Assembly: GCF_020382885.2 (NCBI RefSeq)
Contig: NC_058512.1
Span: forward strand, 10,566,802 to 10,630,801
Direction: 5' to 3'
Origin: Scatophagus argus
Lineage: Eukaryota; Chordata; Actinopteri; Scatophagidae
DNA: 64,000 bases
The notes beneath the pieces are model-generated. The model was not told the DNA's origin. It saw nothing but the letters and a program-made list of their open reading frames with translations, and ran no database searches. Shown here piece after piece: positions 1-64,000 of the stretch (the first letter of the stretch is position 1; each line of letters starts with the position of its first letter). Both the position numbers and the translations under genes were made by a program.

Positions 1-2099
1 TATGGAGACCTAATCAGCTAACCAGAGGTGGGCTGATGAAATAATTGTTATTAGAATACACACACGCACACAGAGTCACGCCCATAAAGAGACACATACA
101 CAAGCACACGTGCACAGATCTCACCCACAAAGTAAGCCACATGCATGGGCTCTGGTTACACCGTCAGTATCCCAGGGTGCCCCTGATTAGTGCAGCAACT
201 TCCTGTGTGGCCTGCAGCTCATGGACAAGGATGATGTTTCTACAGAACGAGGTGAGGGAGGGGCGCAGGGAGGCGAGGGGGGTCAGCGGAGGAGGCTGAT
301 AAAGAAATGGTTTGCGTGTGTGTGTGTGTGTGTATGTGTGTGAGAGTGTGTGTGTGTGTGTGTGAACAAACCCCTGAGGCCTGACATGGGTTTGAGAGGC
401 ACCGCATGGACTCTGTCCTGCGCCCCCTATGCTGACATACACACACACATACACACACATACACACACACGCACACACACATATGGAGGGAAACCCACTC
501 TGATTTCCTGCTATTACGCCCCATTAAAGCAGCTGTCAGTCCAAAGCCAGATGAGAGGCTGACACAGATGAGGAAATATCTCCAGAGGTTTGAAACCAGC
601 CCAGAGGATCTGGACTCGCAGTGGTGTTTAGCCTAGTTTAAATCTGGCCTAAACCCAGGTTACGGTTTATATTTACAGAGGTAACCATTGTACAGGCCCC
701 AGTCCTGCAGCAAAGCTTCACTCAGACTGCAAGATTTTCTAAATGCTTTCTCTCTTTCCAGTGTGACTTCCAAGAAAATCTAATATGAGCCTACAAATAT
801 TATTATGCAAATGAGGATTTTTCTCCAGAGGTTGTAACCACATTGAGTTGAAGACACACCTGCAGGTTTAAAAATGTCTAACAGTTTCCATCAGTGATCT
901 TCAGCATATTCAGACCATCAAATCAAATTTTCTTATCATTTTGCTTGTCATTCCTATCATTTGAGTCACTCTACACAGCAGACTGTACAGTTATTGGACA
1001 CTATACTCATAGGAGTGAAACAGTACATTTAGTCAAATACTGTACAAAACTGCACTGTACTGCACTACAATTCTGTGGCAAATATTACATGTTTTACTCC
1101 ACAATTTATTTTAATTACTTATTACTAATGCTATTGCATGTGTAGTTTATTATTACAAAATGTTATCCATAAAAAATTACCATGTCATTTTATATATCAA
1201 CATAAAACATGATTGCTACATCTGAGATATACAAATTTTGTATATTTTGATGCTAACACTTTTGAGTTCTTTTTATTGTAAAAGTAAAAATTCAAACGCA
1301 TGATTTTTATTAATAGAGTTGTTTAAAACTGTGGTATTGCCACTCTTACTGAAGCACAAGATCTGAGTAATTTTTCCACCACTGGAAGGAAGCTGTTTTG
1401 ATGTATGAAATGTATATGCATTAAAAAAAATCAACTGTACCAGTCACCAGAAATAAATAAATAAATAACAAAATAGGAAAAGCAACAACATGCATGGTTA
1501 TACTGACTTACAAATACAGATAGCAGCACAGTCCTGGAAGTTGAAATCTTGAATCTGCTTGGATATAGATTTAAATATTTGATTTAAATGTAGCTCAACT
1601 GCACAAAATAGCATGATGTAGAGCCAGAGGCTCAGACTGCAGTCACTGCTGCTCTGCCTAGTTAGATTTTAGCAGGACATATTTATTTTCTTTTACGATT
1701 AGATTAGATTAGATTAAATTAGGTTATAATTATGATTAGATTTAGGTACTGCCATAATTATATGGCATAACAAATCTCATCACTCAGATGCTGGAGGATC
1801 AAAATTGAGTCAGTTACAGTTACAGGTAGGAAAGTGGGTGTAATTTAACCTTAGCTAAGTCGATTTGTGGCACACGCTTGCTTAAGAGTGCAGTCACTGC
1901 AGCTTGGCTTTGTTTTGTAGTCCCTGCAAATCTTACATGTCTTGTTTTGAAAATCATATGGCACAATAATTGTCACATTCTAAAACGCGTTTAACTCTTT
2001 TGGCTTTGTTTGGCAGTATGTACAGTGTTTATTTTAAAACTGTTAATTTATAATTCTTTTTATTTTTGAAACTATTTTGCACCCTTTTACTTGTTACAT

Positions 2100-2172
2100 C
2101 CTATTCTGTTCTTGTGAGCTGCAATGACAAGTGAATTTCCCTGCCGTGGAATCAATAAAGTTCATCTTATAT
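2100..2172 (+). repeat. Tail of a dispersed teleost repeat (likely LINE/SINE 3' end)
   Basis: The wording GTGAATTTCCCTGCCGTGGAATCAATAAAGTTCATCTTAT resembles the 3' tail common in fish retroelements, which reads roughly 'tttcccc-tgtgggatcaataaag'. The element upstream is not clearly delimited. Recognised from memory only. Confidence 0.4.
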
Positions 2173-3374
2173 TATAGGCTAAGGGAGAAGTTCACAAAGG
2201 TTGTGACACGACAATTATGGCAGCTACAAGATTTTGAATGCGAAGCTGTTCAGGTTTAAGGCCTCTTTGTGGCACACACATGCAGCTTGCAGAGTGTCTT
2301 TAACACATAGTAGGCTTATAATTTGGAATTTTAAGGTGAAACTTCTAATCCGCAACCTGGAGGTTCCACAACTAGTATGCACACATTTATCACTATGCTC
2401 AGACATACTTTTTAATTACAATTTATGTATTCCTATTTCATATAATTACAGCGCAGGATTTCCCTGATGAACATGCAGTATAATACATGGCCCAGTGACA
2501 GCTACAATCTTTACCATTTCCTTACCATTTTCTAATGAGCTGATGTATTTTAAATTCACTCTACATGTTTCGCACTGGCTAAGGGAGCAGCATCGAGGGG
2601 TGGATGCTGAAGGAGCATTTAAATGGCGACGGGTCAGGTGAAACATTATTATGATATGGCAGAGAAAACACTGAATCTGTCCATTTTGTGAAAAAAAAAA
2701 ACATCAGCAAAATGATTGGCAGCTGTCGGGCATACATAAATAAACAGACATCTCTGTGTATATTTATGTGTGTATGTGACTGTGTCAGTGTGTGCATGTA
2801 CTTTGGAGATGTAAAATGAGGCAGAGTATACAGTGCCCTCTTGTTAAAATGTGCATGTAAATGATTCATATTCACGTTTTCATATTTAGGTGTGTTTGTC
2901 CTTTTAGTTTGGATACGAGTGCAGATCAGAAATTTGCTGACCAGGCACTCGGGGCGGTCTAATTGCCGGTCTGGAGGCCTGAGGGTCCAGGGTGGAGGAC
3001 GACTAATTGCTGGTGATTATAAACCTCAGAGCGGTGGCTTGGTGTCGGGTTTCGATGAGACAAACGGCCAAAGCTCACTCACAGGTCCAAGTACTCACAC
3101 ATGTGCGCGCGCGCACACACACACACACACATCAACTGTGTGACCACTCAGAATACACACCAGCTTGAGGCTACAACACAAAATTTTACTCTCTGCTTTT
3201 GCTGGCGTGAACCCCATTTAACCTCAGATACCCCCCAAGCGCACGCGCACACACACGCACACACCACAGAGAGTATGAAAAAGGTGATTTAAATAATCTC
3301 GGCGTAGAGATATCAGTCAGGCAAGACTTTTTTCTATCACAGTCTTTCGATCTTGCATTAGAAGAAGAAGAAAA

Positions 3375-3407
3375 TAGATAGACAGATAGATAGATAGATA
3401 GATAGAT
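3375..3407 (+). repeat. GATA tetranucleotide microsatellite
   Basis: A run of ATAGATAGA-type repeats, directly preceded by GAAGAAGAAG. Simple repeat in the lhx6 intron. Confidence 0.9.
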
Positions 3408-3548
3408 TTGACAGGTTAAATTCGATTAGTTTTGTTTTTTTCCACGTGCCCCTAACATGACGATAAAAAATGACAAAACAACACCGAGCACAAAAGACGT
3501 GGTGCGTTAAATGTCTGTTGATAAATTAGCAGTGTACTGTAAATAACT

Positions 3549-3551
3549 GTG

Positions 3552-3592
<41 letters not shown>
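3549..3592 (+). repeat. (GT)n microsatellite
   Basis: About 22 GT units with a single GC interruption. Confidence 0.95.
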
Positions 3593-3594
<2 letters not shown>

Positions 3595-4120
3595 TGATAG
3601 GGTATGATATTACGGTGTATTTAACGCACAGAAACTGAAAAATGGCTCGTGAAATAGTCAAATAAAAACATGTCCAGGGCCTGTCTGATCTGACGTGGTT
3701 CACGGGAAATTAATCACTAAAATAATCCAGGCTTATTTCAGTGCACCACTTAAAAGCTGATAGGATCTGAGCTGGTGACACGTTGTCAAAAAAGAAAAAA
3801 AAAACCTTCCCAAAAGCCTATAGGCTACTGTACATCCTAAACTCCCAAAACTGCAACACTTCCTTTTCAGCTTTTCAAGATAAAGCACAGAATTTTCCAA
3901 AAAATTATTGTCGTAGGTCAACACTAGATATTCTTTATTTCCCCCTTCTTCTTCTTGAAGCTACTTGAAATGTTTCGCTTTGGATAGCCATAACAAACTC
4001 GTGGATCTGTCAGCTATACCTGCACTGTAGTTAAAGACTTTTATTTTGTTACAGACTTTGAAAGTTTTTGAAAAGGCCTTTCAGGAGTACATGAGGCAAC
4101 CCGCATACATCTCAAAGGAA

Positions 4121-4144
4121 GTGTGTGTGTGTGTGTGTGTGTGT

Positions 4145-4180
<36 letters not shown>
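4121..4180 (+). repeat. Compound (GT)n(GA)n microsatellite
   Basis: A GT run of about 12 units changes directly into a GA run of about 17 units. It ends about 80 bases from the lhx6 exon 4 donor, on the intron side. Confidence 0.95.
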
Positions 4181-4182
<2 letters not shown>

Positions 4183-4260
4183 TTGACAAGCGGAAGGAGG
4201 CCTGTGTTGGCCAGAGCATAGACGTGGTATTTTGAAAACACGGTCACAAACTTACCCTAC

Positions 4261-4382
4261 CTGAAATAATCCATTTTACAGAAGATCTCTTTGTTTTTGA
4301 TGTAGCAGCTGCTGTGCTGACGTAACGACGTCCTGCAGACGGAGCACTCGAGACAGCGCACGTGCCAGATCAGGTTGTTCAC
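4261..4382 (-). CDS. lhx6: lhx6 coding exon 4 (rest of LIM1)
   Basis: This exon encodes [16 protein letters not shown] through KMDYF, completing LIM1, and exits in phase 2 at CAG|GTAGGG. The acceptor is TTCGCAG. The protein is almost identical to vertebrate Lhx6 here; a His-Ser pair replaces the Gln-Asn of mammals before SCYIKNK. Confidence 0.95.
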
Positions 4383-4461
4383 CTGCGAAGAGACAATATC
4401 CACGTCAAACACACACTGATGATGATTCACTACAGCAGGGACTTTTAGCGCGCGTGCACGT

Positions 4462-4506
<45 letters not shown>

Positions 4507-7500
4507 CTGCTGAGTAATAAATTCATGTACTTATTTCTATGATATGCATTATTCCTACAGGGCTACTGTGCTTTGTCCAATTATGAGCATATATTTAGGA
4601 AATGATATTTTATATTTTTTATTTTATTACCTTACGCCAACACAAAATAATTATTATTCCATATATACCAACGATGCTAAATGGAGAGCTTAGAGTCATT
4701 TAGGCATATAATAATTTGTCTACAATGGTGTAATTTTAACATCAATATATCATCGTGCTTTCTTTTTATCGTGATTTCTAATATAACAACACTATATCAC
4801 TAAAATCATTAAATTAAGGCAGACTAATATCGAAACCATAAAGCATCCTTGTTGTCCCCTAAGTAAAACTTTCAGTTCAAAATTTGCATTTGGCAGCAAT
4901 TCTGATTTATCTTTTAGCAAAACGGAAAATGACCCATAATTGTCAGGCGTAGAAAAAACAAAAACAAAAACAAGTCCCCAAGCTCTAAAAATGACTGATG
5001 AAGTGATTTAAATCAGTGTGGAGGTTGACAAACACAAAGTCATTTCGGAGCCCATTTTCAAAGTATTTTACATGACAATTAAATTGGTCTAATTATTTAT
5101 GGTGACAGATCATGGAGGCTGTCAAAGCAGTTGGAGGTTTAGATAGTCTGAGCAAAATCATCTTATGCGCTCTGTTCATTTGGTTAAAATGAGTTGCTTT
5201 GTGATTATGTTTATAATGTGACCATTATTGCGCTCAGTGAACTGTTTATAAAAGTATTCATAGCTTTGACTGTAAAAAATCGCGATTCCATCTGGATTAC
5301 TAAAAACACGTAGGAACGACATTTTACACAAAAAAGAGAGGACTAATTATTTTTTAGCACTACAGTTGAATAAGTTTTTTTTAAAGAATTAATGTAAGAG
5401 TATACATTTTCAACATTTATAGTTTAATATTTGCTGGACAAAATGTTTTTATAAGGTGTTTAAAAAGATTTTAAAAAAGTATTATAGGCCTACAGTTTAA
5501 GAAAACATAATAGGCCTGGACTTCACACACACACACTCACAAAATCAAGTGTTCAGTCTTAATTTAATCTCGAAAATGAACATTTTTTAGAGTCAAAATA
5601 TTTAATGTGTCTCAAATTAAATATCTAAATCAAGTAACTGCTACAGTATTTTTGTCCCAACAATATTTCCCATCGCGTTGTCTGTACTGCAGACTGAGAT
5701 CAAAGCAGACTCAGATAACGGACTAATGATCTTCGCACTTCCTGACAAACACACCCCATTTGCGCGCTGCTTTTGTTTTTTGGTTGGAAGCACGCGAGCG
5801 CACGCGACAAGACAGGACGTGCGGACAGTGAGAACACCAAAACATCCCCGGTGCGTCCGCGCTCTCCCAAACACCGCCTGGTGCTTCACTTCTGCCTAAA
5901 AGCGCACGGTGCAGATAACATCGCCCACATTTACTAAGTGGTACTGTGTGCAGTGGGCTCTGCATTTGATAGCTTCCTACATTTATTAGACATATTACAA
6001 GATAGGATACATCTTACTGTATGTTGACTACGTTTATTCCGTATGATAGCTACAGATAGTTGTGGCTGATATTTCTCCCGTCTTATTTTTTGTTTTTTTT
6101 CCTCGGCCTGGTGTTTCTTTATTCCCACTGAGTGTAAATGCAACAGGGAGGACGCCTCAAGTTCAATCCAGGCCTTCGTCTTTAGTCCAGTACAAAAAAC
6201 GTTACAGATCTGTCCACACCCAAACCGGATTAGGGTCAACATGGCACCTTCCTTCTCTCACCTATCCTGGTCGTGTGCAGACAGGCTATTTGTTATCCGA
6301 CTATGGTAATACTAATGTAAAAAAAAAAAACAAAAACAAAAACCTAAACAAATAAAGAGGAGCAAAATAATTTCTGATCAGACCATCAACCTGTTTTAAT
6401 CGAAGGTTAACGTAAACTTGTCGGCCTCTAACCTTCAGCAAGTATCTGTCCAGGATCTCCTGACCGCAGCTGGCGCACATGTTCTTCCCGGTGGACGGCA
6501 CCGAGCTGGTGGTGGAGGTCGGCGAGCACACGGAGGGGGTGGACGGAGTGCTGGGCGACGAGCGAGTGTCCTCCCGCTCCATGTTGGACCGCTGGGATTC
6601 TCCGTCCGAGTGAGACTGCAAGAGGGCATCAGCACAGCTCAGTAACACACAGCATTACTCCTCGCCTCCACAGTGCCTGTTTGCACATGTCGCCATTTCC
6701 ATGCTGTAGTATATAATGCGCCAACATATTCACACATAGAAAACATAAATGCCTTATTTTTACGAATCCTAGCTACGTTTCCGCATGCACGGTGTGCGCG
6801 CGGGGCCGAGCGGTCACCTACTGCGCGCAGCAGGCGCACCGAAAGATCCAAACATTTTCAAAGCATAAAATGGGCAGTAAAGCTCTCACCATCGGCGTGT
6901 GTTTAGAGTCCACACTGCAGCGCGAGGCTCCCGGTGTGCTCTGATGCTCGGTTGAGATCACCTACAAGACAACGTTCAGTAAACGGCAAGTCTTCATCAC
7001 TTTTCCTGCCTCATCCTCAGCTGTGAAATCCTCGGGGGACATTTGCAGACAGCTCTTCAAGGCTACTCCTATTTAAAGAAGTCCTGACAATAAACCCCGG
7101 TTAAAACTGTTAAAAGGGCCCCCCGCAACAAAAGGCACATTTTAATGAAGCTATTTCAATTTGGATTGATTTTTCCCTTCCCCTTAACCCGTGCCTCTCA
7201 GAATAATAGTATTTTCTTCGCAATCCAGGACACGACAGTGGAGGGGGGGAAAAAAACTACCTGTAATTACAAATAGCTTGAAACGCTGGGGATAAGAGGG
7301 ACTCGGAGTGTCAATTTCAACTGTCAATCAGAAAAAGGCAACGGGTCACCCAAAGAATTGCAAATTTGATTTTTAATGGCTGTAATTAAAATCCAATTCT
7401 TCTCAGGCGAATTGGCAGCGCTCGAGAGGCTCGCGGACCGCAAATCACGCTATTCATAACAGAGAGGCGCGTGCCTCTTCACAGCGGCTGGCGCGTGCAG

Positions 7501-7932
7501 CTGATCTCAGTACACAAGCGGAGATTCTTATGACATCACTGAGAGACAAAACAAAACTCGCACATGAAGCTGCGGGCTGCAAATAAACTGTGAGTTTTTT
7601 TGGAGCAACACACAGAGAGATCCACTGAACGTTCAAGAGAGAAGATAAACAATTGGCTAAATCGAAATTATTTCGCATTGAGGCGACTTATTGCATCGTT
7701 ATACCACATATAATTAGTTTAAGAAATCACATGAAAAGCTAATCCAGTCTAAGCCAAATAGTGAAGGCCCAAGCAGTGCGTAAGTGGGGTACCTCTCCTA
7801 TTTGAAGCTTTTACGCACAGAGTTGAAGTTCTGCCGTTTCCAACGTGTTAGTACCTGTTTCGTGGGAATTCCTTCGGATAGAATCTTATTTCCCTCTGAA
7901 AGAGGGGACAAAACTTCATTTTTCCAGTACAT
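4261..7932 (-). CDS. lhx6: LIM homeobox protein Lhx6, 5' portion (4 coding exons, gene continues off the left edge)
   Basis: Lhx6 is a nuclear LIM-homeodomain transcription factor that specifies cortical interneurons and also acts in craniofacial development. Coding exons on the minus strand are 7855-7932, 6890-6961, 6433-6615 and 4261-4382, all with GT-AG borders and compatible phases (0, 0, 0, then exit in phase 2). The start [16 protein letters not shown] resembles the mammalian long-isoform start. Residues 71-92 are Ser/Thr/Pro-rich. LIM domain 1 begins at CASC (residues 97-100) and continues in the next exon through [14 protein letters not shown] and [15 protein letters not shown], with the zinc-ligand Cys/His/Asp pattern of LIM1. 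Lhx8 is the closest alternative, but the linker TPSVCSP and the residues VNNLIWHV fit Lhx6. LIM2 and the homeodomain are not in the window and must lie more than 4.2 kb downstream. The neighbours rbm18 and mrrf match mammalian synteny. Confidence 0.93.
4383..6432. other. lhx6 intron 3 with candidate conserved noncoding and CpG-rich stretches
   Basis: No exon is seen. A GT tract lies at 4459-4504. Around 5030-5250 the sequence is unique-looking, with homeobox-type TAATTA/ATTAAAT cores. At 5760-5900 a CpG-dense block (about 140 bases with many CG dinucleotides) stands out against the A+T-rich surroundings. Either could be a regulatory element of lhx6; this is inference from composition only. 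Confidence 0.4.
4459..4504 (+). repeat. (TG)n microsatellite
   Basis: A long TG tract just upstream (in gene direction) of lhx6 exon 4, preceded by the CpG-rich words GCGCGCGTGCACG. Confidence 0.95.
6433..6615 (-). CDS. lhx6: lhx6 coding exon 3 (Ser/Pro linker and start of LIM1)
   Basis: This exon encodes 61 residues. It begins with [16 protein letters not shown], continues through a repeated [11 protein letters not shown] linker, and ends with [15 protein letters not shown], the first zinc-binding half of LIM1. The acceptor is CTTGCAG and the donor AAG|GTTAGA; phase is 0 on both sides. Confidence 0.93.
6890..6961 (-). CDS. lhx6: lhx6 coding exon 2
   Basis: This exon encodes 24 residues ([11 protein letters not shown]...KHTPM) between a TTGTAG acceptor and an ATG|GTGAGA donor, phase 0 on both sides. 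It corresponds to the poorly conserved N-terminal segment of LHX6. Being symmetric and a multiple of three, it could be skipped without a frameshift. Confidence 0.8.
6962..7854. other. lhx6 intron 1, candidate regulatory sequence
   Basis: This intron is free of microsatellites. Positions 7255-7460 contain TTTTAATGGCTGTAATTAAAATCC, a TGTCAATCA-type word and TAATTAC, all of homeodomain/TALE-binding type. Such an intron next to a developmental transcription factor gene is a reasonable candidate for a conserved element, but conservation cannot be judged from one sequence. Confidence 0.35.
7855..7932 (-). CDS. lhx6: lhx6 coding exon 1
   Basis: This exon holds the initiator ATG at 7932 and encodes 26 residues (MYWKNEV...GIPTKQ), ending in phase 0 at a CAG|GTACTA donor. 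The N-terminal MYWK and the following acidic/Ser-rich stretch match the long isoform of mammalian LHX6, which fixes the start. Confidence 0.88.
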
Positions 7933-8434
7933 GAACTCCTGAAGTCTCACAGCGTACAGGGTCTCCAAGCTTGGTGCGTGGAATCAGGAGAAGACTCGGC
8001 GATGGGCGTCAGGGCTCGTATCATCCGTACCATGCGTGGATTCGGGTGTAAACGGCGCACAGTTTTGTATTTTTTCACGCGAAGTGCTTTGTCTCTCTTT
8101 AAAACGCTGCTGTGCGCGACGATCTGACCGCCACTGACACAAGCTACAGAAGTTACGAAGCTATGCAGAGGCGAGGGGCTGCTTGCTGCTCCGCAGAGAG
8201 AGCCTTATTTAGAACAGAAAGATTTCTTCCTTTCCCCGGTTCCTCCTCTCCACTTTTGGGAAGGAGTATGACTACAGGAAGTGAATCAAATCAAGGGGTT
8301 GGCAGCTTTTACTCCAAGGCTTCATAGGTGCACAGACTGCGAGGGCTGCAGAGTCGACGAGAGCGCAGCAAGCAGAAGCAGCGTCTCTGCAGAGCTGTAG
8401 TGAAAGTTTGTGCGGCTCTCTGGCCTGCCTTATA
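7933..8434 (-). promoter_or_regulatory. lhx6: lhx6 5' UTR and candidate promoter
   Basis: Upstream of the lhx6 ATG on the minus strand there is about 470 bases of moderately CpG-rich sequence with no conserved reading frame. A TATAAGG element lies at 8428-8434 (minus strand), which would place a start site near 8400. The transcription start is inferred. Confidence 0.4.
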
Positions 8435-11120
8435 GTTAAAGAAGGGGGAGGGTGAAAAAAGAGTTTCATATGCGTGAGAAGGGTGGAAACACTTTGGAAC
8501 AGTTATGACAGAAACTTACTCAAACTCTGGTGGTGTGTGTTTGATATCTCAGCCATTTATATCAGCTGCCAGAGGGGGAAAAAAAGTAAATTATACTTAT
8601 TCATGCAATTGCCATTTATTTTACTACAGCTGACGTACAGTCTGCAGCGCAGTATTTAACTGATATGCTGGGGCATATAAATAGACCTTTTAATACACAG
8701 CGTTATAGCATGTGGGTTTATACTGTATATTCATTCATACATTAGCACAGAAGAAAAAAATAATGCGCCAAAACACATGAGAAAATAATCAAAATTCATT
8801 TATTTAAATTTCCTAGAGTACAGTATAATTGAATTCATCAATTTCGACGGTGTATATGGATTCCCCTCGCTCCCATGTATTTAAATTAACTTCATACTCA
8901 CGATTCGAAGCGTTTTTTATACCTCACATTATTTTTTTCGTTGTTACAACAATTGAAAATATTTTAATTAGGCTACACGTGTCACGTAAAATTAGGGCGA
9001 AAAACAGAATAGATGTTTGGTTAATAAATGCATATATGGGATTGGCAGGGAAGGGAAAAAAAATAACCACAAATAGTATTTATGGATGTAAAGGTTGTAT
9101 CTTGATCCATATAGCTAATTTAATATGTTATTTTTTAGACTATATAGCAAACAGACCAGTTAGCTGTGAGAAAAGGGAGAACAACAGTAATTTTATTTTA
9201 TTAATTTGGGTAAACAGTAAAGGAGCTTCTGATGAAAGCAAATACTCATAAAATCTCACGGGGTGATTTAACGAAAGGGAAGCCTGATAATTGCAGGAAA
9301 AGCTCACACAGCAGTTCAGATCGACGTGGCAATCAAATAAGGATCGCACAAATAAGTACAAATGTGTAGGCTGAGTTCAGAAATCATCCCATCAAAGATA
9401 AATCAGATCTATAAAGAACAAAAGAAAAAACTCTGTCATCATTCCGGAGTGGAAACCAATATCAAACATTTAATCAATTCAAAATATATTTTACCAATTA
9501 TACCTTTTATTGGAACAGATAAACACACACATTTAAAAGAAGCCATTCATTTGATCTAATGGCAATCTTTGACATTTTCTGCAATCGAGTGAAACAACAA
9601 AGACATTAAAAAAGGGGGTGAGTGATGTCAAGAGGTAGGATTTGATTTTGGCCGGTGCGCACCAAATGATGCGCTTTCGTTTCGTCTCGCACAGTCGCTC
9701 CACAGATCTCCATCCCTGCTGCGATGTTCTGTGCGAGTTAAATACTCTGAACCCTTAAAAACACGCAGTCTGCACACGACCTTTGGTTGGTAAAGTCATT
9801 CTTAACGCAAATAAATTCTGACGAAAATTTCCCCAACATACCGCGTTTTTTTTTTGTTTTTCTTTTTTTGCCCTGTGTGCTCATGTTTTTTTGGATCTCA
9901 CTGCATATCACACCTGCAGGAAAACACAACTCAGACCACATCAAAACTATTAAGCTCCACTGGCAACACATAGAAAAAAATATAGACTTTACATTTTTAA
10001 ATAGTTTCCAGATGAAATCCATATGCAAAATATTAAAATGATTTAGAGAAACTTTTGATAGACTGCACAAAAACGAAGAGAAAAAAGTCTGTCTGAGGTT
10101 GGACAAAAAGAAAATATGGCCTAAAAACACAATTATCATATTCCAGAAAACTCTGTGACATTAGGTTTATGAGTAATGTTGATTGTGTAGTCTCCCTGTT
10201 ATTTATTTATTGAAATCTGTGATATTTCAGGACTGTGGCTTGTTTTTTTTAAACAAGCCTACAACGAAGATAATTATAGTGGATTTGCTCTTGGCGAGTA
10301 GTCCTTTTTAAGTGTCCCATTAATGAGATTCAGATGGTTTCCCAAACTTCTTACAAAACAATACCACTGTATCAGCAGAACTATGTAGACTGAGTGTACT
10401 TAACATGTTGATGATTGAGTTGAGAGACAATCATAAACTGAACGCTGTGCTCAAACGGAGAGGTCGAGAATCTACAACAACACATGGCAGATATTGTGTG
10501 ATACTGAATTCTCTTTAATTGAAAAATGAAAATAAAGAGACTGTGGCAAGAGAAATACCAAAGCTCCACACACGACAAACAAGCCAGTAAAAAGAGTGTG
10601 ACTGAAGTCGTATAAAAAATTGGATCCAAGGGGAAAAAAAACAGGTAAACTATTTGGAAAAGAGTAAGTAATATCACACAAAAATACCACAGCTTACAGT
10701 ACGAATCGCTGAGTGGCTTGTGGCTTATCGTTCAGATTCTATTAATACAAATCTGTTGGAAATCTCTTTATTTCGTCTTCATTGAAATCTTTAGTAAAGA
10801 CAAAAAAAAAAACCCAAACAAACTGTATTTCACCTTTAAATAATACAACCTGAAATTAAAAACATTAAAGAATAAGAGCATTCAGACTCCTTAATTAGAA
10901 CATTTCTCTTCCCCAGCAACGTGACTCACGGCTGTATGATTCACCTGCACGAAATCTCTGCAAAAGTGAGAAAGCAGATTGACAATGGATCCAACCTGCA
11001 AGGTGGCCAGGTACGTGGGCACACGTTAAGACTAAACAACAAGTGATGCTGTAACCCAGAACAACTAAAAACCACTTTGGGTACTGGTCCATAATTGCTG
11101 TGATTACTTCCAAAGAGTTC
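8435..11120. other. Intergenic region between lhx6 promoter and rbm18 3' end
   Basis: No gene is recognised. The sequence is A+T-rich with short open frames only (the longest, about 140 codons at 8829-9251, has no recognisable protein character). No clear repeats are seen in 8700-10900, so part of it may be lhx6 upstream regulatory DNA. Confidence 0.5.
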
Positions 11121-11145
11121 CGGTTCCCAAAGTTTTATGAATGAC

Positions 11146-11151
11146 TTTATT
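11146..11151 (-). terminator. rbm18: rbm18 polyadenylation signal
   Basis: AATAAA on the minus strand 120 bases downstream of the rbm18 stop, implying a short 3' UTR ending near 11125. Confidence 0.6.
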
Positions 11152-11270
11152 CCCAGATAGGATGTGTGTAGTCTTTACAGTATCTGTACAGTCTGTTTGT
11201 GTGTGGTTGGTGGCTGCGGTGTGTAGGTGCAGAGGGTTGGGGGGATCTCCAAAATGGGTGGGAGGATGGG

Positions 11271-11454
11271 TCATCTCCTAAACTTGCGGAAGGGCCTGCT
11301 CTGGTTATTGTGGTGTGATTTAGAATAGGGCTCCCAGCGTTTCCTCTCTGGCGGCTTGTTGTAAACGTAGGCCGACGGGCCCGAGTAGTCATCATCTGGA
11401 TTCTCCTCCATCATCTGGAGCTTGGCCTCGATGGCGCGGATCTTAGCACTCGTA
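11271..11454 (-). CDS. rbm18: rbm18 coding exon 5 (C-terminus and stop)
   Basis: The acceptor is CCCTCTAG. The exon encodes [18 protein letters not shown], an acidic DDD, a Tyr/Pro-rich stretch and a basic tail, then TGA (stop complement at 11271-11273). Confidence 0.95.
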
Positions 11455-14400
11455 CTAGAGGGGAGGAGAAAAATAAAAGAGAGAGATGTTAGCAACAAGG
11501 CTGAGGGGAAAATACCAGTGTTGGTGATGAGGGTGACAGACGAAATGAGTGATGGGCAGATCTGGCTCTGGCTGAGGGGAAAAGAAGAGGAGCTATTAGC
11601 AATTCTTTCTCATGGCAGATGCAGGAAGAAAAAAAAAAGGGAGCACAAAGCAGAGATTACCAGTTCCTTGAAAAATGGAGGAAAACTTGCATTTAAATAG
11701 TGAAACTGTATTTGAAGGGGCAAGTGAGAGAAGTTTGCGGGAAAAATTACAGTGCAGGTGAGAAGAAGAGCAACTGAGGGAAGTGTGTAAGAAGTATCTA
11801 AGAAGCAGAAGAGAGACAGCCTAAAGGGGGCATCAGGGAAAAAGGGGGAGACAGAGTGTTTATACTCCCGCTCTTGTGCTGTGGAGAGAGAGAGAGTGAA
11901 GTTTACAGGATCGAAGCGTGGAGTCTTTCCTGAGAATGTCTCGGTAAGAGCTGATACTGTGAGCACAAGAGGCCTTTTACTGACATAACAGTACTTGCGC
12001 TGCGTGAATGTGAATGTATGCTGCAAAGTGAAGCAACAATAATGAAACATGTTAGACCTTCTGAAATCAAAGGGTTCGTCCTGTTGCACTCACACGAACT
12101 CAACTCGAACTGAGGTTTGCAGCGAAAGCAACAAGCTGTCCTATAATACTTTCAGGACCAAGCTTGACCTAAATGGAGACTTTGTTAAGGTAGCACTTGA
12201 AAAACTCCACAAGTGACCAGAGACTTTGTAAATACTAAGCCGGCTGAATCTGAAAACGTCATCTTTGTGCAACTATGAGGTGTCCACACCAGAATTTTCA
12301 GAGAATTTTTGAAAGAACAGCCGTTCATCTTGGAGAGCAGGCCAGACACAATAATCATTTATGACAGCAGAGACCTTTGAAAAATAAAAGCATGAGTTTG
12401 AGAGAGAAATTGAACACCTGCTTACTTTATCACCCCTGCCAACTAACTGTTACACAAATCATCAGACGAGGCAAATCCCAATTTCAACATCAGAAAAGCG
12501 TTGGAGGAGGTGTTCAAGAGTGTTTGACCTTTTGCTCAACAAGTCGGTTGAAGTATATGGACAAATCTACAACTCCTGTATTGTGTATTTTGTCTGAGCA
12601 GGCTTACAACACTATTTCACACAAGTTCAGTTTTCCTTGTCTGCACTAAACGGCAAGGCCAGTGTTTTCAGATTTTTCCAATCACAAACCTGCTTTCAAT
12701 GAGCTTAGTCTGTGAAAACTGGAAGGATGGACAAAATGGAGATGAAAATTTAGGTTTAGCTGACCTTACTGCAACACTCTTTACAGAAATGTTTGAATAA
12801 AAGCAATTAACTATGACGCTGTGTGTGCTTGGTACCAACCTGAGGTGGTTGGTAGCAATGGGTCCGTCCTCTTTCCCACCGCTGGATGACGGTTCAAGGC
12901 TCGGAGGCATCGTCTTGTCATTACGGAAACCTTCAAACCTCTGTAGATGAGACACGTGGCCGAAACAAAATGACCAACACAAATGGTGAAGGAAAAATGG
13001 ATGGAGAGACAAGAAGGAGAGAGACAAAAGAGTAAAATAACAGGTAGAAGCAAGAGAAGACCCTTGTACAGGGGCGAGACACATTCACAGAACACACAAG
13101 ATAAACAGAGGCACATGATCAGTGGGATAAAGTTCTGTCTTGTTCAGACAAAACTGAGCAACTCTTGTCCAAATGCGTATAAAGATGTAGAATATAGAGA
13201 TCACAGCTCACAGCCACTATCAAACTGCATGTAAAGCGTGTCCAGAGACCATTAAGACTGGAATTTCCTTTTCTGCTAAACACAAAAAATTAATTTAGCG
13301 CATCACTTTTCTCTAAACCAACGTCAAGACAAAACTATCAATGTATGTACTATCGGATGTACAATCACACCTGCATTTAGAGACATTTTAGTATCAAGTT
13401 TGAAGAGAAACACACAACAAGACAGAGAAAAGGAAAAAATCCCATCAACCAGACATTCAGAAACCGTCAGACCTCCTGATAAACACTGACAGCAGTTCTC
13501 TGGGGAGCCGACCCGAGCTTCCTCCCACAAGCATCAACATTATTAAACTGAAGTATTGATTTTGTTTGTGTCTGGTCAAACACACAGTAACCAAGCAGGA
13601 CTGCATGTCCAGCTCACAATCACACCCTAAGGCACGAGGGAGGATAAAGAGGGAGCAGCTGGACAGCAACAACCAACGTCTGCATTCATTCCTTTCAAAA
13701 CCATCTTCCAAACATTTCCACCAGCCCAACACAGAACTCTCCAAACCTGTGGAGAAAAAGAAAAGACAAAAACAAAATAACGGTCATACATACATGAATG
13801 CCAAGAGAAAACCCAGAGCTCAGTGCAGCAGCATCCTTTTTGTAGCAAAACGAGGCTTGGAAATCACTTGGTGCAACTGGCACTGAATCAAGTTACATAA
13901 ATACAAAAAAGCACACATACGTTCTTACATAGCGTCCCAAGAAATAAACAACATGTATAGCCAAGAATAGGTCTAAAACAATGACCATTCCACCAGCCAG
14001 GACCCTTCCCTTCCACCAATTCCTAAAGGAGCATAGCTGGAATGCATATGAATCTACACAGAGCCAATAAATTCATACCAAATCTGTGCACAATCCCAAA
14101 CTTAACTTATGGGAAGGTCAAGTATAAATGTTAAACTTCTACGTCCTAATTTCAACCATGATATGTGATTATACAGGAGACTACATTATCCATGTGTTTT
14201 TATTTTAGTGTTTAATGTGTTACAGGTCTGAAGGTTTAGGGTCAAATCATGGACCCACTTGCAGCATTTTTTGACTTTTGATTTATTGAGGGTTAGTGAC
14301 ATCGAGTGTTTCATATACAAAGAACATAACACGCTTAACACACAACTTGGCTAACTGTGTATTGATAAATACAGAATAATACAGTAATAAATTAAGACAA

Positions 14401-15961
14401 TTGGTCAACTGTTGAAAAAGTCGATTTGGAAAGTCATGGATGTTTGTGAATGGTTTTGGGGGAAACCGTTCAATAAACGTTCATCAAAGTGATTTCCTCT
14501 CTTTCAAAGCTGTGTAATAAAGTCAAGATGTAGACCTGGAAATGAGACAACAACCTCAACACCAACTGTCTCTGACTCACTTATCCCAGCACGTCACTTC
14601 TGGGTTGGAATCAGCGAAGACGGGCTCGCTAACAAAATATCTCATTCAACTGGCCTTGAGCTGGCCCCCATCAGCGGAAAATTACTCAAATCTTACATGT
14701 TTAATAGAGATTAAGGTGTAAAAAGCTGGTGACAGTATGAGGTTGCCAGGGCTCGAATTATCTCTAACATCAGGAGTATGTGGGACAGCATTTGTGTGAC
14801 TCTGTCCCAGACCAAAACGCTGAATTAATATATATATATTCACTGGGTTGGGGGGTCGAAAAAAGTAATGGAAACCTTGAAATGCACAATTGTTAAGAAA
14901 GTTCCCAGATATTGCGACCATGCCTTAGAGTCTGGTTCAGTGAGGTGACAAATCTTGGTCTTGATAATATATGACCGCCTGCAGGCAGGCTTGGTGACAA
15001 CAATTCAGAAATCTCTCAGCTTTTCTTCACCTTCTACTCAGCACTGAGAGCAAAACACGGTGGAGTTAACAAAAGGGAAGCAGACTGTCCCGGACAATGT
15101 GAGGATCATTTCAGTTGATACATTCATCTCCAGCCTGTTAATGTACGACTTGGGATGAACTTATGCATCTGCATCTTTTTTTTCAGCTGCAACTAATTCC
15201 CATGGTGTACCTTTGCTCATACCTGGCTGATGCCGTCCCAGGATCATATTAAGCACGCGCTGAGTTTGACCATTAAAATTAAGGCTGGACCCAAACTGTA
15301 CAGTCCAATTATTCCTGCCACTTACATCAGCTTCCTCACTCAGACACTAGAAAACATGGCAGCACACAGCAAAGTACTGATTTGTTGATCAGCTGCTTAA
15401 CCTTTCATGCACGAAAAACCTAATTGCTGTATGATACCAATTTACACAGACAGGAAGACATTGAAATACATTTTAATATAAAACACCCAAACTTGTAGGT
15501 AGAACATTCAAGATGCAGCTCAATAATGCAGCAAAACCTTTTTATTAACTGGGGAAAGAACTTTACTTTACTTGTTAACATTACTTGTTAATGAAAGGAT
15601 ATCAAATCTAGATGACGGTGAATACCTAACATACCAGACAACTATGTTAGTACACCATTGAATCTGACACCATTCATAGTTAAAATAAACTGAAGCCAAT
15701 GGCAAGTGGAAGGAGCAGGCATGCAGACACACAGTGAGTAAAAAAGTCCAAATTTATTTGACCATTGACACAGTCAGACTGGTATCAAATCAGCATTGAG
15801 GATATAAACAGCTACAATTTTAGGTCCATCATGGTATCAATAACAAAGGCTATTTTTGGTTGGAATGGTGAATAGAGCCCAGTTACAATGAGCAGATTTA
15901 TCCTACAACATGTTGTCTTCGAGGCGGCAGCACTGACCTTAACCTCCCTCCACTATGCATT

Positions 15962-15993
<32 letters not shown>

Positions 15994-18900
15994 TGTGCGT
16001 GTAGGGCGTGATTCGTCTCTATACAGGATATCCCTTCACCCATTGCCAGTAGGCTGCCTATTGTTAAGAGACAGGCATAGGTTGTGCTGGGATTGCACTG
16101 CTCTCCACAATCTGACTACTGTGGTAGTAATGCAAAGACAAATTAAGAATTCTAAATAATTATTCATATTTTTAGCCTAGTTTCTGTCTAAAATTCCAGA
16201 CAAACTGATTCCTGGGGTGTTTTTGATGTTTGAAAGTCAGCTCTATCATTTTTCTAACCCACAGACGTATATTTTAGTCAGTCGGCGTTTGCAGAGGACC
16301 ACAAACTGCTGCAACAATCACAGTGTCCTACATAAACATCATGTGCCTTAATCAATCGAGCCACCGAGATGTGTAAGATTTTTAGTTTTATAAAAATGAG
16401 ACGGAGTTTCACACTTACCCTCACCTGTGCGTGTGCCCAGCGCACAACCAGCTTCTTGGACAAAGCTAGCTTCCCATTTAAACACTGGATCGCTCTCTCG
16501 GCCTCCTGCAGGCAGTCACGCACAGAAAGAAAGAAAGAGGAAGAGGAAAAGATTTTTCTTCAATTATGATTAAAAATCAGCCTTCATGATTGCAACGAAG
16601 TCATTAAATAATTAGCCTTCACAATAGAGAGATGGCAGGAACAATAATAGATGATAATGTGCCACTCTGCTTCCAGACAGACCATGAGAGACGTGTGTGT
16701 GTTGGTCTGATGTATTTGAGAGACAGCGTGAGAAAATGTAGTTTTGTCTAATCAAATGACTAAGTGGCTTTGTTGCTAAATCATATTAATGAAGTACTTT
16801 TTCTTTGTGTGCGCATGTGTGTGTGTGTGTGTGAGTATCTAAGTGAGTGCGAGTGCATAAGATAAACACACACTTCCTCTGTATAATCCTTTTGGGAGGG
16901 CTTCATATCCCACTGATAGACACTAGCTGTGAAAGTAGATGCTTATCACAATCCCCAGGTTCAAATAGTGCCCGCTGAACCTGTGAAGCTGAGAGGGCCC
17001 CTTTTAAGTCCTTTTTTCCAAAGAAATATGGTCCACTTCAGTAAGACACACAATCAGATCCCTGCTTGAAGATGTCAAATAAAGCTTTCTTAGGGCCATC
17101 TGAGTAAGGGGAGCATTTCTACACTCAATGAAGGGACTTCGTTTGATAGAATATTTGGCTGTTAGAGGACGTGCAAATAATGATATGTATTATGTTGTTT
17201 TTGTACAAGAAAAAAGAAACACACCTAAGACAGGCATAACTGGAAAACTTAAGATTTCACACATCTTAATTTCTATTATAAGCTGAATAAAGATCATAGC
17301 ATACATCTTCATCTTGCACATACCTCTCTGGTGTTGAAGTTGACAAAGCAGTAGCCACGTGGCTGCCCCTCCAAAGGCCCGGACTTATGGAACAGGAAGT
17401 CAAACTGTTTCACACTGCCAAACTTCTCCAACAACTTCACCAGGTGATATCTGCCGAGAGGGGAATCACGTATAAGAGCACAAAACGGCACGAGGAAAAA
17501 CAGAGCACAGGAAAGGAACAAATGAAAAGTAAGGTAGTATTTATTCTGTGAGGAATTATTAAATAAGAACACATATAACAAACACCAGACCTACTCTTAT
17601 TTTGCATTTCATGATGGTGGACAAAATACACTAATATTATAGGCGAGCCATCTATAAGCTCCACACTGTATTTGCTACCAGACAGCCTGTTAATCTGTCA
17701 AGTTAGGCTAATGAGAACGACAGCTTTCTCTCCCTGACACCTTTTTAGCAGCAGGCCAGCTGGTGTGACTGCCCGGTGACAGTAAATCTCTCATTGAGAC
17801 AATGCTGAGGATACAGTAGCAGGACAATGAGGGAATAAAAAAGAGGAAGCCTCAAATCCCCTCTGAGCACCGAGCTCTGCACAAACAATATCCACTCACT
17901 GTATGGAGCTGGCTAAGACTGTTGGACTACGAATGAACATAGATATGTGCTCACTGAAGAGCTATGTGGTGCTGTGAGCTTTTGTCGGCTCGCGTGCAAC
18001 TGATCACTAGCAGTCATGGGAAAAATACTTCTTCTAACAGCGTGGAAAAGAGAAATGAGTTCAGGGTCACCTGTAGACTGTATTCACTGCTATTAGTGTT
18101 AACTGCCAGGTGCTGATTGTTCCCAACTCATGCTGAGCAGCAGGTGCTTTTGAATTTCACGAACGGTCAAAGCTCTTGAGTATGAAATTATTTATTCTGC
18201 GATATTTTTTATTTTGGTGTGTGAGAGGAACAGAGATTTGCTAAGGCCTGTTTCTCCATGTGTTGGGCTGCAACAAACAACAATTTTCATTATCAATGAT
18301 TAATCTTCTGATTATTTTCAATTAATGGTATGGTGTGTAACTTGTCTGAAAAGAGTAAAAAATGCTCAAGTTGCAATGATTCATGCAAATATTGTCCAAG
18401 AATACTAAGAAACCAAGAAAACATTTCCACTTGAGAAGCCAGAACCGGTAAATGTTTGGCAGTTCTGTTCAGAAAAATGCCAAAATGACTGATCAAATAT
18501 CAGAATTGCATCCAGTTTATTTTCTGTCATTTGAGTCATTCATCAGCTAACCAAGCAATCAGTTCAGGTCTAATATCATGCAAGTACAGAGACCCTCTAC
18601 CAGAAACAGTTCACTGGCAACACACAGCATCTTCCTGTCTGATTAGTCATTGAAACCACCTGTCAAGTACCTCACTATGTTCGTGAACAGGTCTTGGTAT
18701 CCCTTACTTTAACTAAATGGTCTCTAAGTACAGACTCCATCAGCCCTATTTGCAAACCAATTAACTCCAAGTCAAAAAATAAAGCTGGATGCATGTTGCA
18801 GAACAACATAAATTCATGCAAGTGATTACAGGAAGAAAAAAATTACAATTTCACCACTGTTATCTGACAGAATTTAGTAAACATTTTATGTATGTTCCCT

Positions 18901-21783
18901 AATAAATTCATATAACTGATGGGCAGAAGTTCTTTGTCATATGCATATAACAGATTTTGAGCTGGCATGCACAATGGCAGGACACTAAATACAAAGAAAC
19001 TAAAAGAAAAATGGCCAAATTTTATCTTTAACCAAGGGCATTTCACACTTTGACATGTCAACATATCTCCTACGAAAAACATCTATTAAACTATAAAAAG
19101 CAATAACAAAACTGAAAGTGCACAAACAAACAAACAAAAAAAAAAGAAAGAAAAAGACCTTCCTGTGTTTGTTTTGGTGCCTGTACCTGTACGTGAGTGA
19201 TCCCATGTGTTTTGTTTTGTGTGACTGTTCAAGAGGAATTAATGCATCAGCCTTTTATTGTTTAGGTGCTTGTCACTTTTTTTTAAAAAAAAAAACAAAA
19301 TCCTGGAGTTATTTGTTATTTGTGTGTGTTATTTGTGACTGTATGACGTTAGTGCGCAAGCGTGCATTTATGTGTATGAATGGCACTCAGCATCGGGATG
19401 CAGAGGGCAAAGTGTGTGTGTGTGTGTGTGTGTTTTAGCGACAGGTTGTACTGATGTCTTCCACCCTTATATGACTCCCTGGAGGGCTTTAAGCCAGAGA
19501 GAATTTCTGTTTTTCCCAGACAACACCCTGCTAAACTCCCATGTGAAAGTGACTAAAGGAGCCTCCATGAAAAATGTTTATCATATTACTTTTAACACTT
19601 CTCTGCACTCTGATACTCAAATAGTTTGTCTTTGCACTTCATGCACCACTGAACCTCTGAAACACTGAAGAGCAAATGAGAAAGGAAGTCATTTACATTA
19701 AATGCAAGTCTAAAATGTAATGCACTAAATATTAACTTTACACACTGCTATATGTTCAAATAAATGTATACAGCATGTTTATGCCTATGTGTAAATGTGA
19801 GAGAGATTAAGTGGCTGACACTCTAAGAACATTTTTGGATGCTAGCGAGCTGAACCACAATGGACCGCTCCTCTTGGGGGCTGTAAAAACCACCGGAGGA
19901 AAAGGAGGAGGAGAAGGGGGGGAGGAAAGGGAGGGAAAGGTGGTGGTGGTGTGGGGGGTAAAGTTCAGAGAGGGGATGTTGACGGCAAGGTGAAAGGTGG
20001 AGGAAGACAAGGAGAAGCCAACAGAGGAGAGGAGAGGAGGTGAGAAGCCAGGTAGGAAAGATACAAGAGCTAGGAGGCAAGAGAAGAGGAAGGAAGGAGG
20101 AGGGGGATGTGAGTCCGGCACAGAAAAAAAATAAGACAAAAGGTTTGGGACAGAAAAGTGCAGGTCAGAGGGTAAAAACTTCAGAGAGGAGGAGGGGGTA
20201 GATTTTGACTTTATGGCAAATAAAACTATCTGCAATATTTTTTCATTGGAAAATCCAGGCCTGCAGCATGAGCAGGATGATGGTTATGAGTTTTTATTAA
20301 TAAAAAAAAAAAAGAAAAAAGAAAAAAAACATGACAACTTCCAGGGACACAACTTAAAACGTAACAGGAGGGCCAGAGAGACAACAAAGAGGGAGACGGT
20401 GATGGATTACCACGAATGAGAAATTCCCTCTCTGAGCAGCCAAAAGCACAAAACATGAATATGTGATGAAAGCTCCAGTTACACCTGCTGTGTCTCTGCT
20501 CTGTGTGTGCAGGGCATGGAAAGATGAAAAAATCAGATTGGATTTATGTGAGATGCTCATCTAAGCTGTGAGAAGACAATTTTAATAGTGAAGAGTTAAT
20601 AAAAGGTTATAATTTACTGATCCTTTGACAGGCGACGCCAAGAGGATTTCAAGTTAACAGAGCTGCCACCTACACAGAAATGGGAGAAAAACGCAGAGAG
20701 TTTGCAACACAGAGATGGAGGAAGAAAGCTCACTTCATTTTTAATAATCAAATACTTGGAACAGATGTTTGTCCAGGTTTGTAAAACTACAAGCCCTACA
20801 GGAATCTTTCATCCGTCTTAAAAAACTGGAGGTCAGTCATAACCGTAACGACACACTCATACTCACCAAAATTAATCTTTCTGACAGGCCACATTGCACA
20901 AAAAATGAAACAGCAGACTTATTCATCACATCCAAATCAATCAATCCAAACTATTTCACCCGGACAAAACAGAGCAGACCCCTCCAAAACATATAACAGT
21001 AAGTTCCATTTAATAAGAAATTATCTTCAAAGAAATGAACACCCATCAATAAAATTCTAGTTTAGATGTAATGCTTAAGCAACCAACATGTAGCACACAA
21101 GTTGATGCTTTTAATTATTTAAACAACTCAAGCACAGTTTTATTAACTATGGTATTATTATTATTATTATTATTACTTTAAGAACTGTGTGACATTCACT
21201 GATTTGGTCCCTCATGATCAGCGGCTTGCATTTTAATTCTGCATTCCACCTCTGCACTGAGTTTTGGTTTGGCTTACCAGGACAAACAGAGGGTGTACTA
21301 CTGCATACGCTACCCAGGAGCTAATTAATCTTCCCAATCAGCACCAGGAGCCACGTGTATTTCTCTTGTTTTCCCTCCATGCTGTGAAGCAGTTGGCTAT
21401 GTAAGGAGAAGGAGAGCAGAGCAGGGAAAGGGGAAGGAAACGGCTGTCTAGACGCCCACCAGAGCTGCAGCCCATACATTCTGCAGCAGCCCCCCCACAC
21501 ACACACACAGGCACACAAAACCACCCCTCACCCAGAAAAACTACCTTCTCTCAGTCGCAATATATGCAGGGGTCACATTTGGAGTTTAGCAGATTCAGAC
21601 GCTCAAATGTACACACATCCTGCGGCACAAATGCAACAACAGAAGAATGTTTCCATGTACATACGATGTTGTGTAAAGTGAGAAACACTAACAATGTGCA
21701 CAGACACCCCTGTTTGTTGAAGCCTGCACCACTACCAGCTGCCACCCAAACATCAACTGTGTACTTAACCATCCTTACACGCA

Positions 21784-21815
<32 letters not shown>

Positions 21816-22513
21816 GCTCCAGGTTGACAGAGAGAGTAAACAGGGCAGGTGAGTGAGGAATGATGGCTGCTCCTTAGCAGAGCAGGTCTCCATGCCTCGT
21901 TGCCTCTCTTTCACACACCCAGCCTTGTCTGCTCAGTCTCAGGCCGCAACACACACATACGACGCACGCAGTTAATCAATCATATATCCACACACAATGC
22001 ATTGCCTCTCTATGAGGCAGAGCCAGGCAAGTTAAGCAGCCTCAAACTGAACACTTGTTCCTGCTGAAATAAGATAAATAACCTTAAGTTCACGTAGCTG
22101 GCTGGAGGTTTGTGTCTTTGTGGTGAAATATATATTTCTTTTTCAATTCCATTTAGTCTCTTACAGTATGATGACTACAATGCAGGGCACAGTCACAGTG
22201 CTGTCTCCCCGGTAGCGTCAGCTCCAAGCTAATCCGAAACATATATTTAATGATTCAACAAGCTGACTGGGATCTCATTTTTTTTTTAACCAACAGTCGC
22301 ACTCTCAGTATGATGTTACAGTTTGTTAAATAATATAGACTGGGAGTGGGGAGTGTGAGGGAGAAACAAGTAGTGGCTGGCAGAAACAAGTAGTGGATTT
22401 ACTGACTCTGTGATTTTGGGATCAATGTTGCCTATCCACAACCGGTTTCCTTCGTGTGCCACACTCTCTGAAATGATGGAGGCATTTTCCACTGTCCCTG
22501 CTGCAGACGACAT
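11271..22513 (-). CDS. rbm18: RNA-binding motif protein 18 (single RRM), complete, 199 residues
   Basis: RBM18 is a small RNA-binding protein with one RRM; its RNA targets are not well defined. Five coding exons on the minus strand are 22407-22513, 17324-17450, 16425-16505, 12840-12940 and 11271-11454, all with GT-AG borders and matching phases (2, 0, 0, 2). The RRM carries RNP2 LWIGNI at residues 25-30 and RNP1 RGYCFVNF at 67-74, followed by [21 protein letters not shown], highly conserved in RBM18. The C-terminal exon has the family's charged helix ([19 protein letters not shown]) and a basic Pro/Arg-rich tail ending FRKFRR. The product is close to the roughly 190 residues of other vertebrates. 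A first ATG in an upstream frame at 22543 lies before the splice acceptor and is not used. The gene lies head-to-head with mrrf. Confidence 0.95.
11455..12839. other. rbm18 intron 4
   Basis: Noncoding; nothing beyond purine-rich sequence near the acceptor side was recognised. Confidence 0.6.
12840..12940 (-). CDS. rbm18: rbm18 coding exon 4 (linker)
   Basis: This exon encodes [20 protein letters not shown] followed by a Gly/Glu/Asp-rich stretch, exiting in phase 2 at CAG|GTTGGT. The motif SLEPSSS matches other RBM18 proteins; the remainder is divergent. Confidence 0.9.
12941..16424. other. rbm18 intron 3
   Basis: Noncoding. It contains a GT microsatellite at 15962-16002; no exon or clear mobile element was recognised. 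Confidence 0.6.
16425..16505 (-). CDS. rbm18: rbm18 coding exon 3 (end of RRM)
   Basis: Twenty-seven residues (EAERAIQC...VRWAHAQ) between a CCTGCAG acceptor and a CAG|GTGAGG donor, phase 0 on both sides. The sequence is nearly identical to mammalian RBM18. Confidence 0.95.
17324..17450 (-). CDS. rbm18: rbm18 coding exon 2 (RRM core)
   Basis: This exon encodes [20 protein letters not shown] through the RNP1 motif RGYCFVNF, ending NTRE in phase 0 before GTATGT. The acceptor is CTCGGCAG. Confidence 0.95.
18262..18560 (+). repeat. Degenerate copy of a common teleost dispersed repeat
   Basis: The stretch starts GGGCTGCAACAAACAACAATTTTCATTATC and continues with GATTAATCTTCTGATTATTTTC and, later, AGAAACCAAGAAAACATTTCCACTTGAGAAGC. 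I recognise this wording as a very abundant repeat of percomorph fish genomes. A second copy in the opposite orientation is at about 48135-48425. Family name not assigned. Confidence 0.65.
19880..20190 (+). repeat. Polypurine G/A-rich tract
   Basis: About 300 bases of strongly purine-biased sequence on the plus strand, including GGAGGAAAAGGAGGAGGAG, several G runs of 3-7 and a GGTGGTGGTGGTG run. Low-complexity sequence with G-quadruplex and triplex potential. Confidence 0.7.
21780..21814 (+). repeat. (CA)n microsatellite
   Basis: About 17 CA units with one TA interruption, in rbm18 intron 1. Confidence 0.9.
22407..22513 (-). CDS. rbm18: rbm18 coding exon 1
   Basis: The ATG lies at 22513, seven bases inside an exon that begins after a CCCACAG acceptor (exon start 22520). 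It encodes [17 protein letters not shown] through GNIDPKIT and exits in phase 2 at GA|GTCAGT. This donor, rather than the nearby GTAAAT, restores the conserved Glu-Tyr at the next junction. Confidence 0.9.
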
Positions 22514-23519
22514 GTGTACTCTGTGGGAGGCAGAGGAAGACAAATTAGGTTTCCAACATTTTTACATTTGTATCAGTCATGAGCCACTGGGTATGTTTTG
22601 AGCACAGCGGAAGTGCTCTTATAAACGCTATGCCTCTCTATACCTCTGTGAGCACTGTGGCTTACATGATTGATCAGAAAAGACTTAACCACCTATTTGA
22701 CCTACCGTATGTTCAACCACACAGAGACACTCAGCTTTCTGTGCATGCTGGGCATTATAATGTGTAAATGGCATACAGTTAAGACTTCATAAATACATAG
22801 TAGTGCTAAAACAAATCATTAAACAACAGTACAGTGGCCTACTATACAGTGAAAATGGTCTAATATGATTTAAGTCATTTCAGTGAATCAAAGAGTCACA
22901 ATCATTTCTCATTTTCACCTTAACATTCTCGTATTTTGGTATTTGTACTGAGCGAATTGTTTAAGGTTCAACCACATAAGGTATTATAAATTTCAAACAC
23001 TGCGCTCATTGAAAGTATAAAGGTGTGTCAATGTTACCGATTAGATGGAAGGCGATCTTCTTCTATTCACAATGTTACGCATACACTTCTTGTGAAAACT
23101 AAGAAAATAAAGAATGTTGATTTGCTACCAGCTAACGCTAGCTTAGCCAACCGTATGTTCATTGATTGACTATCCGTGTTAATTAATTTTTGTCAGATGC
23201 TTGTAATATGGTTGAGATTTGTCGATTTCGACGTTTAGTTATGATTGGCCAAATGCATCCACTAAACGGTTAACAGCGAGTTTTAGACGAACAGTCAATT
23301 GCTAGCAGTCTGCTATTTCCGATAGTATCACTTTACCTCCTCGATCTGTCAAACTTCCTCCTAGATAGCCACCGGCTCCTTCGACTTAATTTTCTACAGA
23401 TCCCACTATCGTGGCGATTAAGTTACAGTAGCATAATACGATTCATTGTGAACATTATTTATATTTGTTCCCATACAATTGACCAGATTAGCTATCTCGA
23501 AGGATAAACAGTCGCGTAC

Positions 23520-23807
23520 CGTCTGACAACAAAGGCGCAGGATGATGATGTAGTTTGTTTAACGATCTTTGAATACAAGAGGCGTCACTCGTTTTGATGT
23601 TTGGCATCTCCCGTATGTGTCTCCTCTCGGCTTCTAGCCACCTTATTTTATTGCTTCAGGCAGGCTCTCTGCTCATTCAGTAAAGCTAGTAAAACATATC
23701 TAACCCGGAACCGGACGTGGCGATATATCGCGCGTGATGATGACGACATAAGTGTCAAACGCTGCTTTTCTTCGATAACATGCTTCTGTGAAAACTGAAA
23801 CGCGAAG
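23520..23807. promoter_or_regulatory. Bidirectional promoter of rbm18 (-) and mrrf (+)
   Basis: A minus-strand donor CAGACG|GTACGC ends a probable noncoding rbm18 exon at 23520, and a plus-strand donor GAAG|GTAAGT ends a probable noncoding mrrf exon at 23807. Between them is a short CpG-containing region with ETS-type words (CCCGGAACCGGA, 23704-23715) and the palindrome CGATATATCG (23721-23730), and no TATA box near either start. This is the usual arrangement for head-to-head housekeeping genes. Exact start sites are not determined. Confidence 0.6.
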
Positions 23808-26800
23808 GTAAGTATGTTGTTACGGGTTAAATTGCATTTTAAAGTTGTATCGTCGTAGTCGAGTGCAGCTTTTTGTTTATCAACTACGTGGCGGTTTACA
23901 TTAGTTTGCCAGTGGTATGTGCGGGAGAGGGCGGCGAAGAAGCGCTGTATGCACATACCGACCTTCACACAGCTTCACTTGCAGAACGTGTTAGCGCCAG
24001 TCAATTATACATGTTTGTTTTTGCTTCTGTTAATGATATTCTGACTTCTGCTAATGATAATTAAAAGGCCTCTTGATGTCGATATACATTAGAAAGCGTG
24101 AATCTGCCCAGCTGATGTTCTGGCCTGCATGATAAAAAGTCAAAGTGAACTTAAATTTTGATAGACATTAAACACATTAGTGGGTGCACTGAGGTCAAGT
24201 CAGTCAAGCCAAATGATACTGAGTTTTAAAGAGCAATATCAGCTGGTTTGATAGCATTTATTTTGTGAATATATTTGACTTTTGTTACCTTTGTTTGACA
24301 TTTTGTAAATTAAACGGTTAAATGACCAATAGGTGCAGCCTGAACAGTTTGTTTGACAAGGCCGAGTGAGCATCATCAGAAACGCAGACTGTAACTTGTG
24401 CAAAGATCACACAGGCTCACCAGCTGGCTTCTGCCACTGGATGAAGGAGAGGTGTGTCTGCAGCTGCTTCTGTGTGTGAAATCTTCAGGATATGAGGCTA
24501 CAGTATCCCACTGAACACCTGTGCTTCACTTTTTCTGGTTGGCTTCCTCTATAAAGAGATCCGTCACCATCCCACATGTGAGCCTATCTGCTCTGCCACA
24601 GTGCGTCGTATCATATCAGCTCCTCAGGAAACCTCCCAATGGATGCCTGTCATGAGTTTGCACTGTAGGTGGTGGTGGTTCCCCGGTCTAGCCATAATAT
24701 TCCCATTGCAGTATGTTTGGGTTTCAGTTAGTATCAGGAGTGTTTGATTAACGCCAGGGACTTGTGATGTGGCCGTAGCAACCACTGAGCATACTGAGAT
24801 CAGTGTTGCATATGGGATTTTTGATCTTTAAATGAGTTTAGAGTTTATTTAGGTTTTTTCTCATCAAAAATCTGTCTGTTTCTGTAAAAAAATAAGTTCA
24901 TATATTCAAATTTTAGATAAAGATTTAGCGTTTTAGTACTGGCAGTGTTGAGAAATCTTTTAAACAGCATCTACAGCATAAATGTTAGAAATAAAACTGA
25001 CAGATCTACCTGAACAGTTAAAGGAACAATTAAATGTGGAATTTATTTAAAATAGTGACAAGATTTCACATTCTCTAAACAATATTGTCATATTTCCTCA
25101 AAGGTATGTGAAAAGTGGACTCTTGTCAAGAAATACTATTCTGTCAAACTTTCTGAAGCATCTGGATAGCTTTTGAGCTCAGTTCACTGGTCTAAATAAT
25201 AAAAAGAACTAAAGCAAATTTCATGACGGGACATTCAGTCAAGCCCTCGTGTATGACAAGTAGGTTTTGTTTTACATTTTGCTTGAAACAGAAAAAAAAA
25301 ATCTAAGTTTTATAATATCATAGAAAAAATATGTCACTCATTTGACACCTTTGTTAAAGTTCTTCTCATTTGTAACCAGACGGTCTTTAATGTGACAGTA
25401 TAACTTGCTTCTCCTCGCAGCTTCCAGTTATAAATACACACCAGACAAAAGAGGATGTCAGTCAGGCTGCAGCACCCTGCAAGCTGTTCACAGCCACCGG
25501 CTGTGAAAGACCAGCTTTAGCATTTGTTTGCGTCTGTAAGCTTCAATATCTCAGAAATTTGTCTGTGCTTGTGTGTTCATCAAGGTTCACTGACATAGTC
25601 ACACTCGAGAGCCAGTTTGCACGGTGGGAGGTGGTGAGTCCATAGAAAAGGAGTGGTTGCTCTCATATTGTGTTGTGGTTTGAATGGTTCCCCTTCAGGA
25701 ATGCCCAAACAGCTGTGTATAGTGTAGTTTTAGCCTATAGATATTTGTGTGCATGAGAGGAAGAGAAATCGCATGTTTGCGACTGAATGTAATTGCATGT
25801 ATCATCTAACATCTAACCTGTAGAGTTGAGTGCAGGAAGTTCTAGCACAGCAGCAATGTGTAATATGATTTAAAAGAGCATCTTTCCTCCTTGGTATTTT
25901 GTATTGTCAAAGACATTCTGGTTAAAGGCGCAGTCTGATCCAAACAGCGAAACCTTCAGTCAGTCAACATTTCCCAGTTTCAGCTTCCCAACTGTGAGAA
26001 TTTGTGCTTTTGTTTACCTCATCTCATAGAAAACTGATTACTTTTAAGTGTTGGAGAGATGGTCAGACAAAAGAAGATCTCTGAATGCGAATGTGTCAGG
26101 CTGTTTTTACCATTTTCTGGCATTTTATAAAAGCTATAGGCCTCTTTTGCTGTGCACATTTTGACTTGTCATAGCAGGAAAAGCAATGACTCATTTCCCT
26201 GAAGTGTCCCAGTAAGTCAGGTTTGTGAGCCAGTCATCACAATACCAGGACCCTGGAATTAGCTCACCAAATTGGAATGCTCTCATTATCGAAGTTCCCC
26301 TCCACTGAAAAATACGTTTTTTCTCTTCTTAGTCCTACAGTTGGATGTTTGAGCTTCACTGTGCAGAATGATGTATGTCCAAAGTCTGCCACTTCCTGCT
26401 ATGACATGTCCAAAGTGACTGATGTGAAAAGGTCTATTGACCGATGCATTGATATGGAAAAGAATAATTTGCAACCCAAGATCTGGTTATCTCTTTGACA
26501 TCTCGGGATGTTTGACTCCAGTGTGAGCACCGCTTAGTGGCAATGTTGGAATTTTATTTTGTGATGACAGATCTTTTGTGATACAGACTTATCAAGTATT
26601 CTTTTTGCTTATTTAGCCCAAAACAGCCCTTCCTCCCTGGATAACTTATCCATTCATAATTTTGAGTAGATTTTTCAGAAAATGTCTTGTATAACAGTCC
26701 CACATAGTGTACAGCAACATTTCATCTTAAAATCTCTCGAGTTATGTATTTGAATGTGCTGATTATTTTTATACACTCAGTTGCCAGTTTATTTTGCACA

Positions 26801-27174
26801 CCTTGTTGAAACTAATGCAGTGCAATACAACAAGGAGCTCTTGAGCTCAACCTTTTGGTCATTTTTGGGTTCATGGTGCTGTTGAACTGTGTTGCATTAC
26901 ACTGCATTGTCCACCCCACTGACATCAGTGAGGGCAGGCTAAATAACAGACAATTAAGAATACCTAATAAACTGACAACTGAGTGTTGGCTGCAAAGAGA
27001 TATCGTTGACATTGCCAAGAAAAGATACCACTGACTGTCAAGAGAAAAAGAGCCTGTGGTATTTTTAAACGTTAAACGTTAGAACGAGATGTAGGCCTAC
27101 CTCCTACTGGCTGATGTGAGCTATTACTTCATCTGTAAATAAAATCAAAACAAATGTTGTTCTTCCAAATTCAG
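23808..27174. other. mrrf intron 1
   Basis: Noncoding. An inverted-repeat element lies at about 26774-26985, close to the acceptor. Nothing else recognised. Confidence 0.6.
26774..26985 (+). mobile_element. Short element with terminal inverted repeats (MITE-like)
   Basis: The left end CACTCAGTTGCCAGTTTATT and the right end AATAAACTGACAACTGAGTG are near-perfect inverted repeats of 20 bases about 210 bases apart. There is no coding capacity. The end sequence resembles a family common in fish and amphibian genomes, so it is probably a nonautonomous DNA transposon. Confidence 0.75.
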
Positions 27175-27176
27175 TC

Positions 27177-27348
27177 ATGGCTTTGAATCAGCTGAATCTA
27201 CTGCGACCACTGCTGTGTCAGTCCCTGGCGCGGCAGGTCAGGTCTCCCCTCGTGGCCACCACCAGGGCCCGTGCACCGCTTCTGTACCCCAACACCACCT
27301 GCTACCCTGCTGCATCCACCAGGTCGTATGCCACCAAGAAGGCAAAAG
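27177..27348 (+). CDS. mrrf: mrrf coding exon 1 (mitochondrial targeting peptide)
   Basis: The ATG at 27177 lies two bases after a TTCAG acceptor. The exon encodes MALNQLNLLRPLLCQSLARQ and a further Arg/Pro/Ala-rich presequence ending YATKKAK, then phase 1 exit at AAG|GTCAGT. The start MAL and the end YATKKAK resemble mammalian MRRF. Confidence 0.9.
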
Positions 27349-30300
27349 GTCAGTGAGGAGATCTGGAGTCCAGATGAGTGCAATTTCTGTGGTTCTGTTG
27401 GCATCTGTGTGAGTTACTTGATTAAATATTATTTGTCTTAGATATGAGTCTCACTGCTTTTCCTGTCTTCATTTTCCAAGCCAAGGCAAAGGGCCAGTCG
27501 GCTAAGGTGAATATTAATTCAGCTCTGGTGGAAGACATCATTTGTCTGGATGAGGTGAAGGAGAACATGGCAGCTGTTCTAAATGCACTCAAAGATGACT
27601 TCACGCGCAACCTCAGTATCCGAACCTCGCCAGGTATTCTGCTTATCTTTGTTGGCCTCCCTCTGATTACAAGTTGACATAAATAGCCATCCAGTAGTGC
27701 CAGCTATTTGTTAGAGGTTTCATTTTCTTTATTTTTTTAAAAAGTAATTTTAGCATGTAATTTATGAAAGCAATTTTACAAAAACAAATAACCCAAAACT
27801 ACTTAAACATGTTTCATGGCCAAAACAGAGCAAAAAGAGGAAAAGGATTTTACCTGCCTTTCATAACAATAATACTGTATAAATGCAGGTAACAACCATT
27901 GTTTTTTTCTTTACAGTTATTGCATAAATATTCAGCAATGCATTCAAATACAGTCAATGATGACCATGTTGCCAGCTTTACATGAGACTAAAGATGTTTT
28001 GAAGTCAACAGAATCTTTAAATTTCAACACGGATGTGACACTGAGTGGAAGTGCAACCACGGAACAACTGAATAAATTTCCACGTACTTCCCCTCATTTA
28101 ATTTTATTCTCACTTGGGTTTGTATCTATTTTCCAAAAGGAAGTTTCGATTTGTGAAAGTATGTCTCTGATTTCATGTACGTCTGCAGCCCAACCAGAAA
28201 GATAAAAGGTTTGCCTCAGTGTGAAACTGATGTTCGAATCCAGGTTTTCCAAAGAATGTTTTTCGCTGACATCTCTACAAACAGGGCTTGTCCACTTCCT
28301 CTGTTCTTCTGCATCTGGCAGGACTGAGGGCAGCCATGAGATACCTGAAAACAGTATATGCATGAATCACAGAGTAACTTACAGAGTGCTGAGGCCATGT
28401 ATGGGACTTTCATTTTTGTCGATTTGCGCTGTGAATTAAGCAAATAGCAAACGCCACAAGTTATACGTACATGAATCGTGCATCGACGGCTGCAGCGCAG
28501 TTTCAGTTTTCAGCTGCGTCATGTACTGTTCACATGAGGCCTTTTCTTCTCAACAGAACATCACAGGCATATTTTTTACTCTGGGATAAAAGTCAGTAAA
28601 TTTTTCTCTTTGTTTGCATCTACCTGACAAAGCGCCAAAGGGCAGAGCGCGAGCCAGCGGTGTGACCTCACCTTGACCCCAGTTTGACCTCTGTTTCCCC
28701 AGTTACATCCAGGTCTTGACCCTTTGCCTCTGGGTTCTAACAAATGGGAGCTGGGCTCGGGGAGTCAGAGGTGGGGTGCATAATGGAGGCTCCCAAGGGA
28801 GGCTTCAGACTTCATATTTAAAGCTTTTGCTTCTCACATGAAAGTGTGCTTTGTCTGACATTCAATCTGCTGCATGTGCAGTCTCTTTACCGAAGCTCAC
28901 AATATACACAACCTCAGTTTTAAGGGTTAACATCTTTCATTGTTCTTTGTGCAATTATATGTCTTTTCTTCATCTTGCTCCCGTCAGTTTTTTCCTTTCT
29001 CCGCTCATCATTCAGCAGTTTCTTGGTCTGAATCATTTTCTTTCTTTGGTCCCTCTCTTTATCCCTCAATTTTTGGGGTTTTTCCTACAATTCCCTGCTT
29101 TATATTTTGGCCTTCTCTCTGTTTCATACTTGTAAATCCCAATTTCATATTGACCCACACGGAAAAGTTTGTTCAGAGATCAAGAATTTTTGAGAGCTCC
29201 TGACCTCATGCCCTTTGTCTCTTCTCTCCATCCTGTCATCCTTCCTGGCTCCTCCCTCCATCTCTCTATCCCTCACCACTCTCCTCCAGCCCCTCCGTCC
29301 TCCTCTCTTCTGTCCAGCTGCACAGTAATCCAGGGAGGCAGCAGGACTTAGAGCTGACAGGAGAGATGAGATGGTGGAATGGAATGACGTCAGTTGTCCG
29401 AGTGTGTGTGTGTGTGTGTTTGTTCCATAAACCTCTCATCTGGCTTTCATTAAGCTTATGAGTATGTGTGTGTAAGTGTACGCACAACTGTATGTGTTGT
29501 GTGTCGCCATGAATGCTTAGTATATGTATGCATGTGTTTGTTGTTGTGTGGCAATACGTATAGCAGGCAGTCAAAGATGGATGCAGCGATAAGGGATCAG
29601 TGCTGTGACCACCACATTGCAGTCAGTCACCAAGGAGTAATCCGTCCCAAAAACTAGCTCTGTTTCCATGGAAACTTTGTCAAGACAAAGTGGACTAAGA
29701 CATCCAGAAGTAGCAACAGCACTGGAGAAAATAACTGTAAATACCTCTAAATACTTTCAATTAAAAACTCTCCAAGTTGAAGACAAGAAGTATTGGAGCT
29801 TAAAGGAACAGTTCAGCATTTTTTGGGGTTAAAAAGCACTTTCTTACGGAGAGTTAAATGAGAACACCGATAACACTCTTATCTTTTGCTGTTGAATGTA
29901 AGGCTACAGCCAACAGCCAGTTAGCTTATAGGAGCAGGGGGAGACAGCTTGCCTTGCTCTGTCCAGCAGAAACCAAATTTGCTTTCATTTCTGTCATGGG
30001 GATTCTTGGTATATGTAATGTTTTGATATGAGACAATTTGGAATATGTTTTCTCCATCCTCCTCTGCTCCATCTTTTCTCACTCCCAATCCCTGCACCCT
30101 CTCCTCATCTCCCGTCTTTATAGTTAGAAATGACTGTCTGTCTGGCCTCCTAAAGCACTAGCAGATGTGTAGGTGCTCATTGTCAAGGCAGGGGTAACAA
30201 AGACAGACAAACATAAGGTCACAGATATGAACATGAGTGGTCTACGTGTACCCGGAGGGGCAGTGTGAGATGGACAGCGGGACAGGTGGGTTTTGAGCTG

Positions 30301-33300
30301 CGCAAAAATGGATGTCTGAATTCAAAGAGGGAGGCAGAATAATTGACAAGTGGACAGTAGTTGAGCTGGGCTGCGGCCTTTAGGCAAAGCTGTCCATTTC
30401 ATCACATCATGGCAACCTTTAACTTTCTATCTGTTCTTCTACATGTTATCTGCTAATGGTACATCTGTGCTTTTTGGGTCCTCGACTTGGTCATATAGAG
30501 AACAAGTATACCACTGGCTCACCTCCCCTTCGATCTCCACCCTTTCACACACACGCACTAGCAGCACATCCCCTGGTGGGTAACCAGGGAGCGGGTGATG
30601 TAAGGCAGAGGTGGAGAAGAAGGAAACAACTGCGTCTGAGGTTAGCCAGATGGAGGAGAGGCAGAGGGATGGAGTGAGGAAGCAGAGGGAGGAAGGGGAC
30701 AGTTGATAGTGAGGACAGACAGTCTGATCTTTACCCATGCGAATTGTGTCTTCTGCTGCTGATCCATCTGTCTGACTATATATTAATTTCAGTCTGCATG
30801 AATGATTGGCTGTTTGTTTTCATTCACGTTAGGTCTGCATGGAAATGGTGTCATGAAACAGGAAAAGCTACCACATTTACCACAGCCTCACCAGTACTGG
30901 ACTTTTGGGGCTGATGCTGATATTGTTCCTTCAGAATGAAAAAAATCTGATAATATTTTAATATTCACTTGTTGTTTTGTTTTGTTTTTTTGTTTCTTTT
31001 ACATGAACACAAACAATATAAACAGCATGAACAAATATTTTGTAATAAAGATATGTTTGAGTAAAGATATTTTACAGATGAACATTAAACTTTACTATCA
31101 AAAATAACAGTAACAGTAATTTTCATATGGTCATTGAAATTTATTTTAAATAACTATAAAGAAACCACAGAACTATATTCAACTCCGGAAAAATAAAGTC
31201 AAAAATACGCAAAATACACTGTAAAATATTTATTGCTGCAACTGCTGATAAATTATTCAGTAGAATCCGCCTACAGATACAGAGATACACAACTTCAGTG
31301 TGGCAGCATTGCACAAGGGAACGGTAAAATGATGCTTAAACTGTCTATGTGGGTACCTAAATTAAGTAAATAAACAGTTAGACTGATGTGTGTTTGTTTA
31401 GGAGTTCTGGATCACATTGTGGTGACGACTCAAGATGGGAAGTTTCCTCTCAACCAGCTGGGTCAGATCTCCATGAAATCACCTCAGCTCATTATGATCA
31501 ACATGAGCAGCTTCCCAGAGGTAAGGCGATCACACACACACACACACATACACACAGGCAGATTCTTCTTTGTGGTATCTGTTTGTCTCACACAGACAAG
31601 TAACTGAAAGCTTTATAAAAATAATCCAAAGTACAGACAGATAGACCTTCCTCACAGAACAAGAAGTGAGCCAGAGCAGAACTCGAAGCCCACATCGCTG
31701 TATAAATGAAACCCGAGCTGCCTCTCCGACTGTGTCTCAGATGCTAATTGATTGATCACTTGCGGGGTCCTTTGTTCTGGGGTGAAAGATAGCAACAAGA
31801 ACCTCCACTCTGGTGTGTGTGTGTGCGCTGAGGTGTGCTTATGTCTGTATGTGAGTTGTCACAGAATAGGAAATGACCTCATTTTACCCCTAAGTTAGGA
31901 AGGGATGGATTATTTTTCTTATTCTTTTCTTTTTTTTTTCTTCTCCTCTTTTCCTTCTTGGATGATACAAAACTGAGCTAACCAGAGCAGCTCACATTTT
32001 TAGTAGCAGACTTTCTGCTGGTCTGGAACATCTTAATGTCCTTTCTTTGTTTGTTAAGCATTTAAAATAACACCATGATATAGTCATATGACCAGTCACG
32101 TCTGATGATCGTGAGATGCAACTTTTCGCAAAGTTAAAGTTAAAATGTTTAAGAGAGAAGTGTAATATTTTTAATACGCTCAGATGCCTGTATGCATGCT
32201 AGAATTAAAACCCAGAAACAATAATAAAACATGCCACAAATTTAGCTTTTCAAGAATTACATTGACCGATTTGCGTCCGCATGGATGATCTTCAAAAGTA
32301 GGTTGTTCTTTAGGAGAGCCACCTGTTTGTCTACAACAAAAAGTGTTTTTGCAATCCTCCAGCGCCTCCTATTTTTCTACCGGTCACCTTTTGTAAGCCT
32401 CAGAGGTGTGGTTTCACCTCCTTTTCCTCCTTTGTACCAATACCACAAAGCAATCTGACTGTCTATCAGAATCTCAAATCTGGAAATCAGGCTGAATGGT
32501 CTTTTGGTGAGTCTGATTCCTTCCCAGAAACTCCGACCACAGACCACACACACACACACCCCGACACACACACTCAGGCACACACACATGCTACCATGCT
32601 GTGCCCTACATTTACCCGTGTCCCACACAGAGGTGAGTCCTCAGTACCTACAGCTAATAGACTTATAATGATGCCTATCCATTACCAGGCACTCTAGAGG
32701 CCCTACCATTGTTTTCCATTCATTCATTAAGCGTAGCCTGGGAAGGGCACAGTGGAACTAACAACAACTACCAGCATGGTTAAATCAGGAGGTAATTTGG
32801 TTTGTGTGTGTGTGTGTGTGTGTTTGTGTGCTTCAGGATGAGTGTGTGCATGTCGAAGCATCCCACCACTTTTGTTCATAAAGTGTTTTCTTCAGGACAT
32901 TTTTTTCTAGACGCGCACACACATTCCTCTCTGCTCGCCTCTTTGCTTTGAACCAAGCGTCAAGCGTTTGATGTGAAACTTCAGTGTAATTTCTCTTCCT
33001 CTCCAACATATTAACCAGAACCTGCCCGGCCTTTCCAGAGAAATTCTGCTTAGTTTTTTCCATAACCACCAGAGTGGTTGTTGGAGAGGAGGGAAACGCT
33101 GATGAATTTGATGCTGAGAACAATCAAACATAGGTATGGGCTGAATCTATCACCCCACACTCAAAGAGAACAACCAGGGGGCCTGTGCGCCGGATGACTT
33201 TAACAAAGGAAAAGAAAGGAAACCTCATGAATTCATTCAATGCACACAAATAAATTCCTTTAATCTCGCTGACATTTCTTTCCCCAGTGGAAATGGCCAG

Positions 33301-36300
33301 AAGGAGCTGTTAAGAAAGGGGAGTAGGGTAGAAAGGAGTAAGAAAAAAAAAATAAAAATAAATAAAAGAGGGAATGTTATGCTCTCTTTTTTTCCCCCTC
33401 ACAGTGCACACTTTATTAAGCTCAGCTGAGGGTTTGTCATGTTGTTGCAGAGCTTTGTTTTTAATCTTTCAAAGGATTTGGCTTTGTTCTCCTTTTGTCC
33501 TTTTGCACTGTTTAACTGTAGCTCTCTGGTTGTAATGTAGTGTTTGAGCCCAGTCTCATTCACAGTGCGACAGGTACTGCACTTTTTGGCAGGTCCTTCG
33601 CCGTCTCATCCAGGTGCAGAAGGTACCCGTGTGTGTCTGGAGTAGACGCACGGGGCTTTAATGGCCCTCCAGTGGAAACACATCTGCATCAGTATCAGAC
33701 CATTAGATCAACGGCACAATGCGAGGTAGTTTACAAAGGAAGTAAGCAAGCTTCACCAAAGAGACCAGAGTCTGCGTCCCATGTGAAAGCAAACAGGCAT
33801 CACCAATCTTTTCCTAACCCTAACTGTGTCGTTTTTGTGCCTAAACTTAACCAAACTCTTTGTGGCAGGAAGCTTTTGCACGTCAGCCGCAAGGGCATGA
33901 CAAAGCGGCGGTATGTGGCGAGCTGGGATGAGAATATGTTGACTATATGGCCTTTTTGTTTCACATATGTGAACGCTGCTTTAAATATTTGCCAGAGTGT
34001 CTACATGCAAGCTTCTTTTTCTGCTCGCCTGCCTGCTGAACAAATATATTATATCAATTAACAGGCTTTTCAAAGTATTGTGCGCCTGCAGACCAACACT
34101 CCTCAGATCGTCTCGACGACATCTTTGCCTGGTCCTGTGTCGAGATATCATTTAGCGTATCACAAGCGCAGCTGCCTCTCCAGCCAGCGTCCACGCTGAC
34201 ACTGGGGTCGCTTGTTCCCTCCCATCAGACTCTCCTTTTTATTTCTCTCTGATTATTGTCATCATTTAAGAAAATGACAGATGGTGCTTTGGAAATATTA
34301 GTTGCTTTTTTTTTGTTTTGAGCTTTCTCAATAAGCCAGGTGTTTTTATTTCTAAAGAGTTTTGACAAATTTGCAGGAGATATTCTGTGTCCCATATCCA
34401 TTACTGTCCTCACTGTTGAATTATTTCTGTTGATGCAGTTGCTTAATACAGATCAGCAACACACATTTTCACTTTTGTTCTCAATTTGGACCATTGTGTC
34501 TCTGTTTCTCAAGAAAATGGCTTTTGACCAGATCATCTGTTGGCCTAGTTTGCATTTATACCAGGAATTTTATTCAGTTACACAACATAAGATGTCGTGC
34601 ATGCTGATGCCAGGTTTGAAGGGAATCTAATGTCCATTTTCACTCAGCAGTGAAACTATTCTGCACAACAAGAGGCTTGTCTCTGACACTGAGACAGCAT
34701 GCACAACACCAGGACCCTGAAACTGAAGCGTCTAAATGGAATTCAGCCATCACTCATTTTATTGTTTGCATCTGTGCGTTTGCTGCTGTGATATGTCGAA
34801 ATGTCTTATGTGAAAAAGGCCCTGTAAGGTCATAACATGAACTTTCAAAAGTCCTAGTAATGCTACTGTTAGCAAAGCTGAATGCATGTATTGTCATCTT
34901 ACTAAAACTGTAGCAGTTAGATGTTTTATTATGTATGAATAATGATGACATGAAGAACCGTTTGCTACTTACTTTTCACTTTTGTTTCCACAACATGCAG
35001 TCTTCATTGCATTTCAAAGGACAGAGGTGGTTCAGTCATTCAGAGAAACTGCCCCTCAGCCATGTTAAAATATCTTGCTTGTGGCACCTGCCTGAAGAAC
35101 ATGAGATATCAGTCTTTTAGCAAGTGTAAGCTAAATCCTTCTAACCTCCAAATGTGTTGACTCCTGTCTTCCACCATACTGGTTAAAGCATAAATCTGAC
35201 CACAATGCGAAAAAGTGTTAACATACAAACTGAAACATGTTTTGTTTGTGTGTGTGTGTCCATGTATCATACACGAGCACAAGCAGACTCTCTTCTGAGG
35301 TCACCATGGGTCAACGCCCTGCCCTGCAACCTCTCAGTCCTGTCCCACAGGGCTAAGCACTGACAGCAGCCCAAGGCATTTCCAACTGCATAGGCTTCCC
35401 CTGACACACACACACACACACACATACACATACAGACTCACAAACCACACCCAGGCATACACACACTACATGCACACCACAACACCATAATGATTGCCAG
35501 CTGGAGCTGGGCCACTACCTGCATTTGTAGTGCTGCTTTCCTATTCGCACCAGTGCTGAAAGCAAGCACATATTCATTTATAAATATCTGTGTGTGTGTG
35601 TTTCTGTGTCTGCCCCCAGGCTACAGGGGCTGCCATCCGTGCCCTGAGAGAGAGTGGCATGAACCTTAACCCAGATGCAGATGGGACAGTCATCAAGGTG
35701 CCCATTCCCAAGTGAGTCTCTTTCTCAGACACGCACAATCAGAAACAAACTCAATCTTTTCCTTACACTTTTACTTTTCTTCTGTAATTTTTCTGATTTC
35801 ACACTCCTACGGTTTAATTTAAGCCTGTATTTTAACTTCTACAATCCCTGAAAGGATTATGCGATGATTAGCTGACCAGTACATTACACAGTTGACTATA
35901 CATTAACAGACATCAACAGATATTTTAATGAATCAGTAAGTCAATGAAATAATCAATCCATTTTGTAAATCATCATAGCCAAAACTTTTTTTGGTTTTGA
36001 ATCCCTCTCCGTGAATAAATCCCCTCGTCTGAGCTCTAACTGACACATTTATTGACTTTTGTCCATAGATGTACAGAGACCCTCAGTGTGTTGACGTGAG
36101 GGGCCGAGTCACTCCCTCTCTCTGTTCTGATCAGACCTCTCTCGCCCTCTCTCTCCCTGCCAAGTCAAACAAGTTCGCACAAAACGATCCGTCACTCACT
36201 CACTAAAGCGCTCTGTGTGTATATACAGTATGTTTTTGTACATATACACACATGCGCATGAAAGTATACATGCATAAATGCCGGCTTGTGTTTATGTGCA

Positions 36301-36321
36301 TGTATGTTCGTGCGTGCGTGC

Positions 36322-36352
<31 letters not shown>

Positions 36353-37657
36353 CGCACACTTGGAGCAGCAGGTGTTAGTCTGGCAGAGGAGGGAGACAAG
36401 AGTCAGACTGCTTTCCCCCTGCAATCAGTCTCGGCACACTCCGAGTCTCCATTTGCATTTCCAAAGAGAAGGCGCTCCTTGATTGGCCCTGGAATCAGTA
36501 ATTAGGCCGTATTGTTTGCGGTAAATAGACGCTGCACTTGGATTGTTTGCAAATAGTCCCCAATGCAAAAACAACGAAAAAAAAGCCAATTAAGGACAAA
36601 GAGGGAGAGTGAAATGGAAAGTATGATTTTCTGAGTGATTAACAAATGCAAAGTGAATACAAAGTTGTCAGGATGAGGAATGTTTCAACTCTGGTCTGAG
36701 ACCCTGGTAAGTGATTGTCGTTAGATGTTTGCAACAAGTCAGAACCAAAATGATTAGACTTGATGCCTACTAGCACTTAACATTCTCATTTGCTCAAGTG
36801 AGGACATTTTTTAAAACCATTTTATCTCTGCACAGTATTTGTATTTTCCGTACAGTACTGACCAGGAATCTAACTAACCCTTTCTTGCGAGGTCTATGCA
36901 TACAGTTAAGTGGTATGTAAAATTTCATATCCTGCTTCATATTATTTCCGTAGATGTCTGTTCACTTTCTCTAATTCTGAGAGCTTAATAACCCTTTAAT
37001 AAACATTTTCTTACTGTACATACCCCCAAAGAGATCAGTGGAGCTAAATTAGTATCGTCTTCTTATCATCTTCAAACTGCATACAAAGACAAGACAAATG
37101 ATTTGCTGTGAGTGGATCGATGTCTCCCCGGGATCTTTACCTTCTCAGTTCTGTTTTTTCCTCTTGTCTTACTCTCTCGTCTTCTCTCTTTCCCCTCATC
37201 TCCTCCCTCCCCCACAGAGTCACACGGGAGCACCGAGAGAACCTCGCCAAGGTGGCCAAACAGTTCAGCAACAAGGCGAAAGACTCGCTGAGGAGAGTGC
37301 GATCTAACGCCATCGCACAGGTCAAAAAGGCAAAGGAGGGACACTCGGAGGACACCATACGGCTTGTAGAAAAACAGGTAGGAGATGGGGGAGAAAAGGG
37401 ACAACAGTTCTATCACACCCAGAAGCCAAAATGTTCATTGATCTTCTTCATAAATGATAGATCAGAGTGAGGAATGGAAGTTTCAAGGAAACCAGCGCTA
37501 AAGTGAGAAATTAATCATCAGTCGTCGTGTGTATTCAGTATATTTGATTTTTATCCATCTTTCCCCTTTGTCTTCGCAGATTCAGCAGTTATCAGACAGC
37601 ATTACAGAGGACATCGAAAAACAGCTTGCAGCCAAGACCAAGGAGCTGTTAGGCTGA
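27177..37657 (+). CDS. mrrf: Mitochondrial ribosome recycling factor, complete, 257 residues
   Basis: MRRF binds the mitochondrial ribosome after termination and, with the GTPase GFM2, splits it into subunits. Six coding exons are 27177-27348, 27481-27633, 31402-31520, 35620-35711, 37218-37377 and 37580-37657; all borders are GT-AG and phases match (1, 1, 0, 2, 0), giving 257 residues, close to the human 262. Residues 1-57 are Arg-rich and almost free of acidic residues, as in a mitochondrial targeting peptide. The RRF fold follows: VNINSALVEDIICLDEV, NIRTSP-like SIRTSPG, QISMKSPQLIMINM, the loop VPIPKVTREHRENL, and the long-helix segment SNKAKDSLRRVRSNAI. It ends KTKELLG, the usual C-terminus. 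The first exon is noncoding (ends at 23807). Confidence 0.96.
27481..27633 (+). CDS. mrrf: mrrf coding exon 2
   Basis: This exon encodes AKAKGQSAKVNINSALVE through NLSISTSP-type residues (SIRTSP), the first conserved helix of the RRF fold. The acceptor is TTCCAAG; phase 1 on both sides; donor CAG|GTATTC. Confidence 0.95.
27634..31401. other. mrrf intron 3 (between coding exons 2 and 3)
   Basis: Noncoding. It contains a pyrimidine-rich stretch at about 28970-29340, a short TG tract at 29400-29420 and a degenerate dispersed repeat at about 29798-29980. A 99-codon frame on the minus strand at 30439-30738 has no recognisable protein character. Confidence 0.6.
29798..29980 (+). repeat. Degenerate copy of a common teleost dispersed repeat
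   Basis: The wording AAAGGAACAGTTCAGCATTTTTTGGGG and, later, CAACAGCCAGTTAGCTTATAGG with GAGACAGCTTGCCTTGCTCTGTCC recalls an abundant percomorph repeat. Boundaries are approximate. Confidence 0.6.
31402..31520 (+). CDS. mrrf: mrrf coding exon 3
   Basis: This exon encodes VLDHIVVTTQDGKFPLNQLG and SMKSPQLIMINMSSFPE, part of domain II of RRF. The acceptor is TGTTTAG, the donor GAG|GTAAGG, with phase 0 exit. Confidence 0.95.
31521..35619. other. mrrf intron 4
   Basis: Noncoding. It holds a dispersed repeat at about 33540-34080 that carries the longest open frame of the window outside genes (173 codons), several TG/CA tracts, and nothing else recognised. Confidence 0.6.
33540..34080 (+). repeat. 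Degenerate dispersed repeat with an incidental 173-codon open frame
   Basis: The core CCTAACCCTAACTGTGTCGTTTTTGTGCCTAAACTTAACCAAAC is wording I recognise from a high-copy repeat of many percomorph genomes. The open frame 33540-34061 spans it but shows no protein domain, so it is treated as incidental. Confidence 0.6.
35620..35711 (+). CDS. mrrf: mrrf coding exon 4
   Basis: This exon encodes ATGAAIRALRESGMNLNPDA and GTVIKVPIP, exiting in phase 2 at AA|GTGAGT. The motif SGMNLNP is characteristic of RRF proteins. Confidence 0.95.
36309..36354 (+). repeat. (TGCG)n(TG)n microsatellite
   Basis: Four GTGC units followed by a TG run of about 14 units in the mrrf intron before coding exon 5. Confidence 0.9.
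37218..37377 (+). CDS. mrrf: mrrf coding exon 5
   Basis: This exon encodes VTREHRENLAKVAKQFSNKA, DSLRRVRSNAIAQVKKAK and EDTIRLVEKQ, the return helices of the RRF three-helix bundle. The acceptor is CCCACAG; donor CAG|GTAGGA. Confidence 0.96.
37580..37657 (+). CDS. mrrf: mrrf coding exon 6 (C-terminus and stop)
   Basis: This exon encodes IQQLSDSITEDIEKQLAAKT and KELLG, then TGA at 37655-37657. The acceptor is CTTCGCAG. Confidence 0.95.
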   Translation: MQQLSDSITEDIEKQLAAKTKELLG

Positions 37658-38311
37658 CTGTGATGGTCAAAACGACGCTGTTATCATTTGGTTAGAGCTG
37701 ATCCCACAGATGGACACATTAAACAGAAGCATCACGTCATTGTTCAAGTGTTGATAATTGATGGTGACTCAGTCAAGTTAGCGAGCCTCCTAACAGGGGA
37801 ACAAGTCCTGCAGCACACATTTTGGTACTCCTGGCACAAACCGGGATTTGGGTCCTGCTCACATCACTGGCAAAGATCTGCTCGTGGCTCCTGGGTGATA
37901 TGTGTTTAACCATCAGTGCATAAACACAAATTGGCACGGAAACAGCAACAACAACAGATTTCCAGTCACCTCCCTCCTCCCTTGTTACTCTTCCTGTCTT
38001 CAAACAAACATAGAGAGAGGGACGAATGGGCTTTTAATGGGATTTGCGGACCTCCTCCTAATCAAACCCGTTGCCACAAGGGCCGTCTGTTTATATAAAA
38101 CAAGCGCACCCGTCTGAATGTAAACTGGCTGCGGGTTTGTCTTGGTGGCAAGACCAAGAGAGAAAGGGAGAGAGAGTTTGTTCCAGAGACGCAGGATATC
38201 ATTAGCGTGTTGCCAAACATTTGTTTCGCATTGATTCGAAGTCTGTTAAAACATGCACTTGAGTTAAAAAAGGCCCGTGTCTAGGATTGATAATATGCCT
38301 GTTCTCTCGAC

Positions 38312-38317
38312 AATAAA
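38312..38317 (+). terminator. mrrf: mrrf polyadenylation signal
   Basis: AATAAA about 655 bases after the mrrf stop; the 3' UTR would run 37658 to about 38335. Confidence 0.55.
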
Positions 38318-40429
38318 GTCAGGAAAGCAACATTATTGATGGACTCCATTAAAGAAACACTGCTTTGTACCATGTGCGTCATCTTTCTCACTCTTGTTTT
38401 CTTTTCTTTTTCTCCACTTTTGGTTTGAAGTCGCCCCCCCTCCTCCATTAGTCAGAGTGATAATGGACTTTTCCTGTGTACAGATCTCCAGACTGTGGCT
38501 TCTGGCACCGCAATTGTCCATTAGGAAAAGAGGCTTTTTAATGTTGTGCACTTTGCCCTCTTTGTCCTTAAATAGCTGCACTTTTAAAGCTGTTGTCAGA
38601 CATTGTAGTACACGTAGTTGTGCAAAATGGATCGATCACAAGAAATGTTCGCATGGGAAAACCTACCTAGCAACACACACACACGCACGCACGTACGCAC
38701 GCCTCTGCCACACATGTCTCTCATCTATTTGCTGTTTACACCACCAAGAAGCTTTAACATACTATTATGTAGTTGGTGTCATCTTTATCATGATTTGTTT
38801 TATGTCCTCTGCTACTGCTACATATGCAGCCCACAAGGCAGACAAGTTTAATTTTAAAAGTTTGCCCACATACTTGGTCTTATAGTCACCCAGTCATTTG
38901 ATGATTACAGGACTGCAGCCTACTAATTAAATTTGTCAAAATGCTGTCCTGCTTATATTAAATGGAGGGGGAAAAGCAGTTGAAGAATAGGGACATTGCC
39001 GCTTCCACGGCAGTTTTTGTCATCTCTGGTGATAGCAGTAGCAATGCTAAGTTCCCCACTACAGGTTGTGGCTTTATTACATTTGCCTTGGCCCTCCATA
39101 CCCCTGAATGGCTCTGCTTTTAATGGCCTAAACAGACCAGAATCATTGGATAAACAAGAGTTTAGCAGAGGAGTGGCTGGGTCGGGACAGAGGAGGGGTT
39201 GAGTGGAAATGGCAGGTTTTTGTGGTGATTCTGGGTCCATATGTCAGCAATTTGAGGGCATTGTGTACCTTGGCCTAAAACAGAGGCTTCATGATCGATG
39301 GAGGGGTGAAAATCTCTCAAGTCCCTGGCGCGGGACACAGGCAAGTACAAGGAAATTGCTTTCAGCTGATAGCTTCATTTTGGTTGACATTTATCAAGAG
39401 AATTACCCCTGTTCCTTTCAAATGTTTACTACTACTACTAGCGCCGCATTTGGACATACATATGTGTGTGTGTATGTATGCATGCTAGCATGCATGTGTG
39501 CAACTGCATGTGTGTGCAGGGAGCAATAGAGGTTTATCTTTGTGGAAGTTTTGCTGTGTCCTTTGGCAATTCCGAACAAAAATATACAAGTCTAAATTAG
39601 TTCAGTAAACGTTAGATTTGATAGTCTCGCCTTTTATTCACTGCTTATGCATTTAGGGAAAGATAAGCAGTTGCACATTTTGAAGTTCTATCTTAAACTT
39701 GCAATAAGTTCTTTATAATGTTTAAATAAAACCATCAATATCTAATTCATGTATGGCAGAAATGGAAATATGAAAAAAATATGGCAGTATTTTTGCTGGT
39801 GATTAACTTTTTTCGGATAATAATGAATGCCAAAATGTAATGTAACAGTAGCACAACTATAGAAATCTGCAGGCTGACTCAGTAGTGTCTTTTATACAGC
39901 AGTGTCTGGCTAAAGTTTACTAACGTTAGCCAACAAAAGCTACTGGTGATACCGGTCAAAGTGATTTTGAAGCAGCAAAACTTCTGTGTGTATTAAATTG
40001 AACAACTGCAATTTCATTTTCATGAATCAAATTTTTGTTGCTAAGAAGAATTTACTTCTTCTCTCTAAAGTTGCAGTCTCACATTAAATGATCAATCAAT
40101 CATCAATATGGGAATTTTTGAAAGTGTTGCAGTGTGTTTATTGAATCCAATTTCATCTCTTTTCTGTATTCAGAAAGCACAAATATTCAACACAGCCATG
40201 GAAGAGAACATTTTAAGCTCACCGCCATGATATATTAGTTTGCTTTAAAAAAAAAAGAAAGCAATGTTATATGGTATAGTCACTGTGTGTGAGTGAAAGG
40301 AGAGACAGGATGTATATATGATTCCCCTCCGCTTCCTGTGATTACATTCTGAAGATCAAGCTGCGGTGCTCCTACAGCAGCTGAACCGCTGAGGAGGCCG
40401 CAGAGCAGGGACGAGGACAGAATCGGATC

Positions 40430-40430
40430 A

Positions 40431-40464
<34 letters not shown>

Positions 40465-40507
40465 ACAAACCTCTCATTCCCTCCTTCTCTCTCTCTCTCT
40501 CTCTCTC
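40430..40507 (+). repeat. (CA)n and (CT)n microsatellites
   Basis: A CA run of about 18 units, a short spacer and a CT run of about 11 units. Confidence 0.9.
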
Positions 40508-40799
40508 GCTGTCTCTCTCTTCTCATCACCTCTGGAGTGTTAAGAGCGTTAGAGTGTGAGAAGCCACCCTGAAGATCTCATCAAGGATCCAATCAGCGTG
40601 TGAATACGAAATGCACTCTTCTTCTTGCAATGTGATGATGGGGGGAAAGACATCGAGAGAGCCTGTCTGGAGTGAAAATCTCTGCATATGCAAATTGAAC
40701 TAACGGTTTAAATGGATTTGATGTTCATAAGAGTATCTCTGGCCCTTTCAGGGATGTAGTAACAAGCTCGCAAGAAATGAATATGTGCAGATTAGCCTA

Positions 40800-40850
40800 T
40801 TAATATTTATAATAAAAAAAAAAAAAAAAAAAAAAATTTAATATTTATAG
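40800..40850 (+). repeat. Poly(A) run of about 24 bases flanked by a 12-base direct repeat
   Basis: TTAATATTTATA occurs at 40800-40811 and again at 40839-40850, bracketing an almost pure A run. This is the structure expected of a target-site duplication around a poly(A) tail. Confidence 0.6.
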
Positions 40851-42643
40851 ACATAAGTGGTTGAACTGTGTGGCATGAGGCCTTGTTGTGCCCGATGTAA
40901 TGCAAGCCACGTTTAGACCTAATCCAGGTGGGTACTCTTACTGTCTCTAACAGGGAAATGGCTGGCCATTTTGGGAGGAAGCTGGATATCCTAATAATCA
41001 GGTAAACTAATACCGGGCTGTGAGAGTGTTTCCTTCCGGAGCTCTTGGTACGTCAGTCATTCAGAGAATTGCCCTTGTCTGGTCTGTGAGTCATTTTAAC
41101 TCAATGGAACGTGCACTGCCCGCCCCCCCCCCCCACACACACACACACACAGGTATTTAGAGAGGACCACACGGGCCCCTTTGGATGGCTCCTACACCCA
41201 TGAGGAGGCTCCCCGGCCATCATAGAGACCAACCAGACGCTCCAAAGCACACACCTCCTGTTCCTCAAATCTGAACAAAGCGTTCCTCAGTCTAAAGTGG
41301 TTAAACTGTCATTTCAAATCGTCTGGACATCGTGATTACCGGCATGGGAGGAATTATATATTTAGCTTTATGTCTGTCGCCATTTCCTCCCCCCGCCCTG
41401 ATCTGAAGTGACTAGCCAGTAGTGCCCTCGATACTACTATCTCTGAGGAGTTTAAACCTTCCCCCAGGAGACAAGTGTAATCAAGGGCTGCCAGCAGGAG
41501 GGAGGGAGAGAGGATGAGAAGTGTGTGTGTGTGTGTGTGTGTGAGGGGGGGACCTGTAGTCATGGGAGGGTGGAGGGAATGACAATGGACCCAATTTACA
41601 AAAACATCTCTACATCCAAATCCTTGAAGAATAGTCTTATTTAAAGAAGGAAAAAAATCTTTGGGATAACTTGTTTTTTGCTGAAACATTTTTGCATAGA
41701 ATTTTGTCAGCTGGACATTTTCAAAAAATAATATCCTAACCCTGTGATAATAAAATTGTCTCTTTTGACTAAAGAATAACAGACACTTGTCTCTCAGCCA
41801 GTGCTGGGAGGAAAACACTTTGTATTATTGCTGCAGCAAATAAAAATATGGAAAATTTGATTAGGATACAAGAATTGTTTTCACGGTTCACAGTTTACAC
41901 TGTTTGCTTTCAGCACTTAAAAAAATCTTCTTTATTAAGTAGCCTAATTTTAACTCTTCTATCAAGAGTTAAGAGTTATCAAGAGTTATTATTCAACTTG
42001 TCAAGTAAGTTTATTGACATAATTTGCAGATGGCTGCACTAGAATGAAGAAAAATGACACTTTATTGTAGAGAATCCCTGCATCAAATTATTTTGGACTT
42101 TTTTCACTTGTCTTTAGAAATAACACTTTCAGGGATCAATAAAGGACAACAACGGCTTGGTCAGATGGAATTTTTTTTAGTGCAGTAATTGCTTTAAGAA
42201 GCAGTTCAGCAAGAGAAAACACAGACTGAATGACTAATGATGTGTGGAAGCTGTTGGATGCAAGGAAAAGTGTGTGGGCACATATGTAGATATATTGCTC
42301 CTTTGGATTAGTTTATTGAGTCACTGTTTAGAAAAATGTTCATTCTTTTCCTATTTTTTTTTTCCACAATATGCTACTAAAAACAATTGTCCCTCAGTAA
42401 ATCCCCCTCCAAGCCTCCAGGATCTCATCCATCCTGCAGACTCATTCATCCTCAATAACGTCATTGCTTGCTCATAAATAAAAGTGACCGTTAGGAAAGC
42501 AGATGAACGCAGCCAACGGATTGGACAGGAAGCCAGTTAATCTGCAATCCAATCCGGCCCGAGTCTAGTGAAACCCGGCTCAGCTTGGCTGACCGAGGCC
42601 TGGGAGGAAGGAAGTGAAGGACTCAGGAAACAGTGTTCAGAGC

Positions 42644-42680
42644 TTTCACCAGTCATATCCATCACAGTGCGCGGGTATGG

Positions 42681-42720
<40 letters not shown>

Positions 42721-42745
42721 GTTTCACCAGTCATATCCATCACAG
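42644..42745 (+). repeat. 78-base tandem duplication containing a (GT)n tract
   Basis: The 24-base word TTTCACCAGTCATATCCATC plus ACAG starts at 42644 and again at 42722. Between the copies is a GT run of about 17 units. Confidence 0.8.
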
Positions 42746-45337
42746 GGCTCCGTCTCCAGGCCTGGGCAAGAGACATGGAGAGTCATTAGAGGGGTTGGGC
42801 GGCAGGCTGCTGCGCTGCACTTTAACTAAACATCTTTTCCATAAAATAAATGCTTCCAGGTTAGCGTGGGTCCCAGAGAACCCAGGTCACCTCGCTTTGG
42901 CAGCCACTCATCTGATCCCAATTACCAGAAGGACTGGGTCAGAGCCTGCGGAGACTATAAGGGTACAGACTGGAACTGTGTGTTAGGCTGGCATCCTTTT
43001 GGGTAAAATCAACACATCTCCATCCCTCCATGTGCCATCCTCCCTGTCACTGTGCAATACATACTGTGTAGTTCAGAAACAAATCATCTGTGATTTAAAA
43101 CAAGCCATAGTGCACACGTCTATAACCAGCATGCTTTATGTTTTTATTTTGGTTAATGTTCTTAAGTGTCTTGGTATGAGTGTGTGTGTAGTTCTAGTGT
43201 GATTGACCTGAGGACATGACAGTGGGACAAAGCTGGTGTGGGGATCAAACATTATCTGCAAGTGGAATATGGCAACCTTTGCACATAAATACATATATGC
43301 TTTCACTATTTACTGCATACAGTCCAGGCATGGCAAATGTATCTATTTGCATGGCACCTTTAAACAATTAGGCATTTCAAAGTGATTCAACTGTGTATGT
43401 AACATACTATGTATACATGCATGCCTCATCCTGCCATTCAGTGTCTTATTGTCCTTCTGCCTCTCTAATCAGTAGGATGTCCTTTATTGTGTTATGTCTT
43501 GACATTTTATCGGCTGCTCAGATAGAAAACTTCATACACATATCATGAACTGAATGTCCTTTCCCTCTATTGACTGTCTATAGTGGGGTTTTTTATTACA
43601 GTTACTCTAGGCAGATGTGGTTACCAGTTTAGGAATCTACTTAATAGAATAAATTCTGTTGCAACACAAAATTATAATATTCCAAATGCAGGATTTCACC
43701 CCCTATCCAGCATATTGATTACATTCACTGCAGTTGTGTTACATATATGAGAGTAACCTGATCTTGGAAAAAGAGGAAGAGTGGATCATGGTGATATATA
43801 TGTGCTGGTGCATTTGTGTGTTTTTGTGTGGACACAGTGCGCATTTACATCCATACATTATTGCATAATTGTTTCCTGATGCTCTCCTCTCCCCTGGAAT
43901 ATTAATTACCAAATGATGAAACCGCCTCTTTGGTCTCGGAGGTTGAGGCTGAAGGAGGAAATGGGGGCCGTGCATGTAGGAGACCGTCCTTTTTGATGGG
44001 GTTAACTCTCATTATGTGTGTGTGTGTGTGTGTGTGTGGGAGTAGGGAGTGGGGGTGATGGGAATGGGACATATCAGCTATGTCAGAGAGCAAAGTCTCA
44101 GGGGGAAGCATTTTTCTCAGACTGAATGAATGCTGAATAGATAAACAGCTTGACGTAGCTGTTGTATTTCTGGCGCTAATTAACACATTTTTCTCAGCTC
44201 CAAATAAAGTTATCTTCTTACGGAATAAAGTATGAAAAGAAATTGTTTCTATTTATGTGGTGCTGCCATTTTGGGCAGGACAGTAAAACAGTAAAGTAAA
44301 AGAGATTTTAGACTCTCAGCAAGGACCTTTCAGGTTTAATAAAGTTGGATATGTGAGGATTCAGACAAACTTAACCTGACTGAAATCTGTGATATTCACT
44401 GCCCACAGCTTGATCATTTTTTTTTTTATAACCATTGAACCTATAATCCAATATCAGACTCTATTGGCACTTTGATCCAAATCGACAAGCTAATAGTTTT
44501 GGAGATAAAACACGATAGGAAGCGAAAGATTCGACGCCACTGACCACTAAAATAACACAGCCCAAACAGTGTGTGGACGTAATAAGATAAAATAGAGAAA
44601 CCCACATAAATTAACATGATTTCATGGACACCTGAGAGCTTTGGCAGATCTCACAATGAGCCTGCATGGAAAGGAGCATGGCACCATCTAGTGAAAGTAG
44701 GATGTCAGCACGGAAGAGGGAAACCACACAGTTCTCTTGTTGTAATGGTTAAAATAAAGTGAATAACAATAAAATAATGTAAATAAATAATGTTTTGGGT
44801 TTTTTTGTACAATTGTTGAAAATGGAGTTCTATAACGTATAATATGTCTGTCCTTTTATATTGAAAGTGAGACTGACAAAACAGACCTCAAGCAAAACTT
44901 CACCTAAAAGCACTTAATCAGGGTTTAAATTGTGGCCATTAAAAGTGAATAGTTTCCGCACCTGAAGAGAAGCAGCTGACTAACAGTAACATTAAATTCA
45001 GCTTGTGTCACAATCGAAACAGGTTTTCATGACGGGGAAACAAAAAAACCCCTCTAACAGTAAATACTGTCAATCCCTTCTTGCATCACGAGCCACTTCT
45101 CTTATAAAGTATTTTCAGTATATTCCAAAAATCTTACAACACACAAAATACTTGGTAATTCCCATTATTCACATTTCTTAGAGTAAATCTCTGATGCACC
45201 GTGGATACACTCAAAGTTGAGATCCCAGTGTTTTTCACAGACAAAAAGCCTGATGTGTTAGCTGTGATTATGTTTGTGTTTACTGATGAAATCTGTATTG
45301 GACTGACAGTGCGTTGACTTAAGCCAAGAGTGAAACT

Positions 45338-45343
45338 TTTATT
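45338..45343 (-). terminator. Possible distal polyadenylation signal of the cd274/NACHT locus
   Basis: AATAAA on the minus strand in A+T-rich sequence. It would serve a transcript that includes the 45.8 kb exon. Confidence 0.3.
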
Positions 45344-45820
45344 TAACACACTAGAGCAGTCACTCAGATCTGTAGTGAACAGCCTTGCAGAAGGTGACGT
45401 ACTTATTTTGGAGTATTTAAAAACAATAGGTTTTATCTGATAACCCTTTTATGTTTCCAGTTCCTCTTTGTGAAATGCTGACTGATAAAAATTTTCCACT
45501 TGTCTTTCTCTGGACTCCTGAATTTCCACCGGTTCATGAGTAAACAGGGAAATTCATCAAAAGTGATACTACAGGTTTACAGACGTGCACACCTTACACA
45601 GCCTCACAGCCTCTGCAGTATCATCTGTGGTCATCAGGAGGAAGTTGTTAAATAATAAATAAATAGGCAAATAATTCCTGTTTGAAACGAGTAAAGGTGG
45701 CAGAACTTTGGCACAGTCTGTGTATATCACTATTTTCTTGTACATTAGGCTACTGTAAAGAATGAGATGTATACACAAATTCAGTAAAAGGAAGTAGAGT
45801 CTCCTGATTTCAGTCACCTC

Positions 45821-45945
45821 CATCTCCTGGAGGAAGTCGCTGTCTCTTGCTAACTGGTCCACTGTGTTCACCAGCCAGCTGAAGTTTGGTGTCAGGCAAC
45901 TGACATACAGCAAGTTTATCACTGTGGCTACAACCAAGGCCGACA
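45821..45945 (-). CDS. Possible alternative 3' exon beyond the NACHT exon
   Basis: The acceptor GCATTTAG precedes an open frame that would join in phase to a weak donor AAAAT|GTGAAG near the end of the NACHT exon (46918). It encodes SALVVATVINLLYVSCLTPN and FSWLVNTVDQLARDSDFLQE, part hydrophobic and part acidic. The frame may end at a GAG|GTGACT donor (about 45821) or continue to a stop at 45569. No domain recognised. Confidence 0.3.
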
Positions 45946-46635
45946 CTAAATGCTAACCTGGACACTGAAATGCTCCAGAGAGCAAAGAGGGATTGCATAA
46001 TTCACTTGAAGCAAACTTTCCCTATTACACATAATCACTTGACCGTATGACGATTTCATTCCAGTCAATATGTTCCAAAGCATATGTACAGAGAAGGTTT
46101 CCTTTCAATTTTCCAATCACATTTCATGCATCAAGACTTAGAGAGAGTAAGAGAAAACAACAGAAAGAGAAACAAGAAAACAACATGCAGATCATTGCTG
46201 AAAGCAGCACTTCTGATTTCACATGCAACAGAAGCTGCAGTGCAAAAACACACGCACTTCATGGAGCTCCTGACTAAACATGCCCGAAGGCTGCAATAAT
46301 CAGTACATCAGCAGAAGTGTGGTAGAAAGATGAGTCAAACATACAGGATAACAGGACAGCATGCTGAACGAATGAAAATCTGCATTACTCATACTCTTCA
46401 TGACATTTAAGTCATGTTACAGTTACAGCAGAAACAATAATAATAAAAAAGAGTTTATTTTTATCAAACATTACTGGAAGCAGAGCGCTCTCTTGACAGG
46501 AATACAGATAGTCAGTTCCCTTTTCACTAAGAGTGCACAGAAACTGTGCTTCGCTTGCATTCTATCAAATGGCCGTGAAAATGAACTTTCTTTTTCACAA
46601 AACAGAAACAGAAACAACTTCATTAAGTGCTCAGT

Positions 46636-46641
46636 TTTATT
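46636..46641 (-). terminator. Polyadenylation signal after the NACHT exon
   Basis: AATAAA on the minus strand about 255 bases beyond the TGA of the NACHT exon. Confidence 0.5.
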
Positions 46642-46894
46642 GAAAAAAGAGTTCAATGTGTTTCTCACCCTGTAAATGTACTAGAATTATTATATGTAAT
46701 ATTTCTCCTTGAAATGGCAAGCAGGGCTGTCAAGTAAAGAATACAAAAACAGTATATATTACATGTACTGAATTCACACATTTTGCAGCATATGTGGACT
46801 TCTACAAATTCTGACTTCACAGTCACTGTAAAACATTTCTATACATCATACAAATATTTGGTAAAACTGTAACAATTGCTAATGTCCCTATTTG

Positions 46895-47390
46895 TCACAA
46901 ACATTTGTGCCCTTCACATTTTGTGAGCTCCAGCACCAGTTCTGTTCCAACTTTGTCCTTGAGCATGGGACAGTGTCCCGGGCAGGCTGTGACCAGGACC
47001 CTGCATCCTCTTCTTTCACTTAGAAACCTCTGTAAGGACTCATCAAAAAATTGGTTCCCTTCTCTGTACCCGTCCAAGAGCAGCAGAACCTCACTGGACC
47101 TGGATAACATGGTCCTCAGCTCATCCTCTGTTGATATTTTTTCCTTAAGGGAAAGTTGGGTATTTATTTCCCCAAACAAGTCACCCTTCACTTTGCTGCA
47201 GTCTACATATAAGAGAAGTTGGATGATGCTGAGGTCGAGGAAACTAGAAAGGGCATGGTTGGGTCCTTCGATCCAAGAAGACACCAGGATGTAGGCTACC
47301 GTTGTCTTCCCGCTTCCTGGTGGTCCCTCAAGAAAAAGCGTCTCTCCAGCATTTGGGAGTAAAGCTTGGAGATTCACAGGGTGGCCCTGG
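46895..47390 (-). CDS. NACHT-type P-loop NTPase exon
   Basis: The acceptor is TTTTTGTCAG. The exon encodes GHPVNLQALLPNAGETLFLE, Walker A GPPGSGKTT, YVDCSKVKGDLFGEIN, Walker B-like EVLLLLDGYREG and the strand GCRVLVTACPGHC, then TGA. This covers the nucleotide-binding subdomain of a NACHT domain, which in NLR proteins powers oligomerisation. The usual D-G-x-D-E acidic box reads D-G-Y-R-E, and the strand normally ending T-S-R-P reads T-A-C-P. Nucleotide binding is therefore plausible, but hydrolysis may be impaired. The exon is far shorter than the single large NACHT exon typical of fish NLRs. Confidence 0.85.
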
Positions 47391-50300
47391 CTGACAAAAA
47401 CAGACAAACAAACAAACAAAAAGAATTGAGAATATAAACTACACAGATGCAAGACATTTCTATTCATATTAGAATTTACAACAATCAAGTTGGACAAAAT
47501 CCATATCTGTGTAATTGCTCACAGGAGCAGAATCAATATGCCCTAAATATTTAAAGTGAACTCAGCTTTGTTGAGCTCTGACGTTGGCTAATATCAAACT
47601 GTCTTGACAGGAGAGCTGGACTTCAAAATGGGCTAAAATGAACATGATTTCTACACGAGTTTGATCATATCGTTTCAGTAAAAAAGTACACAGTTGTCAT
47701 ACTTTTCGGATGGGCGGTTTGGTGGGGATCAAATAGAACAGGATGTAACAAAAAAAAAATTCTCAATGGTGTCTGGTTGTTGTTGTTACCGAAAATAACA
47801 CCATACAAGCATTGCCTGTGACTCACTTATTTTGCACCCTTTGAAGCAGCTCCTCCACACCGAAAGCATCTGAGTGATGTCTCGCATCCGCGCTGAAGAA
47901 GTCGGAATAACTGGTTTTCACAAGCGCCCCCAGATTTTCCTCTGCGCAGCACACAGACAGCAAAACAGACTCGATTATGATCATATCAATGTCATTTGAT
48001 GAAAAGAAATCAGAACAGAATGAGAAAAAAAATCCCTTAAAACGTTCTTTTTGTTTTGCACAGTCAGTTTACTGTAAGGCAGGTGATGAGTGCACTGGGT
48101 GATATTTTTAATTCATAACGAATGAATGATGCATGACCATTTTTAGCACTAAAACAATTAGTTGAGCAGCCAATTGACAGAAGAATTATTGGTATTTTTG
48201 GTCAATGATCAATAACTTCAGTGATTTTTAATTTTTCAGACAAGCTTTTATACTAATGTGTTGAATGAATGTGCTGAATATCTTTGGATTCTGGACTGCT
48301 GGTTGGCCAAAACAGGACAGTGCTGTTTCGTTTCTAACATTTTTTAGACCAAACTATTCATTAAAAAAATAACGGACAGACTAAACTCTAATGAAATGAA
48401 TCATTAGCTGCAGCCCTATTCGTTTTACACAAAAGCTGACAAACTGAAGTCATGTAAACAAAAAGTATAAGAGTCATTTACCGTCTTTAAACCCAGTCAT
48501 CTCTTCCTCATTTTCAATGTTTACTTGTAGGCCTGATGGAAAGGAGCAGAACTGTTAGAGCACAGAAAACATAACATTTGCATTTGCATAATGAATTTAT
48601 GTTATATTCATTAATAAGCAAGTAATGCAGCCATTACTACAATGATTTGATTCAAACTTGCAATGCACAATTCAAATACAACACATTCAAATTAATGGAA
48701 TATTTAACAAATGCACTTTCTGCCTTAAAGCTTCACAGTAAAGGGAAGCTTTGTACTTCTTGATTCAGAGGAATAAATGATGAGGCCACACTGAGATACT
48801 AATGGAAATTTAATGACTAGTTATTTATCAGTCAAGTGGTCTTCATAAAGCATTTCACACGCACAACTTTAACTGTAAGTCTTATTTTATTACTGTAGAC
48901 GTTATTTATATATGTGACCTGTAAGAAGTCATTTGAGTTTTAGCCCATGTTTGTTACAAATGCTTCTAGCAGCCATTCATTCATTCATTCTTCCAAATAA
49001 TTCAACAAACAGTCAGATTCAGTTTCAGTGAGAAAACTGCTGAACACTGCATAACTGATGCGGTGACAAAGAACCAACTTCATGAGAGAGAGGCAGCACG
49101 GTCAGTGGAGGTGAAGGAAAAAATTTATAATCGAAAATAGACAGAAACTGTGGGTGTCTTTCATTTACCGTAAGAATATTTTACAAGAACATCGTCAGCA
49201 GTTTGACTCAACGCAGCAGAGACCAAGTTGTTGCACAATTTTGTTTGTCCCCACAAAACGCTGCATTGCAACAAATATGGAATCTAAAGAGTCCCCAGAT
49301 GCCAGGTTGTAGCACATTTATTTTAAGGTGTGTAACAGTAACGGTTGTGTGTGTTAGCAGTGAATTGTGTAGCTCTGTTTGGACTCACAGTCAGTAGCGG
49401 AAACAGACCTATCCCGACCGTCAATCAAAGTTTTCATGGTAGTGGGAGTGGTGGACCCTGTGGAAAAAAATATCAATGTTAATTCAGTGTGTGTGTGGAT
49501 GTGTATTCCTGTAGTGGTTGGGGATAGAAAGCTGTTTACACAGTCACAGCCTTACTTATGGGGACAAAATCCCCACAAAGTAACTCATGAAATATTAGAG
49601 TGAAGGCTTGCTTTAAGGTCAGGCTGAGGTCAGGGTTTGGTTACAGTAAGGCCTCCAGGAAATTAATGTAGGTCAATGTAATGTCACATGAAATACTATA
49701 CAGTAAAATGAAATCAGAGAGAGATTTTGTTTTAAAAGCACCAGCTTGATGGTGATATAGATATACAGGGTGCTGTTAGAACACCATAGCTTTTAGTACT
49801 ACATTGAACAAAAGTTGTTAGCACAGGTGCATGTGATGGACAGTGTGCAAGGTAAGTCTTCATGGTGTGCAAGAACCTTTTTGAAACTGTGACCAGCTTA
49901 AAAATACTATCTGTGAGTTTCAGGATCAGTAACTGAAGTAGGATTTCTTATCATGTTCACACATTCATATCAGGAGAAACGTGTTAGAGTGTAAGTCCAC
50001 TACTGAAATGATTAAAATGATGGTGTCATTTGTTTGAGGGGTTATACAAACAACTAACCTGTTATACTGAAAAACCACCCATGCATTTACAAATAACCTC
50101 AAATTCCCCTGTCACGCAGACCAAGACCACACTGGGTGTTTCCAGCGGCAGCGGCCGTGAAACATGTCAGGTCCAAAAAGCAAAGTCATGCTTACATGAA
50201 AACATGCTGAGAGTAGAGTCACATGCTGACAAAATTCCCTCAAGGCCAAATTGCAGACTTTGACGGCGGCAAATCAAGTGTTGCAAAGCAAATATCTCAC

Positions 50301-53300
50301 AAAGACTTCCTCTTTTCAGTGCCAGGATGACTTGACTTGCTGTGCGTGCGTGTATCAGCTTTGTTTTTAAGACAGTTCCTAACTGTGCACACTTCAGTCC
50401 ATTTGATTAAACAAAAAAATATAGAACCACTGTCGTGTCTGTCAAGGAAAAGATACAACTTGGATGCTGACGAATGCAGGACTGAAGACAAAATTTTACT
50501 TCCGGTTGGACAATAAAGTTCAGTTAGTTCTATTACACAGTTCTGTTCCAAGTCAGTGCAGTTTAGGTCATTTGTTTCACATGAGGTTATGTCTGTTAAA
50601 CATAAACCACTATAAATGCTTACAATAAGGAAATATAAACGAACTAAAGAATAAATTGTTCCACCTGCAAACAACAGAATTATCTCCTGCAAATAATCCA
50701 GTGGAAAATCCAGTGTTGCAGTGCTGCACCCTTCACACTCTGACTTTAACTTTTACTGCATTCCAGCTGCAGAGTGAATGCTCCAGGGCCAAACCAATCA
50801 TCTTACATTTTTTTATTATCTGTTGCACATGCATCACTGTGTACTGTGCACTATGACTTCATGTATGAGCGCAAGAACAATCCATTTGTCACTCTGTCAC
50901 GTTAATATTTCACCATAGCTGCGTGTAAAATTATTATGCATTGTTATTTTGCATCATTTCATATGCCAGCATGAAACACAAATTTCCATTGGAAATTTTG
51001 TCTCCACCTGCATTCTGCGTATTGCTGTCTTTGTTATAAGCTACACTTCCTGAATCTGTTGGCCGATTGTTATGTGGCATATACAAAAAGAGCTGTGTGA
51101 GTGACTGGTCACCTTTTCGACGACGATACACGAGCACGACGATGATAATGACAACCATTATCACTCCTGTGCTCACTAAGAGAATGGCAGTGTCATTTCT
51201 TTCATGAGGAATAGCCATTTCATCTGTGAAAAAAGAGAGAAAGATTAGTGGCACAATGTGACACACAATCCAGTATCAGATTCATGACCATGGTTCATTA
51301 TTCTGGCCACTTTGGAAATAACCAAATAAACCAAAGACAAGTCGTTGCAAACTTCCCCTTACTGGTCAAGAAAAATGTGGCTATTAAAATGACTCATGTT
51401 CGTTTAATAGTTTTTTATAGCTGTGCAAGCAGATGGCCTTCTTTTACTTTTCTTCTTTTTGTCATTGCATTTACTGTTATAGGCTATTTCTTTCTTTATT
51501 TATCAATAAAATAACCTGAAATAGTCTATATTTTAAGTGCAAAGCTGTAACCCCCAAGAATACTTTCATATTTTAGCTAATCAAGTCCAGACATACTGCA
51601 TCCAAAAGGTCAAATAAACCTCTGAATACGCATAAAGAGAAACATACACAGCCCACATACACACGCAAAAGAACAGAAAACGAACATTTCCACAAATGCC
51701 AAACCTCTTGAAATAGCATTGCTACACAAAGCTGTATCATTCAAAGTTCAAACACAAACACCTACTCTACAGCTTCGCTGCAGAGGTGCGACATCTTAGA
51801 AATACAGTGGGGAAAGTTCATACACATGCCCTCTTTGTGAGTGATTCCATTTGATGTGGTTTGATGGTTAACATCTCTAATGGCAAGAATATATAAACAT
51901 AAAAGGAAACACTGGTAGTGATTGTGGTCAGGTGTTGACTGTATTTCCTGTTTTTCTAAATCAGAATATGGAGAACTTCACCTACACCTTCACCGAGTGC
52001 CAGCTGCTTCTTTTGTTGACAGATTATAAGTTCAAGTTAGGACAATTCTCTCTGTTTTTTTTCATTCACACATCCGCTTTCTTTCCGGTTCATACACTCA
52101 TCCTTTAGCCTGTTTGTTGGCAGGAGAGGAGCTGAAAGGCAGTGAGGTGGGTGGACTTGAAGACATTACAGTAACATGCTCAGCAGCTAAAACCCCTGTC
52201 TGCTTGCACCCTCTGCACAGTCACATATGTGAAACAGAGTCCGGAGAGAAGACCTGAAAGGAAATTTACCTGGAATATGAAATGTTTCAGAGTAGCCATC
52301 ACTCGTGAAGTTACACGTGTAGTTGTTTTTCTCCGCCGATGGGACACGTATCTCGCTGGTGACTTTAAACAGCTGGTCTGGCGTGGATACAACTGTGGTA
52401 TTGGGACTGAATCTCTGCAGCCGCCCATCCTGCCACACAACAGAAGACTCTGGATAACCCTCAGACTGGCAGGTTAGCAGCACCTCATCCCCGTCTGCAG
52501 CCTTCTGAATGCGTTTCGTCACTGCTTTATAAGGTGCTAAGGGAGAATCAGAGAGAGAGAATATATATTAACTAAACTGTGTCGAGGAAAGTACTGTTAT
52601 ATCTTGAGGAAAGCCAAAAGCATTCTTTACCAAATTGTGCAATATTAGTTTCACTTTCACATTAAGCCCCTGTGGTCATCTCATAAAAAAATTCCAAAAT
52701 GTTATGCTGACCCAGACTCTTACCTGTAACAGACAACGTAATCATTTTATAATCAGCTCCTTTTTTGGTCTGCACCAAACACTGGTAGTTTCCAGAGTCA
52801 TTGATTTTGAGTCTGGATATCTGAAAAGTGACATAAGAAGACAAAACAGTGCTCAAATGTCCTCATTGTGTGTTATGCCTTCATACACTACCAAAATCCT
52901 AACTTCCTCTGTTGTGTAATCCTTATTTGAACTCTCATCAGTCTCTTTAATAAGAGTACAGTATTTTGTTGACAAAGATAGTGTGTAGCTAAATAGCTTT
53001 CTGTCCTGTGTTGGAAGTCGTTCTTTAGTATCTGAAGTAGTACTGTGATGCAAAGCATGGAGTCCAGAACAGAGTCCAGACTCCCACATCAGTGATTCCA
53101 GATAGGATCCATAAGTTGACTACACCAGGATGAGGAGAATTTACAGAAAATGACCCATAACCTGCCGATAAACACTCCCTGGCTTTACTGACCTGCAGCT
53201 TCGCCCAGCCGTTCTTCAGCTCATCAGCGAGAAGCCTCACTCGGCCCCGATAGTCCGGATGCTGGGACACCAAGTGCTCCACGTTGTTATCCATCTGGTG

Positions 53301-53707
53301 CACTTCCCGCTCCGAGGAGGAGGCAATCCAGTGCCACGTCACCTTCAGGTGATCCTGAGGATTCAACAGTTCAGGCTTAAACCTGCAGCCCATCACAACA
53401 TCTCCTCCAAACTCTGATTTGTGCATGGTTTGGTCTGCCTCAACAGTGAACAAGACTGCAAGGAAACAACACAAAACAATATCAATATTAATCCCAGTTT
53501 GCTCCACAGTCATGAAATATTTAGTGAGGAAGCAACAGCAAATTAGGCTCCTGAGATGCTTTTACTTGTGTGTCAAAAAGTCAGAAGTTTTTATGTAGGT
53601 GCATTGCTTGTCCTGTTGTTCATAGATATCTCCACTGCTGTGTGCTACACACCTGAGAGAGTTGGCTGAAACATGACTTGCAAAAGTACAACAAGGGCCC
53701 AGTCCAT
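46895..53707 (-). CDS. Candidate PD-L1-NACHT fusion form of the cd274 locus (about 484 or 507 residues)
   Basis: This form shares the first four coding exons and uses an internal donor AAAAG|GTGACC at 51113 in the membrane exon, phase 1. Exons 49389-49457 (phase 1/1), 48482-48532 (1/1), 47827-47941 (1/2) and 46895-47390 (2, stop) then join in frame. The product would be signal peptide, IgV, IgC, membrane segment and a cytosolic part. The cytosolic part has a linker, Walker A GPPGSGKTT (365-373 if all exons are used), a Walker B-like VLLLLDGYREG (444-454), and a sensor-like strand VLVTACPG (474-481). It stops after LELTKCEGHKCL, before any helical, winged-helix or LRR part of an NLR. The frames are intact and the donor is canonical, but no transcript evidence exists here. 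An independent gene starting at the ATG in 49389-49457 is the rival model. Confidence 0.5.
47827..47941 (-). CDS. Candidate pre-NACHT exon
   Basis: The acceptor is GCTGCGCAG and the donor ATAA|GTGAGT (phase 1 in, phase 2 out). It encodes ENLGALVKTSYSDFFSADAR and HHSDAFGVEELLQRVQN, a helical segment of the kind that precedes NACHT P-loops. It contains no ATG. Confidence 0.7.
48135..48425 (-). repeat. Degenerate copy of the same teleost repeat as at 18262, opposite orientation
   Basis: On the minus strand it begins AGGGCTGCAGCTAATGATTC and ends with AATTGGCTGCTCAACTAATTG. It lies in an intron of the candidate long form. Confidence 0.65.
48482..48532 (-). CDS. Candidate linker exon of the long form
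   Basis: This 51-base symmetric exon (phase 1 on both sides) has the acceptor TTCCATCAG and the donor GACG|GTAAAT. It encodes LQVNIENEEEMTGFKD, an acidic linker. Confidence 0.5.
49389..49457 (-). CDS. Candidate cytoplasmic linker exon of the long form
   Basis: This is a 69-base symmetric exon (phase 1 on both sides) between a TTTTTTCCACAG acceptor and a GTGAGT donor. It encodes STTPTTMKTLIDGRDRSVSA and TD. The internal ATG sits in a good start context (ACCATGA) and is the most upstream candidate start if the NACHT exons form a separate gene. No domain recognised. Confidence 0.45.
50812..50817 (-). terminator. cd274: Polyadenylation signal of the short cd274 form
   Basis: AATAAA on the minus strand, about 117 bases beyond the short-form stop. 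Confidence 0.5.
50934..51223 (-). CDS. cd274: cd274 coding exon 5 (stalk, membrane segment, short tail)
   Basis: The acceptor is TTTCACAG at 51224. The exon encodes DEMAIPHERNDTAILLVSTG, the hydrophobic run IMVVIIIVVLVY, then RRRKG. Read through, it continues DQSLTQLFLYMPHNNRPT to a TAA at 50934-50936. An internal donor after 51113 would end it at RRRK and remove the short tail. Confidence 0.85.
50934..53707 (-). CDS. cd274: PD-L1-like immune checkpoint ligand, short-tail form (323 residues)
   Basis: PD-L1 is a type I membrane ligand of the inhibitory receptor PD-1 on T cells. Minus-strand coding exons are 53653-53707, 53193-53455, 52724-52820, 52270-52536 and 50934-51223, with GT-AG borders and matching phases. 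The protein has a signal peptide (MDWALVVLLQVMF), an IgV domain with Cys42 and Cys120, an IgC domain with Cys161 and Cys213, and a membrane segment at about 240-260 followed by YRRRKG. PD-L1-specific matches are RGRVRLLADEL, the G-strand motif GADYKMI (mammalian GADYKRI), LTCQSEGYPE and LFKVTSEIRV. Sequons include NTT, NYT, NFT and NDT. This form reads through the membrane exon into a tail of about 58 residues ending MMQNNNA. The divergent neighbour plgrkt matches human 9p24 order. PDCD1LG2 is the alternative; no second paralogue is seen. Confidence 0.87.
52270..52536 (-). CDS. cd274: cd274 coding exon 4 (IgC)
   Basis: This exon encodes APYKAVTKRIQKAADGDEVL, the IgC cysteines in LLTCQ and NYTCNF, and SETFHIP before the stalk. 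It is symmetric, phase 1 on both sides. The opening APYKAV and the EGYPE motif parallel the mammalian PD-L1 IgC exon. Confidence 0.92.
52724..52820 (-). CDS. cd274: cd274 coding exon 3 (IgV, strands F and G)
   Basis: This exon encodes ISRLKINDSGNYQCLVQTKK and GADYKMITLSVT, with the D-x-G-x-Y-x-C motif of IgV and the GADYK motif of PD-L1. The acceptor is CTTTTCAG and the donor CAG|GTAAGA in phase 1. Confidence 0.9.
53193..53455 (-). CDS. cd274: cd274 coding exon 2 (IgV, strands A to E)
   Basis: This exon encodes VLFTVEADQTMHKSEFGGDV, the first IgV cysteine (GCRF), VTWHW and YRGRVRLLADELKNGWAKLQ. The acceptor is CTTGCAG and the donor CAG|GTCAGT in phase 0. In mammals one exon encodes the whole IgV domain; here it stops before the F strand. 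Confidence 0.88.
53653..53707 (-). CDS. cd274: cd274 coding exon 1 (signal peptide)
   Basis: The ATG at 53707 follows a TCATCAG acceptor by six bases. The exon encodes MDWALVVLLQVMFQPTLS, a hydrophobic signal-peptide core, and exits in phase 1 at CAG|GTGTGT. The upstream in-frame ATG at 53513 belongs to intron sequence. Confidence 0.8.
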
Positions 53708-54038
53708 TGAGACCTGATGAAAAAGACAAGAGGGAGTTTTACTGATGCTGAAATCTTTTGAACATGTTACTGGTAATATGAGTCACTTTGCTGAGGAAGG
53801 TCAAATGTGATTTCCAGATCAACACAATGTCTGATCAAGATCACTTCTTTAGTAATTTGATAAATGGCCCCAGGAATAACACACAACAGCACATGACAAA
53901 ACTAACAAACAAAAAACATTAGTTATCCAAACCAAAGCATGACTCAGCTCTGCTACAAGGAAAATAATTTCCCCAACCTTTCAATCCTCATAAAGAAACA
54001 AAAATAAAACAAGCATTTTTAACTTTGAAGCTCTTTCA

Positions 54039-54039
54039 C

Positions 54040-54070
<31 letters not shown>

Positions 54071-54077
54071 ACACACA
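54039..54077 (+). repeat. (CA)n microsatellite
   Basis: About 19 CA units with one GA interruption in cd274 intron 1. Confidence 0.95.
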
Positions 54078-54676
54078 TCCTGTGTCAGTACATACAAAGA
54101 GCTAATTTTACATGGCAATGCTGGCAAGTCAGGCCTCTCCAGAAATGATTTGTGAGACACATGAATTACTAAACATGAACATAACTCAGTAATCATTTTA
54201 TAACTGAACTCCCCAAGCCACAGAAACTTTTATTTATGCACTTTATCACAGAAATCTCAAAGTCTGTTAAGTCTGAAGCTTTTTACTGAGTAACTGATAA
54301 GCAGTTTAGTCATTTTGTGTTCAACAAAACCTTCAAGCCTGTGAATGTGAATGAGCCGTCATTTCTGACTAAGCACAGACAGTTTGGCTCTCAAGTGAGC
54401 ATAATATAAATAAACTAAGATCAGCCAGTTGTTAAGTACCAGGTTACCATATATACATGTTTTAAAAAGTAAACATGCTTTCCATAATTAAGATAATTGT
54501 GCTAGTCCCCATAGCTGGATTCAAGTGCTCAAAAAAAATATTCAAAAAACAAATGATATTGATAAAAAATTACAAAGAGACATTCCCATGAATACATTTC
54601 CTCCAGCGGCACTAAAGCAATAGTTTAAAACAGCCTGTGTAACCCTATTGTTTATCAGTCGACAATGTGTTCTTAC

Positions 54677-54773
54677 CTGCAGAGTTAAGTTAAGGTCTTA
54701 GATTCTCTATAAGCGTTTCCTCGTTCCTTCAACTCAACATCTGGAACCGCTCTGCGTCGCTAGTGCTATTTAT
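54677..54773 (-). promoter_or_regulatory. cd274: cd274 noncoding first exon and TATA-like promoter
   Basis: A minus-strand donor CTCTGCAG|GTAAGA ends a probable 5' UTR exon at 54677. Upstream, ATAAATAG at 54766-54773 (minus) sits where a TATA box would be for a start near 54740. Confidence 0.5.
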
Positions 54774-54879
54774 CAAGTCCATCTCCGGTGCACGCCCACA
54801 ATCAGACCGCATTTTTTTTTTTTTTTAATCCCAACGCTTTACGACCAGGCTAAAAAAAACTAATAACGGAAATTGGCGT

Positions 54880-55320
54880 TTTCACTCCTCTCCAACCTAA
54901 AACCTAAAAGGAGTTTTACATTCCGAAATTATGTCACCAAGTAGAGGGTGCCATCGCAGAGGCCGTAAATGTCGTCACATGCTGCGAATTTTACGGTCAT
55001 TGACGAGGGGTAAAATTCGTTCGCACGTTTACGCCAGTACGAAGTGCGCTTTCGTTTGTCGTCGCTCAGCGCTGTGCGTGGGACAAGTGGACGCATTCAA
55101 GGGAACTTCTCACAGTATAATTACATTTAAAATAACGTCTCTTTTGACGGACACGGAAGTACCGGAGTCTACGGGATGTATCCCATCCTTACTGTAAGGA
55201 AATACTCCGCGGACAATTTGCCTGTGCCGTAAATCCCACCAAACAGCTGATAACAAACAGGGTAACACACTTTGTTGACCGACGTTTGTTTGTCTCCTGC
55301 ACATGCAGTGATTAAGAAAG
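54880..55320. promoter_or_regulatory. CpG island between cd274 and plgrkt
   Basis: CpG dinucleotides are dense here (about 20 in 200 bases around 54960-55170), in contrast to flanking A+T-rich sequence. An ETS-type CGGAAGT at 55154-55160 is followed by ACCGGAG. It may be the promoter of plgrkt, or shared with cd274 about 150-400 bases away. No exon could be fixed in it. Confidence 0.45.
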
Positions 55321-57889
55321 GCAGTGGCTTAACAACAACATGATAAGAATGATAAAGTACTTCACAGTGGCCGAAAATAACAGTTAATCTTTAAAGTAGG
55401 TACTAGTTATAGCTGTCAAATACGTTTAGTGGAGGGGAAAAAAAGCACAATATTTACATCACTTCATCACGTTATCTCCTCTGAAAGGGTACTTCATCTG
55501 GAAGGGGAATGGAAAGCACATTGGATCACTGTGTGAGGGCCATTTATCATGTTTTATGTAACATATATAAGGGCATCCAAGTCCACCAGTGACCATAATA
55601 AACCACTACTACCACTACACAGTAGTAGTAGCACAACCACCCAAGAAAGCGTCAACGGAAACAACGTTTCAACACAGAGTTTCTAGTTCACACGAGACAA
55701 CACCCATTATTTGGGAAAACTGAAATTTTGAATAGGAAAAAGTTTGACAGGACATATCAAAGAGAAGATCTGCATTTTCCACCACCAGCCTGCCAGCTGG
55801 AATTCCCATATTCAAGAGGTAAAAGACAAGCATGTATCCAATAATCTGTCTGGCACTGCCAAAATTAGGCAGCGTGACTGACGGGACCTTTGTGGATTTT
55901 CCATCACTTGACTTAATTGCTCCAAGATATCATCTGTGTTGAGAAACAACCTGAATTTTTCTAGTATACACATATGATGGCGGTGCATGTCTGATCTTAT
56001 TGTTGTTGTCACTGGGATGTTTATTTTCTACCAAACTTATGACACTGCTTACTTTCCACCATATCTTTTGGAAACCCCTTGAAAAGTATGAAATTGTTAT
56101 GGACTTCTCTGCTCACAGATAAGCGAGATGAAACATGTCATTAAAGGAAATGAATGATTTTTTTTTTTCTATGAAAGTTAACATTGCTCATTTCCATATA
56201 AAGTTTTTTAAGACAGCACTAAAACATTCAGTATGCAAAGTATACAACCACAGGGGGGTTTAACTGAAAAAATGCTGAGAACAAGAGAGGGAAGTTTATG
56301 GTGCAGCAGCTGTGTTATTATGCTCTTTTTTCTTTAAGCGCGTCAGTTTAATTTAATTTGCCTTTAGGGTGTGCTGCAAGTGTGGCTCGAGATCATACTC
56401 AAATTTCAGAAAATATTAATTTCTTTCCTATATAAAGTACTGTATTAAAAATTGCTATATTTTAAGGAGTACTTGTAGACTTGATTGATGTTAAGTTGGC
56501 TGTGAAGGACGTGGTAAGTTGGGCGTCCAGGAAGGTGAAAGTTGTTCAAAAGTGCGCCCTGCTTTTGCATTGATGCGTAAATGCATTGATAAAGAAAAAG
56601 AAAAAAAAAGAGCTTGGCTTGATATGGTTAACTGGATGCATGAAGATTTTCACTTTGACAGATAAAGTCAGACAAAAAGCAGCTTGGAATACTAGCTGAT
56701 AACTCTCCAATAAAGTTATCGAAGAACCCCCACCTATGAACAGTTAATCTGTGCAGAGTCCATCCATTATATATTTCCAGTTAGCCTAACCTAGATCTCA
56801 ACATATAGATACAGCTCAACAGGCTTTAACAATTTCTTGTCATTACTACACTTAAAACAGCTTAAACTATTTTAAAGTAAGTGAAAAATAAAGTAATTTA
56901 CATGGAGTCATCTGAAAGAGGTAGCTGTTTGGCCTGCAGCATTACAAGTCAGTAGGAAGACAATGTGGAGAACATGGAATAATACAGCTGCCACTTGCAA
57001 ACACATTTCCCTAAACTCCATGTTCACTCTTCCCTAAAGTTACGGTCTAACACTAATATTTGAATGCATTTTTTTTTCTCAAAACAGTGCACCTATAACC
57101 TATGCATTTGACTCTAAATTGTTTGCCAGCAAACAACTGACTTGTATATGGACTTGAACCTGTAAGTGGTCCACAATCACCAACAGAGGGAGTTCTTTCT
57201 CAGCGGACTGCAGCCGGCTGGAACCACAGATTGTAAAGTGACAGGAACAGGCACAAGATCTTTTTGACACACGTACTATGTGTAAAGTATATTTAAGTTA
57301 GTGACCTCCTTTGACCTCCTTTAATTGGAAAAATCGCCACGGTATTGTTTTTTTTTTTTTGTGTTTACGATAAGTTTACGTTTAGAATTGATACAGCTTT
57401 TAGGTTTTATTTTGAAACTTTTAGCGGAAGTACAGGCTTATTTCCCTGTGCGCACACTTGATAACTGCAAACAGGAAATTATCTGTGTTTGGGGAGGTGC
57501 ACACACGTTTGTTTTATTAGAGTCATGCCCTTGAACGATCGTTAGTCCTGCCTTTGTGACCATTAGCATTACATTATTTAACTTACCGTCCTGAAAGTAT
57601 ATTAGGTATGTAAAGCTTTCATTATTAGTTAGCCGAGCTACGACTCAAGGTTAAAACCGAAGCTGCTATCACCTGCAGTAGCAATAGCACCATGAGCACA
57701 TATTAGCATGAAGTTATTAGACTTAACAGGCATTGAAATGAAGCCTGAATCAGTGATTGAAACACTGGCAGTGCCATTACAAGTTGAAATAATATGTAAT
57801 AAAGTTTCAGCGTTGGCTAACCAATTGCACCTCCATGCAGTGGGAATTTGTATTTATATTTATTTTGTAACTCATCTTTGTGTCAACAG
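55321..57889. other. Region upstream of the plgrkt start codon exon
   Basis: No coding exon is recognised. It is A+T-rich, with a GT-rich donor-like word TTAG|GTATGT at 57605 that could end a noncoding plgrkt exon. The region may be the first plgrkt intron if transcription begins at the CpG island. Confidence 0.4.
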
Positions 57890-57905
57890 TGACAACACCA
57901 ACAAC

Positions 57906-57986
57906 ATGGGGTTTCTGTTGTCAAAATCCATGGATGCAAATTTTAAAAAGCAGCAAGAATTCATGCTCCACAATTCACGGCTCCAG
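57906..57986 (+). CDS. plgrkt: plgrkt coding exon 1
   Basis: The ATG at 57906 lies 16 bases after a TCAACAG acceptor (exon start 57890). Twenty-seven residues, starting MGF as in all PLGRKT proteins (a potential N-myristoylation glycine), phase 0 exit at CAG|GTGAGT. Confidence 0.93.
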
Positions 57987-60900
57987 GTGAGTGAAGGTGC
58001 ACCCAGTCACGCAGCATTTAAAACAACATTGTGCAGCGGAAGTTATTTGCCAACATGTCTTAACTTGTACAACTGTAACCTTGTGGATTATGCAATGTAA
58101 AATTGCAGCACCTGTGCCTGAAATCTTCTCTGATTTTCCCTGCCTTGGATTTTACCTCATTTGTTTGTTTGGTTTGGAAAGGAAAGGAGTCAGCTGACTG
58201 AATGTAAAAAACGTGTTTTATCAGTCAAGGCTGGATTACTCACTGGGTGAAGCAGGTGAAAATTCCCAACACCCCAAAAGCCCCAGGATCACCATGTGGA
58301 CATGTAATTGAAACTGAGACGAATTTTTCAGTTTTATGGGATAATAATATGTGAATTTACACAAGACAACCATCTGATTTAGTGACACTGCCTTAAAGAG
58401 GGTCCTAATTTCAAAATGTAGCTTTAAGTTTTAAGGTTATAGTACATTGATTCATATTTTAGTTAATTTTCTACTTGGTGCATATTCCTAAAATAATATC
58501 CTATTAATCAAATTACTACACAGGAAACATGTGGCCATGTAATATTCCAGGGAAATCCTTATATTGTATCAGTTTAACACAGCCCACATGGATCAGAGCT
58601 TTGAAAATTTGATACAAAAACCAGACTCTGGCCATCGCATTCATCTGTCTGGTAAACTTGGCCTTCCTTCCTCCCTCCCTTCAATAACACATTGTCAAAG
58701 CCATGAATACAAGCTTCAGTTTGAATCTAGGCATTTCTATGTAGAGAGGCTTTATTGCACTCATTTTTTTTAGTTTTCTCATTTAAACAAAGGATTGTGA
58801 GTTTTTTCTTTGCCTTTTTGGGGCCAATTTGTTGTGATTTATTCATGCCTGGAAGCTGGTGAGCAGCAGGTGGGGTGTGTGACTGTCATAACACCAATGA
58901 TATTATCCAACTTACGCCCAAAAGGTTTGTTGTGTTCTCTGCCCTGTAATTTTCCCCTCTTCTCCCAGCTGTAAATGTGGTACATGATGACTAACATTAT
59001 TTGGTGATGGCAAAGGTTCGACAATTGAGTTTCATCGTGCCTTCATTTGGGTCATGACACCAACTCACGGGTAAATATCACATACATGTGGAAGCATTGC
59101 GCATCTGTGCTGTTTCATCAACGTAATTTATTGCAGCAGTAGCTGCATATCTATTATCCACTCAAAGTCAGTTTTGAATACAAATTAATAGGAAATTTCT
59201 TATCTTACCACTATCTGTCTGTCTGCAGGGTCGATAATGGTCAAATGTTACGTTACTGTCTGTAGCAGGAAATAATTTTGCTGCTTTTTTGTCTTCAACA
59301 ATGAAATTGTATTTTTACATCAGCAAATTTAATGAATGGGATTGACCCTAGCAATTTTGGAATATCTGTGAAGCAGCAGCTGTTGCCTCCCTCTGCATTA
59401 AGATGTCAAAGATGATTGCTTGCCAATGCTTTTAAGTCACATCACTCATAGCTAATTGATCCTTTCCCCGCTCTTGCCTTGTGGACCCTTGAGTCAAAGT
59501 CATTGTGCTTTGTGTTTGAATGATGGGGTCCATTTTAAACATCACTTCAAAAGTCATTGGATATGGCTGTGTTTGCATGAAACATCCTAAGCATAAGTGA
59601 CTCTGAAGTGACGTAAATGACATTTCTGTTTCGTTTATATTTAAGAATGGATCTCGGCTGCAAACGGTGGGGTTGTGCTTTGTGGTCGCAGACACTGAAC
59701 TTGAATGGGTTTGAGTGTTAGCAACCCCCCCCCCCCGATAATGATTTGAAAATTTTCCGCTTCCAATCATAAATTTAAACAAATATTATACAGAAAGCAG
59801 GTGTACTGAACAGAAAATAACAGAATTACAGTAGAACGTAAGATGATTAAAAATGGCTAATGGCTAGTTATATTCATAAAATCATTTCTAATTTCAATTA
59901 TTTAGCACCAACAAAAGTTATGACGTGACACTTCATTTTGAGCAATCTTGGAGACCAATGATGTGATCTTAGTCAAGCTTTGGTTATGATATGCAAGACA
60001 TGAGGAAGGTGTGAATAACTTTCTCAGTAGCCTGGGATGTCAATGTGTTTAGTATTAACTATATCATTAAGATTTCAGTTTTGTTAGAAAGGGACCAAGA
60101 ATTGTACCCTGAGGAACTCCCACACCTAATCAGACATGAAATACTTATTGATGGACTCTGTGATGTTTTGCTTTATCATTTTTCATTTTTCATTTTTAAT
60201 GTTGGAACACATACTTTCTGAATGATTTGTTTAAAATTTATAACTCAAAAAGCTTTACACAGGACAAATTTTGAAAAATATTGTGTCAGGAAATTTAAGA
60301 AAAATGAATTGGTGGCCATAATAATTTTCCATACTGTATGTTTGTTGGGTTGACCTCTCCCTCTCCCTCTCTTACTTTTTCTGTGTGACTTCTTTCTCGT
60401 CATACAGCTTGTAGACCGTGATGATTCATGTATATCAGTTTTCCCAGTATTGTCAGGCTCTGCACTGGTAGCTGTTAGAAAATGTCAGTGAATTTCCCGC
60501 TTACGTTTCAGCTCTGTTCTCGCTTTGTCACCTTCAGAGTGGTCTCATCATGGCTTATTTCTTTCTTTCACTTTTTCCTTCACTGCCTTTTCAAGCTACT
60601 GTCTCACAGTCATTGTGTCCTCCTCTGTTCCTTGTCCAAGCTTGCCTCAAAATCTTTTTGTCATTTCTTGTGAAGTGTTTGGGCTTAAGTAACTTCAAAC
60701 ACTGGCCAGACAACTTTTAACATTTGAGAGGTTTGGCTTCTTCTGTTAAATCATAAGAAAAGGATTATGGAAAAACATGTTCATATGTCATTGTTGTATT
60801 GAAAGCAAAACTCAGAGATTGTATCAACACTAGTATTGTAAATTTTCAAATGGTACTCAATTTCCAGTCATGTTGACAGGAAGAGATTGTCTGGCAAAGC

Positions 60901-63900
60901 TGGTTTTTCTTAACACATCCAAGAACTGTGGTTGTGACCAGGCATGGAGTGATTTGGATGTTAACAGCATTTGTGTTCACATCTGTGCAGCTGGAAGTAG
61001 ATTTAGTGGCTGGCTGTGTGTGTGTGTGTGTGTGTATGTATGTGGTTTTCGATGAGCACTGTAAGTGTGCTGAAGTAGCAGATGGAGCAGTAGATGAGGA
61101 CTGGCTGTTTGACGCTTTGATACAAGGAGAGCAGTAGGTGGGATGCAACAGGGAGGGCGTTGGGTTTCCAGATGGTGGAGAGCTTCTGCTGGCAGAGTTC
61201 ATGATTGGTGTTTATGATTGGAGTGTTCGTCAAAGCTGGGTTAAACATCCATGAGGATTCCCTCCTATTTGGGACTCGGCTCCGTGTCAGCTGCGTTGGC
61301 GCTGATGATGCCGAGGTAGCGGAGGATGGAGGTCAAATTCTGTAGTAGGCATTTGTCTGAGCCGCCTGAAGAGAAAGAGCTGGCAGCTGACTCTAATTCT
61401 TACTTATCTGTTTCTAGATTAATTTGTGAATTATATTCTTATATAAAATAATATACTATATAAAATAATTATCACTGACATGTATCAGGTAGTTTTTAGG
61501 TTTCCACTTTGTAAAAATTAAATGTCCAGTGTATGAGGTCTACTTCCTGTTTTGTAACCCAGATGAGAGAAGGGATGACTTCACTTGAAGTGACGTCTCT
61601 TTCGTCATGTCATCAGAAACCATTATTACACATTTCTCACTCCTGAGGATCATAACTGTTCTGTGAGTGGATGTGTAATTTCCCCTTTCATTCCTCAGAA
61701 AAGGGTCAGGGTTATCAAAACACAATCAACTTCTTCCTCTCATTAGCAACACGTGCCGCATTTAGTTTGCGTTTCATCTTTGTCAAATTTTAATGAGATT
61801 GTTGACTAATTTAGCTCAGCAGACCAGTTCCTGTGCTTGCCATTACTATGAAATGCTGTTCCAATTTGGCCAGTGTTCAGTATGAAATGCTAACCCCTGA
61901 GGCTTCAAAGAGTTTTTAACTTCCTTCTTCCTGGAGTGCTGAATAACTATAGTTACAGTAACCAATGACAAAGGGGACCAAAATGTTTCTAGAAAATTCT
62001 CACAGTTTCGTGCCTGTGTTCCCAGTATAAGATGGGGTCATTTTTTTGTTTCTTCATGTTTTCACCTTAAATGTGAAGGGATTTTTAAAGTTGTGAGGCA
62101 ACATTTGCATTAAAGACATTATATAACACTTATTTGGGAATTTGGTATGGAAAACCTTTTATAGCACATTAAAGATCAATAGATTAGAATAATTCTCCAG
62201 TATTATATCTAATGTATTTTTTCCAACTGCAAGATAAAACTCAACAGTTGAGACACTGATATGAAAACAGCATAAGATGAATCAGAGAAGTTTAAACATG
62301 GAAGTGAAGGAAGGCTGGATGCACATGAGCGGCAGCTACAAGATCTGAGAATACAGCATACAAAGGGCTTACAAATATGACAAAAGAGATAAACCATTCC
62401 TCATCAATTTGTTCATTCTAGAAATATGAATAATATTTGATAATATTGGAAAAGTCTCACTCCAGTAATATAACTGGTGGCCACTTTTGTGTCAACAAAT
62501 AACTGGAAACAGTTTCTCAATGTGTCCTGTGATGACCCGAGGGAGGGTTGGGTTATCATTAGTGGGCCATAATGCTTTATTTTTATTTACCCTGCTTGTC
62601 AAGTTAAACATGTTGAGCTTTGGGAGTTGGTCAAGTTACTGCATGTATGTGTTTTGCACAGTTTTCTTGCCTTTCTTTTGTCTGTTTAAATTTTAACACT
62701 TTACAGGAAATGTAGGTAATGTGCACTGTAGTACTGTAGGACGTGCATGGTGTAGTAATTGTTTGTATTACTGTATTGTTAGTATTTGCAGTGCTGAGTT
62801 AGTTGCTTGCAGCTGTTAGAGTATGTTAATGTAGAGGTGCTTTGCAAGTCACTTGCTGGCTGTTGTTCTATGACTCAGTCATACTATTTGATAAATGCTT
62901 TCATACATCGACTTATATTTTCATTTATTCCAGGTTCAGTGACATGTAATGTTCAGCCATTAACTCAGTTATACTGAATTGTTCAATTACATTCTGACAG
63001 AAAGTCAGAACGTTTCTATTCCACATCACGTCATCAACTCGCTTGAATGGCGCTTTGGTCAGTGAGTTAGTGTCTCTTTCCTGCTAAGTGGAAATGAAAA
63101 CTCATCTCTGACACTTTTATAATAAATAATAATAAAGGCTTTTTAAATGTCACTCAATTGTTATGCAGGAAGCATGCGTCTCTGTGTATGTAGATATGAG
63201 CGTCAGACAGGAAACTGCAGACAAAAGATTCATCTGACTGAGGTTCATCAGCATGGACACAGTGTTTCCGAGACTGGACGAGCTGTCTGTAGTTCCTTTG
63301 GCCCATTAATTGTCCCTTTGACTGACTGACTGCTTGTCTCACTGCTTTCATATCCAGCTGTTTTTCTCTTATTGTCACTTTAATTACATAATATTGTGAT
63401 CGCCAGACTAATGCATTGTATGTGTTTGACATGCCCTTGAAATTTACTCAGTTACAAATTGGAGGTTTGAGAACACAGATGATATTCATTTTGATGATAA
63501 TCAATACACAACATAAACATGTTATCCCTTAAACTCTTGTGACCAAGCTATGTATTAGTGATTATGAGTGGAACGTTTTACAGTTGGAAACTAAACCTGT
63601 CAGTGCTCTCTGGTGGACAAACTATGTAAGGAAGATACTGTTTCTAAATGACCTCCAACATATTTGGCATTTGTGGTACTGAAAATGTTTTGTTGCCTAT
63701 TATCCAACACAATATCACTGATGTCTCAGTCTTGCTCTAATATTCCATTTATTTGGTAATTTATTTGTTTATATACCTGACAGTGTTTTCTCAGCATTTA
63801 GTATTTCATGTTTGCTCTGGGCAGTGTCTCTATTTGGCTATAAAGGTCTGTTGTGCCTCATGATGTCCTCTGTGTCCTTTCTCCTGTGTGCGTAGATGGA

Positions 63901-64000
63901 ACGTCAGATCCTGATGCAGAACCAGATGAGAGAGAGACAGATGGCCATGCAGATTGCCTGGTCCAGAGAGTTTCTCAAATACTTTGGCACTTTCTTCGCA
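57906..64000 (+). CDS. plgrkt: Plasminogen receptor (KT), 5' portion, runs off the right edge
   Basis: PLGRKT is a small two-pass plasma-membrane (and mitochondrial) protein whose C-terminal lysine binds plasminogen. Two coding exons are visible: 57906-57986 and 63896 to the window end, joined in phase 0. They encode MGFLLSKSMDANFKKQQEFM and LHNSRLQ, then MERQILMQNQMRERQMAMQI and AWSREFLKYFGTFFA, the start of the first membrane segment. The block MRERQMAMQIAWSREFLKYF is identical to the mammalian protein as I recall it. The remaining membrane segments and the C-terminal Lys lie outside. Its head-to-head position next to cd274 matches human 9p24. Confidence 0.95.
57987..63895. other. plgrkt intron
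   Basis: Noncoding, with a TG/CA tract at 61013-61043 and no recognised exon on either strand. Short open frames have no protein character. Confidence 0.6.
63896..64000 (+). CDS. plgrkt: plgrkt coding exon 2 (partial)
   Basis: Acceptor GTGCGTAG. Thirty-five residues are seen before the window ends; the exon is open to the edge. Confidence 0.95.
   Translation, partial: MERQILMQNQMRERQMAMQIAWSREFLKYFGTFFA

Follow-up and report, generated by a model that had tools for sequence, protein, structure and literature searches.

Does the stretch of Scatophagus argus DNA in which PD-L1-like immunoglobulin exons are followed by exons for a NACHT P-loop domain encode one membrane protein, and what might such a domain do beneath a checkpoint ligand? 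An initial annotation of the window (the whole stretch of DNA analysed, 64,000 nucleotides) had placed these exons on one strand and in one frame, and that arrangement was borne out: all intron phases were as it named them, and GT-AG ends were observed at 8 of the 8 introns between the coding exons. The four exon types assigned to the ectodomain and membrane region are present, but IgV spans two exons, so that there are nine coding exons in all. These lie on the minus strand from 53713 to 46895, a gene span of 6.8 kb, and join in one frame to give 507 residues in the order signal peptide, IgV, IgC, membrane helix, RRRK, linker, NACHT P-loop domain and stop. The spliced product is identical, letter for letter, to a Scatophagus argus database protein (P0001). 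We regard it as nearly certain that the locus is a teleost PD-L1 (CD274) gene and that a stand-alone NACHT core of the NLR type makes up the cytoplasmic tail of its product.

Exons 1 through 8, all on the minus strand, were placed by splice signals and frame, and exon 1 also by the identity to P0001. Exon 1 (53653..53713) holds the start codon (ATG 53707) and a signal peptide recognised by eye, MDWALVVLLQVMFQPTLS. Exons 2 (53193..53455) and 3 (52724..52820) encode the two parts of IgV, the second with the ADYK motif and residue D129 considered below; they are separated by a phase-0 intron (53192-52821), and the Pfam V-set match covers residues 35-130. Exon 4 (52270..52536) encodes IgC, also matched by Pfam, and exon 5 (51113..51223) encodes a stalk, a membrane helix assigned by eye and RRRK. 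The donor at 51113 that follows RRRK had been described as an internal one; it is in phase 1 as stated, and the next three introns are in phases 1, 1 and 2, but it is a normal exon end, and the longer frame beyond it is intron read-through, open for 59 residues (50937-51113). An AATAAA at 50817 also lies within intron 5, and because of these two features a short-tailed isoform is possible. Exons 6 (49389..49457) and 7 (48482..48532) form a cytoplasmic linker of ~40 residues, and exon 8 (47827..47941) a segment of ~38 residues that runs into NACHT (EENLGALVKTSYSDFF...), with L308 conserved in 98% and Y316 in 97% of 128 rows. Exon 9 (46895..47390, ~165 residues) encodes the NACHT nucleotide-binding domain, including the Walker A or P-loop motif GPPGSGKTT (residues 365-373, 47300..47326) and the Walker B motif LLLLDGYREG (residues 445-454, 47057..47086), and it closes with the TGA at 46895-46897, the first stop codon of the fused frame.

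A consensus match to the polyadenylation signal AATAAA is found 3' of this stop (46636..46641, minus). Many related fish proteins have an end of the QTQTVKY type, from which the last ~10 residues of this protein (TKCEGHKCL; 46895-46930, minus) differ. Antisense to the NACHT exon, on the plus strand, there is a 159-residue open frame (46815-47294) that probably arose by chance. Scans of the 64,000-nucleotide window with Rfam (gathering thresholds), ARAGORN and a tandem-repeat search (score 100) gave no match, and repeats of at least 25 bases within 45500-55000 amounted to one pair of 80% identity.

The ectodomain exhibits the PD-L1 architecture of signal peptide, IgV, IgC and one membrane helix (the first and last assigned by eye), and the Pfam models V-set, I-set and Ig_3 were all above cut-off. 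When compared with PDB chains, the Ig part matched PD-L1 chain 35tl in one stretch over residues 19-264 of 264, including the membrane helix (8.1e-34). CD276 chains scored somewhat better, both with the single sequence (3.4e-36 versus 8.1e-34) and with the profile (2.1e-56 versus 2.7e-53); the score of the top CD276 chains is raised by their matching in two stretches. Upstream of the gene is a divergent neighbour on the plus strand, the first coding exon of which (57906..57986) is PLGRKT-like by pattern match and by a Pfam DUF2368 score that lies below the cut-off of 25 (20.1 bits, E 5.2e-4), and the next exon of which, read from the sequence and likewise PLGRKT-like, starts at 63896; we take this neighbour to be PLGRKT. 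In human, PLGRKT adjoins PD-L1 (9p24). Elsewhere in the window, a plus-strand exon at 37102-37467 encodes a ribosome recycling factor (Pfam RRF, 3.9e-11), likely MRRF, and minus-strand fragments at 11274-11609 and 6304-6654, which had no Pfam hit, resemble RBM18 and an LHX gene. Residues F21 (131 of 137 rows with a residue) and D129 (140 of 140) match by position human F19 and D122, which are PD-1 contact residues according to the main text of Kondo et al. 2025 (PMC12151841). On the PLGRKT synteny and these conserved contact residues, we set aside identity with CD276 despite its higher PDB score.

We pooled the proteins from three database searches into a set of 144 distinct sequences, P0001 included. 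The tail matched 111 proteins at E<=1e-3 (again including P0001), a second search from an electric eel query gave 18, and a profile search, which scored the 8000 candidates sharing most words, gave 137, of which the best 120 were used. According to a tally of the precomputed Pfam column, PF05729 (NACHT) is present in 128 of the 144 proteins, Ig and NACHT together in 125 and NACHT alone in three (P0054, P0102 and P0107), counts that are not frequencies among fish because retrieval used the fused protein. Six of the 16 proteins lacking PF05729 were rescanned with Pfam: P0022, P0098, P0132 and P0139 contain NACHT below the cut-off (4.6e-5 to 4.2e-4), and P0141 and P0144 gave no NACHT match. The initial annotation had proposed that PD-L1 ectodomain and membrane helix are joined to NACHT in one product and that a database search with this product be made; the identity to P0001 upheld the first point, and the search found the same order in orthologues across teleosts.

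Fused proteins were observed among tarpons, characins, catfish, electric fish, cyprinoids, Polymixia, a squirrelfish and many percomorphs; the placement of five of the species was looked up. Tarpon P0136 is 45% identical to the Scatophagus protein over residues 1-496, and since it is fused, the fusion would, with vertical descent, be as old as the split between Elopomorpha and other teleosts. The set of 144 also contains fugu B7-H1/DC (P0105) and flounder B7-H1/DC (P0098, in which NACHT falls below the cut-off). The database names of the orthologues include PD-L1, PD-L1-like, PD-L2, uncharacterized, butyrophilin, CD276 and IGSF11; P0001 itself is named CAR homolog, and the UniRef entry P0054 bears the name NACHT domain-containing protein through automatic annotation. 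In viral_contigs, 19 pattern matches were found, none of which encodes a relative.

Sixteen proteins came from the source 'lgn' only. Thirteen of them (P0012, P0019, P0029, P0030, P0032, P0056, P0062, P0066, P0074, P0100, P0106, P0119 and P0131) have both Ig and NACHT in 431-510 codons, with longest contigs of 1435-2428 bases; because the Scatophagus gene spans 6.8 kb and these contigs 1.4-2.4 kb, they are probably assembled transcripts. The other three are P0107, with NACHT alone, and P0141 (17 member sequences) and P0142, with Ig alone. A separate NACHT transcript, which the initial annotation had named as evidence against the fusion, is thus contradicted in other species by short contigs with the whole open reading frame.

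With regard to the tail itself, Pfam NACHT (PF05729) matched the full product with 37.2 bits (3.4e-9) and the last exon alone with 38.5 bits (1.3e-9), relative to a curated cut-off of 26.7. With the identity to P0001, this NACHT score and the 111 proteins matching the tail, the arrangement is far above chance. All 9 of the 9 sequences in a small tail alignment matched NACHT at E<=0.01, and the tail has both Walker A and Walker B, the motifs by which a NACHT or STAND NTPase is judged; an NCBIfam scan of three proteins gave no match. The best solved relative of the tail in PDB is NLRC4 (5aj2, 4.7e-5), the Walker B of which reads LLDGYNE, and the pattern LLDGYxE is common to NLRC4 and the fish PD-L1 tail. 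With a nine-sequence profile, the lowest E-values were those of midasin P-loops, a score summed over several weak repeats none of which passes singly; among matches in which one stretch passes by itself, NLRC4 ranked first (6.4e-8), and NAIP is another such match (4.0e-5).

The protein ends a median of 56 residues past Walker B D449 (interquartile range 54-56, 138 rows), and 63 or fewer residues past it in 137 of the 138 rows; from this near-constant end point it follows that the truncation itself is conserved. The ~56 residues that follow Walker B leave no space for HD1, a winged helix or LRR, and the Pfam scan of the product detected no HD1, winged-helix, CARD, PYD or LRR match. On these grounds, membership of the NLR family proper was ruled out. 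At the position assigned by eye to a putative sensor-1 arginine, 99 of 128 rows have Cys and 10 have Arg.

We have used an alignment of the 144 proteins to compare conservation along the sequence, with counts taken over rows having a residue at the position in question. Walker A K371 is present in 136 of 139 rows, and in Walker B and beyond it D449, Y451 and D459 are each present in 138 of 138 and E453 in 132 of 138; the best conserved columns of the last exon include D449, Y451, D459, G370 and K371. Mean distances, calculated for the 130 full-length rows of the 144 (14 dropped) and with NACHT taken as residues 343-495 to exclude the variable last residues, were 0.424 for NACHT, 0.445 for Ig, 0.538 for exon 8, 0.590 for the membrane exon and 0.657 for the linker of exons 6-7, the least conserved region. 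The NACHT part thus diverges no faster than the Ig part. Ig and NACHT distances were correlated (r 0.908; as high in 0 of 999 permutations), which indicates co-inheritance and not interaction. Separate trees for 39 chosen rows of the 144 were similar in length (Ig 13.33, NACHT 13.04), and both recovered otophysans, cyprinoids and catfish; Elopomorpha, used for rooting, was non-monophyletic in both, and percomorph branching differed between them.

The domain is not universal. The two Oryzias proteins (P0143 and P0144) stop after the linker, with the NACHT part absent, and the P0144 linker aligns with Scatophagus exon 6 and the first part of exon 7. Unless these gene models are too short, the domain appears to have been lost secondarily. 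P0141, from a short contig, also ends ahead of NACHT as judged by eye, and the main text of Kondo et al. (PMC12151841) states that the long tail domain was not found in salmonids. These absences in Oryzias, salmonids and P0141 suggest that the domain is dispensable in some fish or isoforms. Also, the Walker A lysine or the Ser/Thr that follows it is changed in 8 of 128 rows (P0071, P0088, P0098, P0101, P0109, P0120, P0125 and P0128), and P0110 terminates ahead of Walker B; some of these cases may be gene-model errors.

The tail as such has been reported before. A conserved long C-terminal PD-L1 tail, with one exon coding for it in 9 of the 13 ray-finned fish and a range that reaches bichir, is described in the main text of Kondo et al. 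2025 (PMC12151841), who number that exon 8, credit the extension to Hu et al. 2023, term its function speculative and propose a membrane interaction from hydrophobic patches. In that main text, NACHT, NLR, ATPase and P-loop occur 0 times. Three species of its PD-1 figure, tarpon, weatherfish and mummichog, are represented among our NACHT matches by P0137, P0135 and P0084, and from the main text we infer that the published tail is the same as the Scatophagus NACHT tail. A literature search of PMC by titles and abstract openings found, among the matches listed, no paper linking fish PD-L1 to NACHT; in the searchable text of PMC8875540 both occur, in separate contexts, and in that of PMC12562908 'NACHT' is an author's name. 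According to the first of these, a review, PD-L1 is induced in grouper brain during persistent nodavirus infection, which shows expression and regulation of PD-L1 in fish and nothing further. The tail is therefore already known and its NACHT identity is not discussed in the literature text searched, so that the earlier statement that such a protein is undescribed fails for the long tail and stands, within searchable text, for its naming as NACHT.

The function of the tail can be considered from its motifs and its relatives. For the tail, the initial annotation had proposed an intracellular nucleotide switch and reverse signalling, both of which are hypothetical. NLRC4 is a cytosolic protein with CARD, HD1, winged helix, HD2 and LRR; a STAND switch is made by the second and third of these, both of which the usual locked ADP switch needs. 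Because the fish tail has no room for these parts and no effector domain, it is unlikely to be a self-contained ATP/ADP switch. Retention of the P-loop and Walker B nevertheless argues for a bound nucleotide, most likely ATP or ADP. NLRC4 and NAIP assemble through the nucleotide-binding region, and HD1 and the winged helix also make contacts in known NLR assemblies. We favor the possibility that the ectodomain is presented in the way usual for PD-L1 and that the tail would provide, beneath the membrane, a surface for nucleotide-dependent docking or clustering through which it touches either itself or NACHT proteins of the cytosol. An array of membrane-anchored cores beneath clustered PD-L1 would be a natural surface for docking or oligomerisation, and such contacts could give PD-L1 an effect inside its own cell. 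Taken alone, this mechanism, which is argued from sequence, is tentative and falls somewhat short of an even chance; to identity and a nucleotide-dependent interaction module together we would assign a probability of roughly one half.

It is rather unlikely, in our view, that the NACHT fold is instead a passive tail for membrane association, trafficking or degradation, with no nucleotide-dependent action. The hydrophobic patches from which the main text of PMC12151841 suggests membrane interaction are consistent with such a role, as are the altered P-loops of some rows and the loss in most rows of the putative sensor-1 arginine, yet the five P-loop and Walker B residues listed above are among the most conserved of the last exon, and a passive scaffold would need none of them. 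Also unlikely is a role as decoy or brake for cytosolic NLRs, in which the tail would hetero-oligomerise with them, be unable to recruit caspases and so dampen inflammasome-type signalling in PD-L1-positive cells. A nucleotide-binding domain with neither effector nor LRR, the best single-stretch solved matches of which are NLRC4 and then NAIP, would suit this role; however, HD1 and the winged helix, which also make contacts in known NLR assemblies, have no space in the protein. That two adjacent genes have been joined by annotation or read-through is extremely improbable and was rejected: the AATAAA at 50817 with the open intron 5 could give a short-tail product, and P0054, P0102 and P0107 have the NACHT part alone, but the domain order shared by 125 of 144 proteins, the near-constant end point, the 13 short contigs, probably transcripts, with both parts and the Ig-NACHT distance correlation (r 0.91) all point to one gene.

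If the docking or clustering mechanism is correct, an adaptive checkpoint ligand would be linked physically and directly to the NLR family. In mammals the PD-L1 tail is short, and signalling into the cell that bears it is debated; the NACHT tail may let fish PD-L1 act on its own cell besides restraining T cells. We consider it quite doubtful that ray-finned fish PD-L1 works in two directions, with engagement outside or nucleotide state inside driving self-assembly of the tail or its assembly with NLRs of the cytosol, which would wire the adaptive checkpoint to inflammasome-type sensing. Recognition of a conserved NTPase-type domain turns the published tail into a precise hypothesis centred on the P-loop lysine, and medaka, which keeps PD-L1 and appears to have lost the NACHT domain, provides a natural comparison.

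In summary, a tail that is probably the one of Kondo et al., unnamed as such in their main text (PMC12151841), is here identified as a NACHT nucleotide-binding domain. The Scatophagus protein resembles mammalian PD-L1 (CD274) in its IgV-IgC-membrane helix order, in its equivalents of F19 and D122 and in its PLGRKT neighbour, and differs from it in the tail: chain 35tl has 290 residues in total, whereas the fish protein continues for ~243 residues past RRRK, NACHT included. Its Ig part scores slightly nearer to B7-H3 (CD276) than to PD-L1 in PDB, although the PLGRKT neighbour and the conserved PD-1 contact F and D point to PD-L1. Finally, the NACHT domain of NLRC4, with that of NAIP behind it, is the best solved relative of the tail and has in common with it the P-loop and the Walker B pattern; unlike NLRC4, fish PD-L1 has the nucleotide-binding core only, and carries it behind a membrane helix.
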